From NCBI GenBank assembly GCA_003567725.1, contig PWYU01000086.1:1-64000 (forward strand): a stretch of 64,000 nucleotides of DNA, in the 5' to 3' direction. A program made the translations under genes and the position numbers. The notes beneath the pieces were generated by a model, which did no database searches, was not told the origin of the DNA, and worked only from the letters and a program-made list of their open reading frames with translations. The stretch is from Syntrophomonadaceae bacterium (GTDB lineage: Bacteria > Bacillota > Dethiobacteria > DTU022). Shown here piece after piece: positions 1 through 64,000 of this stretch. Position 1 is the first letter of the stretch; every line of letters starts with the position of its first letter.

Positions 1-69
1 ATTATTAAAACAGACGGAGCTGATTTTGAGGTGTTCAGTACTGAAAAACCGCTCCCGGCTTTGCGTTAG
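1..69 (+). CDS. C-terminal end of an upstream gene (partial)
   Basis: Frame 1 is open from the window edge to a TAG at 67-69 and encodes 22 residues ending in PLPALR. The next gene begins 78 bases later with its own ribosome site, so this is most likely the tail of a gene running in from the left. The piece is too short to assign a family, and it could be chance. Confidence 0.35.
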   Translation: MIKTDGADFEVFSTEKPLPALR

Positions 70-147
70 CCTTTTTTAACATAAAGGAAATTTGGCCAAA
101 GCTGAAGAATTATTAGTTAGGATGAAGCTGTGCCGGGGAGGAAGAAT

Positions 148-723
148 ATGGAACCTGAAGAGCTGAGAAAACTGGTTAATAAAAGTGACAATGAAGCACG
201 GCGCCAGCTTTTTGAAGCTTATTACAAAAAAACCTTCGCTGTAGCATATAATATTTTGCGCAATCGGGAAAATGCCGAAGATATAACTCAGGATGCTTTT
301 ATAAAAGCCTTTCAAAAGATACATCAACTGCAGGATCAAACCAAATTTGGAGCCTGGCTGGCCGTTATCGCCTCCAACCTGGCCCGCAACTTTCTAAAAC
401 GCGAAAAAAGAATTGATTACACTGATGAAGAAATAATAATTGAAAACTCTTCTGAGGCAAATTATACCGAGGAAATAGCTATGCGCAGCCTTGAAATAGA
501 CCGGGTTCAGCAGGCCATTAAAGCACTGCCCCCTGATCATTACCAGGTTGTGGTCCTCCAGTATTACTACGACCTACGGGTAGAAGAAATAGCTTCCATG
601 CTCAAGTTAAGTCCGGGAACGGTAAAATCACGCCTTCACCGCGCCCGTCAAAGGTTGGCAAAAAATTTGGAACTTGAGAACGATTCTGCTTGTCATAGAG
701 ATAAAGGAAGTGAGCGGGAATAA
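148..723 (+). CDS. ECF-type RNA polymerase sigma factor
   Basis: A 191-residue sigma-70 family protein of the extracytoplasmic function class, which would direct RNA polymerase to a stress regulon. Region 2 is visible around residues 20-85, with the core-binding signature NAEDITQDAF at about 42-51. A region 4 helix-turn-helix lies at about 150-168 (LSPGTVKSRLHRAR). The linker is short, as expected for ECF factors. ATG 148 is preferred over an in-frame GTG at 130 because GGGGAGGAAG lies just upstream. The stop overlaps the start of the next gene by one base, so the two are translationally coupled. The partner looks like its anti-sigma factor; the target regulon cannot be read here. Confidence 0.9.
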   Translation: MEPEELRKLVNKSDNEARRQLFEAYYKKTFAVAYNILRNRENAEDITQDAFIKAFQKIHQLQDQTKFGAWLAVIASNLARNFLKREKRIDYTDEEIIIENSSEANYTEEIAMRSLEIDRVQQAIKALPPDHYQVVVLQYYYDLRVEEIASMLKLSPGTVKSRLHRARQRLAKNLELENDSACHRDKGSERE

Positions 724-1502
724 TGATAGATCAACAAAAACCTGAACCATTAAATGATGATCTAATCCGCCAGGCTTTGGTGCGCGATTTTGATTCTATA
801 GAAGCCCCTCCCGCAGATAGATGCTGGCGCCAGATTGAAGCAAAGCTGCAAGATGAAATTGCCTATAACCGGAAAAGCCATGCCAAAGGGACCCGTTACG
901 CGGCTCTGGCTGCCGCGGCCCTCCTGCTAATTGTTTTAAGCAGTATTGGGATAATGCAAAGAACTGATCTTGCTTCTCCCATGGTAGAGGAAGAAATTCC
1001 GGCAAGAGCGCCCGAAGAAGAAATAGAGGTTTTAGATACTGAAGTTGTCGAGCCTCATGGTAAAGAGGCAAAAGAGGTCGAGCTATTTGTGGATGAGCAG
1101 GCGGTTAGTGAACAGCCTCCTTTTGAAGCTGTAGTTGATCCATCTCCTCCTCCCTGGCAAGAGGTTATAGACGATAACTTTTTATTCGACCAGGCTATCC
1201 TGTTAAGTGCAGGGGACGGCCCTGATTACCATGGAGCTATCTATCACGGAGAAGAAGAGCAGCTGTTATGGATAAAATCAAAAGTTCAACAGGAAGATAC
1301 AACCAGTTTTATTTTAAATCTTGGCGATCATATCCAGGCTGAGCCCAGCCGGATGGAGGAGGTAAACGGTTATGTTCATTTTGAAACGGCCGGTCAACCG
1401 GGCCTGGCCTGGCATGAAGACGACCATAACCAGGCCCTGGTAGTAATGTCCGGTCCCGTCTCGTTAGAGCAGCTTGAAAGCATTGCTGTTGAAATGGATT
1501 AA
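723..1502 (+). CDS. Putative anti-sigma factor, single-pass membrane protein
   Basis: A 259-residue protein coupled to the ECF sigma gene by a one-base overlap. Residues 1-58 are hydrophilic and probably cytoplasmic, about 59-78 form one membrane helix (AALAAAALLLIVLSSIGIM), and an acidic Glu/Pro-rich spacer of about 60 residues follows. The C-terminal ~110 residues form a compact extracytoplasmic domain with the look of the DUF4367-type domains found in RsiX/RsgI-like anti-sigma proteins. No zinc-binding HxxxCxxC anti-sigma motif is seen at the N-terminus, so the assignment rests on operon position and topology. The gene ends at the left edge of an R2 repeat. Confidence 0.65.
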   Translation: MIDQQKPEPLNDDLIRQALVRDFDSIEAPPADRCWRQIEAKLQDEIAYNRKSHAKGTRYAALAAAALLLIVLSSIGIMQRTDLASPMVEEEIPARAPEEEIEVLDTEVVEPHGKEAKEVELFVDEQAVSEQPPFEAVVDPSPPPWQEVIDDNFLFDQAILLSAGDGPDYHGAIYHGEEEQLLWIKSKVQQEDTTSFILNLGDHIQAEPSRMEEVNGYVHFETAGQPGLAWHEDDHNQALVVMSGPVSLEQLESIAVEMD

Positions 1503-1571
1503 CTACTCAGCTATTGTTCTTGTTAAATGATAAGCGTCCCCTGTGGCTTAGCGGGCTATGCTTGAGTAGTT
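1501..1571. repeat. R2 repeat copy 1 (MITE-like, internally deleted)
   Basis: The element runs from AACTACTCAG at 1501 to CTTGAGTAGTT at 1561-1571, which are near-perfect inverted ends. Inside, CTTGTTAAATGATAAGCG (1519-1536) and TCCCCTGTGGCTTAGCGGGCT match copies at 50.5 kb (reverse orientation) and 35.0 kb (same orientation). The hairpin arm GGGGACGG found in those copies is missing here. The stop codon of the preceding gene overlaps the first bases of the element. Confidence 0.6.
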
Positions 1572-1605
1572 TCGAAACGGATTAATTTACGCTGGGTCAT
1601 TTAAA

Positions 1606-2598
1606 CTATTGCTCCAGGTATTTCATCATTTTGCGCAGCTTCTGACCAACTTTTACGATCAGATGATTCTCTTCCTTCTTTCGCAATGCTTTAAATTTAG
1701 GCTGGTTAGCCTGGTTTTCGGTTATCCACTCCAGGGCAAACTGCCCATTTTGGATTTCTTCTAGAATGGTTTTCATTTCTGCCCTGACTTTGTCATTAAC
1801 GATGCGAGGCCCCCTGGTAAAATCACCGTATTCAGCGGTGTCGCTTACCGAATAATGCATTTTTTCTAAGCCGCCTTCATAAATAAGGTCGACAATAAGT
1901 TTTAATTCATGAAGACATTCGAAATAAGCTATTTCAGGCTGGTAGCCCGCTTCCACTAAAGTTTCAAAGCTGGCTTTAATAAGAGCTGATGTTCCTCCAC
2001 AAAGGATTACCTGTTCTCCGAACAAATCTGTTTCAGTTTCTTCCTGGAAAGTAGTTTCAATAACACCGGCCCTTGTACAGCCGATACCTTTGGCATAGGC
2101 CAGCGCAAGATCCTTTGCTTTGCCGCTATAATCTTGATGGATGGCCAGCAGACCTGGAACGCCGGCTCCTTCCTGGTGCAGTCTCCTTACCAGATGTCCC
2201 GGGCTTTTAGGAGCAATCATGAAAACATCAATATTTTCTGGTGGTATGATCTGGTTGTAAAGAATATTAAAGCCATGCGAAACCACGATCGCCTTACCTT
2301 CGGTTAGATAGGGTAAAACTGACTCATGATAAACAGCAGGCTGATGGTTGTCGCCAATCAAGATTTGGATAATGTCCGCCTTTTTTGCAGCTTCATCAAC
2401 AGTTGCGACTTCTAAGCCGTCTTTTATGGCCTGATTCCAGCTATTGCTGTTTTGCCTTAGACCGACAATTACATCTAACCCGCTGTCCTTTAAATTTTGA
2501 GCTTGAGCATGCCCCTGGCTGCCGTAACCTAAAACAGCGATCGTTTTGTTTTTCAAAATACTTAAATCTGCGTCCTGGTCATAATACATTTCCGCCAT
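1606..2598 (-). CDS. ilvC: Ketol-acid reductoisomerase (NADP+)
   Basis: A 330-residue class I (short) ketol-acid reductoisomerase. It converts 2-acetolactate or 2-aceto-2-hydroxybutyrate to the dihydroxy acid in valine/leucine/isoleucine synthesis. The N-terminal Rossmann domain has [17 protein letters not shown]. The loop GLRQNSNSW with Arg and Ser suggests NADPH preference. The C-terminal knotted domain carries the Mg-binding acidic residues in [10 protein letters not shown] and [22 protein letters not shown] 2598 is chosen over a 31-codon upstream extension because GGGAGGATTATAACA precedes it and families start MAEMYYD. The gene stands alone, without ilvB/N/D. Repeat R1 copy A lies only about 30 bases upstream, so its promoter may lie in or beyond that repeat. 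Confidence 0.95.
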
Positions 2599-2629
2599 TG
2601 TTATAATCCTCCCTAAAAATATAATAACT

Positions 2630-2901
2630 TGTTTCTGCTCAGCCACACCGGACTGTTGACTAAATTGCCTGCAATTAGAAGCTGTGCGCAAGATTTTTAA
2701 GGCAAAAACTGTAACGTCTTAGCGTCGGCTCTCCGTCCGGGCTTCCCTTACTATAAACCAATCGTAAGCACTCGCTCGGCGGGCAGCTTCCTGCGGCCCG
2801 TTTCGGGCCTCGCCAGTATTTTCAAGCCTTCACTTCATGCTCGTCCGAGTTTTCCTTGCAGACTTGCCAGGTTAATGTTAAACAGGCTAAGCTTTCACAA
2901 T
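2630..2901 (-). repeat. R1 repeat, copy A, upstream of ilvC
   Basis: About 270 bases that align, on the minus strand, with 6054-6345 and in part with 48347-48505. Shared blocks, read toward ilvC, are AGCCTGTTT..TTAACCTGGCAAG near the distal end, AAGCCCGGA.GGAG..CG.CGCTAA in the middle, and CAATTTAGTCAACAG.CCGGTG.GGCTGAGCAGAA at the gene-proximal end. A local hairpin GGCCCGAAACGGGCC sits where copy B has a different hairpin, GGCTGGC-AGAAA-GCCAGCC. There is no credible ORF. The copy ends about 30 bases before the ilvC ATG, in the same orientation relative to the gene as the other two copies. Confidence 0.7.
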
Positions 2902-3127
2902 AACTTAATAAATTAGATGTTTTTAACAAAATTCCTGCCTTTTTTTAAGTAAAGTTTTACCCTAAAATTAAGTTCATATTTCTTTTTGAGGTAATTGCTG
3001 GTTGTTATCATAATTTAGAAAGCCTGAAAACTAACGAATAAAATTTGCAAAGTGTTTACATATTGCTTTTTATTGCCGCTATCATTGCCTTTGCTCAATT
3101 TCTGCCCGTAGTGGTTGGTTATGCGTA

Positions 3128-3136
3128 TGTTATAAT
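3128..3136 (+). promoter_or_regulatory. Possible extended -10 promoter element
   Basis: TGTTATAAT (TG-n-TATAAT) lies about 65 bases upstream of the next gene. No good -35 box is seen at the usual distance. The AT-rich stretch from 2902 to 3180 shows nothing else that can be named. Confidence 0.35.
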
Positions 3137-3201
3137 GTCAGCAATACGTTGTTATTAGCGAAAATGACGGTATTTTTTAAAGGAGTATTTAAAAAAATGT
3201 C

Positions 3202-3954
3202 ATGGAAAGGCTACTTGAATTTAGTTTTTTTATTAATCAGTTTTCTAATGTAATAGTGCTCATTGTAACTCAATTTATAAATGGCCTGCTTGTAATCCAT
3301 AAAAATGTAAAAGTTAACTATACCAGAAAAATAAATCATTTTATGCTTTTTTTTGTTCCGATTTTTTTGAACCGGGGATATGCCCATGAAGAAGCTTTTG
3401 GACTCTATGCTTTAGGAGCAATTCTTGCTGTAGCAAAATTTATTTTTTATATCAAGCCCATACGTGACCGGGTGCATTTCATTAGAGTAATGTTTCATTC
3501 TTTTGATCGCCCGGAAGATCGTCCCTATACGCTATTATGGATTGTTACTCAGACAGCAGCAGGATATGTAATACTTATACCTGCCAGCATCATTTTCGCT
3601 TATTACGATCTTTTTCATTTGGTGGTAATTCCTATTCTTATTTATGGTATTGGGGATGGACTGGCCGAACCGGTGGGCGTTCGATTTGGCAAACATGAAT
3701 ACCAAACTTACGCCCTGTTTTCCCGGCGGACCTATATCCGTACCCTAGAAGGCAGTGCCGTGGTCTTCTTAACGAGCCTTGTTGTTGTCGGTGCTTTTTA
3801 TAATTACTTTACCACCCTGCAGTTCGCTGCGGCTATGGCTGTTATACCTCTTCTGCTGACCCTGGTGGAGGCTTTTTCACCTCATACCTGGGATTCGCCG
3901 ACCATATTTTTTGCAGGTTATATTGCTCTTTTTGGCATTATGGTCCTGCTCTAA
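3202..3954 (+). CDS. CTP-dependent diacylglycerol/phytol/dolichol kinase-like membrane protein
   Basis: A 250-residue, strongly hydrophobic protein with about six membrane helices. The hallmark is GIGDGLAEPVGVRFGKHEY (about residues 150-168), typical of the CTP-dependent lipid kinase/phosphatidate cytidylyltransferase-like superfamily (dolichol kinase, phytol kinase, yeast Dgk1). The following RTYIRTLEGS and PHTWDSPTIFFAGY fit the same family. It probably phosphorylates a prenol or diacylglycerol in the membrane; the exact substrate is unknown. The start is doubtful. AGGAG at 3181-3185 points to ATG 3197, whose frame gives MSWKGYLNLVF and then stops after 18 codons. Adding one T to the T7 run at 3225-3231 would join that start to this ORF. 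Confidence 0.7.
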   Translation: MERLLEFSFFINQFSNVIVLIVTQFINGLLVIHKNVKVNYTRKINHFMLFFVPIFLNRGYAHEEAFGLYALGAILAVAKFIFYIKPIRDRVHFIRVMFHSFDRPEDRPYTLLWIVTQTAAGYVILIPASIIFAYYDLFHLVVIPILIYGIGDGLAEPVGVRFGKHEYQTYALFSRRTYIRTLEGSAVVFLTSLVVVGAFYNYFTTLQFAAAMAVIPLLLTLVEAFSPHTWDSPTIFFAGYIALFGIMVLL

Positions 3955-4029
3955 GCTGCTCTTTTATTTCAGGGTTCATTAGTGTTATAGTAATAATGAG
4001 ACTACTATTTGAACAGGGGTATGGTGTTA

Positions 4030-5001
4030 ATGCGCAAAACAATTACTTCTAGGCGAAAGGCCATGGTATTATGCGCAGGTGTGCTGGTTTGCCTATTATG
4101 CGGTGGCTGCCCGGCTGAAGAACCGGTAGAACCTGAGCGGAAGGTTCGTCTTGCTGCCAATGAGCATTTTATTATCGAAGAAGAAGGATTAAACCTGCTT
4201 GAAGAAGAATACGGCCTGATTTTCGATGAAATTCATGAAATGGCTGTTGGGCTAACCCATGAAGCTCTCAAAATGGGGGATGTTGATGTAGCAGTAGGTT
4301 TTACCACCGATGGGAAAATTAAAGAATTAGAACTGGTCAAGCTTAAAGATGATCAGAAAGTTTTTCCCGTCAGCAACCCTGCTCCCCTGGTTCGAGAAAA
4401 TGTTTTGGAACAGTATCCCCAGATTGAGGCAATCATGGCTGAAATATCTTCCAGGCTGGATAACCAAACCATGATCGAACTAAATTACCAGGTCGATTTA
4501 GAAGAAAATGAACCGGTGGATGTAGCAAGAAAATGGCTTCTTGAAGAAGAATTAATTACAAAAAAAGATAGAATTCCACTGGATGGCGATGTGGTTGTTG
4601 TCGGTTCGAAAGAGTTTGTGGAACAAAATATTTTGGGCCAGATTGCCACCCTTGCTTTAGAAGATGCCGGAATTCCAGTTGAGAAAAAAGAGCCTATTGC
4701 CGGAACAGAAGCAATCAGAAGGGCAATCCTGCTGGAAGGTATTGATTTATACTGGGAGTATACAGGTGTTGCCTGGCAGGAAGTTTATGAAAAAGAAGAA
4801 AGGCTTTGCGATCCGGAACAGGTTTTCAAGAAAGTATCTGAAAAAGATGCAAAAATTGGCTTAACCTGGTTGGATTATGCGCCTTTGAATAAAACCTATA
4901 CTCTTATGATGCGCCGTGAAGATGCAATTTCTTATGAAATAGATTCTATCAGCGATTTGTCAAAATGGACTGAGCAGGTTCGCGCGGGAGAGTCGCAGTA
5001 A
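4030..5001 (+). CDS. OpuAC-type compatible-solute-binding lipoprotein with swapped half-domains
   Basis: A 323-residue secreted lipoprotein. Signal peptide residues 1-26 end in LLCGGC with lipid-modified Cys27. Residues ~38-180 match the C-terminal half of glycine betaine/osmoprotectant-binding (OpuAC, PF04069) proteins: GLTHEALKMGDVDVAVGFTT, FPVSNPAPLVRENVLEQYP and LNYQVDLEENEPVDVARKWL. Residues ~185-323 match the N-terminal half: VVVGSKEFVEQNILGQI, GIDLYWEYTGVAWQ and TWLDYAPLNKTYTL. The order is thus circularly permuted relative to the OpuCC/ProX arrangement. ATG 4030 is chosen because AGGGG sits about 10 bases upstream; TTG 4009 and ATG 4021 are less well placed. No ATPase or permease gene is adjacent. 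It overlaps the next gene by one base. Confidence 0.75.
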   Translation: MRKTITSRRKAMVLCAGVLVCLLCGGCPAEEPVEPERKVRLAANEHFIIEEEGLNLLEEEYGLIFDEIHEMAVGLTHEALKMGDVDVAVGFTTDGKIKELELVKLKDDQKVFPVSNPAPLVRENVLEQYPQIEAIMAEISSRLDNQTMIELNYQVDLEENEPVDVARKWLLEEELITKKDRIPLDGDVVVVGSKEFVEQNILGQIATLALEDAGIPVEKKEPIAGTEAIRRAILLEGIDLYWEYTGVAWQEVYEKEERLCDPEQVFKKVSEKDAKIGLTWLDYAPLNKTYTLMMRREDAISYEIDSISDLSKWTEQVRAGESQ

Positions 5002-5993
5002 TGGAATTACCTCCTTTATCAGGCAATATATTTTCTACAAATCATAAAATAGAACGAGTATCCCGCTGGTTTTGCTTGTTCTTTATCGTTTTTCTATCTA
5101 TTATTCTTTACCAGTTCTGGTATCCACTTCGTGACACCGAGTTCACCTATTCAATTGTTTCTACTACTGTTTATAATCCTGTGCTGCTGTATTTATTTAG
5201 AGTAATCACTACTCTTGGCAGTGAAGGATTCTTCCTGGTATTCCTGTCTGCAATATACTGGTCGTACAACAAATCCTTAGGTTTTTGGGGTTTAATCTTG
5301 ATGCCCCTGGCAATTTTTGTGACCAGTGAAATACCTAAAGATATCATTAGATTGCCCCGCCCTGATGTGCGTGGTATTACCGTCCCAACTTATACCTTTC
5401 CCAGCGGCCATACTTCAGGAGCGGTGAGTGTTTGGGGTTATATGGCAATTATGCTCAAAAAACGCTGGCTATGGATTTGGGCGGTGGTGATTGTTTTACT
5501 AATTGGCCTTTCCAGGGTTACTTTAGGTTACCATTACCCGGGAGATGTTATCGGTGGTATTGTTACTGGAATGGTTTTTTTGGCCATTTTTCTGATAACA
5601 GGAATAGGCATGATCGAAAGCAGGATTCATGAAAAATTTTCTTTTTCAATGCTTATATTATTAGCTCTGGTTATTCCAATTGGCCTGTCTTTGCTTCCTG
5701 CCACCTATGCTCCTAATTTGATGGGTTATTTAGCCGGAGCAGGGGTTGGGAGGCTTCTGGAAAAAGAAAAATTAAATTTCGACCAGGGCGGTCACTGGTA
5801 CCAGCACCTGGCCAGATCTTTGATTGGCATGTTTGTCATAGCTCTGATCATCCTGGAACTGGGAGCTATTCTTCCGACCAACATACCGGTGTTCACCTTT
5901 ACAATTCATGCTTTATCCACTTTTTGGGCTACCTATCTTGCGCCGCTCATTTTTGTAAAAACCGGTTTGGCCCAAGTAAATAATTATAATTAG
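5001..5993 (+). CDS. PAP2-family membrane phosphatase
   Basis: A 330-residue polytopic membrane protein of the phosphatidic acid phosphatase type 2 family, which removes phosphate from lipid phosphates or undecaprenyl pyrophosphate at the outer membrane face. All three catalytic motifs are present: K113-x6-RP (KDIIRLPRP), PSGH at 134-137 (FPSGHTSGAV), and SR-x5-H-x3-D at about 171-182 (SRVTLGYHYPGD). The C-terminal half adds further helices beyond the core, a layout seen in some Firmicutes PAP2 proteins. It is coupled to the preceding lipoprotein gene by a one-base overlap. The substrate is not determined. Confidence 0.85.
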   Translation: MELPPLSGNIFSTNHKIERVSRWFCLFFIVFLSIILYQFWYPLRDTEFTYSIVSTTVYNPVLLYLFRVITTLGSEGFFLVFLSAIYWSYNKSLGFWGLILMPLAIFVTSEIPKDIIRLPRPDVRGITVPTYTFPSGHTSGAVSVWGYMAIMLKKRWLWIWAVVIVLLIGLSRVTLGYHYPGDVIGGIVTGMVFLAIFLITGIGMIESRIHEKFSFSMLILLALVIPIGLSLLPATYAPNLMGYLAGAGVGRLLEKEKLNFDQGGHWYQHLARSLIGMFVIALIILELGAILPTNIPVFTFTIHALSTFWATYLAPLIFVKTGLAQVNNYN

Positions 5994-6053
5994 GAAGAAA
6001 GTTCTAAAAAATAGTAACGGGATGCATATATTTGATTATTATTGTATAATAAT

Positions 6054-6345
6054 ATCGTGACTGTTCAGCCTGTTTTATCTTAACCTGGCAAGCCTGAAAT
6101 TAATGTTCAGGTTAAAAGCATTAAGTGAGGGTTTGAAATTGCCGCCGGAGCGAAGCCCGAAGCGGCCTGGCTGGCAGAAAGCCAGCCACCGGGCCAGAGC
6201 TTGATATCAGTTTATCGCTAAAAAAGCCCGGATGAAGGAACGAAGCTAAACTGCTGCCATTTCTGCCTGAATGATCTGCGAGCACAGTTTTAATTTCAGG
6301 AAATTTAATCAACAGCCCGGTGGTGGCTGAGCAGAAGCATAATAT
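6054..6345 (+). repeat. R1 repeat, copy B, upstream of rubrerythrin
   Basis: About 290 bases, the longest copy of the R1 family. Visible hairpins include TTAACCTG..CAGGTTAA (6080-6115 region), GGCTGGC-AGAAA-GCCAGCC and CAGCC-CGGTGGT-GGCTG near the gene-proximal end. A good -10 box, TATAAT at 6045-6050, lies four bases before the repeat, so the repeat may form the 5' part of the rubrerythrin transcript. The stretch 5994-6406 holds only this element and flanking AT-rich DNA. A 63-codon minus-strand ORF inside it shows no family resemblance. Confidence 0.7.
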
Positions 6346-6406
6346 CTAATTAACTGACGTGCTGAGCCTACTCAGCAGAATAAACAAAACAGGAGGATGA
6401 TTAACT

Positions 6407-6979
6407 ATGAGTTTGAAAGGAACAAAAACTGAAAAAAACCTTTTAACCGCCTTTGCAGGAGAATCTCAGGCCAGGAACCGCTACACTTATTTTGCCAGCC
6501 AGGCAAAAAAAGATGGTTACGTTCAGATCTCTGCAATTTTTGAAGAAACTGCAAACCAGGAAAAAGAGCATGCCAAGAGGTTGTTCAAGCATCTTGAAGG
6601 CGGGGAAGTAGAAATTCAGGCTGCTTTTCCAGCCGGCGTGATCGGTTCTACCAGGGAAAATTTGAAAGAAGCAGCCGGCGGTGAAAATTATGAGTGGACC
6701 GATATGTATCCCGGTTTTGCCAAAACCGCCAGGGAAGAAAATTTTGCTGAAATAGCTGATATATTTGAAGCCATAGCTGTGGCGGAGAAGCAGCATGAAA
6801 AACGGTACCTGGGTTTGATGGCCAATATAGATAACGGTACGGTTTTCAAAAAAGATCAAGCGGTCAAATGGTTCTGCCGTAACTGCGGTTATGTCCATGA
6901 AGGCAAGGAAGCGCCTGATGATTGCCCTTCATGTAACCACCCCCAGGACCATTTTGAAGTTATCTGCGAAAACTGGTAA
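6407..6979 (+). CDS. rbr: Rubrerythrin
   Basis: A 190-residue rubrerythrin, a cytoplasmic non-haem iron peroxidase that reduces hydrogen peroxide in anaerobes. The N-terminal four-helix domain carries the diiron ligands in [26 protein letters not shown], and [22 protein letters not shown]. The C-terminal rubredoxin-like domain has [10 protein letters not shown] and CPSCNH, two CxxC pairs that bind one iron. The length is typical. A strong ribosome site (AGGAGGATG) precedes ATG 6407. The gene is monocistronic, bounded by a GC-rich hairpin downstream and repeat R1 upstream. Confidence 0.97.
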
Positions 6980-6990
6980 AGTTAAACGCA

Positions 6991-7013
6991 AGGGCCCGGT
7001 AAAACCGGGCCCT
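6991..7013 (+). terminator. Terminator hairpin of rubrerythrin gene
   Basis: A 10-bp perfect stem, AGGGCCCGGT / ACCGGGCCCT, with an AAA loop starts 11 bases after the rubrerythrin stop. The T-tract normally expected after the stem is absent, replaced within nine bases by a group II intron-like sequence. Confidence 0.75.
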
Positions 7014-7021
7014 GCCACATG

Positions 7022-7195
7022 GTGCTTCCGCCGTGGGCGTTAACCTGATGGTTAAAGTCCGTTGTGTCCTGGCAGGGTTAACCATCAGCTGAGGGCAAGG
7101 AGGTCTCCCTCGGGACGGAATCTAAATGAAGTCCAAGGCAAATTCCCGGTTCGATGAACAAGAACCGTTTGCTTTAGCTTTTAATGCTTGAAAAT
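7022..7195 (+). mobile_element. 5' fragment of a group II (probably IIC) intron, domain I only
   Basis: The sequence begins GTGCTTCCG, in line with the GUGYG 5' end of group II introns. It contains a run of domain I landmarks in order: AGTCC, GGGCAAGGAGG, GGACGGAATCT, GAAGTCCAAGGCAAA, GGTTCGATGAACAAGAACCG. From memory these match the order and spacing of the Oceanobacillus iheyensis IIC intron domain I (GCAAGGGUGUC, GACAUGGAAUCUGAAGGAAG, GGCAAAC, GGUCUGAGGAACACGAAC). No reverse transcriptase ORF and no domain V/VI follow, so it is a dead remnant. It sits directly behind a terminator hairpin, which is the insertion habit of IIC introns. Exact ends are uncertain. Confidence 0.6.
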
Positions 7196-7231
7196 TAGCT
7201 CGAAGATAAAGATATTTTACCGAAAATAGTC

Positions 7232-7260
7232 TTGTCTTTAGCACAGTGATCGTATATAAT
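7232..7260 (+). promoter_or_regulatory. Sigma-A promoter of trkA leader
   Basis: TTGTCT at 7232-7237 and a perfect TATAAT at 7255-7260 are separated by 17 bases. Transcription would start near 7267, giving an untranslated leader of about 180 bases before trkA. Confidence 0.7.
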
Positions 7261-7275
7261 AAAATCAGATCGTAG

Positions 7276-7412
7276 GATCGGCAAAAAAATAATCCTTGCT
7301 GTTATAAAAAGGTCAGTTTGATAAAAATATCAAGGATGGGTGCCGATCATAATTAAGTTTAGTATACTTTTTCTCCCTGATGAGGCAGCGTAGCCGCTGT
7401 CTCTTTTTTTTT
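7276..7412 (+). promoter_or_regulatory. Structured leader with intrinsic terminator upstream of trkA (riboswitch/attenuator candidate)
   Basis: Nested helices are visible: GATCGGC (7276-7282) pairs with GCCGATC (7342-7348), and inside it ATCCTTG (7292-7298) pairs with CAAGGAT (7331-7337). An intrinsic terminator follows at 7382-7412: stem GAGGCAGCG/CGCTGTCTC, loop TAGC, then nine T residues. It ends 35 bases before the trkA start codon. The layout of aptamer-like fold plus terminator is that of an attenuated leader. It does not match the c-di-AMP (ydaO/yuaA) consensus known upstream of potassium transporters, nor any other riboswitch I recognise. Confidence 0.55.
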
Positions 7413-7447
7413 CAATACTCTTTTGAGGTGAAAGGAAGGGGTTTTTT

Positions 7448-8854
7448 ATGCACATTATTATTGTCGGGGGCGGGGGAGTAAGCTATGAACTGGCCCGGAA
7501 CCTGTCTGAAAAAAACCAGGATGTTGTAGTCATAGAAAAAAATGCAGAGAAAGCTTTACGTTTTAAAGAAGCCCTGGACGTAATGGTTATTGAAGATAAC
7601 GGCGCCAATGCTGCTATTCTGGAACAGGCAGGAGTTAAGAAAGCCGACATGGTGGTTGCGGTGACCCAGTTTGATGAAGTAAATGTAATTGCCTGCATGA
7701 TCGCCAAACAGTACGATGTCCCGATCACGGTATGCCGAATCCGGAACCAGCAGTATGTCGGTGCTTCATCGGTTCTGACCCCGCAGCAGCTGGGGATAGA
7801 TGTGGTCATTAATCCGGAAAAGGTTGCGGCTATGGAGATTTCCAAGATGCTCCACTTCCCCGAGGCCAGCGAGATAGAATATTTCAACCGGGGCAGGATT
7901 ATGATGGTGGGCATTACCGTGGAAGCAGAAGCAGGAATTGTCGGAGTCCCGCTGCGTAAACTTCCCCAAAATCTTGACATGGTTATTGTCGGAATCAGCG
8001 ATATCGAGGGCAAATTTATCGTGCCTGGCGGCGATGATGTGGTTATGCCTGGTAATAAGGTTTACCTCCTGGGCAAAAGCAAATCTTTGAAGGATATAGG
8101 ATCTCTTTTACACCATGAACAGAAAACAATCAGGCAGGTAACTATCATGGGCGGTGGTTTGATTGGAGTCCAATTGGCTCACCTGCTTGAAAAAAGTAAA
8201 CAGCGCTTTGATGTAAAAATTATTGAAAAAGATATGGAGCGCTGTGAAGAGCTGTGCCGGGATCTGGATAAGACTCTTGTTTTGGAGGGAGATGCCACCG
8301 AAATAGCCATGCTGGAAGAAGAAGATACAGAACGAGCTGATGCGGTGGTTGCCGTAACCGGCGACGACCGCAGCAATATCGTGGTGGCCCTTCTGGCCCG
8401 CCAGTTTGGGGTATCAAAAATTATCTGCGAAGTGATGCGACCTCACTATGTGCCTGTTTATAACACCCTGGGCATAGATAGTGTAATCAATCCCCGGATC
8501 CTGGCTGCATCCCGGATCCTTCGCTTAACCCGCAAAGAGGATGCTGTAGCATTTTCTCTTCTGCAGGATGAAAAAGCTGAAGTGGTTGAAATCGTATTAC
8601 CTGAAAATGCCAGCGTGGTTAATAAAAAAATTGTTAAGGCTCGATTCCCCCGGGGAATGGTTATTGGATCCATCGCCCGCGGCGATGAAGTAATCGTCCC
8701 CACTGGTGATACAATGCTTCTGCCCGGAGATCATCTGGTTATTTTTGCTATTCCCAAAGTAAGCGGTACCCTGGATCGCTTTTTTGCCCCTCCTGAGGAT
8801 AAGGAAAACAAAAGATATCTTAGAAATAAATTGGTGCACAGCGAAGACAGTTGA
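7448..8854 (+). CDS. trkA: Trk potassium uptake regulatory subunit TrkA
   Basis: A 468-residue cytoplasmic NAD(H)-binding gating subunit of the Trk potassium channel. It contains two RCK modules in tandem: Rossmann domains starting IIIVGGGGVSYELARNLSE (residues 3-21) and VTIMGGGLIGVQLAHLLEK (about 231-249), each followed by a TrkA_C ligand-binding domain (about 140-220 and 370-455). This full-length double-RCK form is typical of TrkA rather than KtrA. AAGGAAGGGG precedes ATG 7448. trkH follows after 79 bases, and the pair is read from the promoter at 7232 through the leader terminator. Confidence 0.95.
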   Translation: MHIIIVGGGGVSYELARNLSEKNQDVVVIEKNAEKALRFKEALDVMVIEDNGANAAILEQAGVKKADMVVAVTQFDEVNVIACMIAKQYDVPITVCRIRNQQYVGASSVLTPQQLGIDVVINPEKVAAMEISKMLHFPEASEIEYFNRGRIMMVGITVEAEAGIVGVPLRKLPQNLDMVIVGISDIEGKFIVPGGDDVVMPGNKVYLLGKSKSLKDIGSLLHHEQKTIRQVTIMGGGLIGVQLAHLLEKSKQRFDVKIIEKDMERCEELCRDLDKTLVLEGDATEIAMLEEEDTERADAVVAVTGDDRSNIVVALLARQFGVSKIICEVMRPHYVPVYNTLGIDSVINPRILAASRILRLTRKEDAVAFSLLQDEKAEVVEIVLPENASVVNKKIVKARFPRGMVIGSIARGDEVIVPTGDTMLLPGDHLVIFAIPKVSGTLDRFFAPPEDKENKRYLRNKLVHSEDS

Positions 8855-8933
8855 TTTTACCCTTTTATATATGTAGTATTAATAATGTATAAATGAAAAC
8901 CACAAGTAGCAATAGTTGAAGGGGATATTATTT

Positions 8934-10409
8934 TTGCGTAATTTTCGCATTCCATATTTGCTGGGAATCATGCTCCTGTTCCTGGCCCTGGCCATGCTTC
9001 TACCCGCCCTGTGGGCGGTAGCCGAACAGGGGCCGGACCGGCTGGCATTCCTAAAATCGATCCTGCTTACTGCTGTTGCAGGCGGTGCCTTATATTTTTA
9101 TTTTCTCCCTTCGCGCGGCAGTGAACTAAGCATAGTTGAAAATTTTACCGTGGTTACCCTGGCCTGGTTTGTAGCCGGTGTTTTTGGTGCTTTGCCTTTT
9201 CACTTCTATGGAGTTTTTGAAGGAAGTTTTCTCCAGGCTTTTTTTGAAGCGGTTTCCGGGTTTACAACAACCGGGGCCACCTTGATTGAAGATATTGAAG
9301 TACTGCCCCGCGGCCTGCTGCTGTGGCGGAGCTTAACCCAGTGGTTGGGTGGTATGGGAATTATTGTCCTTTTTTTGGCCGTCCTGCCCAAGTTTGGTTT
9401 TCGAAGCATGACCATGTTTAAAGCGGAAATACCCGGCCCGGTGGCTGAAAAGGTTTTGCCCAGGGTGGTCGAAACCGCCCGGCGGCTCTGGTTGATTTAC
9501 GTGGTTTTTACGGCGGTTTTAACTTTACTCTTAATGCTGAGCGGAATCAGTTTTTATGACTCTCTGGCCCATGCTTTTACCACCATGCCTACCGGTGGTT
9601 TTTCGCCATACAATGCCAGCATCGCCGCCTTCAACAACCCAGCCGCAGAAGTAATCATTATCTTTTTTATGCTTTTTGCCGGGATCAACTTTGCAATATA
9701 TTTTCGAATTATGCGTGGCGAATTCAATGTTTTAAAAAATCCGGAGTTAAGGTTTTACCTGGTGGTGATCCTGGTTGGGATCTGTCTGGTAACCGTTAAT
9801 AACTTAGAGCAAGCCGGGCAATCTCTTACTCTTGCCCTGCGGCAAAGTGCTTTTCAGGTAGTATCTATCACTACCACAACCGGTTATGCTACAGCAGACT
9901 TTAACGGCTGGCCTAATTTTTCCCGCCTTTTTTTACTGTTGGTCATGTTTATCGGCGGCTGCGGCGGCTCAACGGGGGGAGCTATGAAACAGGTGCGCTG
10001 GATGCTGATGTTTAAGTATGCCTTCCGTGAACTGTCCCGGGTTATCCATCCTTCCGCCATTTCTTCAGTCAAATTAGGCAGGCAATTTGTCAATGAAGAG
10101 GTGTTGCGGTCGGTGATGGGTTTTGGGTTCTTATATCTTTTACTTACAGTTGGTTCGACTCTGTTCCTGGCCCTGATGGGGCTGGATACTGAAACGGCCT
10201 TTTCAGCGGTAGCGGCTACGATCGGCAATGTCGGGCCCGGTCTTGGAGCTGTGGGACCGGTGGAAACATACCAGGTTATACCGCCTGCCGGCCAGTTTAT
10301 CCTTTCAATCCTGATGGTTATCGGGCGCCTGGAAATATTTACGGTCCTGGTCATTTTTCTACCCGAGTCAAGGCGGCTTTGGACCAGTGCTTTAAAAGGA
10401 AAGAGGTAG
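8934..10409 (+). CDS. trkH: Trk potassium uptake membrane subunit TrkH
   Basis: A 491-residue ion-conducting subunit with about ten membrane helices. The four pore-loop signatures of the Trk/Ktr/HKT superfamily are visible: GFTTTGATL, TTMPTGGFSPYN, TTTTGYATAD and ATIGNVGPGLG. TTG 8934 is preferred over TTG 8916 because GAAGGGG (8918-8924) is then correctly spaced. It works with TrkA just upstream. The next gene, holA, begins two bases after the stop. Confidence 0.93.
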   Translation: MRNFRIPYLLGIMLLFLALAMLLPALWAVAEQGPDRLAFLKSILLTAVAGGALYFYFLPSRGSELSIVENFTVVTLAWFVAGVFGALPFHFYGVFEGSFLQAFFEAVSGFTTTGATLIEDIEVLPRGLLLWRSLTQWLGGMGIIVLFLAVLPKFGFRSMTMFKAEIPGPVAEKVLPRVVETARRLWLIYVVFTAVLTLLLMLSGISFYDSLAHAFTTMPTGGFSPYNASIAAFNNPAAEVIIIFFMLFAGINFAIYFRIMRGEFNVLKNPELRFYLVVILVGICLVTVNNLEQAGQSLTLALRQSAFQVVSITTTTGYATADFNGWPNFSRLFLLLVMFIGGCGGSTGGAMKQVRWMLMFKYAFRELSRVIHPSAISSVKLGRQFVNEEVLRSVMGFGFLYLLLTVGSTLFLALMGLDTETAFSAVAATIGNVGPGLGAVGPVETYQVIPPAGQFILSILMVIGRLEIFTVLVIFLPESRRLWTSALKGKR

Positions 10410-10411
10410 AA

Positions 10412-11497
10412 ATGATATCTTACCAGACTTTACTGAAACAGTTTAAAGAAGAAGATTTTACTTCTGTTTATCTTTTTTACGGAGAAGAAAAATACCTTCA
10501 GCAGGAATTTCTCTTTCGTCTGGCTAAAAACTACCTGGGTTCTGAGGCTGAATTTGGTTTAGAAAAAATAGACGGCCCGGAGCATGATCTGGAAAGTATA
10601 ATAGCCGGCTTAAATGAAAGAGGGCTATTTACCCGGAGGAGAATTGTGGTCATTGAAAATCCTCCTTATCTGGCACCTCCTCGGAAAAAAGAAGACCGGG
10701 AAGAGCACGCAGAAGCATCCGCACCAGATAACCAGGAAGAAAGGAATACCGAGCTGCTAAGAGAATATATGGAGAGCCAGGATTCCGGAGAGCGGGACAG
10801 TATTATTGTTTATTTAAGTCCGGGCGCCGACCGGCGCAGGCGCTTGTATAAATTAATTGATAAAAAGGGTGTGGTTGTGGAGTGCGCTTCCCTTAAAGGT
10901 GAGTCACTTGCTGCCTGGATTCGCAAGAAAGCTGAACAACTGGGCAAAAAGATTGATCGGGCAGCAGTTGAAAAATTGCTCCTTGCAGGGGATCATAATT
11001 TACATTATCTTTCCAAAGAACTGGAGAAATATTGCGCCTATCTGGGCAATGATCATGATACAATAACAATGGATACGGTGGAAACCTTGTTCTCCGGAGA
11101 TTTGCAAGGAAATGTTTTTAAACTGGCCGATGCCCTGGCCGAAGGAAATTTGAATGAAGCCCAGGATTTTTTAAATTTGCTTCTTCAGAGGCGAGAACAA
11201 CCATTACTTATATTTTTTATGCTAACCCGTCATTACAGGATGCTTTTGCAGGCTTACAGCCTGCTGGAAGAAGGACGAAGCGGTGGTGATCTTGCATCCA
11301 TCCTGGGAGTTCAGCCTTTTGTTGCTCGGAAGTTACGGGAACAAACAGCTCTTTATAGCCGGTATACCCTTGAGGAAGCAATGCTGGCTTTGCAGAAAAC
11401 AGATCACCAGATTAAAACCGGTTGCCTTGAACCGGCTCAGGCTTTAAAATTAATATTATACCGGATTGATAATGTTCAAGCAAAGACCAGGGCATAA
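10412..11497 (+). CDS. holA: DNA polymerase III, delta subunit
   Basis: A 361-residue clamp-loader delta subunit, which opens the beta sliding clamp at the replication fork. The N-terminal segment (VYLFYGEEKYLQQEFLFRL, about residues 16-34) and the C-terminal collar helices (LADALAEGNLNEAQDFLNLLLQRREQPLLIFFML) are characteristic. ATG 10412 is chosen over an 11-codon upstream extension because AAAGAGG lies directly upstream. An acidic insert around residues 90-125 (EDREEHAEASAPDNQEERN) is longer than in Bacillus. The gene is packed tightly against trkH. The nearby convergent rpsT is the usual neighbour of holA in Firmicutes. Confidence 0.93.
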   Translation: MISYQTLLKQFKEEDFTSVYLFYGEEKYLQQEFLFRLAKNYLGSEAEFGLEKIDGPEHDLESIIAGLNERGLFTRRRIVVIENPPYLAPPRKKEDREEHAEASAPDNQEERNTELLREYMESQDSGERDSIIVYLSPGADRRRRLYKLIDKKGVVVECASLKGESLAAWIRKKAEQLGKKIDRAAVEKLLLAGDHNLHYLSKELEKYCAYLGNDHDTITMDTVETLFSGDLQGNVFKLADALAEGNLNEAQDFLNLLLQRREQPLLIFFMLTRHYRMLLQAYSLLEEGRSGGDLASILGVQPFVARKLREQTALYSRYTLEEAMLALQKTDHQIKTGCLEPAQALKLILYRIDNVQAKTRA

Positions 11498-11559
11498 TGC
11501 AAAATATAGCTGGCAAAGCAATCCATTTCATATGGAGCATCAATAAAGGAGTGATCGCG

Positions 11560-12096
11560 ATGGCCGAAAGAGCTGCATTTGATAAAGAAAAATTAATTCA
11601 AGAAGTATACCAGCGTGGTTATGAGTTGGAACAGCGCTATTATGGCTGCGCCCAGTGTGTGGTGGGGGCGATCCAGGATTTTTTTCCTTTGAATAATGCA
11701 GTCTTTAAAGCGGCCACTTCCTTTTCAGGTGGAATTGCTTCTTCTATTGAAGGCAGCTGTGGAGCGCTAAGTGGTGGCATACTGGTTCTTAGCTACTTTT
11801 TCGGTAGATCTCGCGAAGAATTTCCCGATATCAGCCTTTTGAGGCGTCCGGGCGTGCTTGTCCAGGAATACTGGGACATGTTTCGCCATAAGTATGGCGG
11901 TGAAACCTGCCGAGAAGTTCAAAACTATTATTTTGGCACTGCTTACCATTTTCTTGATAATGATGAATATTATGAATATGAACGAAGAGGGGGACATAAA
12001 GATGTTTGCCCGGTAGTAGTAGGGGAGGCCAGTGCCTGGTTGGCTGAAAAACTGCTTGAGCGCAAGGTCCCTATCTTGAAAAACAAACCCAAATAG
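11560..12096 (+). CDS. C_GCAxxG_C_C family protein (redox/transport-associated, function unknown)
   Basis: A 178-residue protein with the conserved Cys/Gly motif YGCAQCVVGAI (about residues 27-37), CGALSGGILVLSYFFG, and later CREVQNYYFG and DVCPVVVGEASAWLAE. This is the C_GCAxxG_C_C family, common in anaerobes and often near redox enzymes, with no settled function. ATG 11560 is used because AAAGGAGTGATCGCG precedes it. A 21-codon upstream extension has no support. It ends at an intrinsic terminator and follows holA, probably as the last gene of that transcript. Confidence 0.8.
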   Translation: MAERAAFDKEKLIQEVYQRGYELEQRYYGCAQCVVGAIQDFFPLNNAVFKAATSFSGGIASSIEGSCGALSGGILVLSYFFGRSREEFPDISLLRRPGVLVQEYWDMFRHKYGGETCREVQNYYFGTAYHFLDNDEYYEYERRGGHKDVCPVVVGEASAWLAEKLLERKVPILKNKPK

Positions 12097-12112
12097 TAAG
12101 GAATGTTAAATT

Positions 12113-12157
12113 AAAATCAGCCCCTACTGCCGTCCTGGCGGAATAAAGGCTGATTTT
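12113..12157. terminator. Intrinsic terminator between convergent genes
   Basis: The stem AAAATCAGCC (12113-12122) / GGCTGATTTT (12148-12157) encloses a small inner hairpin CCG-TCCTGG-CGG. A T-tract lies on the plus strand. It lies between the C_GCAxxG_C_C gene and the convergent rpsT gene and may serve both. Confidence 0.8.
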
Positions 12158-12212
12158 TTATAACATTAAATTCTGTAATTAACCCGGCCGGATTAATTGT
12201 TTAATAAAAAGA

Positions 12213-12482
12213 TTAACCGCTTGCTTTTTGATTAAACCTGCGAGAAAGACTGGATTTTTTGCGGGCCGCATTATTTTTATGAAGAATACCTTTTGCTGCC
12301 GCTTTATCAATCTGACGCACAGCCTGGTAAAGCCTGTTTTTTGCTTCTTCTTCATCTCCTAATTGGAGCGCTTCTTCAAAATTGCGAATTGAAGATTTGA
12401 CCAGGCTCTTTGTCCGTTTATTCCTCAGCTCGCGCTTTTCAGTTTGTCGTGCTCTTTTAGCTGCTGATCTAATATTTGGCAA
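12213..12482 (-). CDS. rpsT: 30S ribosomal protein S20
   Basis: An 89-residue basic protein that binds 16S rRNA in the small subunit. The sequence PNIRSAAKRARQTEKRELRNK and the C-terminal DKAAAKGILHKNNAARKKSSLSRRFN are diagnostic of S20. It starts at TTG 12482 behind GAAAGGAGG. Length and charge are typical. Confidence 0.97.
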   Translation of the reverse strand: MPNIRSAAKRARQTEKRELRNKRTKSLVKSSIRNFEEALQLGDEEEAKNRLYQAVRQIDKAAAKGILHKNNAARKKSSLSRRFNQKASG

Positions 12483-12518
12483 ACCCTAAACCTCCTTTCA
12501 TTCCTGTAAAACACTAGA

Positions 12519-12547
12519 ATATTATCATCAGCAGGGATAAAAAGCAA
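12519..12547 (-). promoter_or_regulatory. Probable promoter of rpsT
   Basis: On the minus strand TTGCTT (12542-12547) and TAATAT (12519-12524) are separated by 17 bases, about 37 bases upstream of the rpsT start codon. Confidence 0.55.
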
Positions 12548-12672
12548 GCCTTTGTTTTTCTTGTGGAAAAACTTTTGTAAGTTTCTGCTTAACTTAAAAG
12601 GAGATAAATAATTATATTTGCCATTATAGAAATAAATTTCACTGTTGTGCACTTCTTTGATGTAAAATTATT

Positions 12673-13329
12673 TTAGATCCAATCTAATTTCTTTAGGTGT
12701 TTGTTTTGGCCAATGGCTACTATTATATCTTCTTTTTCAATAAGGTCTTCTGCCACTGGCGAGATTTTAGTTTTATCTCCGTTTTTACGCCTGAGGGCTA
12801 TGACGCTAACTCCATGGCGGGCTCGTAAATCAAGTTCTTTAAGCGATTTATTTATCATATGATCGGGTGCTACGATCTCTACCACGCTGTAATTGTCCGA
12901 AAGCTCAATCATATCGATAATCGAGGGGGCTACCAGGCTACGGGCCAGTTTATGTCCCATTTCTCGTTCTGGAAAAACTACCCGGTTAACTCCTATTTTC
13001 TCAAGCACCTTAGCGTGAAGAGTGTCCTTTGCTTTGGCTACAATGTATTTCGCTTCCAGCTCAATGAGCAAAATTGCAGCCATAATGCTGGCCTGCACAT
13101 CATCTCCAATTGCTATAACCACGGCATTGAAATCCTTGATATCAAAAGCTTTCAGGCAAGCTTCGGAGGAAGCATCCGCTTGTGCCGCATTGGTTACTTC
13201 ATCGCTGATCAGCTGAATTTTTTCTTCATCATCATCGATAACCATTACATCGCGACCCAGATCATAGAGAGTCTTGGCCACGCTTGTCCCAAACCGGCCG
13301 GCTCCAATTACTAAGTACTGCTTGTTCAT
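12673..13329 (-). CDS. ktrA: Ktr potassium uptake regulatory subunit (KtrA/TrkA family)
   Basis: A 218-residue single-RCK protein. Its Rossmann fold starts YLVIGAGRFGTSVAKTLYDLG and a TrkA_C domain occupies the last ~80 residues. The single RCK unit and the partner gene downstream identify it as the KtrA-type gating ring rather than TrkA. ATG 13329 follows GGGAGGTTGTTTA; a 13-codon extension is rejected. ktrB lies upstream on the same strand, 51 bases away, so the two form an operon in the order ktrB-ktrA. Confidence 0.9.
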   Translation of the reverse strand: MNKQYLVIGAGRFGTSVAKTLYDLGRDVMVIDDDEEKIQLISDEVTNAAQADASSEACLKAFDIKDFNAVVIAIGDDVQASIMAAILLIELEAKYIVAKAKDTLHAKVLEKIGVNRVVFPEREMGHKLARSLVAPSIIDMIELSDNYSVVEIVAPDHMINKSLKELDLRARHGVSVIALRRKNGDKTKISPVAEDLIEKEDIIVAIGQNKHLKKLDWI

Positions 13330-13380
13330 TAAACAACCTCCCAGTAAAGTAGTATCCGTAAATACCATATAGTTTAAAAA

Positions 13381-14718
13381 CTAACCGATCATCAGATGTT
13401 CCTCAGGATATTTTATGGCATCATCTTTTGGTTTTTTCTGAGCTAGGGCTACCAGCAGAGTTACCGGGCCTATCCTCCCGGAAAACATAGTTGCAATCAA
13501 GGTAATTTTACTGGGGTTACTCAGTTCCGGAGTAATCCCTGATGAAAGTCCAACTGTGCCAAAAGCTGAAAACGCTTCAAAAAGCAGGGCCATAAAATCA
13601 TGGTTTTCAAACAAAGTCATTAAAAATGTGGTCATAAATATAAAAGCTGCCGCTGCAATTATAATCGATACAGCCTTCATGATATGATATACAGGTAGGC
13701 GGCGTAAAAAAAGCACCGGTTCATGCCTGCCCTTGATCATACTGATCAGGGTAATTAGCACAACCCCGAAAGTGGTCGTTTTCACTCCTCCGCCGGTGGA
13801 AGTAGGTGAGGCTCCTATAAACATTAATACTATTATAATTAACAAAGATGAATATTTTAGCATTCCTGTTTCCAGGACACTGAAGCCGGCGGTGCGGGCG
13901 GTTGCCGAGGTAAACAGAGCTGTAAATATTTGCGCTCCACCTGGTAGATGACCCATTGTATCCGGGTTGTTATATTCAAGCAGCAGGATCAGGATGGTTC
14001 CGCTGGCCAAAAGGGAGGTGGAAATAATCAGCACCAGGCGGCTGTGCAGCGAAAGAGGGTTGCGGTGAATAAATAGACTGATCAATTCAAGTATAACCGT
14101 GAATCCCAGGCCACCGATAACAAAAAGGATCATGATCGTCCCGTTTACCAGGTAATCAGCAGGGAAAAGGGTCAGGCTGTCATAATTGCCAAATAGATCG
14201 AATCCGGCATTGCCAAAAGCTGATACAGCGTGAAAGAGCGAAAAGAAAATCCCCTGCTTATTTCCAAGGTCCGGGATAAATCGAAAACAGAGCAATACTG
14301 TTCCTATAAAGATGAAAAACAAGGCGATTCGAAATATTGACTTTACCAGTGGGACCAATCCGGCCATAGATTCTTGATGCAGGGTTTCTTTAACAATCAA
14401 GCGATCTCGTAAAGAGATTTGGCGCCCCAAAAAAATAAAAATAAGGGTCGTCATGGTCATGAAACCAAGCGAACCGATAAATATTAGGATCATGATTACA
14501 GCCTGCCCAAAAGGGGAGAAAAAAGTGCCGGTATCAACTACTACCAGGCCGGTTACACATACTGCTGAAGTGGCAGTAAAAAAAGCATCAATATAATTAA
14601 TACCAGCCCCTTCATGGGCCTGCGGCAATCTGAGCAGCATGGAACCGATCACTATTACGCTCAAAAACCCTGAAGCCATAACCCGTGCCGGATTTATCGG
14701 TTTTCGCCTTTTGGACAA
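13381..14718 (-). CDS. ktrB: Ktr potassium uptake membrane subunit
   Basis: A 445-residue membrane protein of the Ktr/Trk superfamily. Four pore signatures are visible: FTATSAVCVTGLVVVDTG, AVSAFGNAGFDLFG, SATARTAGFSVLE and FSAFGTVGLSSG. It is shorter than TrkH and closer to KtrB. It uses a TTG start (14718) behind AGGAGATAAATAATT. It conducts potassium coupled to sodium in characterised relatives. Together with trkAH it gives the cell two separate uptake systems within 8 kb. Confidence 0.92.
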   Translation of the reverse strand: MSKRRKPINPARVMASGFLSVIVIGSMLLRLPQAHEGAGINYIDAFFTATSAVCVTGLVVVDTGTFFSPFGQAVIMILIFIGSLGFMTMTTLIFIFLGRQISLRDRLIVKETLHQESMAGLVPLVKSIFRIALFFIFIGTVLLCFRFIPDLGNKQGIFFSLFHAVSAFGNAGFDLFGNYDSLTLFPADYLVNGTIMILFVIGGLGFTVILELISLFIHRNPLSLHSRLVLIISTSLLASGTILILLLEYNNPDTMGHLPGGAQIFTALFTSATARTAGFSVLETGMLKYSSLLIIIVLMFIGASPTSTGGGVKTTTFGVVLITLISMIKGRHEPVLFLRRLPVYHIMKAVSIIIAAAAFIFMTTFLMTLFENHDFMALLFEAFSAFGTVGLSSGITPELSNPSKITLIATMFSGRIGPVTLLVALAQKKPKDDAIKYPEEHLMIG

Positions 14719-14942
14719 AATTATTTATCTCCTGCCGGTGCTTAATAAAATGCTCTATTAATTTTTACAGGCCCGATTTTCTATAGTTTACTCTTTTTCC
14801 CTGGTTACTTCAATAATTATTTATCTCAATCTGTTTTGCAATTAAAGCGACAGGAAGGAGAAAAATTGATAGTTATCGAAATTATAAATATCCACGAAAA
14901 AATGTAGATTAAAGAGGGTATGCAGAAAGGTGGTACAGTTTA

Positions 14943-16523
14943 ATGAAAGTGCTCAGCGGCGCGGCGATGAAAGAAGCAGACCGCAAAACCATTGAAGAAA
15001 TGGGAATGCCCGGGGCAGTCCTGATGGAAACGGCTGCAATGCGGGTGGTCGAATTGATCAGACACAAGTTGCCCCAGGCCAGGCGTTATGCCGTCCTGGC
15101 TGGGCCCGGCAATAATGGTGGCGACGGCCTGGTTGTAACCAGATTACTGAAAAATGCCGGTTTGTCGGGATCGCTGTGGAGCACTGTAAAGCCGGGTGGA
15201 TACCGCGGCGATGCCGGGATTAACGAGCAGTACCTGGAACGGGACTCTTTTCGGATCAACCGGCTTGGTGAAAGGGAAAGTCTGGATCAGTTCCGGAAGG
15301 AACTAGAATCTGTTGATGTTGTGGTTGATGCCCTGCTTGGAATCGGGGTGAGCCGGGGAGTGGAAGGCCTGTTTGCGGAATTGATAGAAGGCATTAACGG
15401 CTCAGGCCGGCCGGTAGTGGCTGTTGATATTCCTTCAGGCGTAAACGCTGATACCGGAGCGGTAATGGGCTGTGCCGTGCAGGCCGACTGGACGGTAACT
15501 TTTGCTTTTCCCAAGCTGGGCCTGCTTTGCTATGAGGGAGTTGAAAAGGCAGGAGACATATATGTCGGACAGATTAATATTCCACCGGTGCTGGTTGAGA
15601 ACGAACCGGTAGATCTGCTGACGCCGGCCCGGATCCTCGATCTGCTGTCGGCAAGAGAAAAGTCCGCACACAAAGGCAGCCTGGGCCGGGTGCTGATCGT
15701 GGCCGGATCGCCGGGAATGACCGGGGCTGCTGTTATGGCCGCTGAGTCGGCTTTGAGGGGCGGGGCGGGGCTGGCTTACCTGGCAGTGCCGCACAGCCTG
15801 GAACCGGTTGTCAGTGCCCAACTGGTGGAAGTCATTACCCTTTCTTTGGAAGAGGCGCAGCCGGGCATCTTGGGCCTCGCGGCAGCGGAGACAATCGTGG
15901 ACCGGGCTGGTGCCTGTGAGGCTCTAGCCGTTGGTCCCGGGCTGGATGCGGGTAGCGATACGACCGCCGTGCTTGAAAAAGTGATTGTTTCTTCGCCCGT
16001 GCCGTTAGTGATCGATGCCGGGGCGCTGGAAGCATTGAAAGGCCGGATGGACTTGCTAAAGCAGGCCAAGAACCAGGTGGTAATTACGCCGCATCCCGGT
16101 GAAATGGCCCGCCTGTCCGGCCTTTCTGTCCGTGAAGTGCAGGAAAACCGCCTGGAGGTGGCCCGGGATTATGCTTGCAGATGGGACGTCTTTTTACTGC
16201 TAAAAGGTCACAATACGATTATTGCCGCTCCTGATGGTAAAGCCGCTATCAATCCCACCGGAGGCCCGTCGCTGGCTACGGCGGGAACGGGCGATCTTTT
16301 AACAGGACTGGTTGCCTCATTTATAGCTCAAGGGATCGATGTTGAAAATGCTGCTCGAGCCGGGGCTTATATGCACGGTCTTGCCGGCGACCTGGTCCCC
16401 TGGGGCCGGGGCCATATGGCCCGCGAAGTGATGCTCTATTACAAGCAGGCTTTTCAGAGCCTAACGGAAACCGGGGTTTCCAGGTTTATAAACCCTTATC
16501 TGGCCGGAGTCAGGGTTTATTAA
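14943..16523 (+). CDS. nnr: Bifunctional NAD(P)H-hydrate epimerase / ADP-dependent dehydratase
   Basis: A 526-residue metabolite-repair enzyme that restores hydrated NAD(P)H. The N-terminal YjeF_N epimerase domain (about 1-215) has LAGPGNNGGDGLVVTRLL. The C-terminal ribokinase-like dehydratase domain (about 235-505) has HKGSLGRVLIVAGSPGMTGA, TPHPGEMARL and TAGTGDLLTGLVASFIAQG. The domain order and length match E. coli Nnr. ATG 14943 follows AGAAAGGTGG. The gene is more GC-rich and CGG/GCC-rich than its neighbours, but nothing else suggests transfer. Confidence 0.95.
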   Translation: MKVLSGAAMKEADRKTIEEMGMPGAVLMETAAMRVVELIRHKLPQARRYAVLAGPGNNGGDGLVVTRLLKNAGLSGSLWSTVKPGGYRGDAGINEQYLERDSFRINRLGERESLDQFRKELESVDVVVDALLGIGVSRGVEGLFAELIEGINGSGRPVVAVDIPSGVNADTGAVMGCAVQADWTVTFAFPKLGLLCYEGVEKAGDIYVGQINIPPVLVENEPVDLLTPARILDLLSAREKSAHKGSLGRVLIVAGSPGMTGAAVMAAESALRGGAGLAYLAVPHSLEPVVSAQLVEVITLSLEEAQPGILGLAAAETIVDRAGACEALAVGPGLDAGSDTTAVLEKVIVSSPVPLVIDAGALEALKGRMDLLKQAKNQVVITPHPGEMARLSGLSVREVQENRLEVARDYACRWDVFLLLKGHNTIIAAPDGKAAINPTGGPSLATAGTGDLLTGLVASFIAQGIDVENAARAGAYMHGLAGDLVPWGRGHMAREVMLYYKQAFQSLTETGVSRFINPYLAGVRVY

Positions 16524-16601
16524 CATATTATTGTCTCAGTAACAACCGGGTTTTCAATTAGTACTACAGCGAAAGATTAAGCGTTTAACGGTGCTAAAAA
16601 C

Positions 16602-16645
16602 GGTGCCATCAGTGGTGCCATGAGCGGGTGCCATCAGTGGTGCCA
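16602..16645. repeat. Tandem 19-bp repeat, two copies
   Basis: GGTGCCATCAGTGGTGCCA occurs identically at 16602-16620 and 16627-16645, spaced by six bases (25-bp period). Each unit is itself built from a repeated GGTGCCA. It lies between nnr and the acyl-CoA dehydrogenase remnant. Confidence 0.8.
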
Positions 16646-16684
16646 GGGGGGGGCGGTTCGAGCGTCCGAAGAAAAGCGTAGGCT

Positions 16685-16720
16685 GAAGGGTAGACGATGG
16701 AACTGTCCTCCTGGCTTATG
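16685..16720 (+). repeat. Degenerate R2 repeat copy overlapping a gene start
   Basis: AAGGGTAGACGATGGAACTG followed by TCCTCCTGGCTTATGA resembles AAGGGGAGACGGTGGAACCG followed by TCCCCTGTGGCTTAGC at 35053. The ATG at 16697 of the downstream reading frame lies inside this match. Confidence 0.45.
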
Positions 16721-17113
16721 ATGAATGACGAAGAAAGAAAATTACAGCAAGAAGTGCGCTTTTTTGTGAAGGAAGATGTTGACAGGCGGTTTTTAAAGGA
16801 GATGGACGAAGACAAGGTCCGTTATCCAAGGGAATTCCTGGAAAAAGCAGCAAGCAGGAGCCTTTTGGGACTGCGCTTTCCTGAACAATACGGGGGTAGG
16901 AGCATGCCCTGGGTCTCTGAAATCATTGCTTTGGAGGAAGTTGGGGTTTTGGTGACCTCTCTGGGCTGTCTTTATTCGCTGGTCAGTATAGTTAGGGAAG
17001 CTATAGATAAATTTGGTTCGGAGCATCTGAAAAAGAAATACCTGCAGCCCACCCTTGAAGGTCGCCTGACTTTTGCAGAAGCGGAACAGGAAAACGAAAA
17101 GATTTATGAGTAA
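16697..17113 (+). pseudogene. Acyl-CoA dehydrogenase N-terminal remnant
   Basis: A 138-codon ORF whose residues 10-125 match the N-terminal helical domain of acyl-CoA dehydrogenases: NDEERKLQQEVRFFVKEDV, YPREFLEKAASRSLLGLRFPEQYGG and FGSEHLKKKYLQPTLEGRLTFAEAE. The family normally runs to about 380 residues and continues with the FAD-binding TEP..GSD motif. Here it stops at EQENEKIYE, just where that motif should begin. The first nine residues (MELSSWLMM) come from the degenerate R2 repeat. It is most likely a dead fragment, although a short expressed protein cannot be excluded. Confidence 0.8.
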
Positions 17114-17174
17114 AAGCTAAATCGGTTACAGCAATAGTGCTACAATTATATCGGCAAGGGAGAGAAGATAGCAA

Positions 17175-18464
17175 ATGAGTAAAAAAACAGTAAAGTTTGG
17201 TCTGGTGGGAGCAGGAACAATAGGCAAAGGAGTAGTCGATCTATATAAACGCAACGGCAATCTAATTAACAAAAACCTTGATTTTAATATTAGCCTGGAA
17301 AAAGTAGCCGATCGGGATCAAGAACGGCTGCAAGCCCTTGATTTAGAAGCGGCAAAGCTTACCACTGATGCTGCAGACATCATTGATAATCCTGATATTG
17401 ATATTGTTATTGAGCTAATCGGCGGAATTGAACCAGCCCGCAGTTTCATTGCCAGGGCTCTTGAAAATGGTAAACATGTGGTTACAGCCAACAAGGACAT
17501 GATGGCCAGGCACGGTCAGGACTTGATCGATCTGGCTCGAGAAAACACAGTGAATTTATTTTACGAAGCCAGTGTTGGTGGTGCCATTCCTTTGATTCGT
17601 CCTCTTAAACATAACCTGATTGCTGATCGGATCAGCCGGGTGCTCGGTATCGTCAACGGCACTACTAATTACATTTTCACCCATATGGCTCAGGATAATT
17701 TAAGCCTGGATAAGGCTCTTTCTGAAGCGCAAAGACTGGGGTTTGCCGAATCCGATCCTACCAATGATGTGGAAGGCCTGGATGCGGCCTATAAGCTGGT
17801 GATTATGGCTCAACTGGCTTTTGGCAAGAAAGCTGAATTTGATCAGGTGTACATTGAAGGTATAAACGGTGTTACTTATGAGGATATTTCCTATGCCCGG
17901 GAAATAGGCTATACCATTAAACTGCTGGCTATCGGTGAGGATCTTCCTGAAGGTTTGGCTTTAAGGGTCCACCCGGCCCTGGTTCCTTTAGAGCATCCCC
18001 TTGCCTCGGTCTTAAATGAATTAAATGCTGTTTTTATTGAAAGTGAAGCGGCAAAAGAGCTTATGTTTTACGGTCCCGGTGCCGGAGCCATGCCCACGGC
18101 TACAGCCATCCTATCTGATGTTGTTGAAGCCGCTCGCTGTATCCAAGGTAACATCTCCAACGGGGTAGTAGAGAAAAAGCTGGAAGAAACCGGTTTTGTC
18201 CCCATCGGCGCTACAGAGGCCCGTTTTTACTTACGTTTCCTGGTAGAAGACCGGGCCGGCGTATTTGCTTCCCTGGCTAATGCTTTTGCCGATGAGAGAG
18301 TTAGCCTGGATATGATCATCCAAAAGCGGAGTGTCGGCGATTTGGCTGAAGTAGTGCTGGTAACGCATGCAGTAAAAGAAGAAGCATTTCAGCGGGCTTT
18401 GAGTAAAGTAACAGAAATATCAGCCATTAAGCCAGATCCCAGTGTTATCCGCCTGCTTAATTAA
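17175..18464 (+). CDS. hom: Homoserine dehydrogenase
   Basis: A 429-residue enzyme that reduces aspartate semialdehyde to homoserine for threonine and methionine synthesis. The Rossmann NAD(P) domain starts FGLVGAGTIGKGVVDLYKR. The catalytic region contains ASVGGAIPLIRPL, GIVNGTTNYIFTHM and ESDPTNDVEGLDAAYK. A C-terminal ACT domain (about 350-425, FLVEDRAGVFASLANAF) implies feedback control, probably by threonine. The ribosome site is GGGAGAAGATAGCAA before ATG 17175. Its pathway partner asd lies at 44.5 kb, not beside it. Confidence 0.96.
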   Translation: MSKKTVKFGLVGAGTIGKGVVDLYKRNGNLINKNLDFNISLEKVADRDQERLQALDLEAAKLTTDAADIIDNPDIDIVIELIGGIEPARSFIARALENGKHVVTANKDMMARHGQDLIDLARENTVNLFYEASVGGAIPLIRPLKHNLIADRISRVLGIVNGTTNYIFTHMAQDNLSLDKALSEAQRLGFAESDPTNDVEGLDAAYKLVIMAQLAFGKKAEFDQVYIEGINGVTYEDISYAREIGYTIKLLAIGEDLPEGLALRVHPALVPLEHPLASVLNELNAVFIESEAAKELMFYGPGAGAMPTATAILSDVVEAARCIQGNISNGVVEKKLEETGFVPIGATEARFYLRFLVEDRAGVFASLANAFADERVSLDMIIQKRSVGDLAEVVLVTHAVKEEAFQRALSKVTEISAIKPDPSVIRLLN

Positions 18465-18617
18465 GAGATGTTTTTATAATCAAGAGCTGTGCAGGAGAGT
18501 TCATTTAAGGGTAGTTAAATATTGGTTGTCAAGTGTCAAATCAGCCCTATTTAGCTGCACAGAAGGCTTTTCTGGATCATAACAGCACAGGCTGTGTAGT
18601 TACGCTGCCAAAATTAT

Positions 18618-19745
18618 TTATGGAAGAGAGTTTAACTGCCGGTTAAAATAGAGCCTGTTTTGCATTAAATTTGCAATATGACGGGGCATCGATGCGGGGT
18701 AGATCAAGGCCCGGCTGTGCAAAAGGACTGCACCGGCCAGGGTAGGTATAAAGGTTTTTTTAAAATGTAACTTATATAAAAGGTTATAAATACTCCCGAC
18801 TTCTGCCTGCCTTTGCTCAGCTTCCTTGAGGGCCTTAAAAGCCAGGGTGGCGCTTTTAAAGGCATTGAACAAACCTTCTCCTGAAAACGGTTCTACCAGG
18901 CCGGCGGCATCACCGATTAAAAGCAGGTTTTTCCGACCTGCTTTTTTCAATGGCCCTAAAAAAGGTAGGGGCCACCAGGATAACCCGCATCCCGGTTTTC
19001 CTTCCGCAAAAATCTTTAGGTAAGCCTTTTTAAGCAGGGCCGGGTTAAAGAGGCCTCCTACCCCCCGGTTAATCCAGCTGCTGCTGTGAAAAGACCAGCC
19101 CATCCCTCCTAAAAAGGGTAAGGGATAAAAATCTAAAGTTCCCGGCGCTGGATTATCTTTGTCGGACTCAGGTTCAATTGTAACCAGCTCGCTTAATCCC
19201 CGGCCACAGAAGCTAATCGCAGGCTTCCTCAGGCCTGCCAAAACCCCGCATCTTCCCAGGGCTCCATCAGCGCCAACTACATATCGAGCAAAGATATGAT
19301 CAGGTTGGGCCCCGGTTATCCTGAGCCGGTAAGAACCACGGTTTTTAAAATTTTGCTCAGTCCTATCAAGAGTTTGCAGACTTTGTTCCTGCAGGATCAG
19401 GGCTCCTTTTGAAGCTGCATAATTCAGGAAGTGATGGTCGAAATCTGCTCTTTTAACCAGCAGACCCAGGGGTTCTGTGGATTTATATTCATAGTACTGT
19501 TTTTTTCTGAAAACGCGGATGGTATCAACCGGCTGGACCGGTATTTTTCCCGGATCTAGATCGAGGGGAAGAAGGGAAAGGGCCCGGGCAGATATAAAAC
19601 CGCCGCAGGGCTTGAAGCGCGGCATTTTATTTTGTTCCAGGATAACTGTTCTCAAACCGGCTTCTGCTGCCAGGGCAGCCAGAAATGAACCGGCCGGCCC
19701 CCCGCCTACAACTGCCAGATCAAAGGTTCTGCTATTATCCTGCAT
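18618..19745 (-). CDS. FAD-dependent oxidoreductase, geranylgeranyl reductase family
   Basis: A 375-residue flavoprotein. The dinucleotide-binding motif VVGGGPAGSFLAALAAEAG lies near residues 11-29, followed by E..KMPRFKPCGGFISARAL. The FKPCGG element marks the geranylgeranyl/digeranylgeranyl reductase branch of the p-hydroxybenzoate hydroxylase superfamily. The second FAD motif is LLIGDAAGLVEPFSGEGLFNAF (about 274-295). It probably reduces prenyl double bonds or a related substrate, but substrate and electron donor are unknown. It is monocistronic and convergent with hom. Confidence 0.8.
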   Translation of the reverse strand: MQDNSRTFDLAVVGGGPAGSFLAALAAEAGLRTVILEQNKMPRFKPCGGFISARALSLLPLDLDPGKIPVQPVDTIRVFRKKQYYEYKSTEPLGLLVKRADFDHHFLNYAASKGALILQEQSLQTLDRTEQNFKNRGSYRLRITGAQPDHIFARYVVGADGALGRCGVLAGLRKPAISFCGRGLSELVTIEPESDKDNPAPGTLDFYPLPFLGGMGWSFHSSSWINRGVGGLFNPALLKKAYLKIFAEGKPGCGLSWWPLPFLGPLKKAGRKNLLLIGDAAGLVEPFSGEGLFNAFKSATLAFKALKEAEQRQAEVGSIYNLLYKLHFKKTFIPTLAGAVLLHSRALIYPASMPRHIANLMQNRLYFNRQLNSLP

Positions 19746-19941
19746 AATCGGGTTTGTGCCTCCATTGCTTTACTGGTTGCTCTAAATTGATCAAAGTTCG
19801 GACCTGCTCGGTCACTGCCAGGCTGTTTCTAAAATTGTCTGAAATGAATACTTTGCTGGCAGATCACGCGTTCAGTAATGACTTTTTTGGGTGAAGCTGA
19901 AAGCTCTTGCGCTTCATTATAGCATAAAATGGCTGCATAAC

Positions 19942-19970
19942 TTGACGGGCTTATAGAGATAGATTAAAAT
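19942..19970 (+). promoter_or_regulatory. Probable promoter of gatCAB leader
   Basis: TTGACG (19942-19947), a 17-base spacer and TAAAAT (19965-19970). A transcript from here would begin near 19977 and run through the GC hairpin at 20085 into gatC. Confidence 0.55.
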
Positions 19971-20004
19971 TATTGCTGTGGCATTTATAAAATTGCTGCT
20001 GGTA

Positions 20005-20118
20005 GATCAGGCATTAATATTTACGCCAGGATAAGCCCGGGTTAAGCACAGCGGCCCAATACCCGGCATAGCTACAACTAAAAAGGCCGGCTGGCAAAGC
20101 CGGCCTGATCAATATTTT
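20005..20118 (+). promoter_or_regulatory. Candidate attenuator/terminator in the gat leader
   Basis: A strong hairpin GGCCGGCT (20085-20092) / AGCCGGCC (20098-20105) with loop GGCAA is followed by TGATCAATATTTTT, an intrinsic-terminator-like layout. Upstream GATCAGGC (20005-20012) is exactly complementary to GCCTGATC (20103-20110), which overlaps the 3' arm of the hairpin and could act as a competing helix. No T-box sequence (AGGGTGGNACCGCG) is present. The rest of 19746-20181 shows nothing nameable. Confidence 0.4.
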
Positions 20119-20181
20119 TGCATAAATGGCTTTCTGATTCGATAGCAGTTTATAGATTAATTTGGAGTGGAGGCAAAAACT

Positions 20182-20490
20182 GTGGCTGTTGATTTTAATG
20201 CTGAAGTTGATTATGTGGCTCGCCTGGCCCGCCTTTTTCTTGAACCGGATGAGAAAAAGCGTATGGCTGGACAGTTAAGCGATATTTTAAAAACTGCCCG
20301 CCGTATTCAAGAATTAGATACCACTGGAGTTGAACCTACCTCACATGTTACTGAAGTTCCGGCAGTATTAAGAGAAGATCAGGTCAAACCTTCACTGCCT
20401 TTAAACAGGATCATGCAAAATGTTCCTCGACGCGATAAAGGATATTTAAAAGTCCCGAGGATTGCTGATTCACAACAAGATCAGGACTAA
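20182..20490 (+). CDS. gatC: Aspartyl/glutamyl-tRNA amidotransferase subunit C
   Basis: A 102-residue small subunit of the GatCAB transamidase, which makes Gln-tRNA(Gln) and/or Asn-tRNA(Asn) from mischarged tRNAs. The family pattern is present: VARLARLFLEPDEKKRMAGQ, LDTTGVEPTSHVTEV and LREDQVKPSL. GTG 20182 is preferred over GTG 20167 because GGAGG lies nine bases upstream. It is the first gene of gatC-gatA-gatB. Confidence 0.95.
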   Translation: MAVDFNAEVDYVARLARLFLEPDEKKRMAGQLSDILKTARRIQELDTTGVEPTSHVTEVPAVLREDQVKPSLPLNRIMQNVPRRDKGYLKVPRIADSQQDQD

Positions 20491-20545
20491 CCGGCTAGAA
20501 TATTCGAATGTGCCGATAATTTATTAAGCGGAAGCGAGGCATGCC

Positions 20546-22027
20546 ATGCATCTTTATGAACAAACAGCGTTTGAGCTGAGCCGAATGCTTAATTCCCGGG
20601 AAGTGAGTTCGGTTGAAGTGGTTCGCAGCTTCCTGGAACGGATCGATGAAGTAGATCCACATTTAAAGGCTTTTATTAATTATACCCCGAATCAGGCCCT
20701 GGAGACTGCCGGAGAAGTTGACAGTAAAAGAATAGGGGGAGAAAAATTGCCTGCCCTGGCAGGTGTGCCCATTGCTGTCAAGGATAATATTTCGACCATG
20801 GGTCTGCAAACTACCTGTGCTTCCCGTATTTTAGAAAACTATGTTCCACCATTTGATGCTACCGTTATTAGTGCTATAAAAAAAGCCAAAATGCCTATCC
20901 TTGGTAAAACTAATCTGGATGAGTTCGCAATGGGCTCTTCTACGGAAAACTCGGCTTTTTTCCCCACCCATAATCCCTGGAACCTGGAAAGGGTCCCCGG
21001 GGGCTCCAGTGGGGGTTCTGTAGTTGCTGTGGCAGCAGGTATGGCCCCTCTGGCTCTTGGTTCCGATACTGGTGGGTCGATCCGGCAGCCGGCCGCAATG
21101 TGTGGGATGACGGGGCTGAGGCCTACTTACGGAAGGGTTTCCCGTTACGGTTTAATTGCTTTTGCTTCCTCTTTAGACCAGATAGGCCCTGTCAGCTTAA
21201 CCGCCCTTGACGGAGCTCTTTTGATGAACTTAATTGCCGGCTATGATCCTCTTGACTCAACTTCTCTCAGCGATGCAGTCCCTGATTACAGCGCAAGGCT
21301 TGAACCGGATTTAAATAATTTGAGAATTGGCGTGATCAGGTACGATCAGGGGGATGGTTTTGATCCAGAAGTAACCGCAGCGGTTTATAAGGCTGCATCC
21401 CTGCTGGAAGAATACGGCGCCAGGGTTGGAGAATTAACCTTACCCTTAACCGATTATGGCTTAAGCGCTTATTATCTCATTGCTCCTTCCGAAGCCAGCT
21501 CAAACCTGGGCCGTTATGATGGGGTCCGTTATGGTTTTAGTGTTGATGCGGACAGTATTGAGGCTATGTTCAGCCGAACCAGGGGCGAAGGTTTCGGTCC
21601 TGAGGTCAAGCGCCGGATTATGATTGGGACTTATGCTCTAAGTGCCGGATATTATGATGCTTATTACCTGAAGGCGATGAAGGTAAGGACAATGATTCGC
21701 AGCGATTATGAAGAAGCCTTTAAAAAGTATGATCTACTGTTAGGCGCGGCCTCACCGACCCCGGCTTTCAGGCTGGGCGAAAAAATTGAAGACCCCCTTC
21801 AAATGTACCTGTCAGACGTCTGCAATATAACTGATGCTTTAGCCGGAGTTCCTTCATTAGCTGTACCTGCTGGACTACACTCCAGTGGTTTGCCTGTGGG
21901 ACTGCAATTGACAGCTCGCCCCCTTAAGGAAAAATTGCTTTTTAAAACTGCGCGGTTTTTTGAAGAGCACCGCAAGCAGGTTCCTCTGCGCCCTGAGCTG
22001 AATTTTTTGGAAGGAAGGGGGCGTTAA
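20546..22027 (+). CDS. gatA: Aspartyl/glutamyl-tRNA amidotransferase subunit A
   Basis: A 493-residue amidase subunit that releases ammonia from glutamine. The amidase-signature catalytic triad is visible: Lys in AGVPIAVKDNI, and the Ser pair in PGGSSGGSVVAVAAG and GSDTGGSIRQPAA. The length is typical. It follows gatC by 55 bases and ends two bases before gatB. Confidence 0.97.
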   Translation: MHLYEQTAFELSRMLNSREVSSVEVVRSFLERIDEVDPHLKAFINYTPNQALETAGEVDSKRIGGEKLPALAGVPIAVKDNISTMGLQTTCASRILENYVPPFDATVISAIKKAKMPILGKTNLDEFAMGSSTENSAFFPTHNPWNLERVPGGSSGGSVVAVAAGMAPLALGSDTGGSIRQPAAMCGMTGLRPTYGRVSRYGLIAFASSLDQIGPVSLTALDGALLMNLIAGYDPLDSTSLSDAVPDYSARLEPDLNNLRIGVIRYDQGDGFDPEVTAAVYKAASLLEEYGARVGELTLPLTDYGLSAYYLIAPSEASSNLGRYDGVRYGFSVDADSIEAMFSRTRGEGFGPEVKRRIMIGTYALSAGYYDAYYLKAMKVRTMIRSDYEEAFKKYDLLLGAASPTPAFRLGEKIEDPLQMYLSDVCNITDALAGVPSLAVPAGLHSSGLPVGLQLTARPLKEKLLFKTARFFEEHRKQVPLRPELNFLEGRGR

Positions 22028-22029
22028 TA

Positions 22030-23466
22030 ATGAAATATGAAGTTGTCATCGGTCTGGAAATTCATGTTGAACTTTTAACAGCTTCCAAGCTCTTTTGTGG
22101 ATGCAGCACTGCTTTTGGCCGGGAACCGAACTCCCATTGCTGCCCTGTATGTTTGGGCCTGCCGGGTAGTTTACCAGTATTTAACCGCAGGGCTATTGAG
22201 CTGTCTGTAACGGCGGCCCTGGCTTTAAAAAGCGAGGTTCAGCTGCGAAGCCGTTTTGACCGGAAAAACTATTTCTACCCGGATCTTCCCAAGGCTTACC
22301 AGGTATCTCAGTTTGATCAGCCCCTGGCCCGGGGCGGTTACCTGGCCATGGAATATGAAGGCAAAAAAAAGTTGATCAATCTGGAAAGGGTTCATCTGGA
22401 AGAAGAAGCCGGCAAATTGATTCACGCCGGAGATTCTATCATAGGAGCCGGCCATTCCCTGGTTGATTATAACCGGGCCGGGATCCCCTTATTGGAGATT
22501 GTGACTGCCCCCGAACTTCATTCCGGAGAAGAGGCCCGCCTTTTTCTGGAGGATTTAAGGACTGTGCTTCTTTATGCCGGAGTTTCTGATTGTAAAATGG
22601 AAGAAGGATCGCTGCGCTGTGATGCAAATATCTCGCTGCGCCCGGCAGGAAGCAGTGAACTGGGCACTAAAGCGGAAGTAAAAAATATGAATTCTTTTCG
22701 TTCCGTGGAACTGGCTCTTGATTATGAAATTAAGCGTCAGCAGCAGGTCTTATCAGCAGGGGGGGTAGTGAACCAGGAAACCTGCCACTGGGATGAAGAA
22801 AAGAAGCAGACCTTCAGCATGCGCAGTAAAGAAGGCTCCTCTGATTACCGCTATTTTCCTGAACCGGATCTTTTACCCCTGGTCCTGGAAAAATCCTTTG
22901 TGGCAGAACTGGCCCGCACGCTTCCTGAAATGCCTGCAAAGCGCCGGGAAAGATTCCAGGAACAATACAATCTGGAGAAGAAAGAAGCCTTTATGTTTAC
23001 AGGAAACCGGGAGATGGGAGATTTATTTGAAGCAGTGGCTAAAATCTATCGCGATTATCGTAACCTGGCCAACTGGATCCAGGGTGATCTGCTTTATCAG
23101 CTGCGGGAAAGCGGTAAAAAAATAAAAGAAGTGGAGCCAGCTTTGCTGGCCAATTTACTTCGGCTTTTAGATGAAGGGAGAATCAACCGTCCTGTTGCCA
23201 AGGAGCTGTTGGCTGAAATGGTGCAAACCGGAACCGATCCAGTGGATCTGGTTAAAGAACGGGGCCTGGAGCAAATATCCAGCCGGGAGAGTTTACTTCC
23301 ATTACTGGAACAGGTTATAGCTGAGAATCCTGAAGCGGTTGAGAACTACCGCCAGGGCAAAAAGAAAGCCCTTGCTTTTCTGGTGGGTAAAGTAATGGCC
23401 GCAACCAAAGGCCGGGCTGATCCGGCAGAACTAAATCGTTTATTTGAAGAAAAAATCCAGGGTTGA
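22030..23466 (+). CDS. gatB: Aspartyl/glutamyl-tRNA amidotransferase subunit B
   Basis: A 478-residue subunit that activates the mischarged aminoacyl-tRNA and binds it through the C-terminal YqeY-like tail domain (about 330-478). N-terminal signatures include EVVIGLEIHVELLTASKLFC, NSHCCPVCLGLPGSLPV and FDRKNYFYPDLPKAYQVSQF. The DYRYFPEPDL motif lies at about residue 275. The last gene of gatCAB; purA follows directly. Confidence 0.97.
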   Translation: MKYEVVIGLEIHVELLTASKLFCGCSTAFGREPNSHCCPVCLGLPGSLPVFNRRAIELSVTAALALKSEVQLRSRFDRKNYFYPDLPKAYQVSQFDQPLARGGYLAMEYEGKKKLINLERVHLEEEAGKLIHAGDSIIGAGHSLVDYNRAGIPLLEIVTAPELHSGEEARLFLEDLRTVLLYAGVSDCKMEEGSLRCDANISLRPAGSSELGTKAEVKNMNSFRSVELALDYEIKRQQQVLSAGGVVNQETCHWDEEKKQTFSMRSKEGSSDYRYFPEPDLLPLVLEKSFVAELARTLPEMPAKRRERFQEQYNLEKKEAFMFTGNREMGDLFEAVAKIYRDYRNLANWIQGDLLYQLRESGKKIKEVEPALLANLLRLLDEGRINRPVAKELLAEMVQTGTDPVDLVKERGLEQISSRESLLPLLEQVIAENPEAVENYRQGKKKALAFLVGKVMAATKGRADPAELNRLFEEKIQG

Positions 23467-23488
23467 TTATTTTAGACAGGAGTATGTT

Positions 23489-24802
23489 ATGAATAATTTT
23501 GATAGCCTGGTTGTTGTAGGCGCCCAGTGGGGCGACGAAGGGAAAGGCAAAGTCATTGATTATTTGGCTGCTAAAGCTGACGTGGTTGCCCGTTTTCAAG
23601 GAGGGGATAATGCCGGTCATACTGTGGTTTATGGAGCTAATATCTTTAAACTGCACCATATTCCTTCGGGAATTCTTTATCCTGGCTGCTTAAGTTTGCT
23701 CGGTAACGGTATGGTTGTCAACCCCCTGGTTTTGCTAAATGAACTAATAGAATTAGAAAAAAGAAGTATTAGTACAGAAAACCTGAAAATAAGCGATAAA
23801 GCTCATCTTATCATGACCTATCATCAGGTTTATGATCGGGTCAATGAAGAATTATTGGGTGATCATAAAATTGGTACTACCGGCCGGGGTATTGGGCCGG
23901 CTTATGCCGATAAAGCCCTGCGAAGAGGATTGCGAGCCATCGATCTTACTGATATAAATGTTTTCAGGGAAAGGCTCGCACAAATCCTGCCGTTACAAAA
24001 CCGTCTTTTAAAAAGTGCTTATCAACATAAAGGTTACGGTCTTGACCAGCTGGTTGAAATGTATCGTCCGGCTTTAGAAAAGCTGGGCCCTATGGTGGTA
24101 GATACATCAAGATTACTTGCAGATAGCTTTTCTGAAGGTAAAAAAGTTCTTTTCGAAGGGGCTCAGGGTGCTTTACTGGATATTGATCACGGCACTTACC
24201 CTTTTGTCACCTCGTCTTCTACAGTGGCTGCAGCGGCAGGTTCGGGCAGCGGACTGGGACCTCAATATACCTGTCAGGTTCTGGGAGTGATGAAAGCATA
24301 CACTACCAGGGTTGGAGAGGGGCCTTTCCCTTCAGAGGACAACGGGGAAGCAGGAGAACTGTTGAGAGTCCAGGGTGCTGAATTTGGAACCACCACCGGC
24401 CGGCCCAGGCGTTGTGGCTGGTTTGATGCTGTTATCGCCCGTTATGCTGCCCGGATTAACGGTCTCACCGGGCTGGCTATTACCAAGCTTGATGTATTAA
24501 GTGGTCTGGAAACTCTAAATGTAGCCGTTACTTATGAGTGTGATAATAACTCAACCAGGGAGTTTCCTGCCAACCTAATTGAGCTTGAAAAATGTAAGCC
24601 TATTTATGAGGTTTTTCCCGGCTGGCATGAAGATTTGTCCAGAATTAGCACTATGCAGGATTTGCCGGAAGCAGCGAGACATTATTTAGAAGCGCTGGAA
24701 GAAGCGATCGGAGTTCCTATTGAATTGATTTCAGTTGGCCCGGATCGGACCCAGACGATAGTCAGGCCCGGTTCCTTTTTAGCGGGCTGGTATGGGGATT
24801 AA
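23489..24802 (+). CDS. purA: Adenylosuccinate synthetase
   Basis: A 437-residue GTP-dependent enzyme joining IMP and aspartate in AMP synthesis. Signatures: VVVGAQWGDEGKGKVIDYLA near the N-terminus, QGGDNAGHTVV, the catalytic-site sequence GTTGRGIGPAYADKALRRG, FEGAQGALLDIDHGTYPFVT, and TTGRPRRCGWFDAV. ATG 23489 is chosen because AGGAGTATGTT precedes it. A 15-codon upstream extension would overlap gatB. Confidence 0.97.
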   Translation: MNNFDSLVVVGAQWGDEGKGKVIDYLAAKADVVARFQGGDNAGHTVVYGANIFKLHHIPSGILYPGCLSLLGNGMVVNPLVLLNELIELEKRSISTENLKISDKAHLIMTYHQVYDRVNEELLGDHKIGTTGRGIGPAYADKALRRGLRAIDLTDINVFRERLAQILPLQNRLLKSAYQHKGYGLDQLVEMYRPALEKLGPMVVDTSRLLADSFSEGKKVLFEGAQGALLDIDHGTYPFVTSSSTVAAAAGSGSGLGPQYTCQVLGVMKAYTTRVGEGPFPSEDNGEAGELLRVQGAEFGTTTGRPRRCGWFDAVIARYAARINGLTGLAITKLDVLSGLETLNVAVTYECDNNSTREFPANLIELEKCKPIYEVFPGWHEDLSRISTMQDLPEAARHYLEALEEAIGVPIELISVGPDRTQTIVRPGSFLAGWYGD

Positions 24803-24951
24803 AAAAATTATACTTATATTTGAAAATAAGCTTATATCGGGCAGGAATTTTGAACCTTCTAGGAGAATAAGAAAAAACTATCGCCATATACAACAATACC
24901 GCTTTCGAATCTATACTTTATCAGTTAGCATAGTAAATAAGGAGGAGTATA

Positions 24952-25458
24952 ATGAGACAGGGCATTCGGAGTTGGTTAAAAGTAGTAATCGGGTTTGTTT
25001 ACTCGATCACTATAATAATTACATTTTTAACTTTTTCTCTATTTGGAGTAAAAGCGGAAGATACTGTACGTGTTATTGTTACAGAAGCTACCCCTCCCTA
25101 TACTGAAGTACAGCTGCTTACTGTTAATCTGCAGCCTATGGTTATACACAACGTGTTTTGGTTAAGCTTAGCCGGGCTTGGTTTTCTAATGATATTTTTG
25201 TATTTTGTTGATCAAAGATTTAAAGTGTTTTTGGCTCCTGGTTTGATTACCCTGATTATGACAGTCTTTGTGGGCGCCTTAATGCTGGCCTTTTTAGAAA
25301 ATATTTTTGCTGATGTCCAACCCTACCAGGAACTCTATTTAGAGACGGCTATGAACCGTTTCTACCAGGCTACAGCCGGGATGACTATTTTAGGAGTATT
25401 ATTGATCTTGATTTCATATTATGGTGATCAAGTCTTCTCTGTCCTGAAAAAAAGTTGA
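24952..25458 (+). CDS. Hypothetical membrane protein
   Basis: A 168-residue protein I do not recognise. An N-terminal hydrophobic segment (about residues 10-34, ending in VKA-E) could be a signal peptide or membrane anchor. A ~25-residue polar stretch follows, then three clear helices at about 66-83, 92-114 and 142-160. GGAGGAG is well placed before ATG 24952. The downstream hairpin at 25495 suggests a single-gene transcript. Confidence 0.65.
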   Translation: MRQGIRSWLKVVIGFVYSITIIITFLTFSLFGVKAEDTVRVIVTEATPPYTEVQLLTVNLQPMVIHNVFWLSLAGLGFLMIFLYFVDQRFKVFLAPGLITLIMTVFVGALMLAFLENIFADVQPYQELYLETAMNRFYQATAGMTILGVLLILISYYGDQVFSVLKKS

Positions 25459-25494
25459 TCCGGGCCTGTTTTTTTAAATCCATTGAACAAACGG

Positions 25495-25521
25495 GGGGCG
25501 GTTACGGTTATCGCCCCTTTT
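25495..25521 (+). terminator. Intrinsic terminator
   Basis: The stem GGGGCG / CGCCCC with an 11-base loop is followed by TTTT, 36 bases after the stop of the hypothetical membrane protein. Confidence 0.65.
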
Positions 25522-25561
25522 ACTATTAGGTTTTCCAAAAGTTGCTTGGAGGATGAGCAAA

Positions 25562-26635
25562 ATGATAAAGATCCTTCACACGGCAGATTTACACTTGACA
25601 GAAAAAGCGAAAAAGCGCTGGGAAGCCCTTGAAGAGCTGGTTTTTCTGGCGCAACGAGAGCAGGTTTCAGCCCTGGTTATTGCCGGGGACCTTTTCGATC
25701 GGGTAGATGTTGCCGAAATAATGCGGGCAAAGCTCAGAACGGTTTTTGGCAAATGCAGTTTTCATACTTTAATATTGCCCGGCAATCATGATTATCAAGC
25801 ATATCGCAGCGGTCTTTATTACGGAGATAATGTTAAGGTGATCCGGGACTGGCGAACGCCGGTGCAAATAGAGGATACTGTCTTCTGGGGTTTGCCCTAT
25901 GATCACAGTAATCCTGGCAATTTGGCTGTTCGATTGCGCGAAATGGCTGGCTTAATGGATCATGGTAAAGACAATATTCTTATTTATCATGGTGAGTTGC
26001 TTGACGCTTTTTTTTCTCGCAACGATTTGGGAAATGAGGGTGGAAAGCGATATATGCCTGTCCGCCTTTCTTTTTTTGATGCTTTACCTGTTCTTTATAT
26101 TTTAGCAGGGCACTTTCATTCCCGGTATGCGGCCTGGCAACTTTCTAATGGGAGCCTCTTTGTTTATCCAGGCTCGCCGGTTGCTGTAACCAGGCGTGAA
26201 ACAGGACGTCGCAAAGCCAACCTGGTGTTTCCTGGAGAAGCTCCTCGTGAAATAGTTTTGGAAAGCTTTCATTTTGAAGAACTGATCATCACCCTCAATC
26301 CTTTCACGGCCCACGATCCCCTGGAAGAACTGGCCCGGAAACTGGTCGATCTGCATACCAATGCTGAAGCCCTGCTTACTGTGGAAGGCTTATTCGATGG
26401 TTCAAAGCTTGACCGGAGTGAAGCCAGGCTGGCAGCTGAGATCAGGAAAATGGTGGACGGGGTTTGTGCTGCCGAGCCGGTTTTTAATTTTGTTGATGTC
26501 AGCCATGTCCTGGAGGATGACTTGTTTAAAAAATTTAAAACTGCCTTAGAAGAAACCGTCTATCCATTAGAAGGTAAAAGAAAACTGGAAGAGATGGTAA
26601 TACAGGCATTCAGGGGGGGCAAAGAGTGTTCTTAA
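25562..26635 (+). CDS. SbcD/YhaO-like metallophosphoesterase (DNA exonuclease subunit)
   Basis: A 357-residue calcineurin-like phosphoesterase. All metal-site motifs are in order: ILHTADLHL (about 4-12), VIAGDLFDR, LILPGNHDYQAY, LIYHGE and ILAGHFHSRYA. This fits the nuclease subunit of SbcCD/Mre11-Rad50-like or YhaON complexes, an inference strengthened by the ATPase gene directly downstream (10-base overlap). ATG 25562 is chosen over ATG 25553, which abuts the GGAGG. A role in DNA end processing is likely but not shown. Confidence 0.85.
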   Translation: MIKILHTADLHLTEKAKKRWEALEELVFLAQREQVSALVIAGDLFDRVDVAEIMRAKLRTVFGKCSFHTLILPGNHDYQAYRSGLYYGDNVKVIRDWRTPVQIEDTVFWGLPYDHSNPGNLAVRLREMAGLMDHGKDNILIYHGELLDAFFSRNDLGNEGGKRYMPVRLSFFDALPVLYILAGHFHSRYAAWQLSNGSLFVYPGSPVAVTRRETGRRKANLVFPGEAPREIVLESFHFEELIITLNPFTAHDPLEELARKLVDLHTNAEALLTVEGLFDGSKLDRSEARLAAEIRKMVDGVCAAEPVFNFVDVSHVLEDDLFKKFKTALEETVYPLEGKRKLEEMVIQAFRGGKECS

Positions 26636-28944
26636 AAGAATTTGCCATTACCCGTTACGGCCCCCTGGAAGGAAAAGCAATAAAAGAACTGGGTTATTTT
26701 ACCCTTTTTCTATCCCCTAATGAAGAAGGAAAAACTCTGACTATAGATGCCCTTTTAAAGATGATGTTTGGCAAAAGAGCACTAAAGCCATTTGCCGGAA
26801 TAAAGCGGGTAAAAGAACCTCCTGAAGGCTACTTGATTTTAGAAAGGCAAAATAAAGATTTTAATCTTCCCCGCTCTGGGTTTTTATCTGATCTATTTGG
26901 CATAAATGCGCTGGACTTTAGAAATATATTTCTCATTCGCGACAGCGACCTTGGCCTAACCGATGAAGCAAAGTATTATCAAAGTTTAACCGGCCGCCTT
27001 ACCGGCATGAGAACAGATCAGATCAGTTTTATAAAAGAAAACTTAAAAATGTTGGGTGGAATCACCGGCGGTGGCGACTTTATAAATACAGCGCCGGAGA
27101 AGCTTAAAGATAAATATGACGATGCGCAAGAGCTCCTGGAAGAGATTGAGGCCCTACTTGACGAGCTGGAAAAAGAAAAGTTCAGCTCTTTTGAAGTCCG
27201 GTTAGCCCGGCTTCAAGAACAGCAGCAGGAAACAAAGACGCTGCTTGAGAGCTACAATCAAGCTTACAGCAGGGAAATATACGAAAAAGCTTATAAGGCT
27301 CTGGAGAGTTTACAAAATGCAAAAGTAAGGCTTTCAGCTTTGGATAAAGTTAACAGGATAGATTATGAGACCTGGCAGCGGGCCGAGTCAAATCTTAATT
27401 ATCTGATCAGCGAAGTTGAACAGCTAAAAAAAGAAAAAGCTGATCAGAAAAAGCAGTTGCAGGAAATTAGCACCCGTATAGGTCAGGAAAAAGAGAAATA
27501 TAGGAAACTGGAGTATCTTTCCAGCCTGGTTAAAGAAAAAATTGCACCGCAATTAGAGCAGGACAGTAAGCTGACCGCTAAAATTAAAAAAGAAGAGGTC
27601 ATACTTGCAGCACCTTTAGCTAAAGGGGCGGCTGTATTATCTACTCTGGTCTTTGTCATTGCGCTGACTGGCAGTATGGCTGCTGCTGAATGGTGGTTGA
27701 TCCTGATTTTATTCGGATCGCTAACTATCACCCTGGCTTATGGGTTTTTTCGTTTTCAATTGATCCGTAAAAAAGCCCTTTTGGAGCAAAGTAAAGCTGA
27801 AATCTATGCCGCTGCGGAGAAACTGGAGCTGCCTGCTAATGATTTGAAGGCAGTGAGAGCCTCCATAGGCCGCCTGGACAGGGATTTGGAGCTGGGTTTA
27901 GAAATACTTAATGAATTAGAAAATGAAAAACGCTGGTTGGAAAAAGAGGTTGGAAGATTAAACCAGGAATTGCAAAACCGCAATGATAAAATCAAACAAG
28001 AGGAAAGCAGGATTACTGCAATCAGCCTTGATAAAGGGATAAAAACGCTTTCTGAATTCTTTTTAATGCTGGAGGAAAAGCAGGTTTTAAAAGGAGAAAT
28101 TGAAAAACAGCAAGGCATTCTTTTTAGTCATTTTGGACCTGAGGCAAGCTCTGCTGAGGTGGAGATAACGCTGCCGTACTGGCAGGAAAAGCTCGAGCAG
28201 CTAAAAAGTTATGCTTCAGCAAAGAGCGAATTGCGTTATGATCAGGCTAAAGTAAATTATTTAAAAAGAGAATTAAGCAGGTTAGAAAAAGAAATAGAAC
28301 AAGGGCATAAGGTAATGACCTGGTGTGGCGATCAGCTCAGAGATCTGGAAAAGAGATATAATGGGCTGATGCAGGATGATGATTATTTGCTTTGTCAGAC
28401 TACTGCCGATTTAGAAACTGCCCGGCAGAAAATAGTACAATGGCAAAATAAGCTTGAATCAAGACGCAGTAACGCCCTGCTGGCCCTGGATATATTTGAA
28501 CGCATAGGCCTTGAGGAAGAACAAAAAGTGAGCGCCCTTTTTGGAGCGGGTCAACCGGTAAGCGACTATTTTGAATCGATTACCGCCGGCCGTTATAAGC
28601 AGGTGCTATTTGACAGTGATGAGAAGCGAATCAAAATATTATGCGATAACGGACAAACTTTAGATGCCGGCTGTCTTTCCGGTGGGGCTTATGATCAGCT
28701 TTATTTTTCTATCCGTTTGGCGCTGGGGGAGCATCTGCTTAAGGGGGAAAAGGGTTTTTTTATTCTTGATGACCCTTTCATTAAGGCTGATAAGGAACGT
28801 CTGGAAACAATGCTTGCCTTGCTTGGCTCAATCAGTCGAAAAGGCTGGCAAATAATATATTTTAGCGCTAAAGAAGAAGTCAGGGCAGCTCTTAAAGACG
28901 ATCTGGAAAAAGGGCGCGTCCAGGCCTGCACGTTATCAATATAA
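26626..28944 (+). CDS. SbcC/YhaN-like SMC-family ATPase
   Basis: A 772-residue partner of the upstream nuclease. The ATPase halves lie at the ends. The P-loop at residues 30-37 reads SPNEEGKT, with Ser in place of the first Gly of GxxxxGK[ST]. The signature CLSGGAYDQLYFSIRLAL lies near 684 and Walker B GFFILDDPF near 711. Between are two coiled coils (about 155-330 and 380-620) flanking a pair of hydrophobic helices (about 330-375), the arrangement of YhaN rather than of zinc-hook SbcC. No CxxC hook is seen. It starts at GTG 26626 inside the end of the nuclease gene. Confidence 0.82.
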   Translation: MFLKEFAITRYGPLEGKAIKELGYFTLFLSPNEEGKTLTIDALLKMMFGKRALKPFAGIKRVKEPPEGYLILERQNKDFNLPRSGFLSDLFGINALDFRNIFLIRDSDLGLTDEAKYYQSLTGRLTGMRTDQISFIKENLKMLGGITGGGDFINTAPEKLKDKYDDAQELLEEIEALLDELEKEKFSSFEVRLARLQEQQQETKTLLESYNQAYSREIYEKAYKALESLQNAKVRLSALDKVNRIDYETWQRAESNLNYLISEVEQLKKEKADQKKQLQEISTRIGQEKEKYRKLEYLSSLVKEKIAPQLEQDSKLTAKIKKEEVILAAPLAKGAAVLSTLVFVIALTGSMAAAEWWLILILFGSLTITLAYGFFRFQLIRKKALLEQSKAEIYAAAEKLELPANDLKAVRASIGRLDRDLELGLEILNELENEKRWLEKEVGRLNQELQNRNDKIKQEESRITAISLDKGIKTLSEFFLMLEEKQVLKGEIEKQQGILFSHFGPEASSAEVEITLPYWQEKLEQLKSYASAKSELRYDQAKVNYLKRELSRLEKEIEQGHKVMTWCGDQLRDLEKRYNGLMQDDDYLLCQTTADLETARQKIVQWQNKLESRRSNALLALDIFERIGLEEEQKVSALFGAGQPVSDYFESITAGRYKQVLFDSDEKRIKILCDNGQTLDAGCLSGGAYDQLYFSIRLALGEHLLKGEKGFFILDDPFIKADKERLETMLALLGSISRKGWQIIYFSAKEEVRAALKDDLEKGRVQACTLSI

Positions 28945-28988
28945 GGACCCTCAGTTTGAAAAAATTATAGGAAGGAGGTGTAGAATAG

Positions 28989-29729
28989 ATGCATTTAACT
29001 GTTCTGGGCTGCTACGGCCCTTATCCGCCGGCAGGGGGAGCATGTTCAGGTTACTTGCTGCAGGAAGAAGGCTATAACCTTTTGATTGATTGCGGCAATG
29101 GTGTCTTGAGCCGTTTACAGGAACATCTGGATTTTGTAAATTTGAATGCAGTCATGCTTTCTCATCTGCATCCAGATCATTATTCGGATATCTTGATCAT
29201 GCGTTACGGACTGGTAATGGCCCGCAATAGCGGCCGCCGCAGTGAGCCGTTGAAAATATATGCCCCGCCTGAACCGGAAAGTGAATATAAACGCCTGCCT
29301 TACAAGGATAACTATTCGATTGAGCCGGTTGGTCCAGGCCAGAATTTTAAATTAGGTCCTTTTAATATTGAAACCGAGTCAGTTGTGCACGCTATACCGG
29401 GAATAGCTATAAAAATCGGCTCTGCATCAGGGACCCTGGTTTATTCCGGAGATACAGAATACTTTAGTGGACTAAAAGATTTTGCTTTTGGGGCCGATCT
29501 CTTTTTATGTGAAGCCAATTATCTTGATCCAGACATCAAGGCGAACCTGCCTAATCATCTCAGCGCTTCTCAAGCTGCTCAGATTGCTGCCGGGGCAGAA
29601 GTAAAACGGCTGCTCTTAACCCACCAGCATCCGGACCGGGACCGGGAGTTAACCCGGATAGAGGCAAGGCAATATTATCCAGAAGTAGAGTTGGCCGTTG
29701 AAAGCGAAACATATGTTATAGCTCCTTAA
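28989..29729 (+). CDS. MBL-fold metallohydrolase (YhfI/RNase Z-like)
   Basis: A 246-residue metallo-beta-lactamase-fold protein. The metal ligands are visible in LSHLHPDHYSDI (HxHxDH), the later His in VVHAIPG, Asp in LVYSGDTEYF, and His in LLTHQHPDRD. The N-terminus HLTVLGCYGPYPPAGGACSG is typical of YhfI-type hydrolases related to RNase Z and phosphodiesterases. The substrate is unknown. GGAAGGAGGTG precedes ATG 28989. Confidence 0.8.
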   Translation: MHLTVLGCYGPYPPAGGACSGYLLQEEGYNLLIDCGNGVLSRLQEHLDFVNLNAVMLSHLHPDHYSDILIMRYGLVMARNSGRRSEPLKIYAPPEPESEYKRLPYKDNYSIEPVGPGQNFKLGPFNIETESVVHAIPGIAIKIGSASGTLVYSGDTEYFSGLKDFAFGADLFLCEANYLDPDIKANLPNHLSASQAAQIAAGAEVKRLLLTHQHPDRDRELTRIEARQYYPEVELAVESETYVIAP

Positions 29730-29751
29730 TATTTGAAAAGGATGAGTGAAA

Positions 29752-30309
29752 ATGGCAAAAAGCAAACAATCTACTCAACTCTTGTTGGGACCGACTCCGG
29801 CTGCATTGATTGCCAGCGGTTACGGTGCAGTACAAAATATTATTACCCTGGCCTGGGTGGGAGTAGTTAATTCTTCACCGCCTATGGTCTCCATATCGGT
29901 ACGTCCCAATCGTCATTCCTATGACATGATCAAAAAGAGCGGGGAGTTTACTGTTAATATTCCGCGTGAGGACCAGGTGGATATTGTTGACGGTTGCGGT
30001 ACTGTTAGCGGCCGCAATTTGAATAAATTTGAACATTATAATTTAACGGCGGCATTAGGTACTTTGTCGTATGCTCCCATGATTAAAGAATGCCCCATCA
30101 GTATGGAGTGCATCCTTAAACATACCCTTAATTTAGAAAGCCACGCTGTTTTTATTGGCCAGGTCATATCCTCCTACGTGGAAGAAGAAATAGTAACTGA
30201 AAAAGGGGTGATTGATTTTGAACGCTGCCGGATTTTAGGATTTTGCTCCGGCAGCTACCTGAGAACAGTCCCTCTAAATCTTAAACTTGGCTATACTTTA
30301 AAAAAATAG
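29752..30309 (+). CDS. Flavin reductase-like FMN-binding protein
   Basis: A 185-residue protein of the flavin reductase-like, FMN-binding split-barrel family (flavoredoxin type). Signatures are NIITLAWVGVVNSSPPMVSIS and RPNRHSYDMIKKSGEFTVNIP in the N-terminal half, and FIGQVISSYVEEE later. It probably transfers electrons via FMN; its partner is unknown. ATG 29752 sits at a good distance from AAAGGATGA, better than GTG 29746. The promoter of selA begins 50 bases after the stop. Confidence 0.82.
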   Translation: MAKSKQSTQLLLGPTPAALIASGYGAVQNIITLAWVGVVNSSPPMVSISVRPNRHSYDMIKKSGEFTVNIPREDQVDIVDGCGTVSGRNLNKFEHYNLTAALGTLSYAPMIKECPISMECILKHTLNLESHAVFIGQVISSYVEEEIVTEKGVIDFERCRILGFCSGSYLRTVPLNLKLGYTLKK

Positions 30310-30358
30310 GGATATTCCATTGTTTTTATCAAAACAAGGTGCTTATTTTGCCTTAAAG

Positions 30359-30388
30359 TTGTCAACCTGTACTCTAAATTGTTATAAT
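30359..30388 (+). promoter_or_regulatory. Promoter of the selA-selB-selD genes
   Basis: TTGTCA (30359-30364), an 18-base spacer and TATAAT (30383-30388), 64 bases upstream of the selA start. Confidence 0.7.
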
Positions 30389-30451
30389 TAGCATGGTCTT
30401 AAGCTGTACTTGCTTAAATGAAAGAATCTGAACAATAGGAGAGTAAAACCA

Positions 30452-31879
30452 TTGTCTGATTATAGAGCTCTTCTAAGGGAGCTGCCGGCAGTTGATCGAT
30501 TGCTTCGCGAACCGGTTTTAATAAACAAAATGCAGCACCTCCCGCGGCGCCTGGTGCTGCAGGCAGCCCAGGAAACAATTTCTGCTTATCGCCAAAGATT
30601 GAGCGGTTATGCCGGGCTTGCGCATCCGCCGGAATCAGCGGTTCATATTGATCTTTCACCTTCTATCCTGGCCGAAGAAGCGGCTTACCTGGCTGAAAAG
30701 AAAGCCGGAATGAATCTTAAGGCTTTGATCAATGCTACCGGTATTGTTATCCATACCAACCTGGGAAGGGTTCCTCTGGCTTCTAAAGCTATTGCGGCTA
30801 TCAACGATGTTGCTAATAATTACAGCAACCTCGAAATTTCTTTAGATACCGGTGAACGGGGCTCCCGCCAGGAACACCTGGAAAAGCTGCTTTGCGATTT
30901 GACGGGAGCTGAAGCGGCTGTGGTGGTTAACAATAATGCAGCAGCTGTGTTTTTGACTTTGAATGCCCTTGCTGCAGGTCGTGAAGTTGTGGTTTCAAGG
31001 GGGCAGCTGGTTGAAATCGGCGGGTCCTTTAGGATCCCTGAGATTATGGCTGCCAGTGGAGCTGCTTTGATCGAAGTCGGCACAACCAATAAAACTTATC
31101 TAAAAGATTATGAAGCAGTGGTTAATGATAACACGGCTGCTTTTTTAAAAGTCCACACCAGCAATTACCATATGATCGGTTTTACGGCCGAAGTCGAAAC
31201 TACAGAACTGGCTTCTCTGGCCAATAAATACCGGTTACCCCTGGTTGAGGATCTGGGCAGCGGGGTTTTAATGGACCTTAGTGCTTTTGGCCTGCCTGCT
31301 GAACCGCTGATCCAGGAAAGCATAACCGCCGGGGCCGATCTGGTTACTTTTAGCGGGGATAAAATGCTTGGGGGCCCACAGGCTGGAATTATTGTGGGAC
31401 GCGGTGATCTGGTTTCACTAATTCGCAAGAACCAGCTAGCCAGGGCTCTGCGGGTTGACAAATTTACTATAGCGGCCCTGGAGGCAACCTTGCGGCTTTA
31501 CCTGGATCCAAAAAGAGCGCTGCAAGATATACCGGTATGGCGTATGCTTACTGTATTACCAGATGATCTGCAGCGCCGGGCTGAAAACCTGGCTGAACAA
31601 TTAGCCGGCCGGCTGGATAGTGTCAGCATAGAAGTGATAGAAGGTATTTCCAGGGTAGGGGGAGGGGCTCTTCCCGCGGCAGAACTACCTACTTATTTAG
31701 TGGCCCTTAAGCCTTTGGAAGGTATAGCGTCTTCCGCAGTGGTGGCTAACCTCAGGCGAGGTCAACCGCCGGTGATTTTGCGTCTTCAGCAGGATCGGCT
31801 GTTAATCGATCCCCGGACGATCAGGGAAGAAGAGGAAACCGCGCTGATTGATGCTGTTGCTGCGGCCTGGCAGCAATAA
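30452..31879 (+). CDS. selA: L-seryl-tRNA(Sec) selenium transferase
   Basis: A 475-residue PLP enzyme that converts Ser-tRNA(Sec) to Sec-tRNA(Sec) with selenophosphate. The PLP-lysine motif is TFSGDKMLGGPQAGIIVG (about 296-313). The N-terminal tRNA-binding domain and NATGIVIHTNLGRVPL (about 93-108) are typical. It starts at TTG 30452 behind TAGGAGAG. It is the first gene of the selenocysteine cluster; the tRNA(Sec) gene itself (selC) is not in this window. Confidence 0.96.
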   Translation: MSDYRALLRELPAVDRLLREPVLINKMQHLPRRLVLQAAQETISAYRQRLSGYAGLAHPPESAVHIDLSPSILAEEAAYLAEKKAGMNLKALINATGIVIHTNLGRVPLASKAIAAINDVANNYSNLEISLDTGERGSRQEHLEKLLCDLTGAEAAVVVNNNAAAVFLTLNALAAGREVVVSRGQLVEIGGSFRIPEIMAASGAALIEVGTTNKTYLKDYEAVVNDNTAAFLKVHTSNYHMIGFTAEVETTELASLANKYRLPLVEDLGSGVLMDLSAFGLPAEPLIQESITAGADLVTFSGDKMLGGPQAGIIVGRGDLVSLIRKNQLARALRVDKFTIAALEATLRLYLDPKRALQDIPVWRMLTVLPDDLQRRAENLAEQLAGRLDSVSIEVIEGISRVGGGALPAAELPTYLVALKPLEGIASSAVVANLRRGQPPVILRLQQDRLLIDPRTIREEEETALIDAVAAAWQQ

Positions 31880-32004
31880 TACACACTGAAAGCAGGGTTT
31901 TTTTGAAGATAGAAATCAAATACAAAACCAGCCAGCCTGGCCTGGTTAAAGGCACCAGCAACTAACCAGGGCTATTTGAGCGAGGCTTTTAGGAGCATTA
32001 AATC

Positions 32005-33951
32005 TTGGAGCAGTTAATTATTGGTACAGCCGGGCATGTTGACCACGGCAAGACAGTTTTGATTTCTGCGCTAACCGGGGTAGACACAGATCGCCTGCAG
32101 GAGGAAAAGCAGCGCGGTATTTCTATTGATCTCGGTTTTGCTCCCTTTAAGTTACCCGGGGGCAGGCTTGCCGGTGTAGTGGATGTTCCAGGCCATGAAA
32201 AATTTATTCATAACATGCTGGCCGGAGCGGCCGGTTTAGACCTGGTAATGCTGGTGGTTGACGCTACTGAAGGAGTGATGCCCCAGACCAGGGAGCATCT
32301 CGATATTCTTCAGCTTCTTGGTATTTCCAATGGAATCGTTGTTATTACCAAGATAGATTTGGTGGAAGAAGAATGGCGTGAACTGGTTGAAGATGAAATC
32401 AAGGATGAACTGAAAGGTTCATTTTTGGAAGACGCCCCTATTCAAGCTGTTTCTGCGGTCAGCGGGCAGGGAATAGAAGAGCTGAAAACAATAATTGATC
32501 GCATGACCGAGGACTTAGAACCGCACAATACCAGTGGACCTTTGCGACTGCCTGTTGATCGCGCTTTTGTTATTTCCGGTTTCGGGACTGTAGTGACCGG
32601 AACCCTGGTTCAGGGAACGGTTCGAGTGGGCCAGACTGTTGCCGTAGTTCCACCGGGCCTGGAAGCCAGGGTGCGAAACATTCAGGTTCATGATCAAGAT
32701 GTAGAAGAAGCGCTGGCCGGTAGCAGGGTGGCTTTAAATCTTTCCGGAGTGGGAAAAGGCGAGATCATGAGGGGCAGCGTAGTCAGTACTCCAGGCTATT
32801 ACAGGCAGACCGGTCTGTTAGATGCCTGGGTAGAATTACTGCCAGGATCGCCGAGATCTCTGAAAAACCTCGATCCGGTCCATTTTTTTCTGGGAACGGT
32901 CCGCACCGTAGCCCGGCTGCTTTTGCTGGATCGTGATCAGCTTAAACCCGGGGAAAACGCTCCGGTGCAATGCCGCCTGGACAGGCCGCTGGTGGCCGAA
33001 CGCGGTGATTCTTTTGTTATTCGCTCTTATTCGCCGATGACTACAATTGGTGGCGGCCTGGTTTTAGATCCTTACCCGGCAAAGCATCGCCGCTTTCGCC
33101 AGGATGTTATCAGTCACCTCCGGGAATTGAAGCAGGACCCGGCACAAGGAGGTGACGCCGCTTTTGTGCGCAGCAAGCTGGAAGAGTTGATTGCTGCCGA
33201 TCCGGCCCGTTTGATGAAAGAAACTCGCCTTGGACAGGAGAGAATTAACGTTATTTTAGAGGATTTTTCTGCTCAAGATCAGGTAAGTAAGATCGGAGAT
33301 GCTTTTATTCTTTCTTCCACCTGGCAGGAATTAGAAGAAAGGTTGTTAACTGAATTGAAGCGTTATCACAAACAATATCCGCTGTCTCCGGGTATTTCTA
33401 AGGCCCGTCTCCGTGGATCCCTGCCCAGTGATTTTGGTCAACGTGAGTATGATGCCTTTTTGACTCGCCTCCAGAAGGAGAATATAATCAATGTAAAAAA
33501 CGACCTGGTCAGCCTTTCTAGCTTCAGCCCGGAGCCATCTGCCAAAGAACAAAAGATTATTGACAGCCTGGCTGCGCTATATCTCACCGGAGAGCTTCAA
33601 CCGCCCTCGGTTAAGGAAACTTTTGATAAAGCTGGAGCGGATCTAAACCGAAAAGATGAGTTTTACAATTATCTGCAGAACAATGCTGTTGTGGTTAAAG
33701 TCAGTGAAGATCTTTATTTTCATCGTGTGGCGTACGATCAAGCAGTAGAAATGTTACGTAACCATTTTAGTGAACAAAAAACCCTAACCCTGGCCCAGTT
33801 TCGGGATCTTGCGGGCACCTCTCGCAAATTTGCCCAGGCTTTGCTGGAACACTTTGATCAGCAAAAGTTGACCAGGCGGGTGGAAGACCACCGTGTGGCT
33901 TTAAAGCTTAATCAAAAACAGGGCAGTGATACAGGAATAGAAGGGAAGTGA
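32005..33951 (+). CDS. selB: Selenocysteine-specific translation elongation factor
   Basis: A 648-residue GTPase that delivers Sec-tRNA(Sec) to ribosomes at UGA codons marked by a SECIS hairpin. G1 [10 protein letters not shown] (about 8-17), G3 [12 protein letters not shown] and G4 TKID are intact. EF-Tu-like beta-barrels follow, and the C-terminal ~270 residues form winged-helix repeats that read the SECIS RNA. It starts at TTG 32005. selD follows four bases after its stop. Confidence 0.96.
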
Positions 33952-33955
33952 AGCG

Positions 33956-35005
33956 ATGAACAGCCGGGAAATCAAATTGACGGCGATGACTAAGAGTGCC
34001 GGTTGAGCAGCGAAAATCGGTCCTGAAGACCTGGCGCAGGTTCTGCGTCAATTGCCAGTTTTTGATGATCCAAACTATTTAAACCGGGATCAGCATTTTG
34101 CCGATGCCGGCATATATCGGATTTCTGAGCATCAGGCCTTGGTACAATCGGTTGATTTTTTCACACCCATCGTTGACGACCCTTATGATTTTGGCCGGAT
34201 TGCGGCAGCTAACTCCCTGAGTGATCTATATGCCATGGGGGCCAGTCCGCTTACGGCTCTGAACATCATCTGTTTTCCTGTATCGTGCCAACCGCTTGAG
34301 ATTATGGAAGCGATTTTAAAAGGCGGCTATGATAAGGTGATCGAGGCCGAAGCAGTTGTGGTGGGAGGACATAGCGTTGAAGATCCTGAACCAAAGTACG
34401 GCCTGGCTGTTACGGGGCTGGTTGACTTACAACAGATCGTTACCGGCCGAGGTGCTGTTACTGGAGATATCCTGGTTTTGACCAAGCCGGTGGGAACGGG
34501 TATTATCAACACCGCTGTTAAAGGAGAAATGATCGACTTTGCAGATGCTGTACCGGCCATTCAGGGTATGGCTGAGCTAAATAGCCATGCTTCCCGGGCC
34601 ATGCTTGAAACGGGGGGGTCTGCTGCTACAGATATTACTGGTTTCAGTTTCCTGGGTCACCTGCATGAATTGTTGATGACCAGTACTGTTTCAGCAGAAA
34701 TAGATCACCGCAAAATCCCTCTTTACCCAAAGGTTAATGAAATGGTGGCCATGGGTATGATTCCTGGTGGTGCTTACCGCAATCTTGACTATGTTCGTCC
34801 TCACATAGCCTGGACCGGCAAGGAAGAAGAAAAAGATGATGCCCTGATTATTCTGGCCGATCCTCAGACTTCGGGCGGACTTTTGGTGGCGATGGGTGAA
34901 AGCAAAGTCCAGGCTTACCTGGATCGTTTAAAAACCGGGGGCAGGGAAGGATCTGTAGTCGGAAAAATCACTGACGATAAAGCCGGCAGGATCACAGTTT
35001 TTTAA
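33956..35005 (+). CDS. selD: Selenide, water dikinase (a selenoprotein: Sec at codon 17)
   Basis: A 349-residue enzyme making selenophosphate from selenide and ATP. The plain reading frame seems to begin only at 34052, but in-frame ATG 33956 gives MNSREIKLTAMTKSAG, then TGA at 34004-34006, then AAKIGPEDLAQVLRQLP. SelD proteins carry Cys or Sec at exactly this catalytic position (G-[C/U]-AAK), so the TGA reads as selenocysteine. The rest has DDPYDFGRIAAANSLSDLYAMG, TDITGFSFLGHLHEL and LADPQTSGGLLVA. It lies four bases after selB. A SECIS-like hairpin follows the UGA. SelD here would need Sec for its own full activity. Confidence 0.93.
34004..34044 (+). promoter_or_regulatory. Sec UGA codon with bacterial SECIS-like hairpin
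   Basis: TGA at 34004-34006 is followed 13 bases later by a hairpin GGTC-CTGAA-GACC (34019-34031). It lies within the coding region of selD, at the distance usual for bacterial SECIS elements. The structure is short, so the exact fold is an inference. Confidence 0.6.
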
Positions 35006-35052
35006 ACTCTTTTATTTTTAAAACGACCCTTAAAGCATAGCTTTAAGGCCGA

Positions 35053-35107
35053 AGGGGAGACGGTGGAACCGTCCCCTGTGGCTTAGCGGGCTGCGGCTTA
35101 GTAGTAA
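35053..35107 (+). repeat. R2 repeat copy 2
   Basis: AAGGGGAGACGGTGGAACCG and then TCCCCTGTGGCTTAGCGGGCT, ending GCTTAGTAGTAAC, match copy 1 at 1536-1571. GGGG..ACGGT / ACCGTCCCC can form a hairpin. It sits 50 bases after selD and could double as its terminator, although no T-tract follows. The rest of 35006-35329 is AT-rich with no feature I can name. Confidence 0.6.
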
Positions 35108-35329
35108 CGATTAGTTTAGCTTTAATTGAGAGCACCTAAAATTATGAAATAAACACTGCCAGCATTATTTGCAGCCGTTAAGTATTAATGAATGACTAAA
35201 ACAGGAAGGATTATAGGCTGATATGTCGAATTCTAATAATAAAGCTTGATTCTATAAAAGTTGTCTATCTATTTATTCAACAAATCCAACAGTTTGAATA
35301 AAATGATTTATCTTTTGGCAGGGAGGTGA

Positions 35330-35413
35330 TTGTTAAAAGACTGGGTTTTAATTGTACTACTGAGCTGGCAGTTGCCCTTCAGGGTATCTGCTGAAAATAA
35401 TGCAGGACAATAA
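35330..35413 (+). CDS. Possible 27-residue small ORF with signal-like sequence
   Basis: A near-perfect Shine-Dalgarno GGGAGGTGAT (35321-35330) leads into TTG 35330. The frame reads MLKDWVLIVLLSWQLPF and ends AGQ at TAA 35411, with a hydrophobic core like a signal peptide. The spacing to TTG is short. It ends 25 bases before the HdrCB-like gene and might couple translation to it, or act as a leader. An overlapping GTG frame (35327, 22 codons to a TGA) uses the same ribosome site less well. No homology is recognised. Confidence 0.3.
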   Translation: MLKDWVLIVLLSWQLPFRVSAENNAGQ

Positions 35414-35438
35414 TTCAATGATGATGCGGGGTATGATA

Positions 35439-36575
35439 ATGACTACAGAAAGCCAGACTTTCACGGAAAAATATGATCTGCTGGGCTGTATCCAGTGCGG
35501 GCGATGCACCGGTGGCTGCCCTGTAACCGTCCGGGCCGACTTAAATGTACGCCAGTTTGTCGACGATGCTTACGATGAAGAAAAACTGGATGAATTGGCC
35601 AGGCTGGCGGAAATATGGGATTGCACAGCCTGTCATACCTGTGCTGTACGCTGCCCCAAAGGTTTGAAGCCCCTGGAGGTGTTGATCGGTTTACGATCCT
35701 TGATTGTAGAAAGTGGAAAAGTTGAGCCCACGGTTCGCGACGCCCTGCAAAGTGTGCTTCTTGAAGGCAACCCCTGGGAAAAATCCAGGGCCACCCGCCA
35801 GGATTGGATGGAAGGGCTTGATGTGAGAATTGCGGAACCGGGTGAACATGTTAAAAACCTCTTTTTTGTTTGTTGCACCAACGCTTACGATCCACGGGTG
35901 CAGGTAACGGCCAAGAACATGATTAAAATTTTAAACAAGGCCGGAGTTGATTATGCGTTTCTTCCCGAGGATGAAAGCTGCTGCGGCAGTGAAGTTTTTA
36001 CCATCGGTGAAGAAGGGCTTTTTGAAATGATTGTGGAAGACAACACCGAGTTTTTAAATGAATTTAGTGCTGACCGGATTGTTACCCTTTCGCCGCACTG
36101 TTTCACAACTTATAGAACTCATTTTCCCGATCTAAAACTGCCGGTTATCCATTACACCCAGCTGCTTGATGAGCTGATTGAGGAAGGAAAACTGGCCTGG
36201 ACAGGGGAGTTGCCCAAAAAAGTTGTCTACCACGACCCCTGTTACCTGGGTAAGCAAAGCGGTGTTTTTGATGAACCGCGCCGCATCCTGAAAAGTATTC
36301 CAGGAGTGGAACTGCTTGAGTTTGATCGGAGCCGTGAGCGCAGTTTATGCTGTGAAGGCGGCGGAGGCAAAATGTGGGTGGAATCGGAATCAAAGAAGGA
36401 GCGGTTAGCTGAAACCAGGATAAAGGATGCCAAAGTATTGGAAGCAGATATAGTAGCTGCAGCTTGCCCGTTCTGTGTTTTGACACTGGAAGACGCTATG
36501 AAAGGTTTGGGTTATGAAGAAGAAATGCGTGTAGCTGAAATCATGGAGCTACTGGGAGAATTAATCGAAGACTGA
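35439..36575 (+). CDS. HdrC-HdrB fusion-like iron-sulfur protein (heterodisulfide reductase related)
   Basis: A 378-residue protein. The N-terminal ferredoxin-like domain binds two 4Fe-4S clusters: CIQCGRCTGGCP (about 16-27) and CTACHTCAVRCP (about 62-73). Two cysteine-rich (CCG) domains follow, with CC at 145 and CCGSE near 181, then CYLG near 268 and CCEGGGGKMW near 304. This is the HdrCB/HdrD architecture that holds the non-cubane cluster for disulfide reduction in methanogens. In Clostridia such proteins usually serve Etf- or Flx-linked electron transfer, their disulfide or quinone partner being unknown. ATG 35439 has GGGGT upstream; earlier in-frame ATGs (35400, 35418) cannot be excluded. 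etfBA follow after 35 bases. Confidence 0.82.
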   Translation: MTTESQTFTEKYDLLGCIQCGRCTGGCPVTVRADLNVRQFVDDAYDEEKLDELARLAEIWDCTACHTCAVRCPKGLKPLEVLIGLRSLIVESGKVEPTVRDALQSVLLEGNPWEKSRATRQDWMEGLDVRIAEPGEHVKNLFFVCCTNAYDPRVQVTAKNMIKILNKAGVDYAFLPEDESCCGSEVFTIGEEGLFEMIVEDNTEFLNEFSADRIVTLSPHCFTTYRTHFPDLKLPVIHYTQLLDELIEEGKLAWTGELPKKVVYHDPCYLGKQSGVFDEPRRILKSIPGVELLEFDRSRERSLCCEGGGGKMWVESESKKERLAETRIKDAKVLEADIVAAACPFCVLTLEDAMKGLGYEEEMRVAEIMELLGELIED

Positions 36576-36610
36576 TAGGTTCTTAATATCGTAGGAGGTG
36601 GAAAAGTATA

Positions 36611-37399
36611 ATGAAGACGATTGTTTGTATCAAGTACGTGCCCGATACTTCTGAAGCTGAAGTTAAGGTCAACCCAGATGGCAAAACAGTTGATGACGCT
36701 AAATTTTCATTCGATATCAACGATGCCGACAACTATGCCGTAGAAGAATCAGTCTTAGTTAAAGAGGATAAGGGTGGCGAGGTTGATGTTCTTTCTATCG
36801 GCCCTAAGCAATCCGAAGTGATGATTCGTATGGCTATGGCCAAGGGCTGTGACCGGGCGACCCGGGTTGAAGATGACAGGATTGCCGATCATGATCCGCT
36901 GATGGTAGCTAAGGTGCTGGCCGGGGCACTTAAAGATCAAGAGTTTGATCTAATCTTTACCGGTTGCTGGGCTGAAGATGACGGCCATATGTCAACCGGA
37001 GTAGCTCTTGCCGAGTATTTGGGAATAAACCATGCTTCCATGGTAAAAAAAGTGGAAGTGTTGGATGGTAAAGTTAAAGCTCATCGCGAGCTTGAAGGCG
37101 GTTTGATGGAAGTAGTGGAACTGGAATTGCCTGCTGTTTTAACTATCCAAACCGGGATTAATGAGCCTCGCTATGCTCCGATCCGCGGGATCAGACAGGC
37201 CCAGAAAAAAGAATTAAATGTAGTTAACCTTGATGATTTAGGCCTGGATCCTTCAGAAGTTGGCAGCGAAGCTTCTCTGGTGGTTTTAGAAAACCTCTAC
37301 ATTCCTGAAGTAGAATCGGCTGCTGAATTCATCGAGGGCGAAGCTGATGAAAAGGCTGAAAAACTGGCGTCCATTTTGGTTAAAGGAGGCTTAGTATAA
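36611..37399 (+). CDS. etfB: Electron transfer flavoprotein, beta subunit
   Basis: A 262-residue EtfB. Signatures: MKTIVCIKYVPDTSEAEVKV, DINDADNYAVEESVLVKE, LIFTGCWAEDDGHMSTGVALAEYLG and PAVLTIQTGINEPRYAPIRGI. It carries AMP or, in bifurcating types, a second FAD, and binds NADH. GTAGGAGGTGG precedes ATG 36611. It overlaps etfA by one base. Whether this Etf bifurcates cannot be decided by eye. Confidence 0.94.
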   Translation: MKTIVCIKYVPDTSEAEVKVNPDGKTVDDAKFSFDINDADNYAVEESVLVKEDKGGEVDVLSIGPKQSEVMIRMAMAKGCDRATRVEDDRIADHDPLMVAKVLAGALKDQEFDLIFTGCWAEDDGHMSTGVALAEYLGINHASMVKKVEVLDGKVKAHRELEGGLMEVVELELPAVLTIQTGINEPRYAPIRGIRQAQKKELNVVNLDDLGLDPSEVGSEASLVVLENLYIPEVESAAEFIEGEADEKAEKLASILVKGGLV

Positions 37400-38373
37400 T
37401 GGGTGATGTATTAGTACTGGCTGAACACCGTCAGGGATCATTAAGAGATATCTCTTTTGAAATGATGGCTATTGCCCCCAGGATAGCTGAAGCTATGAAC
37501 GGAGAAGTTAAAGTCCTTTTAATGGGCAGTGGCATGGATGATATGGCCAAGAAAATGAGTGAGTACGGGGCTAAAGTGATCGTAGTTGACGATCCCCTCT
37601 TTGAAAATTTCAATGCTGAAAAGTACCAGAAAGCCCTGTCTGCTTTACTGGATGATCTGAAACCGGCTGTATTCATGACCGGCCAAACTGCCCAGGGGGT
37701 AGATTTTATGCCGGCCCTGGCTGTAGAAAAGAAGCTGCCTTATGTTGCAGAAGCGATCGACTTAAACTTTGAAGATGGGACCCTGAAGGCAACCCGGAAT
37801 CTATATTCAGGCAAGGTCAATGCCATAGTTTCATTTAAACCGGCCGATACCTGCCTGGTAACGATCCGGGAAAGTGCGGTCGAAGCTCCTGAACCGGCTG
37901 CTTCCGGTGATGTTGAGAAAATAGATTCTCCTCTTACAGAAGATATCCCATACCGTAAATTCGTTGAGTATATCGAAGCTGAAGTGGGAGATGTTGATAT
38001 TACCCAATCTGATATATTAGTTTCTGTTGGCCGTGGGCTTAAGGAAGATAAAAACTTGCCCGTTATCGAGGAGCTGGCCAAAGCTATGAAAGCTGATATC
38101 TCAGGTTCAAGAGCGGCGACTGATGCCGGTTGGATCCCCCATGATCGCCAGGTAGGGACCTCCGGCAAAACAGTTAAGCCCAAATTGTATCTGGCTCTGG
38201 GGATTTCCGGCGCTTTCCAGCACCTGGCCGGAATGAAAGGGGCCAAGACTATTGTTGCTGTTAATAGAGATCCCGAGGCTCCGATCTTTTCTGTGGCAGA
38301 TTATGCCATAGTAGATGATATTTTTAAGGTCGTGCCCGCATTGACAGAAAAAATGAAAGAGCTCAAAGGCTAA
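37399..38373 (+). CDS. etfA: Electron transfer flavoprotein, alpha subunit
   Basis: A 324-residue EtfA. The C-terminal FAD-binding domain is classic: VSVGRGLKEDKNLPVIEELA, GSRAATDAGWIPHDRQVG, YLALGISGAFQHLAGMKG and TIVAVNRDPEAPIFSVADYA. There is no N-terminal ferredoxin extension. It forms the heterodimer with EtfB. Lying between an HdrCB-like protein and HdrA, it probably passes electrons between flavin substrates and the iron-sulfur complex. Confidence 0.95.
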   Translation: MGDVLVLAEHRQGSLRDISFEMMAIAPRIAEAMNGEVKVLLMGSGMDDMAKKMSEYGAKVIVVDDPLFENFNAEKYQKALSALLDDLKPAVFMTGQTAQGVDFMPALAVEKKLPYVAEAIDLNFEDGTLKATRNLYSGKVNAIVSFKPADTCLVTIRESAVEAPEPAASGDVEKIDSPLTEDIPYRKFVEYIEAEVGDVDITQSDILVSVGRGLKEDKNLPVIEELAKAMKADISGSRAATDAGWIPHDRQVGTSGKTVKPKLYLALGISGAFQHLAGMKGAKTIVAVNRDPEAPIFSVADYAIVDDIFKVVPALTEKMKELKG

Positions 38374-38414
38374 ATATTTGCAAGGGCTAATATTAGCGGG
38401 AGGATGAAAACCAG

Positions 38415-40415
38415 ATGACTGATAAGCCTAAAATCGGTGTCTATATCTGCCACTGCGGTATTAATATCGCTTCAACGGTGGATGTAGAGACGGTTGAAGA
38501 ATATGCGCTTAAACTTCCAAATGTAGAAGTGGCGCGCACCTATTCATATATGTGTTCCGATCCCGGGCAGGCCCTGATCAAGGAAGATATTAAAGAAAAT
38601 GGGCTGAATAGGATTGTAGTTGCATCCTGTTCACCACGTATGCATGAAATGACGTTCCGGAAAGCAATCCAGGAAACGGGACTTAATCCTTATTTCCTTG
38701 AAATGGCTAACATCCGGGAGCAGTGTTCATGGGTGCACGAGGAAACGGAAGAAGCCACAGCCAAGGCCAAGAAGCTGATAGCTGCTTCAGTGGCCAAGGT
38801 CAGGCTGCTTGAAGCGCTTGAATCAAAAGAAGTTGATGCAGAACCGGCTGCCCTGGTAATCGGGGCCGGTATTGCCGGTATCCAGGCTGCGCTTGATATA
38901 GCCGATGCTGGATTTAAAACCTATCTTGTGGAAAAAACACCTTCTGTAGGGGGGCGAATGGCACAGCTTGATAAAACCTTCCCTACTCTTGATTGTTCGG
39001 CCTGTATCTTAACCCCTAAAATGGTCGACTGTGCCAACCATCCTAACATTGAGCTGCTCAGCTATTCCGAGGTAGAGGAAATCAATGGCTTTATCGGCAA
39101 CTTTGATATTAAGGTCCGAAAAAAAGCGCGCTATGTTGATTTTGACAAATGCACTGGCTGTGGAGACTGTGCCAAAGAATGCCGGGTAGCCGATCGTTTC
39201 CCCAGTGAATTTGATCAGGGTATGGGTAAGCGTTCAGCCATATACCTGCCTTTCCCCCAGGCTGTTCCGGCAAAGTATACTATTGATCCGGAAAACTGCC
39301 TTTACTTGAAGCGGGGTAAATGCGGTAAAGGTCCTAAATGTCAGGAGGCTTGCGGGGTCGGGGCCATCGACTTTGAACAGCAGGATGAATTCGTCGAATT
39401 CAGAGTTGGAGCAATTATTGTAGCTACCGGGTTCGATCCTTTTAACCCATCTCGCAAACCCGAATACGGTTATGACGATTACCCCAATGTCATTACCGGT
39501 ATGGAGATGGAAAGGCTTGTATCTGCTTCCGGGCCAACCGGAGGAAAGGTCGTTATCGATAACGGTGAAGAGGAAATCGAACCTAAAGAAGTAGCTTTTA
39601 TTAAATGTGTCGGCTCTCGCGATGAAAGTGTGGGCAATGAATATTGTTCCCGGGTGTGCTGTATGTATACGGCCAAGCAGGCCCATCTAATCAGGGAAAA
39701 GCTGCCTGATGCTAACATCAGAATCTATTACATGGATGTTCGGGCTTTCGGCAAAGGCTATGAAGAGTTTTACGACCGCGTTCGCCGGGAAAATGTCCGC
39801 TACATCAGGGGCAACCCTTCCGAGATTTTTAAGCGCGGTAATAAGCTGATCGTAAAAGCTGAGAATACTCTCACTTCTACCCCTGTGGAAGATGAAGTCG
39901 ATCTGGTGGTTCTGGGTGTAGGTCTTGAACCGCGTGCAGAAATGCGCCAGATCATGGATCTGCTGCGGCTGTCTCAGTCGGGAGACCGCTTTTTCCTGGA
40001 AGCCCATCCTAAATTACGACCGGTCGACACCGCTACTGAAGGTGTTTACCTGGCTGGATGCTGCCAGGGGCCAAAAGATATTCCGGATACTGTTGCTCAG
40101 GCCAAAGGGGCTGCTTCGTCGGCCATGATTCCACTGGCCAAAGGTAAAGTTACTATTGATGCCCAGGTAGCCGAGGTAAATGAGGCTACCTGTAGAGGTT
40201 GTGGTTTTTGTGTTGAAATATGCCCATACACAGCCATCGAGATGGTTACCGTCAACCGTTTTGGCCACGAAATCGAAGTGGCCCGGGTTAATGAAGCCCT
40301 GTGTAAAGGTTGCGGTTCATGCTCGGCGGCCTGTCTATCTGATTCAATACAGCCAAAATCGTTTCGCGATCGCCAGATATTACCGCAGATAGCAGCATTG
40401 GGGGTCATTAAATGA
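38415..40415 (+). CDS. hdrA: HdrA-like FAD/iron-sulfur electron-bifurcating subunit
   Basis: A 666-residue protein. The N-terminal domain has GVYICHCGINIAS and VVASCSPRMHEMTFRKA. The FAD-binding motif VIGAGIAGIQAALDIADAG lies near 147-165, and PTLDCSACILTPKMVDCANH near 190-210. An internal cluster site is CTGCGDCAKECRV (about 245). Two C-terminal 4Fe-4S clusters are CRGCGFCVEICPY (about 593) and CKGCGSCSAACLSD (about 630). In methanogens and sulfate reducers HdrA bears the FAD that splits electron pairs between a high- and a low-potential acceptor. Here it heads an Flx-type module, and its stop overlaps mvhD by four bases. Confidence 0.94.
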   Translation: MTDKPKIGVYICHCGINIASTVDVETVEEYALKLPNVEVARTYSYMCSDPGQALIKEDIKENGLNRIVVASCSPRMHEMTFRKAIQETGLNPYFLEMANIREQCSWVHEETEEATAKAKKLIAASVAKVRLLEALESKEVDAEPAALVIGAGIAGIQAALDIADAGFKTYLVEKTPSVGGRMAQLDKTFPTLDCSACILTPKMVDCANHPNIELLSYSEVEEINGFIGNFDIKVRKKARYVDFDKCTGCGDCAKECRVADRFPSEFDQGMGKRSAIYLPFPQAVPAKYTIDPENCLYLKRGKCGKGPKCQEACGVGAIDFEQQDEFVEFRVGAIIVATGFDPFNPSRKPEYGYDDYPNVITGMEMERLVSASGPTGGKVVIDNGEEEIEPKEVAFIKCVGSRDESVGNEYCSRVCCMYTAKQAHLIREKLPDANIRIYYMDVRAFGKGYEEFYDRVRRENVRYIRGNPSEIFKRGNKLIVKAENTLTSTPVEDEVDLVVLGVGLEPRAEMRQIMDLLRLSQSGDRFFLEAHPKLRPVDTATEGVYLAGCCQGPKDIPDTVAQAKGAASSAMIPLAKGKVTIDAQVAEVNEATCRGCGFCVEICPYTAIEMVTVNRFGHEIEVARVNEALCKGCGSCSAACLSDSIQPKSFRDRQILPQIAALGVIK

Positions 40416-40843
40416 GTGCTAATAACGAACCTAACATCGTAGCTTTCCTCTGTAACTGGTGTTCTTATGCCGGGGCGGACCTGGCTGGCACCAGCAGGAT
40501 GCAATACCCTTCCAATATTAATGTCATCAGGGTTATGTGCACCGGCCGGGTTAACCCTCTCTATGTGGTCAATGCTCTCCAGCAGGGAGCGGATGGGGTC
40601 CTGGTATCCGGTTGCCATCCCGGCGATTGCCATTACATGGAAGGTAATTATTTTGCCCGGCGCCGCCTGGGTATGTTAAAAGATCTGCTGGAATATGTTG
40701 GGGTAGATCCCCGGCGTTTCCACATGAGCTGGGTATCTGCTTCCGAAGGTCACAAATGGAAAGAAGTAGTGGAAAAAACCGTCGAAGATGCGCGTGAAGC
40801 CGGGCCTTTTGAAGGTTTCAGGCGCCGGCAGATCGACTGGTAG
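40412..40843 (+). CDS. MvhD/FlxD-type 2Fe-2S electron-transfer subunit
   Basis: A 143-residue small subunit. The family cysteines are all present: FLCNWCSYAGADLAG (C14, C17), MCTGRV (C42) and SGCHPGDCHYMEGNY (C68, C73). In methanogens MvhD links the hydrogenase to HdrA; in bacterial Flx-Hdr clusters the homologue is FlxD. The four-base overlap with hdrA and the flx-like genes downstream fit the second case. Related proteins sometimes carry Sec in this family; here all sites are Cys. No hydrogenase subunits are nearby. Confidence 0.9.
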   Translation: MSANNEPNIVAFLCNWCSYAGADLAGTSRMQYPSNINVIRVMCTGRVNPLYVVNALQQGADGVLVSGCHPGDCHYMEGNYFARRRLGMLKDLLEYVGVDPRRFHMSWVSASEGHKWKEVVEKTVEDAREAGPFEGFRRRQIDW

Positions 40844-40859
40844 GAGGTATTTTAAAACA

Positions 40860-41840
40860 ATGGACTTGGATAAATTACGTGAAACCGCTGCCGAGGTAGC
40901 AGCCCGTGATGATGTAAAATACCTGATCGGTTGGGAAAAAGGAAGCTATGGTTACCGGGTAGCGCCGGCTTTTGCTGAAGACGCCGACGGTACTGCAGAT
41001 ATGATTTTCTCTCCTCTTTGCACCGCCAACCTGGCTACTTACCTTACCCTGGTGGAAAAGCTACCCCTGCCGCGCGGCCAGGAACCAGATAACCGCAAGG
41101 TAGCCTTGATGGTTAAGGGTTGTGACAGCCGGGCTGTAGCCCAGTTGCTGGTTGAAAAGGGTATCCATCGTGATGAAGTAGTCGTTATCGGCTGTCCCTG
41201 CCCGGGGATGGTCGACCCGGCTTTGCTTAGCGAGAAATATCCTGAAACGGAAGAAATAGCAGAACTCAAATGGAGCGATGATGGTTTTATTATAGTAAGA
41301 AATGGAGAAGAAACCGCCGTTCCCAGGGAAGAACTGCTGGCTGAAAAATGTCGGCTTTGCCGTTATCCCAACCCGGTCGTGAGTGATATCATGCTGGACG
41401 AACCGGTTGAATCCTGGGAACCGGCTGAAGATGAAGAAGTTACCGAAATAGAAGGCAAAGAAGTGGAGGGACGCTGGGATTACTGGCAGCAAGAGTTCTC
41501 AAATTGTATTCGCTGCTATAGCTGCCGTAATGTCTGTCCGCTCTGTTACTGCCAGGATTGTATACTCGATCGCATTAATCCGAGCTGGGTTTTTCGCTCG
41601 GTCAACTTTTCAGAGAATACTGCTTTCAACATTGCGCGGGCCTTTCATCTGGCCGGACGCTGTATAGAATGTGGTGAGTGCGAGCGGGTTTGTCCGGCAA
41701 ATATTCCCCTGGGCAAGATAAACCGCAAATTGGCCCGGGAAGTTCGGGATAAATACGGCTTCGAGCCAGGTCTGGATCCGGAGTCTGAACCATTCCAGGC
41801 CAGCTATAAGCCTGATGATCCCGAGGACTTCATACTTTAG
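40860..41840 (+). CDS. FlxC-like 4Fe-4S protein (FdhB/FrhB-related)
   Basis: A 326-residue soluble protein. The N-terminal ~190 residues resemble the FrhB/FdhB-type domain (VALMVKGCDSRAVAQLLVEK, VVIGCPCPGMVD). A ferredoxin-like part has CIRCYSCRNVCPLCYCQDC (about 216-234) and CIECGECERVCPANIPLGK (about 268-286). ATG 40860 follows TAGGAGG at 14 bases; a longer frame into mvhD is rejected. It sits between MvhD and FlxB-like genes, as in flxABCD-hdr clusters of Desulfovibrio and Clostridia. It is probably an electron conduit between the flavin subunit and HdrA. Confidence 0.78.
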   Translation: MDLDKLRETAAEVAARDDVKYLIGWEKGSYGYRVAPAFAEDADGTADMIFSPLCTANLATYLTLVEKLPLPRGQEPDNRKVALMVKGCDSRAVAQLLVEKGIHRDEVVVIGCPCPGMVDPALLSEKYPETEEIAELKWSDDGFIIVRNGEETAVPREELLAEKCRLCRYPNPVVSDIMLDEPVESWEPAEDEEVTEIEGKEVEGRWDYWQQEFSNCIRCYSCRNVCPLCYCQDCILDRINPSWVFRSVNFSENTAFNIARAFHLAGRCIECGECERVCPANIPLGKINRKLAREVRDKYGFEPGLDPESEPFQASYKPDDPEDFIL

Positions 41841-41851
41841 AGGTGGGTGAT

Positions 41852-42865
41852 ATGTCAGCGATGCTGTTAAATAAAGAAAAATGGCCGGATTTTGTTGAAA
41901 AGTTGGCCGGTAAAACAATCTGGGCTCCACAGGGGGAAGAAGCTGAAATGCGCTTTGCCCCGGTGACTGAAGGAGAAGCGCCCGCCCTTGAATACGGCAA
42001 TACCAGGGTGCCTCCCAAACAGGCGGTATTTCCCCAGACTGAAACAATGTTTCGCTTTCAGCTTGGCGGGGAAGAACTTGAAATACCAAAGCTGGAAGAA
42101 GAAGCTGTTTTACTGGGAGTGCGTCCTTGTGATGCCCGCTCTATGGCTATAGTGGACAATTTGTTCAGCTGGGATGAAAATGATCCTTACTATTTTAAAC
42201 ACCGGGAGCTGCTAACTCTGGTTGGCCTAACCTGTACTGAACCGGGGTTGAACTGCTTTTGCACCTCTGTAGGCGGAGGGCCGGCCTCCAAAGAGGGCCT
42301 GGATCTTCTGATGACCGACCTGGGCGATCAATACCTTTTGGAAGCGATAACTGAGAAGGGCGAAGCTCTGCTTAAAGCAGCAGGTGAAGTTTTGGAAGAC
42401 GCCGGTGATGAGCAAATTAAAGAAAAAGAAAGATTAACCGAAGAAGCTGCAGCGAATATCAAACGTAACGTGAACCCGGATGGTATCCCCGAAGGGTTGC
42501 CCGGCTTGTGGGAAGATCCCTTATGGCAGAGGGTATCTGCATCCTGCCTTGGTTGTGGAACCTGCACCTATCTATGTCCCACCTGCCACTGCTTTGATAT
42601 TCAAGATGAAGTAGAAGGTTTTTCCGCCAGGCGCTGCAGAACCTGGGACTCCTGTATGTTTAATGAATATACCATGCATACCTCGGGGCACAACCCCAGG
42701 CCGTCACGCCGGGAGCGGACCAGGAACCGGATTAATCATAAATATAGTTACTATGTCGACAAGTTTGATGTAATTGCTTGTGTCGGGTGCGGCCGCTGTA
42801 TTAACCTTTGCCCCGTGAACATCGACATTGTTGATATTTTAAGGCAGGTGAAGGAGGCGCTATGA
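41852..42865 (+). CDS. FlxB-like 4Fe-4S subunit (sulfhydrogenase beta / AsrA type)
   Basis: A 337-residue iron-sulfur protein. The N-terminal domain includes LLGVRPCDARSMAIVDNLF and LTCTEPGLNCFCTSVGGGP. C-terminal clusters are CLGCGTCTYLCPTCHCF (about 232-248) and CVGCGRCINLCPVNIDI (about 310-326). Relatives are HydB of sulfhydrogenases and AsrA of anaerobic sulfite reductase. ATG 41852 is preferred to GTG 41843 for spacing to GAGGTG. Its TGA overlaps the next start by four bases. It pairs with the FAD/NAD(P)-binding subunit downstream. Confidence 0.8.
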   Translation: MSAMLLNKEKWPDFVEKLAGKTIWAPQGEEAEMRFAPVTEGEAPALEYGNTRVPPKQAVFPQTETMFRFQLGGEELEIPKLEEEAVLLGVRPCDARSMAIVDNLFSWDENDPYYFKHRELLTLVGLTCTEPGLNCFCTSVGGGPASKEGLDLLMTDLGDQYLLEAITEKGEALLKAAGEVLEDAGDEQIKEKERLTEEAAANIKRNVNPDGIPEGLPGLWEDPLWQRVSASCLGCGTCTYLCPTCHCFDIQDEVEGFSARRCRTWDSCMFNEYTMHTSGHNPRPSRRERTRNRINHKYSYYVDKFDVIACVGCGRCINLCPVNIDIVDILRQVKEAL

Positions 42866-43710
42866 AAACCAACGAAAACCCCTACATTCCGTATTATGCA
42901 ACAGTAGAAGATACCTGGTTTGAAACCGGCGGTGAAAGGGCAATTAAAACTTTTAAAGTTGTTTTCGATGATGAAGAGGTTCGCAAAAACTGGAACCACC
43001 GCCCGGGTCAGTGTGCTATGATTGGCATACTTGGGGTCGGAGAAAGCATGATCTCAATTTCCTGCTCTCCCACCGAGGGCGATTTTCTACGTTTTTCGGT
43101 AATGAGAATGGGTAAAGTGACTCAGGCCTTGCACCAGCTTGAGGCAGGAGATAAAATGACCGTTCGTGGGCCTTATGGCAACAGTTTCCCCTTAGAAGAA
43201 TGGGAAGGGAAACATGTTATAACTATAGGTGGCGGTATCGGTCAGGCGCCAATGCGCCCCGTAGTAGAATATGTCAAGGCCAACTATCAAAAATACGACG
43301 GCCTGACCATGATCTATGGGGCTAGGACTTCCGGTGACCTTTGCTTCAAGGGTGAATTCGAAGCGATGGCGCAAAATGAAGATCTTTCCTGCCACCTGAC
43401 CATTGATATCGAGGAAGAGCAATGGGATCACAACGTTGGTTTTGTGCCTCAGGTATTGCTGGATGTAAAGCCATCACCGGATAATACTATTGCCGTTACC
43501 TGTGGCCCGCCGATTATGATTCGCTTTGTCCTGGAAAACCTTAAAAAACTGGGTTTTGAAGATGATCAGATCTATACTACCTTAGAAAACAGGATGAAGT
43601 GTGGCATCGGTAAGTGTGGTCGCTGTAATGCCGGGAATATGTATGTTTGTAAGGATGGTCCGGTCTTCAATTATGCTGCTCTAAAAGAGATTCCGGAAGC
43701 TTTTTCTTGA
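42862..43710 (+). CDS. FlxA-like FAD/NAD(P)H oxidoreductase subunit (HydG/AsrB type)
   Basis: A 282-residue ferredoxin-NADP reductase-like subunit. It has an FAD-binding barrel (about 1-100, with ISISCSPTEGDFLRFSVMRMG) and an NAD(P)-binding lobe (VITIGGGIGQAPMRPVVEYV, MIYGARTSGDLCFKGE). A C-terminal 2Fe-2S site reads MKCGIGKCGRCNAGNMYVC (about 246-264). It would bring NAD(P)H electrons to the FlxBC/HdrA complex. It is the last gene of the electron-transfer operon and is followed by a strong terminator. Confidence 0.85.
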   Translation: MKTNENPYIPYYATVEDTWFETGGERAIKTFKVVFDDEEVRKNWNHRPGQCAMIGILGVGESMISISCSPTEGDFLRFSVMRMGKVTQALHQLEAGDKMTVRGPYGNSFPLEEWEGKHVITIGGGIGQAPMRPVVEYVKANYQKYDGLTMIYGARTSGDLCFKGEFEAMAQNEDLSCHLTIDIEEEQWDHNVGFVPQVLLDVKPSPDNTIAVTCGPPIMIRFVLENLKKLGFEDDQIYTTLENRMKCGIGKCGRCNAGNMYVCKDGPVFNYAALKEIPEAFS

Positions 43711-43748
43711 TCAATTACCTTTTTAATTAATCACATCAGAGATCTAGC

Positions 43749-43788
43749 ACAAAGAGGCACGGCCGCTTCGAACGGGGTGCCTCTTTGT
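43749..43788 (+). terminator. Terminator hairpin after the hdr/flx operon
   Basis: A 12-bp stem ACAAAGAGGCAC / GTGCCTCTTTGT encloses a 16-base loop, 38 bases past the last stop. The 3' arm is itself T-rich. The remaining DNA to 44003 shows no clear feature. Confidence 0.75.
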
Positions 43789-44003
43789 ATGTCTTAAAAT
43801 CACCCACTGGTTCATAGCATTTAAGTTTTAAAGAATTCTGTCCGGATCTATTTAAAACTTACGAATAAGGACATTTTTCGAATCCCTGATTATAATTTCA
43901 CGATATCTTGTTAGTTCAGGCTGGTTGTGCTAAGCTTTATAAATAAGTCTTTGCCACCAGAACTGGTTGAAACGGCGAATGAATTACCCGGGAGGGTTTT
44001 TCT

Positions 44004-44471
44004 ATGGAACAATACGGATTGATTACCGAGAATAAAGGTGAGACAGCGATTGTCACCCTGCAGAAGCACTTATCCTGTGAAAAATGTGGTCGCTGCGGTA
44101 TATTAAGCGGCGCTGGAAAACGCGATGTTGCAATAGAAGCTTCCAACCCCATCAGAGCTGAAAAAGGGCAGCGCGTACTGCTTGAAACTGATGACCGCCG
44201 CCTGCTTTTTGTATCTTTTATGCTTTATATAGTTCCCCTGTTCGGCCTGATAGCAGGCATATTTTCCTGGCTGGCGCTTGCGGAGCATTTCGCTTTTCAG
44301 CGTAATCAGGAACTATATGCAGTCGGGACTGGATTTGGCTTAATGGCAGTTATCTTTTTCTTTATTCGGGTTTGGGATAATAAAGCCAAAAATAATCCTT
44401 ATTACAGGCCGGTTATCACCGAAATAATCAATGAGTCAGGATCGAAAGCAAAGTGTGAAAATCCGGAATAA
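44004..44471 (+). CDS. RseC/MucC-like SoxR-reducing system protein
   Basis: A 155-residue membrane protein. The N-terminal cytoplasmic part has the RseC cysteine motif HLSCEKCGRCGILSGAGKRDV (about 22-42). Two membrane helices lie at about 73-93 and 109-128. In enterics RseC belongs to the Rsx system reducing SoxR; in Clostridia lone copies are common and may link Rnf-type electron transfer to redox control. ATG 44004 lies behind GGGAGGG. Its position next to the electron-transfer operon fits a redox role, but this is only inference. Confidence 0.8.
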   Translation: MEQYGLITENKGETAIVTLQKHLSCEKCGRCGILSGAGKRDVAIEASNPIRAEKGQRVLLETDDRRLLFVSFMLYIVPLFGLIAGIFSWLALAEHFAFQRNQELYAVGTGFGLMAVIFFFIRVWDNKAKNNPYYRPVITEIINESGSKAKCENPE

Positions 44472-44525
44472 AGATATGGCCCAGGATCATAACCTGATCA
44501 ACTACAGATAACCAGGAGGTGTACT

Positions 44526-45548
44526 ATGTCAAAAATTATTAATGTAGCGGTGGTTGGAGCGACTGGAATGGTAGGTCAAAAAATGATCGAAGTTTTATCT
44601 GAGCGCCGGTTTCCTTTTTCAGGACTTAAATTATTAGCTTCTTCAAGATCTGCAGGGCAGGTTATGCCGGTAAATGGAAAAGAATACCAGGTAGAAGCAG
44701 TTACACCTGCTGCTTTTGAAGGTGTTGATTTTGCTTTTTTTAGCGCCGGTGAGGCCATCAGCAAGGAATACGGCCCGGAAGCGGCCCGGAGAGGAGCAGT
44801 GGTTATCGATAATAGTAATGCTTTCCGTATGGATAGCAATGTGCCGCTGGTAGTGCCGGAGGTCAACCCCGCTGAGGCAAAAAAACATCAAGGGATTATT
44901 GCCAATCCGAACTGTTCAACGATTCAGATGGTAGTTGTGCTTCAACCTTTACAGAACCAGATGCCGTTGAAAAGAGTTGTTGCAGCTACGTACCAGGCTG
45001 TATCAGGGGCGGGTAAAGAAGCCGTTGATGAATTAAAACAGCAATGTCGTGATTATCTTGAGGGTAAAAAGATAAAAGCTGAATTTATTCCCCAAAAAGG
45101 TGCCAGGCGCAATTACCAGATTGCTTTTAATATGGTCCCGCAGCTCGATGTTTTTGTTGAAGATGGTTATTGTAAAGAAGAAATCAAAATGGTCAATGAA
45201 AGTAGAAAAATAATGGGGCTGCCAGATCTGGCGGTTACAGCTACCACAGTGCGGGTTCCGGTGATGAACGGCCACTCCATTGCTCTTAACGTAGAACTAA
45301 AAGGCAAAATGAGCGCTCTTGAAGCTCGCAATATTTTAAATAGTGCCCCCGGTGTTAAGGTAATTGATAACCCTGAAGAACTTGAATATCCCATGCCTTT
45401 CTATTCAGATGGTGATGATGCTGTTTACGTTGGACGTATTAGACCAGATTTTTCAATTGAAAACGGTTTAAACCTCTGGGTTGTGGCTGATAATATCCGT
45501 AAAGGCGCTGCCACCAATTCAATTCAGATTGCCGAACTGCTGCTTTAA
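44526..45548 (+). CDS. asd: Aspartate-semialdehyde dehydrogenase
   Basis: A 340-residue NADPH enzyme that makes aspartate semialdehyde, the branch point to lysine and threonine/methionine. The N-terminal VAVVGATGMVGQKMIEVLSER binds NADP. The active-site Cys lies in NPNCSTIQMVV (about 128-138), and substrate-binding residues in GAGKEAVDELKQQ and VPVMNGHS. The length is typical. ACCAGGAGG precedes the ATG. It is followed by aroF and tyrA, an amino-acid biosynthesis run. Confidence 0.96.
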   Translation: MSKIINVAVVGATGMVGQKMIEVLSERRFPFSGLKLLASSRSAGQVMPVNGKEYQVEAVTPAAFEGVDFAFFSAGEAISKEYGPEAARRGAVVIDNSNAFRMDSNVPLVVPEVNPAEAKKHQGIIANPNCSTIQMVVVLQPLQNQMPLKRVVAATYQAVSGAGKEAVDELKQQCRDYLEGKKIKAEFIPQKGARRNYQIAFNMVPQLDVFVEDGYCKEEIKMVNESRKIMGLPDLAVTATTVRVPVMNGHSIALNVELKGKMSALEARNILNSAPGVKVIDNPEELEYPMPFYSDGDDAVYVGRIRPDFSIENGLNLWVVADNIRKGAATNSIQIAELLL

Positions 45549-45581
45549 ACAGAAAGTGTTTAACAGAAAGGAGTTTAAATT

Positions 45582-46595
45582 ATGATTGTAGTTATGAACC
45601 ATGGCGCATCTGAAGAAGATGTTAGCAAGGTTACAGATAAGCTTAAGAAGATGGGCTATGGTGTTCACCTTTCAAGTGGAGAAAACCGCACTATTATTGG
45701 GGTTATCGGACAGCGCCGGGAAGAAGCAGCCCAGACACTTGAAGCTATGCCTCAGGTAGAACGGGTGGTCTTTATTACCCGGCCGTTCAAACTGGCCGGT
45801 AGAGAATTTCATCCTGATGATACAGTGATCAAAATTGGCAATACCTCAATTGGAGGGCCAGAGCTGATCATTATGGCCGGGCCTTGTGCTGTCGAAAGCG
45901 AAGAGCAGTTGATGGAGGCTGCCAGCGTTGTTAAAGAAGCAGGGGCCCGGGTATTTCGGGCAGGAGCTTACAAACCGCGCACCTCTCCTTACAGTTTTCA
46001 GGGACTGGAGGACAAAGGCCTTCATTATTTGAACAAGGTGCGCTCTGAGACTGAACTGCTGATAGTAACCGAGGTTATGGATCAATTTACCGTTAATGAC
46101 ATAGCACAGTGTGCTGACATCCTTCAGGTTGGAGCCCGTAACATGCAAAACTACTTTCTTTTAAGGGAACTGGGCAAGATTCGTAAGCCGGTCTTGCTTA
46201 AGAGGGGTCTTTCGGCCACCATAGAAGAGTGGTTGATGGCGGCAGAATACATCTTGAGTGGTGGTAATTATGATGTAATACTATGTGAACGGGGTATTCG
46301 CACTTTTGAACCTTATACCAGGAACACTCTTGATTTAAGTGCGGTTCCTCTGGTTAAACAGCTAAGCCATTTACCGGTGCTTGTTGATCCCAGTCATGGG
46401 ACCGGCCATTCAAACCTGGTCCCGGCTATGAGTAAAGCAGCCCTGGCTGCAGGAGCAGACGGCCTTATGATTGAAGTGCACCCCAAACCTGAGGAAGCTC
46501 TTTCAGACGGGCCGCAGTCGCTAAACCCTGATCAGTTTAAGGCCTTAATTAAAGAATTAAAAGGGGTGGCTCTCAGTGCTGGCAGGCTCCTCTGA
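45582..46595 (+). CDS. aroF: DAHP synthase (3-deoxy-7-phosphoheptulonate synthase), type I-beta
   Basis: A 337-residue enzyme starting the shikimate pathway from PEP and erythrose 4-phosphate. The N-terminal ~70 residues form a ferredoxin-like regulatory domain ([17 protein letters not shown]), as in Thermotoga maritima DAHP synthase, where tyrosine inhibits. The barrel has [41 protein letters not shown] and VDPSHGTGH. It overlaps tyrA by 20 bases, so flow into tyrosine is probably co-regulated. Confidence 0.95.
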
Positions 46596-47700
46596 TAGCG
46601 GTTTTTTTTATAATCAGGTGGCTTTGATCGGTACTGGCTTGATCGGCGGAAGTATTGGTATTGCTCTTCGAGAAAGACGCCTGGTGAAAAAGATTACCGG
46701 CTTTGATCAAAACTTGCAAGCTTTAGAGGAGGCAATGAAAAGGGGGGCAATTGACAGGGCTGCCAGTTCTCCTGCAGAGGCAGTACAGGAATCCGACCTG
46801 GTGATCCTGGCTGTTCCCGTTTTAAATACCCTTGAGCTGCTAAAGGGTATACTGCCCTTTTTAAAGCAGGATGCAGTTGTTACCGATGTGGGCAGCACTA
46901 AAGCTTCGATTATGAAAGAGACTGCAGGCCTTTTCCCTGAAGCGGTGCATTTTATTGGCGGCCATCCTATGGCCGGTTCTGAAGAAAGCGGTATTACAGG
47001 TGCTGATCCAGCCTTATTAGAGAATGCTATTTACGTTCTCACCCCCAATCCTGACTGCCCGCAAATAATTGTTGACAAGCTAAAGCAGGTTCTAAAAGAA
47101 ACCGGAGCCGAACCACTCATTCTTGATCCAGAAGAACATGATCGGGTGGTTGCTTCCGTCAGTCATCTCCCCTATGTGGTAGCAGCGGCTTTAACCAGTA
47201 GCGTGGCTGGCGCTGAAAATATGGAGCTGGTTCGAACACTGGCTGCAGGGGGGTTTAGAGATAGTACCAGGATTGCTTTAAGCAATCCAGATCTCTGGCG
47301 GGGTATTTGTTTAAGCAACCGTGAAGAATTGGGCAAAGCACTTTCTTCTTTCCAGGACAGCCTTGAAAGAATTCAAAGAAAACTGGCTGATTGTGATCAA
47401 GATGCTATCGAAGAATTTTTCAGGGAGGCCCGTGATTACAGATCAAATATCCCTTATCGCGGCCGGGGGATTTTACCGGAGCTTTATGAAGTAATTGTTT
47501 TAATTAAAGATACACCGGGTGCTATAGGGCACCTGGCTACCTTGTTGGGAGAGTCAGGAATAAATATTGATGCTATAGAGATTCTCCATGTTCGTGAACT
47601 GGCCGGTGGTAGTATCCGCCTTGGTTTTAGAAATATTGAGCAAAAGCAAAAAGCCTTAAAAGTGCTGGATGAAAAAGGTTATTCTTCTTACAGTAAATAA
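46576..47700 (+). CDS. tyrA: Prephenate dehydrogenase with ACT domain
   Basis: A 374-residue NAD-dependent enzyme converting prephenate to 4-hydroxyphenylpyruvate for tyrosine. The Rossmann motif [20 protein letters not shown] lies near residues 15-34. [16 protein letters not shown] carries the catalytic His region, and [16 protein letters not shown] follows. The C-terminal ACT domain (about 300-374, [20 protein letters not shown]) suggests feedback by tyrosine. It starts at GTG 46576 within the end of aroF. The true start could be slightly further in. Confidence 0.94.
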
Positions 47701-47738
47701 GGTAGTTGGCACTTTGGTATTAATAAAACTGGTAATAA

Positions 47739-48173
47739 TCAATTTTGGCTAAGGTAGAGGTTCCCCTGTTCGCCGGCCAGATCGGCCAGGCTTTTGGCCT
47801 GCAATTCATATTTCATGGCGTCCTTTACTCGTTGCCATACCAGACGGGTCACGCACTTATCCCATCTCTCGCAGGCTTGATCATCAATGCAGATTACCGG
47901 CGAAATCGAACCTTCCACGCTTTCTACAATATCATACAAAGTGATTTTATGCGGGTCTACCGCCAGGTGGTAACCGCCGCGGCTTCCCTTCTGGGTGCGG
48001 ACATAACCCCTGGCTCGCAGTGGCGCCATAATCTGTTCCAGATATTTAACTGAAATATCCTGCTTGCAGGCAATATCATTAAGTTGAACAGGTTCCGAAT
48101 TATTATAGCAGAGGGCTAATTCGATCATGGCCCGTGCGGCATAGCGCACCTTAGTAGAAATTTGCAGTTTCAT
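47739..48173 (-). CDS. Rrf2-family regulator with IscR-type cluster cysteines
   Basis: A 144-residue winged-helix repressor. The N-terminus MKLQISTKVRYAARAMIELA is typical of Rrf2. The recognition region has SVKYLEQIMAPLRARGYVRT. Three cysteines spaced C-x5-C-x5-C (CIDDQACERWDKC, about 93-105) match the 2Fe-2S ligands of IscR. ATG 48173 is preferred to a six-codon extension for its GGGAGGTCG site. No isc/suf genes follow. It is probably a stand-alone iron-sulfur or redox sensor. R1 copy C lies upstream. Confidence 0.9.
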   Translation of the reverse strand: MKLQISTKVRYAARAMIELALCYNNSEPVQLNDIACKQDISVKYLEQIMAPLRARGYVRTQKGSRGGYHLAVDPHKITLYDIVESVEGSISPVICIDDQACERWDKCVTRLVWQRVKDAMKYELQAKSLADLAGEQGNLYLSQN

Positions 48174-48190
48174 CGACCTCCCTTGAATCA

Positions 48191-48223
48191 ATTATAGTAT
48201 ATCTATTTTATTTATAGCTATAA
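48191..48223 (-). promoter_or_regulatory. Promoter/possible operator of the Rrf2 gene
   Basis: On the minus strand TATAAT (48191-48196) lies 18 bases before the start codon. A perfect 12-bp palindrome, TTATAGCTATAA (48212-48223), covers the expected -35 position, whose match to TTGACA is poor. This would suit autoregulation, but no known IscR consensus is seen. Confidence 0.4.
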
Positions 48224-48346
48224 TATAATATTACCTTTCTTAATAGGGGTTGTCAAAAGAAATTTTCTTTTAAGGCCAAAACTTTATAGTTCTTACCTGT
48301 AAGGGTAGTGCAAGACAGCATAATCATACATAATGCATCACTTTTT

Positions 48347-48505
48347 GTTCCTGTTTCGACCCGGCCGGGCTGTTGGTTAAATTGCCTGCAATGAAACTGT
48401 GCTTGCAGAACGTTCAGGCAGAAAAAGCAGCGGTTTAGCTTCGGCCCTTCGTCCGGGCTTTTTTAGTCGATAAGCTCATCTTTTGTTCTTGCCCGGTGGT
48501 TGTCT
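48347..48505 (-). repeat. R1 repeat, copy C (partial), upstream of the Rrf2 gene
   Basis: Read on the minus strand it matches the gene-proximal ~150 bases of copies A and B: TTATCG.CTAAAAAAGCCCGGA, CGAAGCTAAAC.GCTGC, TTTCTGCCTGAA, GCACAGTTT, and AATTTAACCAACAGCCCGG. The distal half is absent or unrecognisable. It lies 174 bases upstream of the Rrf2 start codon. The rest of 48174-48596 shows only AT-rich DNA and a short stem after 48505. Confidence 0.65.
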
Positions 48506-48596
48506 TCCTGCAGCACAGCCCGCGTACAAAAGAAAGTGGCGCTTTAAAAGCACCTCTTTCTTCAGGAGTATATGCTGTCTTAGCAAATTAATGCGC

Positions 48597-48803
48597 TTAT
48601 TCTCCCTGGTACTTAAATGAGACGTTCATTTTAACCCTGAAAACAATATTCCCTTCTTCTATCTTAATATCCATTTCCTTTACTTCAGCTACCCTCAAGT
48701 CGCGAAGTGTTTTTGAGGCAGTGGTTACCGCTACCCGGGCAGCTTCTTCCCATGACTTTTCACTGGTACCGATTAGCTCGACTACTTTATAGACGCTTTC
48801 CAC
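48597..48803 (-). CDS. Dodecin-family flavin-binding protein
   Basis: A 68-residue dodecin, which forms a hollow 12-mer storing flavins. The sequence SVYKVVELIGTSEKSWEEAA and VKEMDIKIEEGNIVFRVKMNVSFKYQ is diagnostic. GTG 48803 is used: GGAGGATCACT precedes it and the length matches the ~67-residue family. A 16-codon upstream extension is rejected. It is monocistronic with its own strong promoter. Confidence 0.92.
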   Translation of the reverse strand: MESVYKVVELIGTSEKSWEEAARVAVTTASKTLRDLRVAEVKEMDIKIEEGNIVFRVKMNVSFKYQGE

Positions 48804-48840
48804 AGTGATCCTCCTTTCACAGAAGAAATTCTTTATAAAC

Positions 48841-48869
48841 AGTATACGCATAATTTAGCTATATGTCAA
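48841..48869 (-). promoter_or_regulatory. Promoter of the dodecin gene
   Basis: On the minus strand a perfect TTGACA (48864-48869) and TATACT (48841-48846) are 17 bases apart, 38 bases before the GTG start. Confidence 0.75.
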
Positions 48870-48989
48870 TATTGCGTCAATTTACCAACATCGCTTCTTG
48901 TTTAAAAATTAACCGGACTTCAAAGTGCGAAATCCGGTTAAAGATGCTTAGCTTTAAGCTGGTTTTTCTTGCAAAATAAAACAGAGCTA

Positions 48990-49850
48990 TCATTTTAGCA
49001 GGGTTTCAAAAGAGGGTTGGATCATTAAACCTACCGCACCGGGGCCAATATGGGCGCCAATAGCCGGACCGACCATACCAATATGCAGATCTTCAATCTG
49101 GTAATGATTTTTCAATTCCTTAAGCAATTTATGAGCACTGTCTTCAGCTCCGGTATGGACTACGGATAGGTTGATCGGCCGGTCAGGGCTGACTTTTTTT
49201 AAAGCGGCATTGACCAGGCTGGGGATGACCTGAGAGCGGCCGCGCACTTTATCATAAGGTGCTACCATCCCTTCAGGGTCGGCATAAAGAATTGGTCTGA
49301 TCTGTAACAGAGAGCCCAGCAGGGATGCGGCTTTACCGATACGGCCATTGCGTTGTAAAAACTCCAGGGTGTCGACAGCGAAAACGCTGAAAGTTTGAAC
49401 GATGGATTTATTGACTACTTCCATAATCCTGTCAAGTTCTAATCCTCTTTGAGCAGCCTCTGCAGCAACCAGAACAGAGCGGCCTACTCCCTGGGAAGCC
49501 GTTTTAGTATCCACTAAAACCACTTTAGGTTCTACCATTTTGGAAGCTAACTCTGCTGAATTAAGGGTCCCACTCAGCTTGCCTGAAATGTGAGCGCTGA
49601 TGATAATATCATCAGCAGCGCTTTGTTCATATGTTTGGCGGAACATTTCTGGAGAGGGTTGAGTAGTTTTGGGCAGTTCAGTGCCGGAGGTAAGTTTCCG
49701 GTAAAACTCTTCCGGTGAAAGATCTACACCATCAGCGTAACTTTCTGTCCCAAAAGTTACTTGTAAGGGGATAACATTAATACTGTATTTTTCAATTTGC
49801 TCTTTAGATAGATCGGCCGTGCTATCTGTGACAATCTTTACATTTCCCAT
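48990..49850 (-). CDS. DegV-family fatty-acid-binding protein
   Basis: A 286-residue DegV/FakB-type protein. The N-terminus VKIVTDSTADLSKEQIEKY and YADGVDLSPEEFYRKL, then TTQPSPEMFRQTYEQ, are family hallmarks. Later GRIGKAASLLGSLLQIRPIL and GPAIGAHIGPGAVGLM complete the pattern. Such proteins hold a fatty acid, and in Gram-positives FakB presents it to the kinase FakA. No fakA gene is visible nearby. ATG 49850 lies behind AAGGAG. Confidence 0.92.
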   Translation of the reverse strand: MGNVKIVTDSTADLSKEQIEKYSINVIPLQVTFGTESYADGVDLSPEEFYRKLTSGTELPKTTQPSPEMFRQTYEQSAADDIIISAHISGKLSGTLNSAELASKMVEPKVVLVDTKTASQGVGRSVLVAAEAAQRGLELDRIMEVVNKSIVQTFSVFAVDTLEFLQRNGRIGKAASLLGSLLQIRPILYADPEGMVAPYDKVRGRSQVIPSLVNAALKKVSPDRPINLSVVHTGAEDSAHKLLKELKNHYQIEDLHIGMVGPAIGAHIGPGAVGLMIQPSFETLLK

Positions 49851-50088
49851 AAATATATCTCCTTTATTTTTATTGATAATAATTATGACTTTATAGAATA
49901 ATATATCACATCTAAGCCTTTTTGTGGGTTAAACCAGGCAGATAAATTTTTGGCAGCACAATCATAATCGCTGCTTAATCATATTTGCTTATAAAGGAGT
50001 TATCATAAATAGGCTGCTCTCGCACGGTTTAATGATTAAGTGATCTATGATAGAATACAGAAAAGTGAGTTGAGAGGGGATGTTGGTT

Positions 50089-50523
50089 TTGATTAAAATG
50101 GAGGTAAAAACAGTTACAGCTGATCAAGGCGGAAATTTTCTGGTCTTACTGATGGATGATGAAGAGAAAAAGGTTTTGCCTATCTCTATCGGACCTCTGG
50201 AAGCGCAGGCTATCGCCATTGTCCTGCAGGGTGAAACACCTCCCCGTCCGTTGACTCATGATCTATTAAAATCTGTTTGTGAGAATCTTGGTGGAGAGAT
50301 GGAAAAGGTAGTCATAACAGATATCAAGGAAAGCACTTTTTATGCAGAAATTTACTTTAATCAGAACAGTGAATCTTTAGTAATTGATTCCAGGCCCAGT
50401 GATGCGATCGCCCTGGCTTTAAGATTTGAAGCACCTATATTTATGGCTACCAGGCTGATTGAATTTACCTATGATTACCAGGATATTATTGCCAGAGAAG
50501 GTGGCGACGAAGAGTTGCATTAA
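50089..50523 (+). CDS. Bifunctional nuclease (BFN/DUF151) family protein
   Basis: A 144-residue protein of the BFN/DUF151 family: IKMEVKTVTADQGGNFLVLL, VLPISIGPLEAQAIAIVLQG, RPLTHDLLKSV and VIDSRPSDAIALALRFEAPIF. Homologues have reported nuclease activity in plants, but the bacterial role is unclear. TTG 50089 gives a natural MIKMEVK start nine bases after GAGAGGGG. ATG 50080 abuts that site. It is monocistronic, followed by an R2 hairpin. Confidence 0.85.
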   Translation: MIKMEVKTVTADQGGNFLVLLMDDEEKKVLPISIGPLEAQAIAIVLQGETPPRPLTHDLLKSVCENLGGEMEKVVITDIKESTFYAEIYFNQNSESLVIDSRPSDAIALALRFEAPIFMATRLIEFTYDYQDIIAREGGDEELH

Positions 50524-50545
50524 GGTTTACCCACCGTATATAAGC

Positions 50546-50615
50546 CACAGGGGACGGTTCCACCGTCCCCTGTGACGCCGCTTATCATTCAACAAGGCCA
50601 ATAGGCTGAGTAGTT
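50546..50615 (-). repeat. R2 repeat copy 3 with long hairpin
   Basis: The 13-bp perfect stem CACAGGGGACGGT (50546-50558) / ACCGTCCCCTGTG (50562-50574) has a TCC loop. CGCTTATCATTCAACAAG and GGCTGAGTAGTT (end 50615) are the reverse complement of the left part of copy 1. The other terminus is missing. The hairpin lies about 23 bases after the BFN stop and could terminate transcription. Elsewhere in 50524-50863 is an imperfect inverted pair TTTGTACAAATTAC / TAATTTGTACAAA near 50706-50733 and otherwise nothing nameable. Confidence 0.65.
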
Positions 50616-50863
50616 ACACCTAAAATTACTAAAGCGAAAAAGTGCCTTCCTCCATGATCTTAAAAGGGTTTGTTTGCTGCTAAGATGGCAAACAGGCCCT
50701 AACATTTGTACAAATTACTTTAATTTGTACAAATATTTTAAAGGTCTTTTCCCGGTTCCAACTTGATCCGGGTTTTCGGCAACCGGCATAGGTGGCAGCG
50801 GTTTAACAGGATCTTAACTACAGCTATAGAAATATAAACCAGAGCGAGAGGAAAAAGCAGGCT

Positions 50864-52060
50864 ATGAAAAAACTAGTATCCCTGGAAAAAGAAAAGATCT
50901 ATCATGATTTGTGGCATCTTTCCTGGCCGGTAATGATGTTTATGGTTTTTCAGACTACTCTAGAGCTGGTTGATTTTTTCTGGGTAGGTATGCTGGGGGC
51001 AGAAGCTTTGGCCGGCCTTTCTCTTTCCCATAATATCTTCTGGGTGCTCTTTACCCTTTCCCAGCTAATCACCGTTTCTACCCTTTCATTAAGTTCCCGC
51101 TACCGGGGCAGTGGAGATCTCAAAGGGGTAAGTCTTGTAGCCCGGCATACTTTTTGGATGGCGGGTGCTTTATCTGTTCTGGTTATAACCTTCATTTTTA
51201 CTATGGGTGATTATGTCCTTTCTTTATACCAGGTTGAACCAGAAGTGCACCGCAATGCCTTGCTTTATTTACAGGTAGCGGGGGGTAGTTTCATCTTTCT
51301 TTATGGCAGCGTGGGCCTGGCTTTCTGCCTGCAGGGGGTGGGCGATTCATTTACCTCCATGGGGATTTTAGTGTTTACCAATATCATCAATATTGTTCTC
51401 GATCCCTTCTTAATCTTCGGGTGGCTTTTTTTCCCGCCCCTGGGCATTTTGGGGGCGGCTTTGGCATCACTGCTGGCCCGGGCGGTGGGCTTTTTCTTAA
51501 TCCTTTACGTGGTTTTAAGCGGTAAGATTTCGCCCAGCGGCTTAAAGGTGCCCGGATTGTTCAGCCTGCGTTTTTCAGGAAGCATTTTTATACAAATGCT
51601 TATTATTGGTTTACCGGCCAGCCTGCAGGGTATGACCAGGCCGGTGACCGGGGCGATTATGATGTGGATTGTTGCCCTTTTCGGCACAGAAGCGGTAGCC
51701 TCTTTCGGGATCGGCCTGCGTTTGCTCAGTTTTTGCTTTATTCTCATTACCGGATTGAATATGGGCACTGCCACCATGGTGGGCCAGAGCCTGGGGGCGC
51801 GCTTGAAAGATTTAACCCAGGAAGTTATCAAAAGAGCAATGAAGCTGGCCCTGACTATTCAGACTGCCATGGGTTTAATTGCATTTTCTTTAGCCCCTTC
51901 AATCATGGGGGTTTTTACCGATGATTCGCAGGTAATGGAGATGGGTATTTCCTATATACGCCTGATCGCTCCGGCCCTGGTAGTCATGGGCCACTGCATG
52001 TTATATCAGCTGTTTTTAAAGGAGCGGGGTACACTTTCCCTCACCTGGTTAGCGCTGTGA
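50864..52060 (+). CDS. MATE-family efflux transporter (N-terminal 85%, frameshifted)
   Basis: A 398-codon reading frame of the MATE multidrug/sodium antiporter family, with about ten membrane helices: WHLSWPVMMFMVFQTTLELV, FWVGMLGAEALAGLSLS and GLPASLQGMTRPVTGAIMMW. It breaks off at YQLFLKERGTLSLTW. In another frame from 52020 the family sequence continues as KGAGYTFPHLVSAVIANWL into the following ORF. Restoring one T to the T5 run at 52015-52019 gives LFFKGAGYT and a protein of about 458 residues. It is either a recent inactivating deletion or a sequencing error. The substrate is unknown. Confidence 0.85.
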   Translation: MKKLVSLEKEKIYHDLWHLSWPVMMFMVFQTTLELVDFFWVGMLGAEALAGLSLSHNIFWVLFTLSQLITVSTLSLSSRYRGSGDLKGVSLVARHTFWMAGALSVLVITFIFTMGDYVLSLYQVEPEVHRNALLYLQVAGGSFIFLYGSVGLAFCLQGVGDSFTSMGILVFTNIINIVLDPFLIFGWLFFPPLGILGAALASLLARAVGFFLILYVVLSGKISPSGLKVPGLFSLRFSGSIFIQMLIIGLPASLQGMTRPVTGAIMMWIVALFGTEAVASFGIGLRLLSFCFILITGLNMGTATMVGQSLGARLKDLTQEVIKRAMKLALTIQTAMGLIAFSLAPSIMGVFTDDSQVMEMGISYIRLIAPALVVMGHCMLYQLFLKERGTLSLTWLAL

Positions 52061-52239
52061 TTGCAAACTGGCTGATTAAAATCCCCCTGGCTATGCTTTT
52101 TGCCCTGCTAATGAACCTTGAAACAGACGGGGTTTGGCTGGCTATTACCCTTTCAATTTTTGCTGAACTGGCCATCCTGTACCTATGGTACCGGAAAAGA
52201 AAGTGGCTTTACCGGGGCATGGCCATCCGTGTGCAGTAA
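52057..52239 (+). pseudogene. C-terminal piece of the same MATE transporter
   Basis: It encodes IANWLIKIPLAMLFALLMNL, WLAITLSIFAELAILYLWYRKRKW and ends at 52239. These are the last two helices and basic tail of the MATE protein. It has no ribosome site of its own and is in the frame reached by a one-base shift at 52015-52019. Confidence 0.8.
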
Positions 52240-52402
52240 AAAACTGTCTGATTGTAACCTGCAAGGCATTATTAAGTGATTCAGGTGCAGTCATTTATTA
52301 TATTCTAAGATCCGGCACAGTCTTAAAATACTACTGGGAATTTCAGAAAAAACAGGTTTTAAAAGAGCTGATCAGTCAGTTAAGCCCGGGGAAACGATCA
52401 AA

Positions 52403-52431
52403 AAGAGGCTGCCTTAAAAAGGCAGCCTCTT
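52403..52431 (-). terminator. Terminator of the peptide-binding protein gene
   Basis: A 13-bp stem AAGAGGCTGCCTT / AAGGCAGCCTCTT with an AAA loop (plus strand). Read on the minus strand it is followed by TTTTT, placing it 26 bases after the stop of the binding-protein gene. It also lies downstream of the convergent MATE gene. Confidence 0.85.
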
Positions 52432-52456
52432 GCGTAATTATTCCAGATAGGGATGC

Positions 52457-54016
52457 TTATTCTTCAATATACACATCCTGGAGCATAAACATGCTGGCAG
52501 GAGTTACCCAGAAGTTTTTAACATTGTCGTTTAAGCCGACCAGATCTTCGTTGTAAACGAGGTAAAGCATTGGCGCATCTTCAATCAGGATTTCCTGGAG
52601 TTCACTGTAGATCTGCTGACGCTCCTCGGGATCTGGTTCCTGGCGGCCCCTGTCGAGAAGTTCGTCTACTTCGTCGTTGGCATAGTAGGAGCGGTTTCCG
52701 GGATCGCCGATATTGTTAGAGTGGAAAAGCGCGTATACGGCATAGTCTGCATCGAGGGTCGGGGTGGACCAACCAAGGATGTACATGTCGTGTTCACCGG
52801 CAGCGGTATTTTCAAGGTAGGCGCCCCATTCCAGGACTTCTATTTCTACGTCAATATTGAGTTCTCCCAGTTCTGACTGAATGTATTCCGCAGCCATGAT
52901 CCGGACGGGGTTGTCGTTAGTCCAGATGGTAGTGGAGAAGCCGTCTTCATATCCTGCTTCAGCCAGCAGTTCCCTGGCTTGATCAATGTCATAAGGCAGG
53001 CCCTGGAGATCTTCATCATGTCCAAATACACCCGGTGCAATCGGGCCTTCGGCGGGGATGGCCGTTCCTTCATAGGCACCTTCAATAATATCTTCTTTGT
53101 TGATGGCCATGGAAATAGCCTGGCGAACCCTGACATCGTCATAAGGTTCTTTTTCGCAGTTGTAGCCCACGTAAGCCATAACTGTTACCGAAGTAATTTC
53201 CATAGAGGCGTTGTCCATGTTGTCTACACGGTTCATATCACTGGGCTCAACCGGATCAGCGATGTGGGCAGATCCTGTTTCCAGCTCAGAAATTCTGGTC
53301 AGACTTTCAGGGACAACTTTGAAAGTTACGCTGTCAAGCCTGGCATTTTCACCCCAGTAATCATCATTACGGGTAAGTTTTAACTGGTCGCCCGGAACCC
53401 AGCTTTCCAGTTTAAAGAAGCCGGTACCAACCGGGTTAGTAGCCAGGTAAGATCCGGGTTCATTGCCGGCTGCCATTTCTTCGTAATCGGTTTCAATAGC
53501 GTCCGGGCTGATAATCGCTCCACCGTTGTGGGCCAGGTGGGCGGGCAGTGGGGCAAAAGGAAATTCGGTTACAAATTGAACAGTGTAATCGTCCACGACT
53601 ATTACGTCTTCAAGCATCTCAAAGAGGAATAAGCGGGGTGAACCAATATCAGGATCGAGTAAACGTTCAAACGAAGCTTTAACCGCCTCAGCTGTAAATT
53701 CAGTCCCGTCGTGGAATTGCACTCCTTCACGCAGGGTAAATTCCCAGGTTAAATCGTCTACTGCTTCCCAGTCTGTGGCCAGTAAAGGCTGTAGCTCGCT
53801 GTTTTCATCAAAATATAACAACGATTCATAAACATTGTAAGCAACTTTTGCTGAAGGCACATCATTGGATCCGTGGGGATCAAGGGAAACTGCATCAGAA
53901 AGGCTGGCAATAACCAGATCTCCTGCACCATCTTCTTCAGCTGTTTCGCAGCCGATAAAAAGTAAAGGGACCAGCATTAAAACTACCAGCAACCAAAACT
54001 TGCTTTTAAACTTCAT
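52457..54016 (-). CDS. Peptide/nickel-type ABC transporter substrate-binding lipoprotein
   Basis: A 519-residue extracellular binding protein of family 5 (DppA/OppA/NikA). The signal peptide ends LLFIGC with Cys23 as the lipid anchor. Family signatures: GDLVIASLSDAVSLDPHGSN, LATDWEAVDDLTWEFTLREG, VQFHDGTEFTAEAVKASFER and VRQAISMAINKEDII. It feeds the permease/ATPase set transcribed divergently from 54246. GGGGGAAGAC precedes the ATG. The ligand is probably a peptide, but nickel, sugars or opines cannot be excluded. Confidence 0.9.
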   Translation of the reverse strand: MKFKSKFWLLVVLMLVPLLFIGCETAEEDGAGDLVIASLSDAVSLDPHGSNDVPSAKVAYNVYESLLYFDENSELQPLLATDWEAVDDLTWEFTLREGVQFHDGTEFTAEAVKASFERLLDPDIGSPRLFLFEMLEDVIVVDDYTVQFVTEFPFAPLPAHLAHNGGAIISPDAIETDYEEMAAGNEPGSYLATNPVGTGFFKLESWVPGDQLKLTRNDDYWGENARLDSVTFKVVPESLTRISELETGSAHIADPVEPSDMNRVDNMDNASMEITSVTVMAYVGYNCEKEPYDDVRVRQAISMAINKEDIIEGAYEGTAIPAEGPIAPGVFGHDEDLQGLPYDIDQARELLAEAGYEDGFSTTIWTNDNPVRIMAAEYIQSELGELNIDVEIEVLEWGAYLENTAAGEHDMYILGWSTPTLDADYAVYALFHSNNIGDPGNRSYYANDEVDELLDRGRQEPDPEERQQIYSELQEILIEDAPMLYLVYNEDLVGLNDNVKNFWVTPASMFMLQDVYIEE

Positions 54017-54245
54017 AACTTTTGTCTTCCCCCTTTAAATTATTAGGTATGGTTATGCCGAATATTGCAGCAAAATAATCAAAAAAATTCTTTTAAAATG
54101 TTAAATTTGGTCTATATTTATTCAGCATAATTGCTTATACTATACATATTGTTGCTAGAAAAAACAAGATATATTTATAAAAATGTTTGAAGTTCAATTA
54201 AATTATCTTTGCAATATTTTAGTATTAAAGGAGCAAATTCACAGA

Positions 54246-55139
54246 ATGAGCGATCTGGTAAACGGAACAAAGGGAGTAGAATCACAGGCCTTAAAACATA
54301 CAACTTACTGGAATGTAATTTATAAAAGGCTGAAAAAAAATAAAACTGCTCTCATCGGCGGATATTTAATTGTATTTTTTATCATTGTGGCTATCTTTGG
54401 CCCTTTGTTTACGGTTCATGATCCGCTTAGAGTCGATTATTCTACCAGGCTAATAGCCCCTTCAGCCGACTTTTGGTTGGGAACTGATCACAACGGCCGG
54501 GATATTTTTACCCGCCTCATTCACGGCATGTCGATTACTTTATATATTGGCTTTCTTTCAGTTTTAGTAGGATTGGTAATTGGTTTGCCTATGGGCATTT
54601 TATCCGGTTATTACGGCAAAATCATCGATACGCTTACTATGCGGATTGTAGATGTACTCCTGGCTTTTCCAGGTATATTACTGGCTATTGCCCTGGTCAG
54701 CGTACTTGGAGGCAATATTACCAACGTTATTATAGCTGTAGGCATTTTTTCCATTCCCGGCTTTGCCAGGGTAGTCCGGGGTTCCACCCTGGCTGTAAGC
54801 AAGCTTGAATATATTGAAGCTGTCCGTGCCCTGGGGGCAAGCGACCTGCGGATCATATTTTTACATATCCTGCCGAATATTGTTTCGCCGATTATTGTAC
54901 AGGCCACGATTAGAATTGCTATTGCCATCTTGATTGCCAGTGGATTATCTTTCCTGGGGCTTGGCGCTCAACCGCCCATTCCTGAATGGGGGGCCATGTT
55001 AAGCCAGGGGCGTAGCTATATGTTCGATCATCCCCATGTAGCGCTTTTCCCAGGGTTGGCTATCGTTATGGTAGTGCTGGCTTTCAATCTTTTCGGCGAC
55101 GGTTTACGGGATGCTTTTGATCCCCGGGCGAAAGATTAG
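54246..55139 (+). CDS. Peptide ABC transporter permease (DppC type)
   Basis: A 297-residue permease with an N-terminal cytoplasmic tail, OppC_N helix (ALIGGYLIVFFIIVAIFGPLF) and the inner-membrane loop motif EYIEAVRALGASDLRIIFLH. HFWLGTDHNGRDIFTRLIHG-type sequence is present near residues 78-95. ATG 54246 (MSDLVNG) is used; a 21-codon extension has no family support. It is unusual in being first, ahead of the DppB-type gene. Confidence 0.88.
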   Translation: MSDLVNGTKGVESQALKHTTYWNVIYKRLKKNKTALIGGYLIVFFIIVAIFGPLFTVHDPLRVDYSTRLIAPSADFWLGTDHNGRDIFTRLIHGMSITLYIGFLSVLVGLVIGLPMGILSGYYGKIIDTLTMRIVDVLLAFPGILLAIALVSVLGGNITNVIIAVGIFSIPGFARVVRGSTLAVSKLEYIEAVRALGASDLRIIFLHILPNIVSPIIVQATIRIAIAILIASGLSFLGLGAQPPIPEWGAMLSQGRSYMFDHPHVALFPGLAIVMVVLAFNLFGDGLRDAFDPRAKD

Positions 55140-55156
55140 AAAAGGGGTGCCGTTAT

Positions 55157-56077
55157 TTGTTACAGTTTATTGTTAGAAGGTTTATCCAAACCATCCCTGT
55201 AATTCTCGGGGTAACCCTGCTGGTATTTTCTTTAATCCACCTGATTCCCGGTGACCCTGCTCAGATTATGGCCGGGGAAGCAGCTCCAGAAGCAACCGTA
55301 GAAGCGATGCGTGAGAGGCTGGGTTTAAACGATCCTCTTCATGTTCAGTACGGTCGTTATATGAGTAACTTGCTCCAGGGAGATTTGGGTCAGTCGGTGC
55401 GCAGCAGCCGTTCCGTAGTGGATGAGATTCAGCCCCGAATCATGATCACCATCCGGTTGGCTGTCTACAGCATGATAATAAGTATGATCCTGGGGTTGAT
55501 AGCTGGAGTTGTTTCGGCGGTTCGCCGGTATGGCATTTTGGATGCAGTTTTAATGCTGGTAGCCTTGTTTGGTTTTTCAATGCCAAATTTTTGGCTTGGA
55601 TTGATGCTGATAAAGCTGGTATCAATTGATCTGGCTCTTTTGCCGCCTTCAGGGTGGGGGACCTGGCAGCAGGCTATTTTGCCAATTATTACCCTTGGTA
55701 CTGGCGGGGCAGCTATAATTGCCAGAATGACCCGGTCCAGCATGCTTGATGTGATCAACCAGGACTACATCAGGACGGCCAGGGCCAAGGGTTTGAAAGA
55801 AAGGGTAGTTATTTACAAACACGGCTTAAAAAATGCCTTAATTCCGGTGGTAACAGTAGTCGGGATTGAAATGGGCATGTTACTTTCAGGAACAGTCCTG
55901 GTTGAAACTGTTTTTGCCGTGAACGGTATGGGCAGGCTGGCTATTGATGCTATCAGGGCCCGTGATTTTCCCCTTGTCCAGGGTATCGTGTTGATTTTTG
56001 CCTTGATTTTTGTCGGTGTCAATTTATTGGTAGACATATCTTACCGCTACCTGAACAAGAGGATTGAACTTAATTAA
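55157..56077 (+). CDS. Peptide ABC transporter permease (DppB type)
   Basis: A 306-residue permease of the DppB/OppB class. The N-terminus FIVRRFIQTIPVILGVTLLV and LIPGDPAQIMAG are typical. The EAA-like loop is DYIRTARAKGLKERVVIYKH, and the C-terminus ends in a helix with VDISYRYLNKRIELN. It starts at TTG 55157 behind AAAGGGGTG. It forms the channel with the DppC-type subunit. Confidence 0.9.
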   Translation: MLQFIVRRFIQTIPVILGVTLLVFSLIHLIPGDPAQIMAGEAAPEATVEAMRERLGLNDPLHVQYGRYMSNLLQGDLGQSVRSSRSVVDEIQPRIMITIRLAVYSMIISMILGLIAGVVSAVRRYGILDAVLMLVALFGFSMPNFWLGLMLIKLVSIDLALLPPSGWGTWQQAILPIITLGTGGAAIIARMTRSSMLDVINQDYIRTARAKGLKERVVIYKHGLKNALIPVVTVVGIEMGMLLSGTVLVETVFAVNGMGRLAIDAIRARDFPLVQGIVLIFALIFVGVNLLVDISYRYLNKRIELN

Positions 56078-56104
56078 TCATTTAGGTTAAAGAGGTGTTG
56101 TGAT

Positions 56105-57115
56105 TTGACTTCATTGGAACCTATTCTTCAAATAAAAGGCCTTCAGACCTCTTTTTTTACTGAAGCAGGAGAAGTGAAAGCGGTAGACGGGGTTACCGTT
56201 GATGTGCCAAAGGGCGGAACCCTGGGAGTGGTTGGCGAGTCGGGTTGTGGAAAAAGCGTTATGGCTCTATCCATACTGCGGCTTCTCGATCAGCCGGGTA
56301 AGATTGTCGGCGGAGAGATTATTTTTAACAATGAAGATCTTCTCAAAAAAAGTGAAAAAGAAATGCGTGAGATCAGAGGCAATAGTATCTCAATGATTTT
56401 CCAGGAACCGATGACCTCTTTAAATCCGGTTTACACCATCGGGGAACAGATCAGTGAGTCTTACAAGGTTCACCAGAACATGGGTAAAAAAGAAGCCTTT
56501 ATTAGATCACTGGAAATGCTTAAACTGGTTGGTATTGCCTCACCAGAAAAAAGATTGCATCAGTATCCTTATGAACTCTCCGGAGGCATGAGGCAGAGGG
56601 CGATGATTGCCATGGCCCTGGCCTGCCGGCCTGCCTTACTGATTGCAGACGAGCCGACTACGGCTCTTGATGTGACTATCCAGGCCCAAATTTTGGATTT
56701 GATCAAGGAACTGCAGGAAAAGCTTGGAATGTCGGTGATCACAATAACGCACGACCTGGGTGTTGTTGCAGAAACCTGCTGTCAGGTGGCCGTTATGTAC
56801 TGTGGTAGTATTGTTGAACAGGCCAATACTGAAGAGTTGTTTGAAAACCCCAGGCATCCTTATACGGCAGGATTATTTAATTCCCTGCCTCGCCATGATT
56901 TGGAAAAGGAAGAGCTAGAAGCCATTGATGGCTCGGTGCCCAGCCTTACCAATATGCCCCCAGGTTGCCGGTTCTCTCCCCGCTGCCCCTATGTTGAAGA
57001 GATTTGTTCGCAGCAATACCCGGAATTGAGACCTCTGGGTTCTGGCAGACTGGTGCGATGCTGGATTTACACCGATGGCTGGAAAGGCGCCAAAGAGGTG
57101 GCATATTATGTCTAA
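56105..57115 (+). CDS. Peptide ABC transporter ATPase (DppD type)
   Basis: A 336-residue ATPase. Walker A is [18 protein letters not shown] (about 40-57), the Q-loop [19 protein letters not shown], signature [19 protein letters not shown], and Walker [14 protein letters not shown]. The C-terminal oligopeptide-transporter domain has [17 protein letters not shown], the cysteine cluster region of this family. It starts at TTG 56105. It overlaps the next ATPase gene by eight bases. Confidence 0.93.
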
Positions 57116-58106
57116 AAAAGAACTGCTGAGAGTAGAAGATCTCAAACTCTATTTTCCGATCAAAGGCGGTTTTCTTGGTCGCACGGTTAATCATGTCAAA
57201 GCTGTCGACGAGATTTCTTTTTCTGTTTTTGAGGGAGAAACAGTTAGTTTGGTTGGTGAATCGGGCTGTGGTAAGTCTACCGCCGGCCGGGCTATTTTGC
57301 GCCTGGAAAAACCGACTGGCGGCAAAGTATTTTTTAATAATCTTAACATGGGTTCGCTCAATAAAATGGAACTGCGCTCTCTACGTAAGGATCTGCAAAT
57401 TATATTTCAGGATCCTTTTGCTTCTATTAACCCTCGCCAGACTGTAATTCAAGTACTGGAAGAAGCGCTTCTGATTCAAAACATAGTACCCCGGGTGCAG
57501 CGCCGGGAAAGGGCTCTTGAGCTGCTTGAGACTGTAGGGTTGAAAGAACATCAAGCCGATCGTTATCCACACGAGTTCAGCGGGGGACAAAGGCAAAGAA
57601 TTGGCATTGCCAGGGCACTGACATTAAATCCGAAGCTGATTGTATGTGATGAAGCCGTTTCAGCTCTGGATGTTTCAATCAGGGCCCAGATTTTAAACCT
57701 GCTAAAGAGGCTCCAGAGAGAGTTTCAGCTGACTTATCTCTTTATTTCTCATGATTTAGGTGTGGTTAGACATATCTCCGACCGGGTAATCGTGATGTAC
57801 CTGGGGCGGATCATGGAGGTTGCCGACAAAAAATCGCTGTTTGAAAAAGCCAGGCACCCTTATACCAAAGCCCTGTTATCTGCCATACCGGTCCTTAAAC
57901 CCAGCCAAAAAAGAGAAAGGATTGTGCTCACCGGGGACGTTCCGTCTTCGATTAATCCACCTGAAGGATGCCGTTTTCATACCCGCTGCCCCTATGTTGA
58001 GGATCTATGTAAAAGAGAAATTCCTGAGCTGCGCTCAACTGGAGCTATGGAAAAAGGGCACGTTGCAGCCTGCCATTTCTTTGAAGATATTTTTAAAGAT
58101 GTTTAA
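57108..58106 (+). CDS. Peptide ABC transporter ATPase (DppF type)
   Basis: A 332-residue second ATPase. Walker A is [21 protein letters not shown]-loop [16 protein letters not shown], signature [19 protein letters not shown], Walker [19 protein letters not shown]. The C-terminal [17 protein letters not shown] matches the family tail. ATG 57108 has AGAGGTGG upstream; an 11-codon extension is rejected. It completes a five-component importer with the divergent binding protein. Confidence 0.93.
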
Positions 58107-58174
58107 GAAGAGGCAGCCGCTGGGCAGCAACTTTTTTAAAAAAATAGATGCCAATATAAATTAGAAAGGTTTTT

Positions 58175-58360
58175 ATGACTATGAATAAAGCCGGATCAGA
58201 TCAAAAAGCCACTCAATCTTTTTTAAGTAAGAATGGATCCGTGAAAGCGGAAGAAAAACAGGGCAAAAAGAAAAAGGTTCCCGGCATTTTAGAAGAAGGC
58301 CTGGTATACAGCTGCGCGGGTCCAAGGGTTGGGCCTGATGAAGCCTGCTCTGACCGCTAA
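58175..58360 (+). CDS. Small hypothetical protein in the transporter operon
   Basis: A 61-residue reading frame between the DppF-type ATPase and the aminotransferase. The first ~40 residues are polar and strongly basic (EEKQGKKKKVPG). The end, VYSCAGPRVGPDEACSDR, holds the only two cysteines, 13 residues apart. TTAGAAAGGT lies 5 bases before ATG 58175 and 11 before ATG 58181. I recognise no family. It could be a genuine small protein, a peptide precursor with an N-terminal leader, or spacer DNA. Confidence 0.45.
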   Translation: MTMNKAGSDQKATQSFLSKNGSVKAEEKQGKKKKVPGILEEGLVYSCAGPRVGPDEACSDR

Positions 58361-58387
58361 TAAAATATGATTAACGAGGTGAAGATA

Positions 58388-59719
58388 ATGAACGGACAGG
58401 ACTCTATTATAGAACAATACAAAGCTCAGCGCCGGCAGTCGGCACAGTGGCATGAACGGGCCAGAAAAGTTTTTCCATCAGAAGGTGCCACCCATTTTGC
58501 CCGTATATTTAACCCTTATCGGCCTTATATAACACATGCCAGCGGGATCAATAAATGGGATCTGGATGGTAATAAGTACATTGATTATGTCCTTGGGCAC
58601 GGCGCTTTACTGTTAGGGCATAATCATGAAGATATAGTCGAAGCAGTGCAGGAACAGATAACCAGGGGAGTTCTTTATGGTGAAAACCATACCCTTGAAG
58701 TAGAATGGGCGGAATTAATCCGAGAAATGATGCCTGGCGCTGAAAAGATTATGCTTTTCCCCTGTGGTAATGAAGCTAACATGATGGCTGTGAGGCTGGC
58801 CCGGGTCCATACCGGGAGAAGCAAAGTTTTACGTTTTGAAAAGCACTATCACGGCTGGTCGGATGAACTGGCCTCCCCTGCAGAATCTGGAGTAAACCAG
58901 AACCAGGTAACCATTATTCCGCAAAACGATCTGGAAAGGCTTGAAGAAGAACTGTCCAGTGAACAGTATGCTGTCCTTTTTACCGAGGCAGGCGGCGCAT
59001 TCCTGGGTGGTAGGACACCGATAGATCCCGATTTTGTTCGGCAAATCCCCACCTTAACCCGTAAATACGGCACTCTCTGGGCCCTTGATGAAGTGGTCAC
59101 CGGTTTCCGGGTCGCTCCCGGAGGCTGGCAATCTGTAATAGGCGTCAAACCAGATCTGACTTCCCTGGGCAAATGTATAGGTGGAGGCTTGAGCGCCGGT
59201 GCCCTGGTGGGCAGGCCTGAAATTTTTGAACCACTTAAGCCCGGTGGAGTTCCCGGGCGGCAGGTAATGCATGGCGGAACCTGGAATGCCAACCCATTAA
59301 CAGCTGCCGCCGGTATTGCAGCTTGTAAGCTTTTAAAAACCGGGGAGCCGCAGAAAAAAGCGGCCGAAAGTGCTGCTTATCTGCGCCGGGAGGGTAATAA
59401 AATCCTTAAAACAAAAGGTATTAATGGGGCTTTCTATGGGAAATCTTCCATTGCCTATTTATATCTTGGTCCGGTTGATTCTGATTTCTCAGATGATACT
59501 CTGCCTCCCGTTAAAGATTTGGATAAACTGACTGATCCGGCTATGATGCCTGTTTTTAACCGGCTTTTACTTCATTTGCTGCAGCGCGGAGTATCTAATC
59601 TAATCGGTTCTGTCTATATCTTTTCTTACTTACATACTGAAAAAGATATCGACCAAACTCTCCATGCTCTAAAGGATGCTCTGGAAACTATGCTTGCAGA
59701 AGGCACCCTGAAATCCTGA
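58388..59719 (+). CDS. Class III PLP-dependent aminotransferase (glutamate-1-semialdehyde mutase-like)
   Basis: A 443-residue fold-type I PLP enzyme. YIDYVLGHGALLLGHNHEDI, PCGNEANMMAVRLARVHTGR, ALDEVVTGFRVAPGGWQ and SLGKCIGGGLSAGALVGR are in place; Lys of SLGK is the PLP Schiff base. It resembles HemL and other GSA-type aminotransferases, but no haem genes are near. Following a peptide importer, it more likely acts on an amino acid or amino-acid derivative. ATG 58388 is favoured by GAGGTGAAGATA; an upstream ATG at 58367 lacks a site. Confidence 0.85.
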   Translation: MNGQDSIIEQYKAQRRQSAQWHERARKVFPSEGATHFARIFNPYRPYITHASGINKWDLDGNKYIDYVLGHGALLLGHNHEDIVEAVQEQITRGVLYGENHTLEVEWAELIREMMPGAEKIMLFPCGNEANMMAVRLARVHTGRSKVLRFEKHYHGWSDELASPAESGVNQNQVTIIPQNDLERLEEELSSEQYAVLFTEAGGAFLGGRTPIDPDFVRQIPTLTRKYGTLWALDEVVTGFRVAPGGWQSVIGVKPDLTSLGKCIGGGLSAGALVGRPEIFEPLKPGGVPGRQVMHGGTWNANPLTAAAGIAACKLLKTGEPQKKAAESAAYLRREGNKILKTKGINGAFYGKSSIAYLYLGPVDSDFSDDTLPPVKDLDKLTDPAMMPVFNRLLLHLLQRGVSNLIGSVYIFSYLHTEKDIDQTLHALKDALETMLAEGTLKS

Positions 59720-59976
59720 TTGATTTTTTAATGGCTTGTCTCTTTACTCCTTTTCTTCCTTCACCGTGTCAGATGAGAAAATTATTGCACAATTTATTTA
59801 AATATTTACAAGGAATTCAAAAAAGTATGACGAAGTAAAAACTAGTGATTCTTATTTTTTAACCGGGCGATTGATTTTAGTTAGTAGCTATGAACAATGA
59901 AACATAATCATACTAATATTTATGGCAACAACAGTACAAAAATTTTATTATAAGGTTAAGCTAAGGAGTGAAGATA

Positions 59977-60084
59977 TTGATAGATATAGGGATGTATATT
60001 AATGCAATAATATTTATTGGCATAGTCTTTTTTACTTTTATAAGCATATATGTTCTTTTTGTAAGGAATTTCAGGGATAAATGA
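59977..60084 (+). CDS. Small single-helix membrane protein (35 aa)
   Basis: TTG 59977 lies six bases after a strong site, AAGGAGTG. The frame encodes 35 residues with one hydrophobic helix (IIFIGIVFFTFISIYVLFV) and a basic end RNFRDK, then TGA at 60082. The topology, helix then positive tail, is that of many bacterial small membrane proteins. No homologue is recognised. The AT-rich 59720-59976 upstream shows nothing else. Confidence 0.45.
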   Translation: MIDIGMYINAIIFIGIVFFTFISIYVLFVRNFRDK

Positions 60085-60160
60085 TTGATATTATTGGTTA
60101 AGCAAAGCTTATTGCTGCTGATGAAGATTAAACCCAGCCTGGTTTGACAGGCATTTTTGC

Positions 60161-61219
60161 TTAATGCTCCTCCATATAGCGCCTTGGGTTGACTGGAGAA
60201 CCCTCATAATGTACCTCATAGTGAAGGTGCGTTCCTGTAGTTCGCCCGGAAGCTCCCATGAATCCAATGGTTTGGCCTTTTTCTACAACGTCTCCTTTTT
60301 TAACTGCGAAACTATCCAAATGAGCATAGTAAGTTGCATAACCGTAACCGTGGTTAATAATTATTAGGTTACCCAGACTTCCTCGGTAACCCAGGAAAGT
60401 AACTTCACCATTGGCGGTAGCTCTAATCTTTGAGCCGTATGAGCCGGAGATATCGACACCGGTATGAAATTGATAGCCACCGGTATAGGGGATACTTCTT
60501 GTGCCAAAACCGGAGGTAACTCGACCTCTTGCCGGCCATAAGGAAGGCTTGGACTTGATCTGTTCAAGCTTTGTTTCGATCTTTCCGATATATGATTCAA
60601 CTTCATCAAGGGTCTCCAGTTGTTCAGGGATTACTCCATGTAAAGTGGCAATATTTTCAACTGCTCGATTAAGAACCATGTTTGAACTTGAATAATTATC
60701 GTATGATTGTGTAAAGCTGGCAAAACTATTATACGGTTGTTCTGGAATGCTGTATTCTGTTGATGTAACTGAGTTGCTATAAGCATTAGTGGGTTTATTT
60801 TCATAAGAATAATTTGAACGATTTGAATCAAGCAAACTTTTTCTGGTGGTGGTGACCCGGGCTTGAATGCTTTCTACATTTTCCAAAATATCAACGTCAT
60901 CAACTTTTATTGTTATCTCTTCAATTAATTCATCCAGTCCAATAATCTGAATCATTGCTTTTTCAGTTTCCACGGCCAGGGCGTCTATTTCTTGCTGCTG
61001 AGCCCGATTAATTTGACGCAGTTCCTCCACTTGCCTTGCTTCTGCTGAGGTTTTTAAATATGAGTAGCCTAAAAAACCGGAAGCGGTAACTATTACTAAT
61101 AAAAGCATGATTGCAAGCTGAATACCATAAAATGGTAAACATAGGCTAACGGTAGATTCCTCTGAATGAGGGATAACCATAATTGTAAAACAACGGTTTT
61201 TCTTCTTCTCAGGTGCCAT
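60161..61219 (-). CDS. M23-family peptidoglycan endopeptidase with membrane anchor
   Basis: A 352-residue protein. One membrane helix (about 30-52) follows a basic N-terminus, then a coiled coil (about 58-125), a Ser/Asn/Tyr-rich linker, and a C-terminal LytM/M23 domain (about 235-352). Zinc ligands are H252 and D256 (HTGVDIS) and the HLHYEV motif at 331-336, with HG..Y.YAH between. It probably cuts cross-links in peptidoglycan or acts in division or sporulation. All metal ligands are intact, so it is likely active. Confidence 0.92.
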   Translation of the reverse strand: MAPEKKKNRCFTIMVIPHSEESTVSLCLPFYGIQLAIMLLLVIVTASGFLGYSYLKTSAEARQVEELRQINRAQQQEIDALAVETEKAMIQIIGLDELIEEITIKVDDVDILENVESIQARVTTTRKSLLDSNRSNYSYENKPTNAYSNSVTSTEYSIPEQPYNSFASFTQSYDNYSSSNMVLNRAVENIATLHGVIPEQLETLDEVESYIGKIETKLEQIKSKPSLWPARGRVTSGFGTRSIPYTGGYQFHTGVDISGSYGSKIRATANGEVTFLGYRGSLGNLIIINHGYGYATYYAHLDSFAVKKGDVVEKGQTIGFMGASGRTTGTHLHYEVHYEGSPVNPRRYMEEH

Positions 61220-61594
61220 AATTCCTCGTATGTTTTCTTTTATAAGCTCTAAAAATTGACAATATTACTATTGCTATAATAAAATGATATTCCCTGCAAC
61301 CCTTAGCTCCAGTTCGTTTCAGTTTACAGCTTTAATAGCTGAATACTAAACATACTGGAAGGATTTTATAACTAAAGAGAAGATCATTTACATTCATTTT
61401 ATCTCTTTAATGTTACAATAGAATTACAGAAAAGCCAAGTCCATCATTATAAAGTTCTCATTGCATTAGGGTTCGCATAAAATAATATTACTTTAGAATC
61501 CTTTTATGTTATCTTTAATTAGTAGAGAAGTGATGTTAAGAGCTTTTGTGAGATGATTAAATAAATGATCAGCTTATAGCAAAGGGGTAGGATT
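61220..61594. other. Intergenic stretch without recognisable feature
   Basis: An AT-rich divergent region between the M23 peptidase and zinc-ribbon genes. It must hold promoters for both, but no convincing -35/-10 pair with correct spacing was found on either strand (for example TTGACA at 61256 has TATAAT only 13 bases on). Confidence 0.5.
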
Positions 61595-62344
61595 ATGGCA
61601 GAAAATAGCAAGAAAGAGTGCCCGTATTGCAGAGAAGAAATAGATAACGAGGACGTTAAATGTAAATACTGCGATTCTTTACTTAATGCTGAGGCTTCTT
61701 CTGAGATAGAACCTGACAGAACAGAAAGACCTGCCCAGAAGATAATAGTTGTTAAATCTTCCAGGAAAAAATGGCTTTTATGGGTGCCGGTTTTGTTGAT
61801 TCTGATAGTTTTTCTTATCTTTTTAGGAGAATCATTAGCAACATCGGATAATGATCTAATTATAGATGATTCCGAAGCTGAATTAGAAGCTGAGCAAACT
61901 GAAGAAGATGTTTTGAGAGAAGAGAGAGAAACAATCGAATCCGATCAACCTGAGCATAAAGAATGGGAAGCTGGATCCGAAGAAGATACAGTAACAGTTG
62001 AAAGCATTACTAGTAAATATGAACCTAAATTTGAGGCGTTAGAAGAGGAAATAACTGCTGAACTTGTAACACTTTTTAATGCTGCGATGCAAGAATACGA
62101 ACAGGCTAACGGTGGTTTTCTATTTCAGATCCAATTGGTAAACAAATATATGAGAAAGATTCAACAGCTTGAGGACAGAGCGGATGAAAGATTTTACAGG
62201 CTCCTTGATCAGATGGAAGAAGAACTTCTAAAGCACGATTTGCCTGCCGATGTTATTTCTGAAATAGAAGAGGATTATTTAAGAGATAAGCAGGAAAAAA
62301 AACGCGAGCTAACCAACTTCCTTAAAAAGCCTGGTAACTGGTAA
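61595..62344 (+). CDS. Zinc-ribbon membrane protein of unknown function
   Basis: A 249-residue protein. The N-terminal zinc ribbon has CPYCREEIDNEDVKCKYCDS (residues 8-27, two CxxC pairs). A Lys/Arg-rich stretch leads to one membrane helix (about 62-84, LLWVPVLLILIVFLIFLG). The outer part is very acidic (about 88-135) and ends in a predicted helical domain (about 140-249). AAAGGGGTAGG precedes the ATG. The following gene starts 17 bases later and is probably co-transcribed. Confidence 0.75.
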   Translation: MAENSKKECPYCREEIDNEDVKCKYCDSLLNAEASSEIEPDRTERPAQKIIVVKSSRKKWLLWVPVLLILIVFLIFLGESLATSDNDLIIDDSEAELEAEQTEEDVLREERETIESDQPEHKEWEAGSEEDTVTVESITSKYEPKFEALEEEITAELVTLFNAAMQEYEQANGGFLFQIQLVNKYMRKIQQLEDRADERFYRLLDQMEEELLKHDLPADVISEIEEDYLRDKQEKKRELTNFLKKPGNW

Positions 62345-62361
62345 AAAACTGGGTGACATTT

Positions 62362-62874
62362 ATGGCCAAATCCGGTGAAAATACGGTTAAAAGTTTTCTA
62401 GAAAGTAAAAGTCTACAGGTTGTAAAAATTCCTGAAGGGGCTATCAAGTCGGTTGACTTTAAAGTTTATAATAATGGTAAACTGCTTTGCTTTCTTGAAG
62501 AAAAAACTAGCGATTTTACCCTGCCTAAATGGAATGATGAAATGACTTTATATAATTCAATGGCAAAGCATATTTACGAATCCATAAAACAGTTTAAAAG
62601 TATTAATCCCGGTAAAATTGTTCCCAATGTTTTATCTTTAACGAATATGGCCCCGTCCAGATCATTAAATGATTTATTCATTACATTGAGCGGATACATC
62701 ATAACTCCAAAAGGTAAAATGCGCTCTATCGATAACATGAAGCGACTAGAAAAAGATCTTGACCTCATTGATCTATATCTCTGGTTTGACCACGATCAAT
62801 ACTCCGGTCACATTTGTGAAGAAGATCATTTTTCGCCAGGGCAAAAGCTTGTCCGTATTATTGGGCTTGAATAG
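62362..62874 (+). CDS. Hypothetical protein, possible PD-(D/E)XK nuclease fold
   Basis: A 170-residue soluble protein I do not recognise by name. SVDFKVYNNGKLLCFLEEKTS (about 33-53) has an Asp followed after 13-15 residues by E-x-K on a strand, the core pattern of PD-(D/E)XK nucleases. It has one long domain and no signal or membrane helix. ATG 62362 is chosen over GTG 62353 for spacing to GGGTG. It may be co-transcribed with the zinc-ribbon gene. The fold is inferred from one motif only. Confidence 0.55.
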   Translation: MAKSGENTVKSFLESKSLQVVKIPEGAIKSVDFKVYNNGKLLCFLEEKTSDFTLPKWNDEMTLYNSMAKHIYESIKQFKSINPGKIVPNVLSLTNMAPSRSLNDLFITLSGYIITPKGKMRSIDNMKRLEKDLDLIDLYLWFDHDQYSGHICEEDHFSPGQKLVRIIGLE

Positions 62875-62949
62875 AGTTTTATAAAATGTGATTTTACTGT
62901 AAAGAGAAGATCTAAATGGGTTCTTATATTTATCACTAATAACTGAAGT

Positions 62950-63576
62950 CTAATTGGGTTCATAAAGTATATTATGCTCAAGAGAAGGTTGATCATCCAT
63001 CTCCAGATCCCACCAATCTTTTCCAAGTTTACTGTCATAAATGACTCCAAATTCGCTTTTCAGCCCTCTTATGATCTGGTTATAGCGGTTCATTAATTCA
63101 ATTTTTCTTTCCTTATTGGCACTGCTGTACTCCTCTTCGATCGCCTGTAAAGCTTCTTTAGCTTTTTTCACATCTTCATCTGCAGAAGGATCTAGATCAT
63201 TGTGGTCTAAGCCCTCATTAGTTGAAGGAGCTTCTGATTCCTGGGGCTTTAGTTTTTGGTCGGGATCTGCAATAGGTAGTTCTCTATCATTAACAGTATT
63301 TAGTTCTGGGCCGGCTAATGCTGTAGATGGATCAGATTCCTGTTCAGAAGTTTCCTCTCCAGCTGTATCCACTTCATCATCATCATCATCATCATCATCA
63401 TTCTCAGGCGCTACTACAGCGCGATGGCTCATGAGCAGCCACTCAGGAACACCTCTCTTAGCAGTAAGCTCTTCCGTTTCGGATTTTTTTGCGTTTTGGG
63501 AAATGAAATCACAGCCGCTTGTTATAATAAGCAATATTATTAAGGTTAAAGATACCCTTTGCTTAAATGTAACCAT
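62950..63576 (-). CDS. Hypothetical lipoprotein with poly-aspartate tract
   Basis: A 208-residue secreted lipoprotein. The signal peptide has a basic start and hydrophobic core and ends LLIITSGC, with Cys22 as the lipid anchor. The middle is acidic and low-complexity, with eight consecutive Asp codons (about 60-67) and many Glu/Ser/Pro. The C-terminal ~70 residues are helical (KKAKEALQAIEEEYSSANKE, YNQIIRGLKSEFGVIYDS) and may be the functional part. No family is recognised. It is convergent with the preceding gene. Confidence 0.65.
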   Translation of the reverse strand: MVTFKQRVSLTLIILLIITSGCDFISQNAKKSETEELTAKRGVPEWLLMSHRAVVAPENDDDDDDDDEVDTAGEETSEQESDPSTALAGPELNTVNDRELPIADPDQKLKPQESEAPSTNEGLDHNDLDPSADEDVKKAKEALQAIEEEYSSANKERKIELMNRYNQIIRGLKSEFGVIYDSKLGKDWWDLEMDDQPSLEHNILYEPN

Positions 63577-63878
63577 GGCATTTCCCCCTTATTCTCTAAA
63601 GAATAATATCGCTTTACTGCACAGGGAAACATGATAATAAAATTATACCAATTAAGGCTCATAAGTAAAGCACCGGACTCTCATTTTTTGCCAGTTTCCT
63701 TAATGATATAGAGAATTTATTTATACAATAAATTAAACCTTAGAATGAAGTCATGTATTGCTGAATGCCCTGGAAATGGAAGGATAGCCAATAGTTTCTT
63801 AGCTGATAATAATCTAAATCTGTACAAAACAATACAGGGTAAGCTATTTGAAAAGATTTAATTTAGATTATAGACAAT
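63577..63878. other. Intergenic stretch without recognisable feature
   Basis: About 300 bases of AT-rich DNA between two minus-strand lipoprotein genes. No hairpin terminator, repeat copy or convincing promoter was seen. Confidence 0.5.
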
Positions 63879-63998
63879 TTAATTTAAGATGCTTACAAGC
63901 CATTCAATAAAATCAAATGCATCCCTGTAATCACAGCCTGTTAAAAACAGCGAACCGAACAACACTACAAAAATTGCAAATAACCAGGTTTTTTTCAT
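63879..63998 (-). CDS. Small lipoprotein (39 aa)
   Basis: The minus strand encodes 39 residues from ATG 63998 to TAA 63879. It begins MKKTWLFAIFVVLFGSLFLT, followed by GCDYRDAF, a textbook lipoprotein signal with lipobox LTGC and Cys22. Only 18 residues remain after the Cys. The ribosome site falls beyond the window edge, so the start is unproven. It may belong with the similar lipoprotein gene downstream. Confidence 0.5.
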   Translation of the reverse strand: MKKTWLFAIFVVLFGSLFLTGCDYRDAFDFIEWLVSILN

Positions 63999-64000
63999 CT

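Follow-up and report, generated by a model that had tools for sequence, protein, structure and literature searches.

A circularly permuted OpuAC-type lipoprotein linked to a PAP2 phosphatase gene and without transporter neighbours in a Syntrophomonadaceae bacterium

Results

Gene content of the locus

The stretch of DNA analysed in this study (the window) comprises 64,000 nucleotides from one contig of a Syntrophomonadaceae bacterium. Three genes form one run on its forward strand, in which the gene of an OpuAC-type lipoprotein (P0001) stands between those of a membrane protein (P0003) and a PAP2-family phosphatase (P0002). The features considered are as follows.

3202..3954, + strand: P0003, membrane protein of 250 aa, first gene of the trio; CdsA/prenol-kinase superfamily-like (putative activity)
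4030..5001, + strand: P0001, circularly permuted OpuAC-type lipoprotein of 323 aa; PF04069 in two crossed pieces
4030..4110, + strand: signal peptide and lipobox of P0001, from the sequence, ending at the predicted lipidated Cys27 (4108-4110)
4141..4539, + strand: half B of P0001, the second lobe in standard OpuAC proteins, here placed first (PF04069 profile 114-255, E 4.3e-27)
4177..4179, + strand: Glu50, aligned with AfProX Arg149 of the carboxylate clamp
4372..4374, + strand: Ser115, aligned with the fourth cage tyrosine, AfProX Tyr214
4594..4983, + strand: half A of P0001, the first lobe in standard OpuAC proteins, here placed second (PF04069 profile 3-116, E 5.2e-20)
4768..4770, + strand: Val247, aligned with AfProX Thr66
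4891..4893, + strand: Lys288, aligned with the cage base, AfProX Asp109 (Asn in most relatives)
5001..5993, + strand: P0002, PAP2-family membrane phosphatase of 330 aa; one-base overlap with the lipoprotein stop

Half order and fold of the lipoprotein

The P0001 gene is a single open frame from the ATG at 4030 to the stop at 5001. PF04069 matched the whole protein far above its curated cut-off (167 bits against 21.2) and covered both halves, which follow each other in the order B then A (BA), whereas the profile itself runs A then B (AB); the E-values listed above for the two pieces are those of the genome scan. With a single copy of each half and an uninterrupted frame, P0001 contains neither a duplicated domain nor a frameshift. 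The original prediction, that an OpuAC-type lipoprotein is permuted here, was therefore confirmed by the crossed profile pieces, relative to OpuCC and AfProX, and what it had named as contrary outcomes, two full OpuAC domains or a frameshift, was ruled out. In P0001, Cys27 directly follows a lipobox-like stretch, and G26-C27 is invariant among 36 aligned sequences; P0001 is thus predicted to be a lipoprotein, lipidated at this cysteine.

The source is a fragmented metagenome-assembled genome, which could favour an artefact of assembly or frameshift. However, 43 distinct proteins have this order; they come from many assemblies, among them those of Syntrophomonas zehnderi OL-4 and Desulfatitalea alkaliphila, and the crystallised OpuAC of Bacillus subtilis has it too. 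This recurrence, together with the open frame, refutes the artefact, to which we give practically no weight.

The AlphaFold2 model of P0001 had a mean pLDDT of 91.6, and its five top matches in a sequential structure search were all B. subtilis OpuAC (286-306 columns aligned), while the good fit of several OpuCC- and SnFR-type structures was confined to a single half (about 144-152 columns, 1.2-2.7 Angstrom). By sequence (phmmer), the nearest proteins were of the OpuCC/OpuBC/AfProX/OsmF types, and the PDB sequence matches (OpuCC, OpuBC, AfProX, OsmF and EgtUC) also aligned crossed; the B. subtilis OpuAC structure 2b4l was absent from this phmmer list, and P0001 stayed below the curated cut-off of the OsmF family NF049931 (147 bits against 400). 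When a standard-order OpuAC protein of the same genome was used as the query, its residues 165-309 aligned with chain positions 11-155 of 2b4l and its residues 57-158 with positions 166-267. This crossed alignment indicates that B. subtilis OpuAC shares the order of P0001, with an equivalent break point.

For glycine-betaine-binding proteins, 2b4l included, circular permutation has already been reported (PMC2395249). The reversed order as such is therefore not new, and the suspicion that it might be a known form was justified: the structure comparison that had been suggested places the model closest to the family namesake, which is itself in BA order. B. subtilis OpuAC (PDB 2b4l, 2b4m, 3chg, 5nxx) resembles P0001 in half order, break point and Pfam family, but has different gene neighbours, P0001 being without a transporter.

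A conserved trio without transporter genes

The stop codon TAA of P0001 and the ATG of P0002 share one base, 5001 (TAATG). The same overlap occurs in four relatives among those listed, and others have gaps of 2-3 or 26-58 bases. The trio was present in at least 15 genomes (that of the window, G001, G002, G004, G006-G009, G011, G018, G029, G040, G423, G454 and G455), with the loci of G002 and G011 interrupted by contig ends; those relatives that carry a name are MAGs of Syntrophomonadaceae, and their isolate codes are of a sediment type. G040 and G423 have other flanking genes, so the three genes stay together as one unit. TrkA/TrkH-like genes downstream were dropped as a candidate part of this cassette, being absent beside it in the same two genomes.

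No ABC transporter genes were recognised beside the trio among the open reading frames listed for window positions 1-12000, nor alongside the cassette in any locus of the relatives examined, so that the permease and ATPase genes expected of an importer SBP of the OpuC/OsmF type were found neither at P0001 nor at its cassette relatives. The OpuC-type ATPases of the window's genome lie on other contigs (C120 and C79). These results agree with the predicted translational coupling to PAP2, with the expected recurrence of the pair in relatives and with the absence of transporter genes; the proposed unit was correct in its pairing and incomplete in its extent, since the upstream P0003 belongs to it as well. 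We found nothing on point about a cassette of the orphan-SBP or PAP2/SBP kind in the open-licence literature.

Outside the trio, BA proteins were encoded mostly in operons of the form TMD-ATPase-TMD-SBP, in several Clostridia, an Armatimonadota MAG and Desulfobacterota, and these operons sometimes adjoin genes of MTTB-family methyltransferases. As permuted relatives outside the trio usually belong to OpuC-type operons, loss of the transporter is an event distinct from permutation, which did not by itself make P0001 an orphan. These importer SBPs (for example in Syntrophomonas zehnderi and Desulfatitalea alkaliphila) share the half order and lipoprotein form of P0001, but they lie in ABC operons, keep an intact pocket and were permuted separately on the tree described below. 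In one further locus (L049, 7412-9592; L101 locus), a permuted SBP of a different lineage closes an OpuC-type operon, and a PAP2 gene with 36% identity to P0002 lies just downstream in convergent orientation.

Recurrent change of half order

The history of the half order was followed in 88 distinct proteins (43 BA and 45 AB) of the closer OpuCC/AfProX-like branch, gathered with two sequence patterns from P0001 as a sample rather than a census. The halves were aligned separately and then joined in one common order. The maximum-likelihood tree needs seven changes of half order, six of which are forced by well-supported branches; the tree is unrooted, and the changes are not separable into gains and losses. 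Constraining all BA proteins together, a group defined by half order before the tree was known, cost 462 log-likelihood units (AU p=1.6e-7), and one shared origin of all BA proteins was rejected. The order thus appears to have changed at least six to seven times in this branch.

The cassette clade (14 rows, UFB 99-100) was sister to the standard-order proteins L103/L105, and then to L099 and the genome's own C124 protein (UFB 99-100). Each half taken alone also grouped the cassette with those four proteins (SH-aLRT 91.6 and 99.7), and the two halves derive alike from L002/L099/L103/L105, a group of standard order; a derivation from other permuted importer SBPs was unsupported. On this tree, the P0001 clade arises from transporter-linked proteins of standard order, separately from the rest of the permuted proteins.

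Several present-day arrangements are of interest here. In G002, of the same genus as the window, two adjacent complete standard-order genes lie in one operon (L222 on contig 130, 3453-4376 and 4558-5490), which is of the OpuC type and adjoins an MTTB-family gene. One Anaerolineales MAG encodes a 603-aa protein in which two AB units are fused (ABAB; L080, 2019-3830), and another encodes an ABA protein ended by the contig edge (L093, 5627-6844). Such AB-AB gene pairs and ABAB and ABA proteins fit a course of tandem duplication, fusion and trimming, and are possible intermediates of it. None of them is a direct ancestor: the two repeats of L080 group together and away from the cassette clade.

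The ligand pocket

In EgtUC and its relatives, a quaternary amine is held in an aromatic pentagon, the base of which is Asn in EgtUC, and the ligand carboxylate is held by Lys, Thr and Arg (PMC9732360). We mapped the pocket from AfProX, with the numbering checked at K13, Y63, T66, D109, Y111, E145, R149, Y190 and Y214; positions were judged by alignment rather than geometry. The patterns used for the search constrain Y63 and partly position 109, and leave R149, T66 and Y214 unconstrained.

Among 74 relatives outside the cassette, most of them transporter-linked, the pocket was almost uniformly kept (K13, T66, N109 and Y214 in 74/74, R149 in 73/74). In the cassette set of 16 distinct proteins (18 rows minus two identical pairs), R149 was lost from all 16 and replaced by E, D, Q, S or A, Y214 from 15 (S, R, N, C or L instead) and T66 from 14, and the cage base, Asn/Asp109, was Lys in 12 of the 15 proteins readable there. 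In P0001 itself, the four cage positions are Y, Y, F and S and the base is Lys; of the clamp, Lys is retained, with Val for Thr66 and Glu for Arg149. P0001 thus lacks the complete betaine pocket of an OpuC/OsmF-type SBP (cage, Asn/Asp base and Lys/Thr/Arg clamp). Compared with the importer SBPs nearest to it in sequence (OpuCC, OpuBC, AfProX and EgtUC), it retains most cage aromatics but is reversed in order, has no ABC genes and has lost the carboxylate clamp and one cage Tyr. Most cassette members likewise keep three or four cage aromatics. The protein of G423, from another family, keeps T66, the Asp base and Y214 and has lost R149, which rules out a loss of the fourth cage Tyr in every member; with most of its pocket kept and R149 gone, it may represent an earlier stage of the change.

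The pocket bears directly on the two chief rivals to the reading that we prefer. P0001 could be a spare SBP for an importer encoded elsewhere, docking with a quaternary amine or related solute to another OpuC-type permease. In its favour, the genome encodes further proteins of the OpuAC family as well as OpuC-type ATPases, P0001 is folded like an importer SBP, and several cage aromatics remain; but clamp and cage tyrosine have gone in nearly all cassette members, unlike in importer-linked relatives, and linkage and coupling are conserved with lipid-type enzymes rather than with transporters. We consider this explanation unlikely.

The other rival is a compatible-solute sensor that would act on PAP2 or on the upstream enzyme and so match the lipid metabolism of the envelope to the osmotic state. 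The model for it is GbsU of Halobacillus, an OpuAC-type lipoprotein of halophiles that is likewise an orphan, with no transporter genes next to it (PMC6207618); P0001 is likened to it in these respects. GbsU, unlike P0001, lies beside glycine betaine synthesis genes and is described with its aromatic cage kept, while the cassette pocket is altered, and the trio contains no regulator or signalling domain. OpuAC domains are linked to signalling genes elsewhere in the same genome: one OpuAC-type lipoprotein lies directly upstream of a GGDEF/HD-GYP-type membrane protein (L010, contig C102, 7516-10214), at a locus without transporter genes that may encode a betaine-sensing pair, and a chemoreceptor-like signalling protein with a C-terminal OpuAC domain is followed by two GGDEF/HD-GYP-type proteins (L012, contig C32, 1552-3456). 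A sensor of this kind seems to us about as improbable as a spare SBP, and a betaine pocket, expected in both cases and not seen, argues against both.

Selection and a second copy

Pairwise dN/dS of the lipoprotein was 0.06-0.20, like that of its neighbours, with several dS values near saturation. The P0001 gene appears from these comparisons to be maintained under purifying selection. A second, divergent trio was found in the same genome (L009, contig C82, 427-3258; about 73, 54 and 63% identity), the lipoprotein gene of which has an internal in-frame TAA and is nearest to the L063/L064 lineage. In the cassette homologues of other assemblies, the B-A order is intact. The C82 gene may represent a decaying second copy or stem from an error of sequencing or binning.

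The stop in this copy, the variability of the pocket within the clade and the long branches of L067 and L029 would suit a decaying importer gene, left over after loss of the transporter, with pocket changes due to drift. Such a relic is very improbable, given the low dN/dS, the frame, lipobox and half order intact across the clade, and the Lys common to most cage bases.

The two neighbouring enzymes

P0002 matched PF01569 with 55.6 bits (cut-off 27.2) and contains the catalytic motifs KDIIRLPRP, PSGH and SR..H...D, and it scored below the cut-offs of the named NCBIfam PAP2 subfamilies. These motifs are shared with PAP2 lipid phosphatases such as PgpB, which is described in one report as acting in the synthesis of phosphatidylglycerol and undecaprenyl phosphate (PMC7413402).

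A P0003-type gene adjoined the permuted lipoprotein in all cassette loci with a contig reaching that far. P0003 had no match among the curated families of Pfam and NCBIfam, the curated cut-off of CTP_transf_1 (PF01148) included, and no PDB sequence match. A profile of P0003 picks up DUF92-fused proteins by their N-terminal domains, together with unfused neighbours of these, and the superfamily assignment rests on this bridge: hhalign gave 98.7% between P0003-type proteins and the DUF92-fused N-domains and 95.7% between the latter and CdsA, with UbiA and PAP2 controls at or below 0.4% for both profiles. The direct match of P0003 to CdsA was weak (13.7%), yet aligned the same D..A..G...GK...EGS motif, and CdsA was the top PDB fold of the P0003 model (mean pLDDT 69), a match that is not significant (E 0.037). 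P0003 may thus share with CdsA/phytol-kinase-type enzymes their signature motif and a remote profile similarity, but falls outside every curated family searched.

Paralogues of P0003 adjoin UbiA prenyltransferases; in L171, L172, L178, L179 and L180, the homologues lie divergently beside UbiA-type genes, forming a putative prenol-kinase-like/UbiA pair, and one homologue adjoins a BacA-family gene. From these relationships, we infer that P0003 is a CTP-dependent prenol or lipid-alcohol kinase-like enzyme, a reading that draws on the biochemistry of phytol kinase.

Discussion

The cassette described here combines a permuted fold (by prediction), a lipobox, a conserved and coupled trio, the absence of ABC neighbours, low dN/dS and an altered pocket, all computed. 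Judged from the pocket residues, its lipoprotein probably recognises something other than betaine at the cell surface. A precedent for another class of ligand is MtProX of Mycobacterium tuberculosis, which is reported to bind polyphenols rather than betaine, choline or carnitine (PMC5894108); by this description it is likened to P0001 as a ProX-type protein with an altered pocket.

The explanation that we favour, plausible although somewhat short of probable, is that a former betaine receptor, now permuted and importer-free, has been recruited as the outer-face ligand-binding subunit of a lipid-phosphate kinase/phosphatase module. Its ancestor would have been a transporter-linked protein of standard order that bound betaine. 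The simplest route to permutation would be a tandem duplication followed by fusion and trimming (AB-AB to BA), and the lipoprotein would also have become separated from the importer. P0001 would now be a lipid-anchored Venus-flytrap receptor at the outer face, serving a three-gene membrane module together with a PAP2 phosphatase of lipid phosphates and an enzyme that resembles CTP-dependent kinases of prenols or lipid alcohols; the module would perhaps act on prenyl phosphate. The kinase might phosphorylate a lipid alcohol at the inner face and PAP2 might remove phosphate at the membrane, while the lipoprotein, by binding a non-betaine ligand, could capture substrate or product for PAP2 or regulate it.

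Some observations speak against this recruitment. P0003 misses every curated family and its direct match to the CdsA profile is weak; the three or four cage aromatics left in most members would suit an amine-type ligand; in G423, Thr66 and Tyr214 are retained and the cage base is acidic; and the co-occurrence of the trio could mean shared regulation only. As for the sensing or envelope role raised in the original prediction, it is still possible in general terms, while the pocket changes argue against a sensor of ordinary betaines.

A more specific form of the recruitment, doubtful when taken as one joint proposal, is that the cassette is a binding-protein-dependent non-transporter, in which the permuted flytrap, its pocket charges altered, would capture a phospholipid head group, a prenyl phosphate or another anionic ligand and would hand it to, or thereby gate, a PAP2 enzyme coupled to the prenol-kinase-like enzyme.

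For this SBP subfamily, the apparent repeated change of order at the same hinge, together with extant AB-AB and ABAB forms, offers a natural series for studying the course of circular permutation. In the cassette, a betaine receptor appears to have left import for an enzyme module of lipid phosphates and to have had its pocket rebuilt; if confirmed, this would extend the roles of binding lipoproteins beyond ABC import and known sensing.
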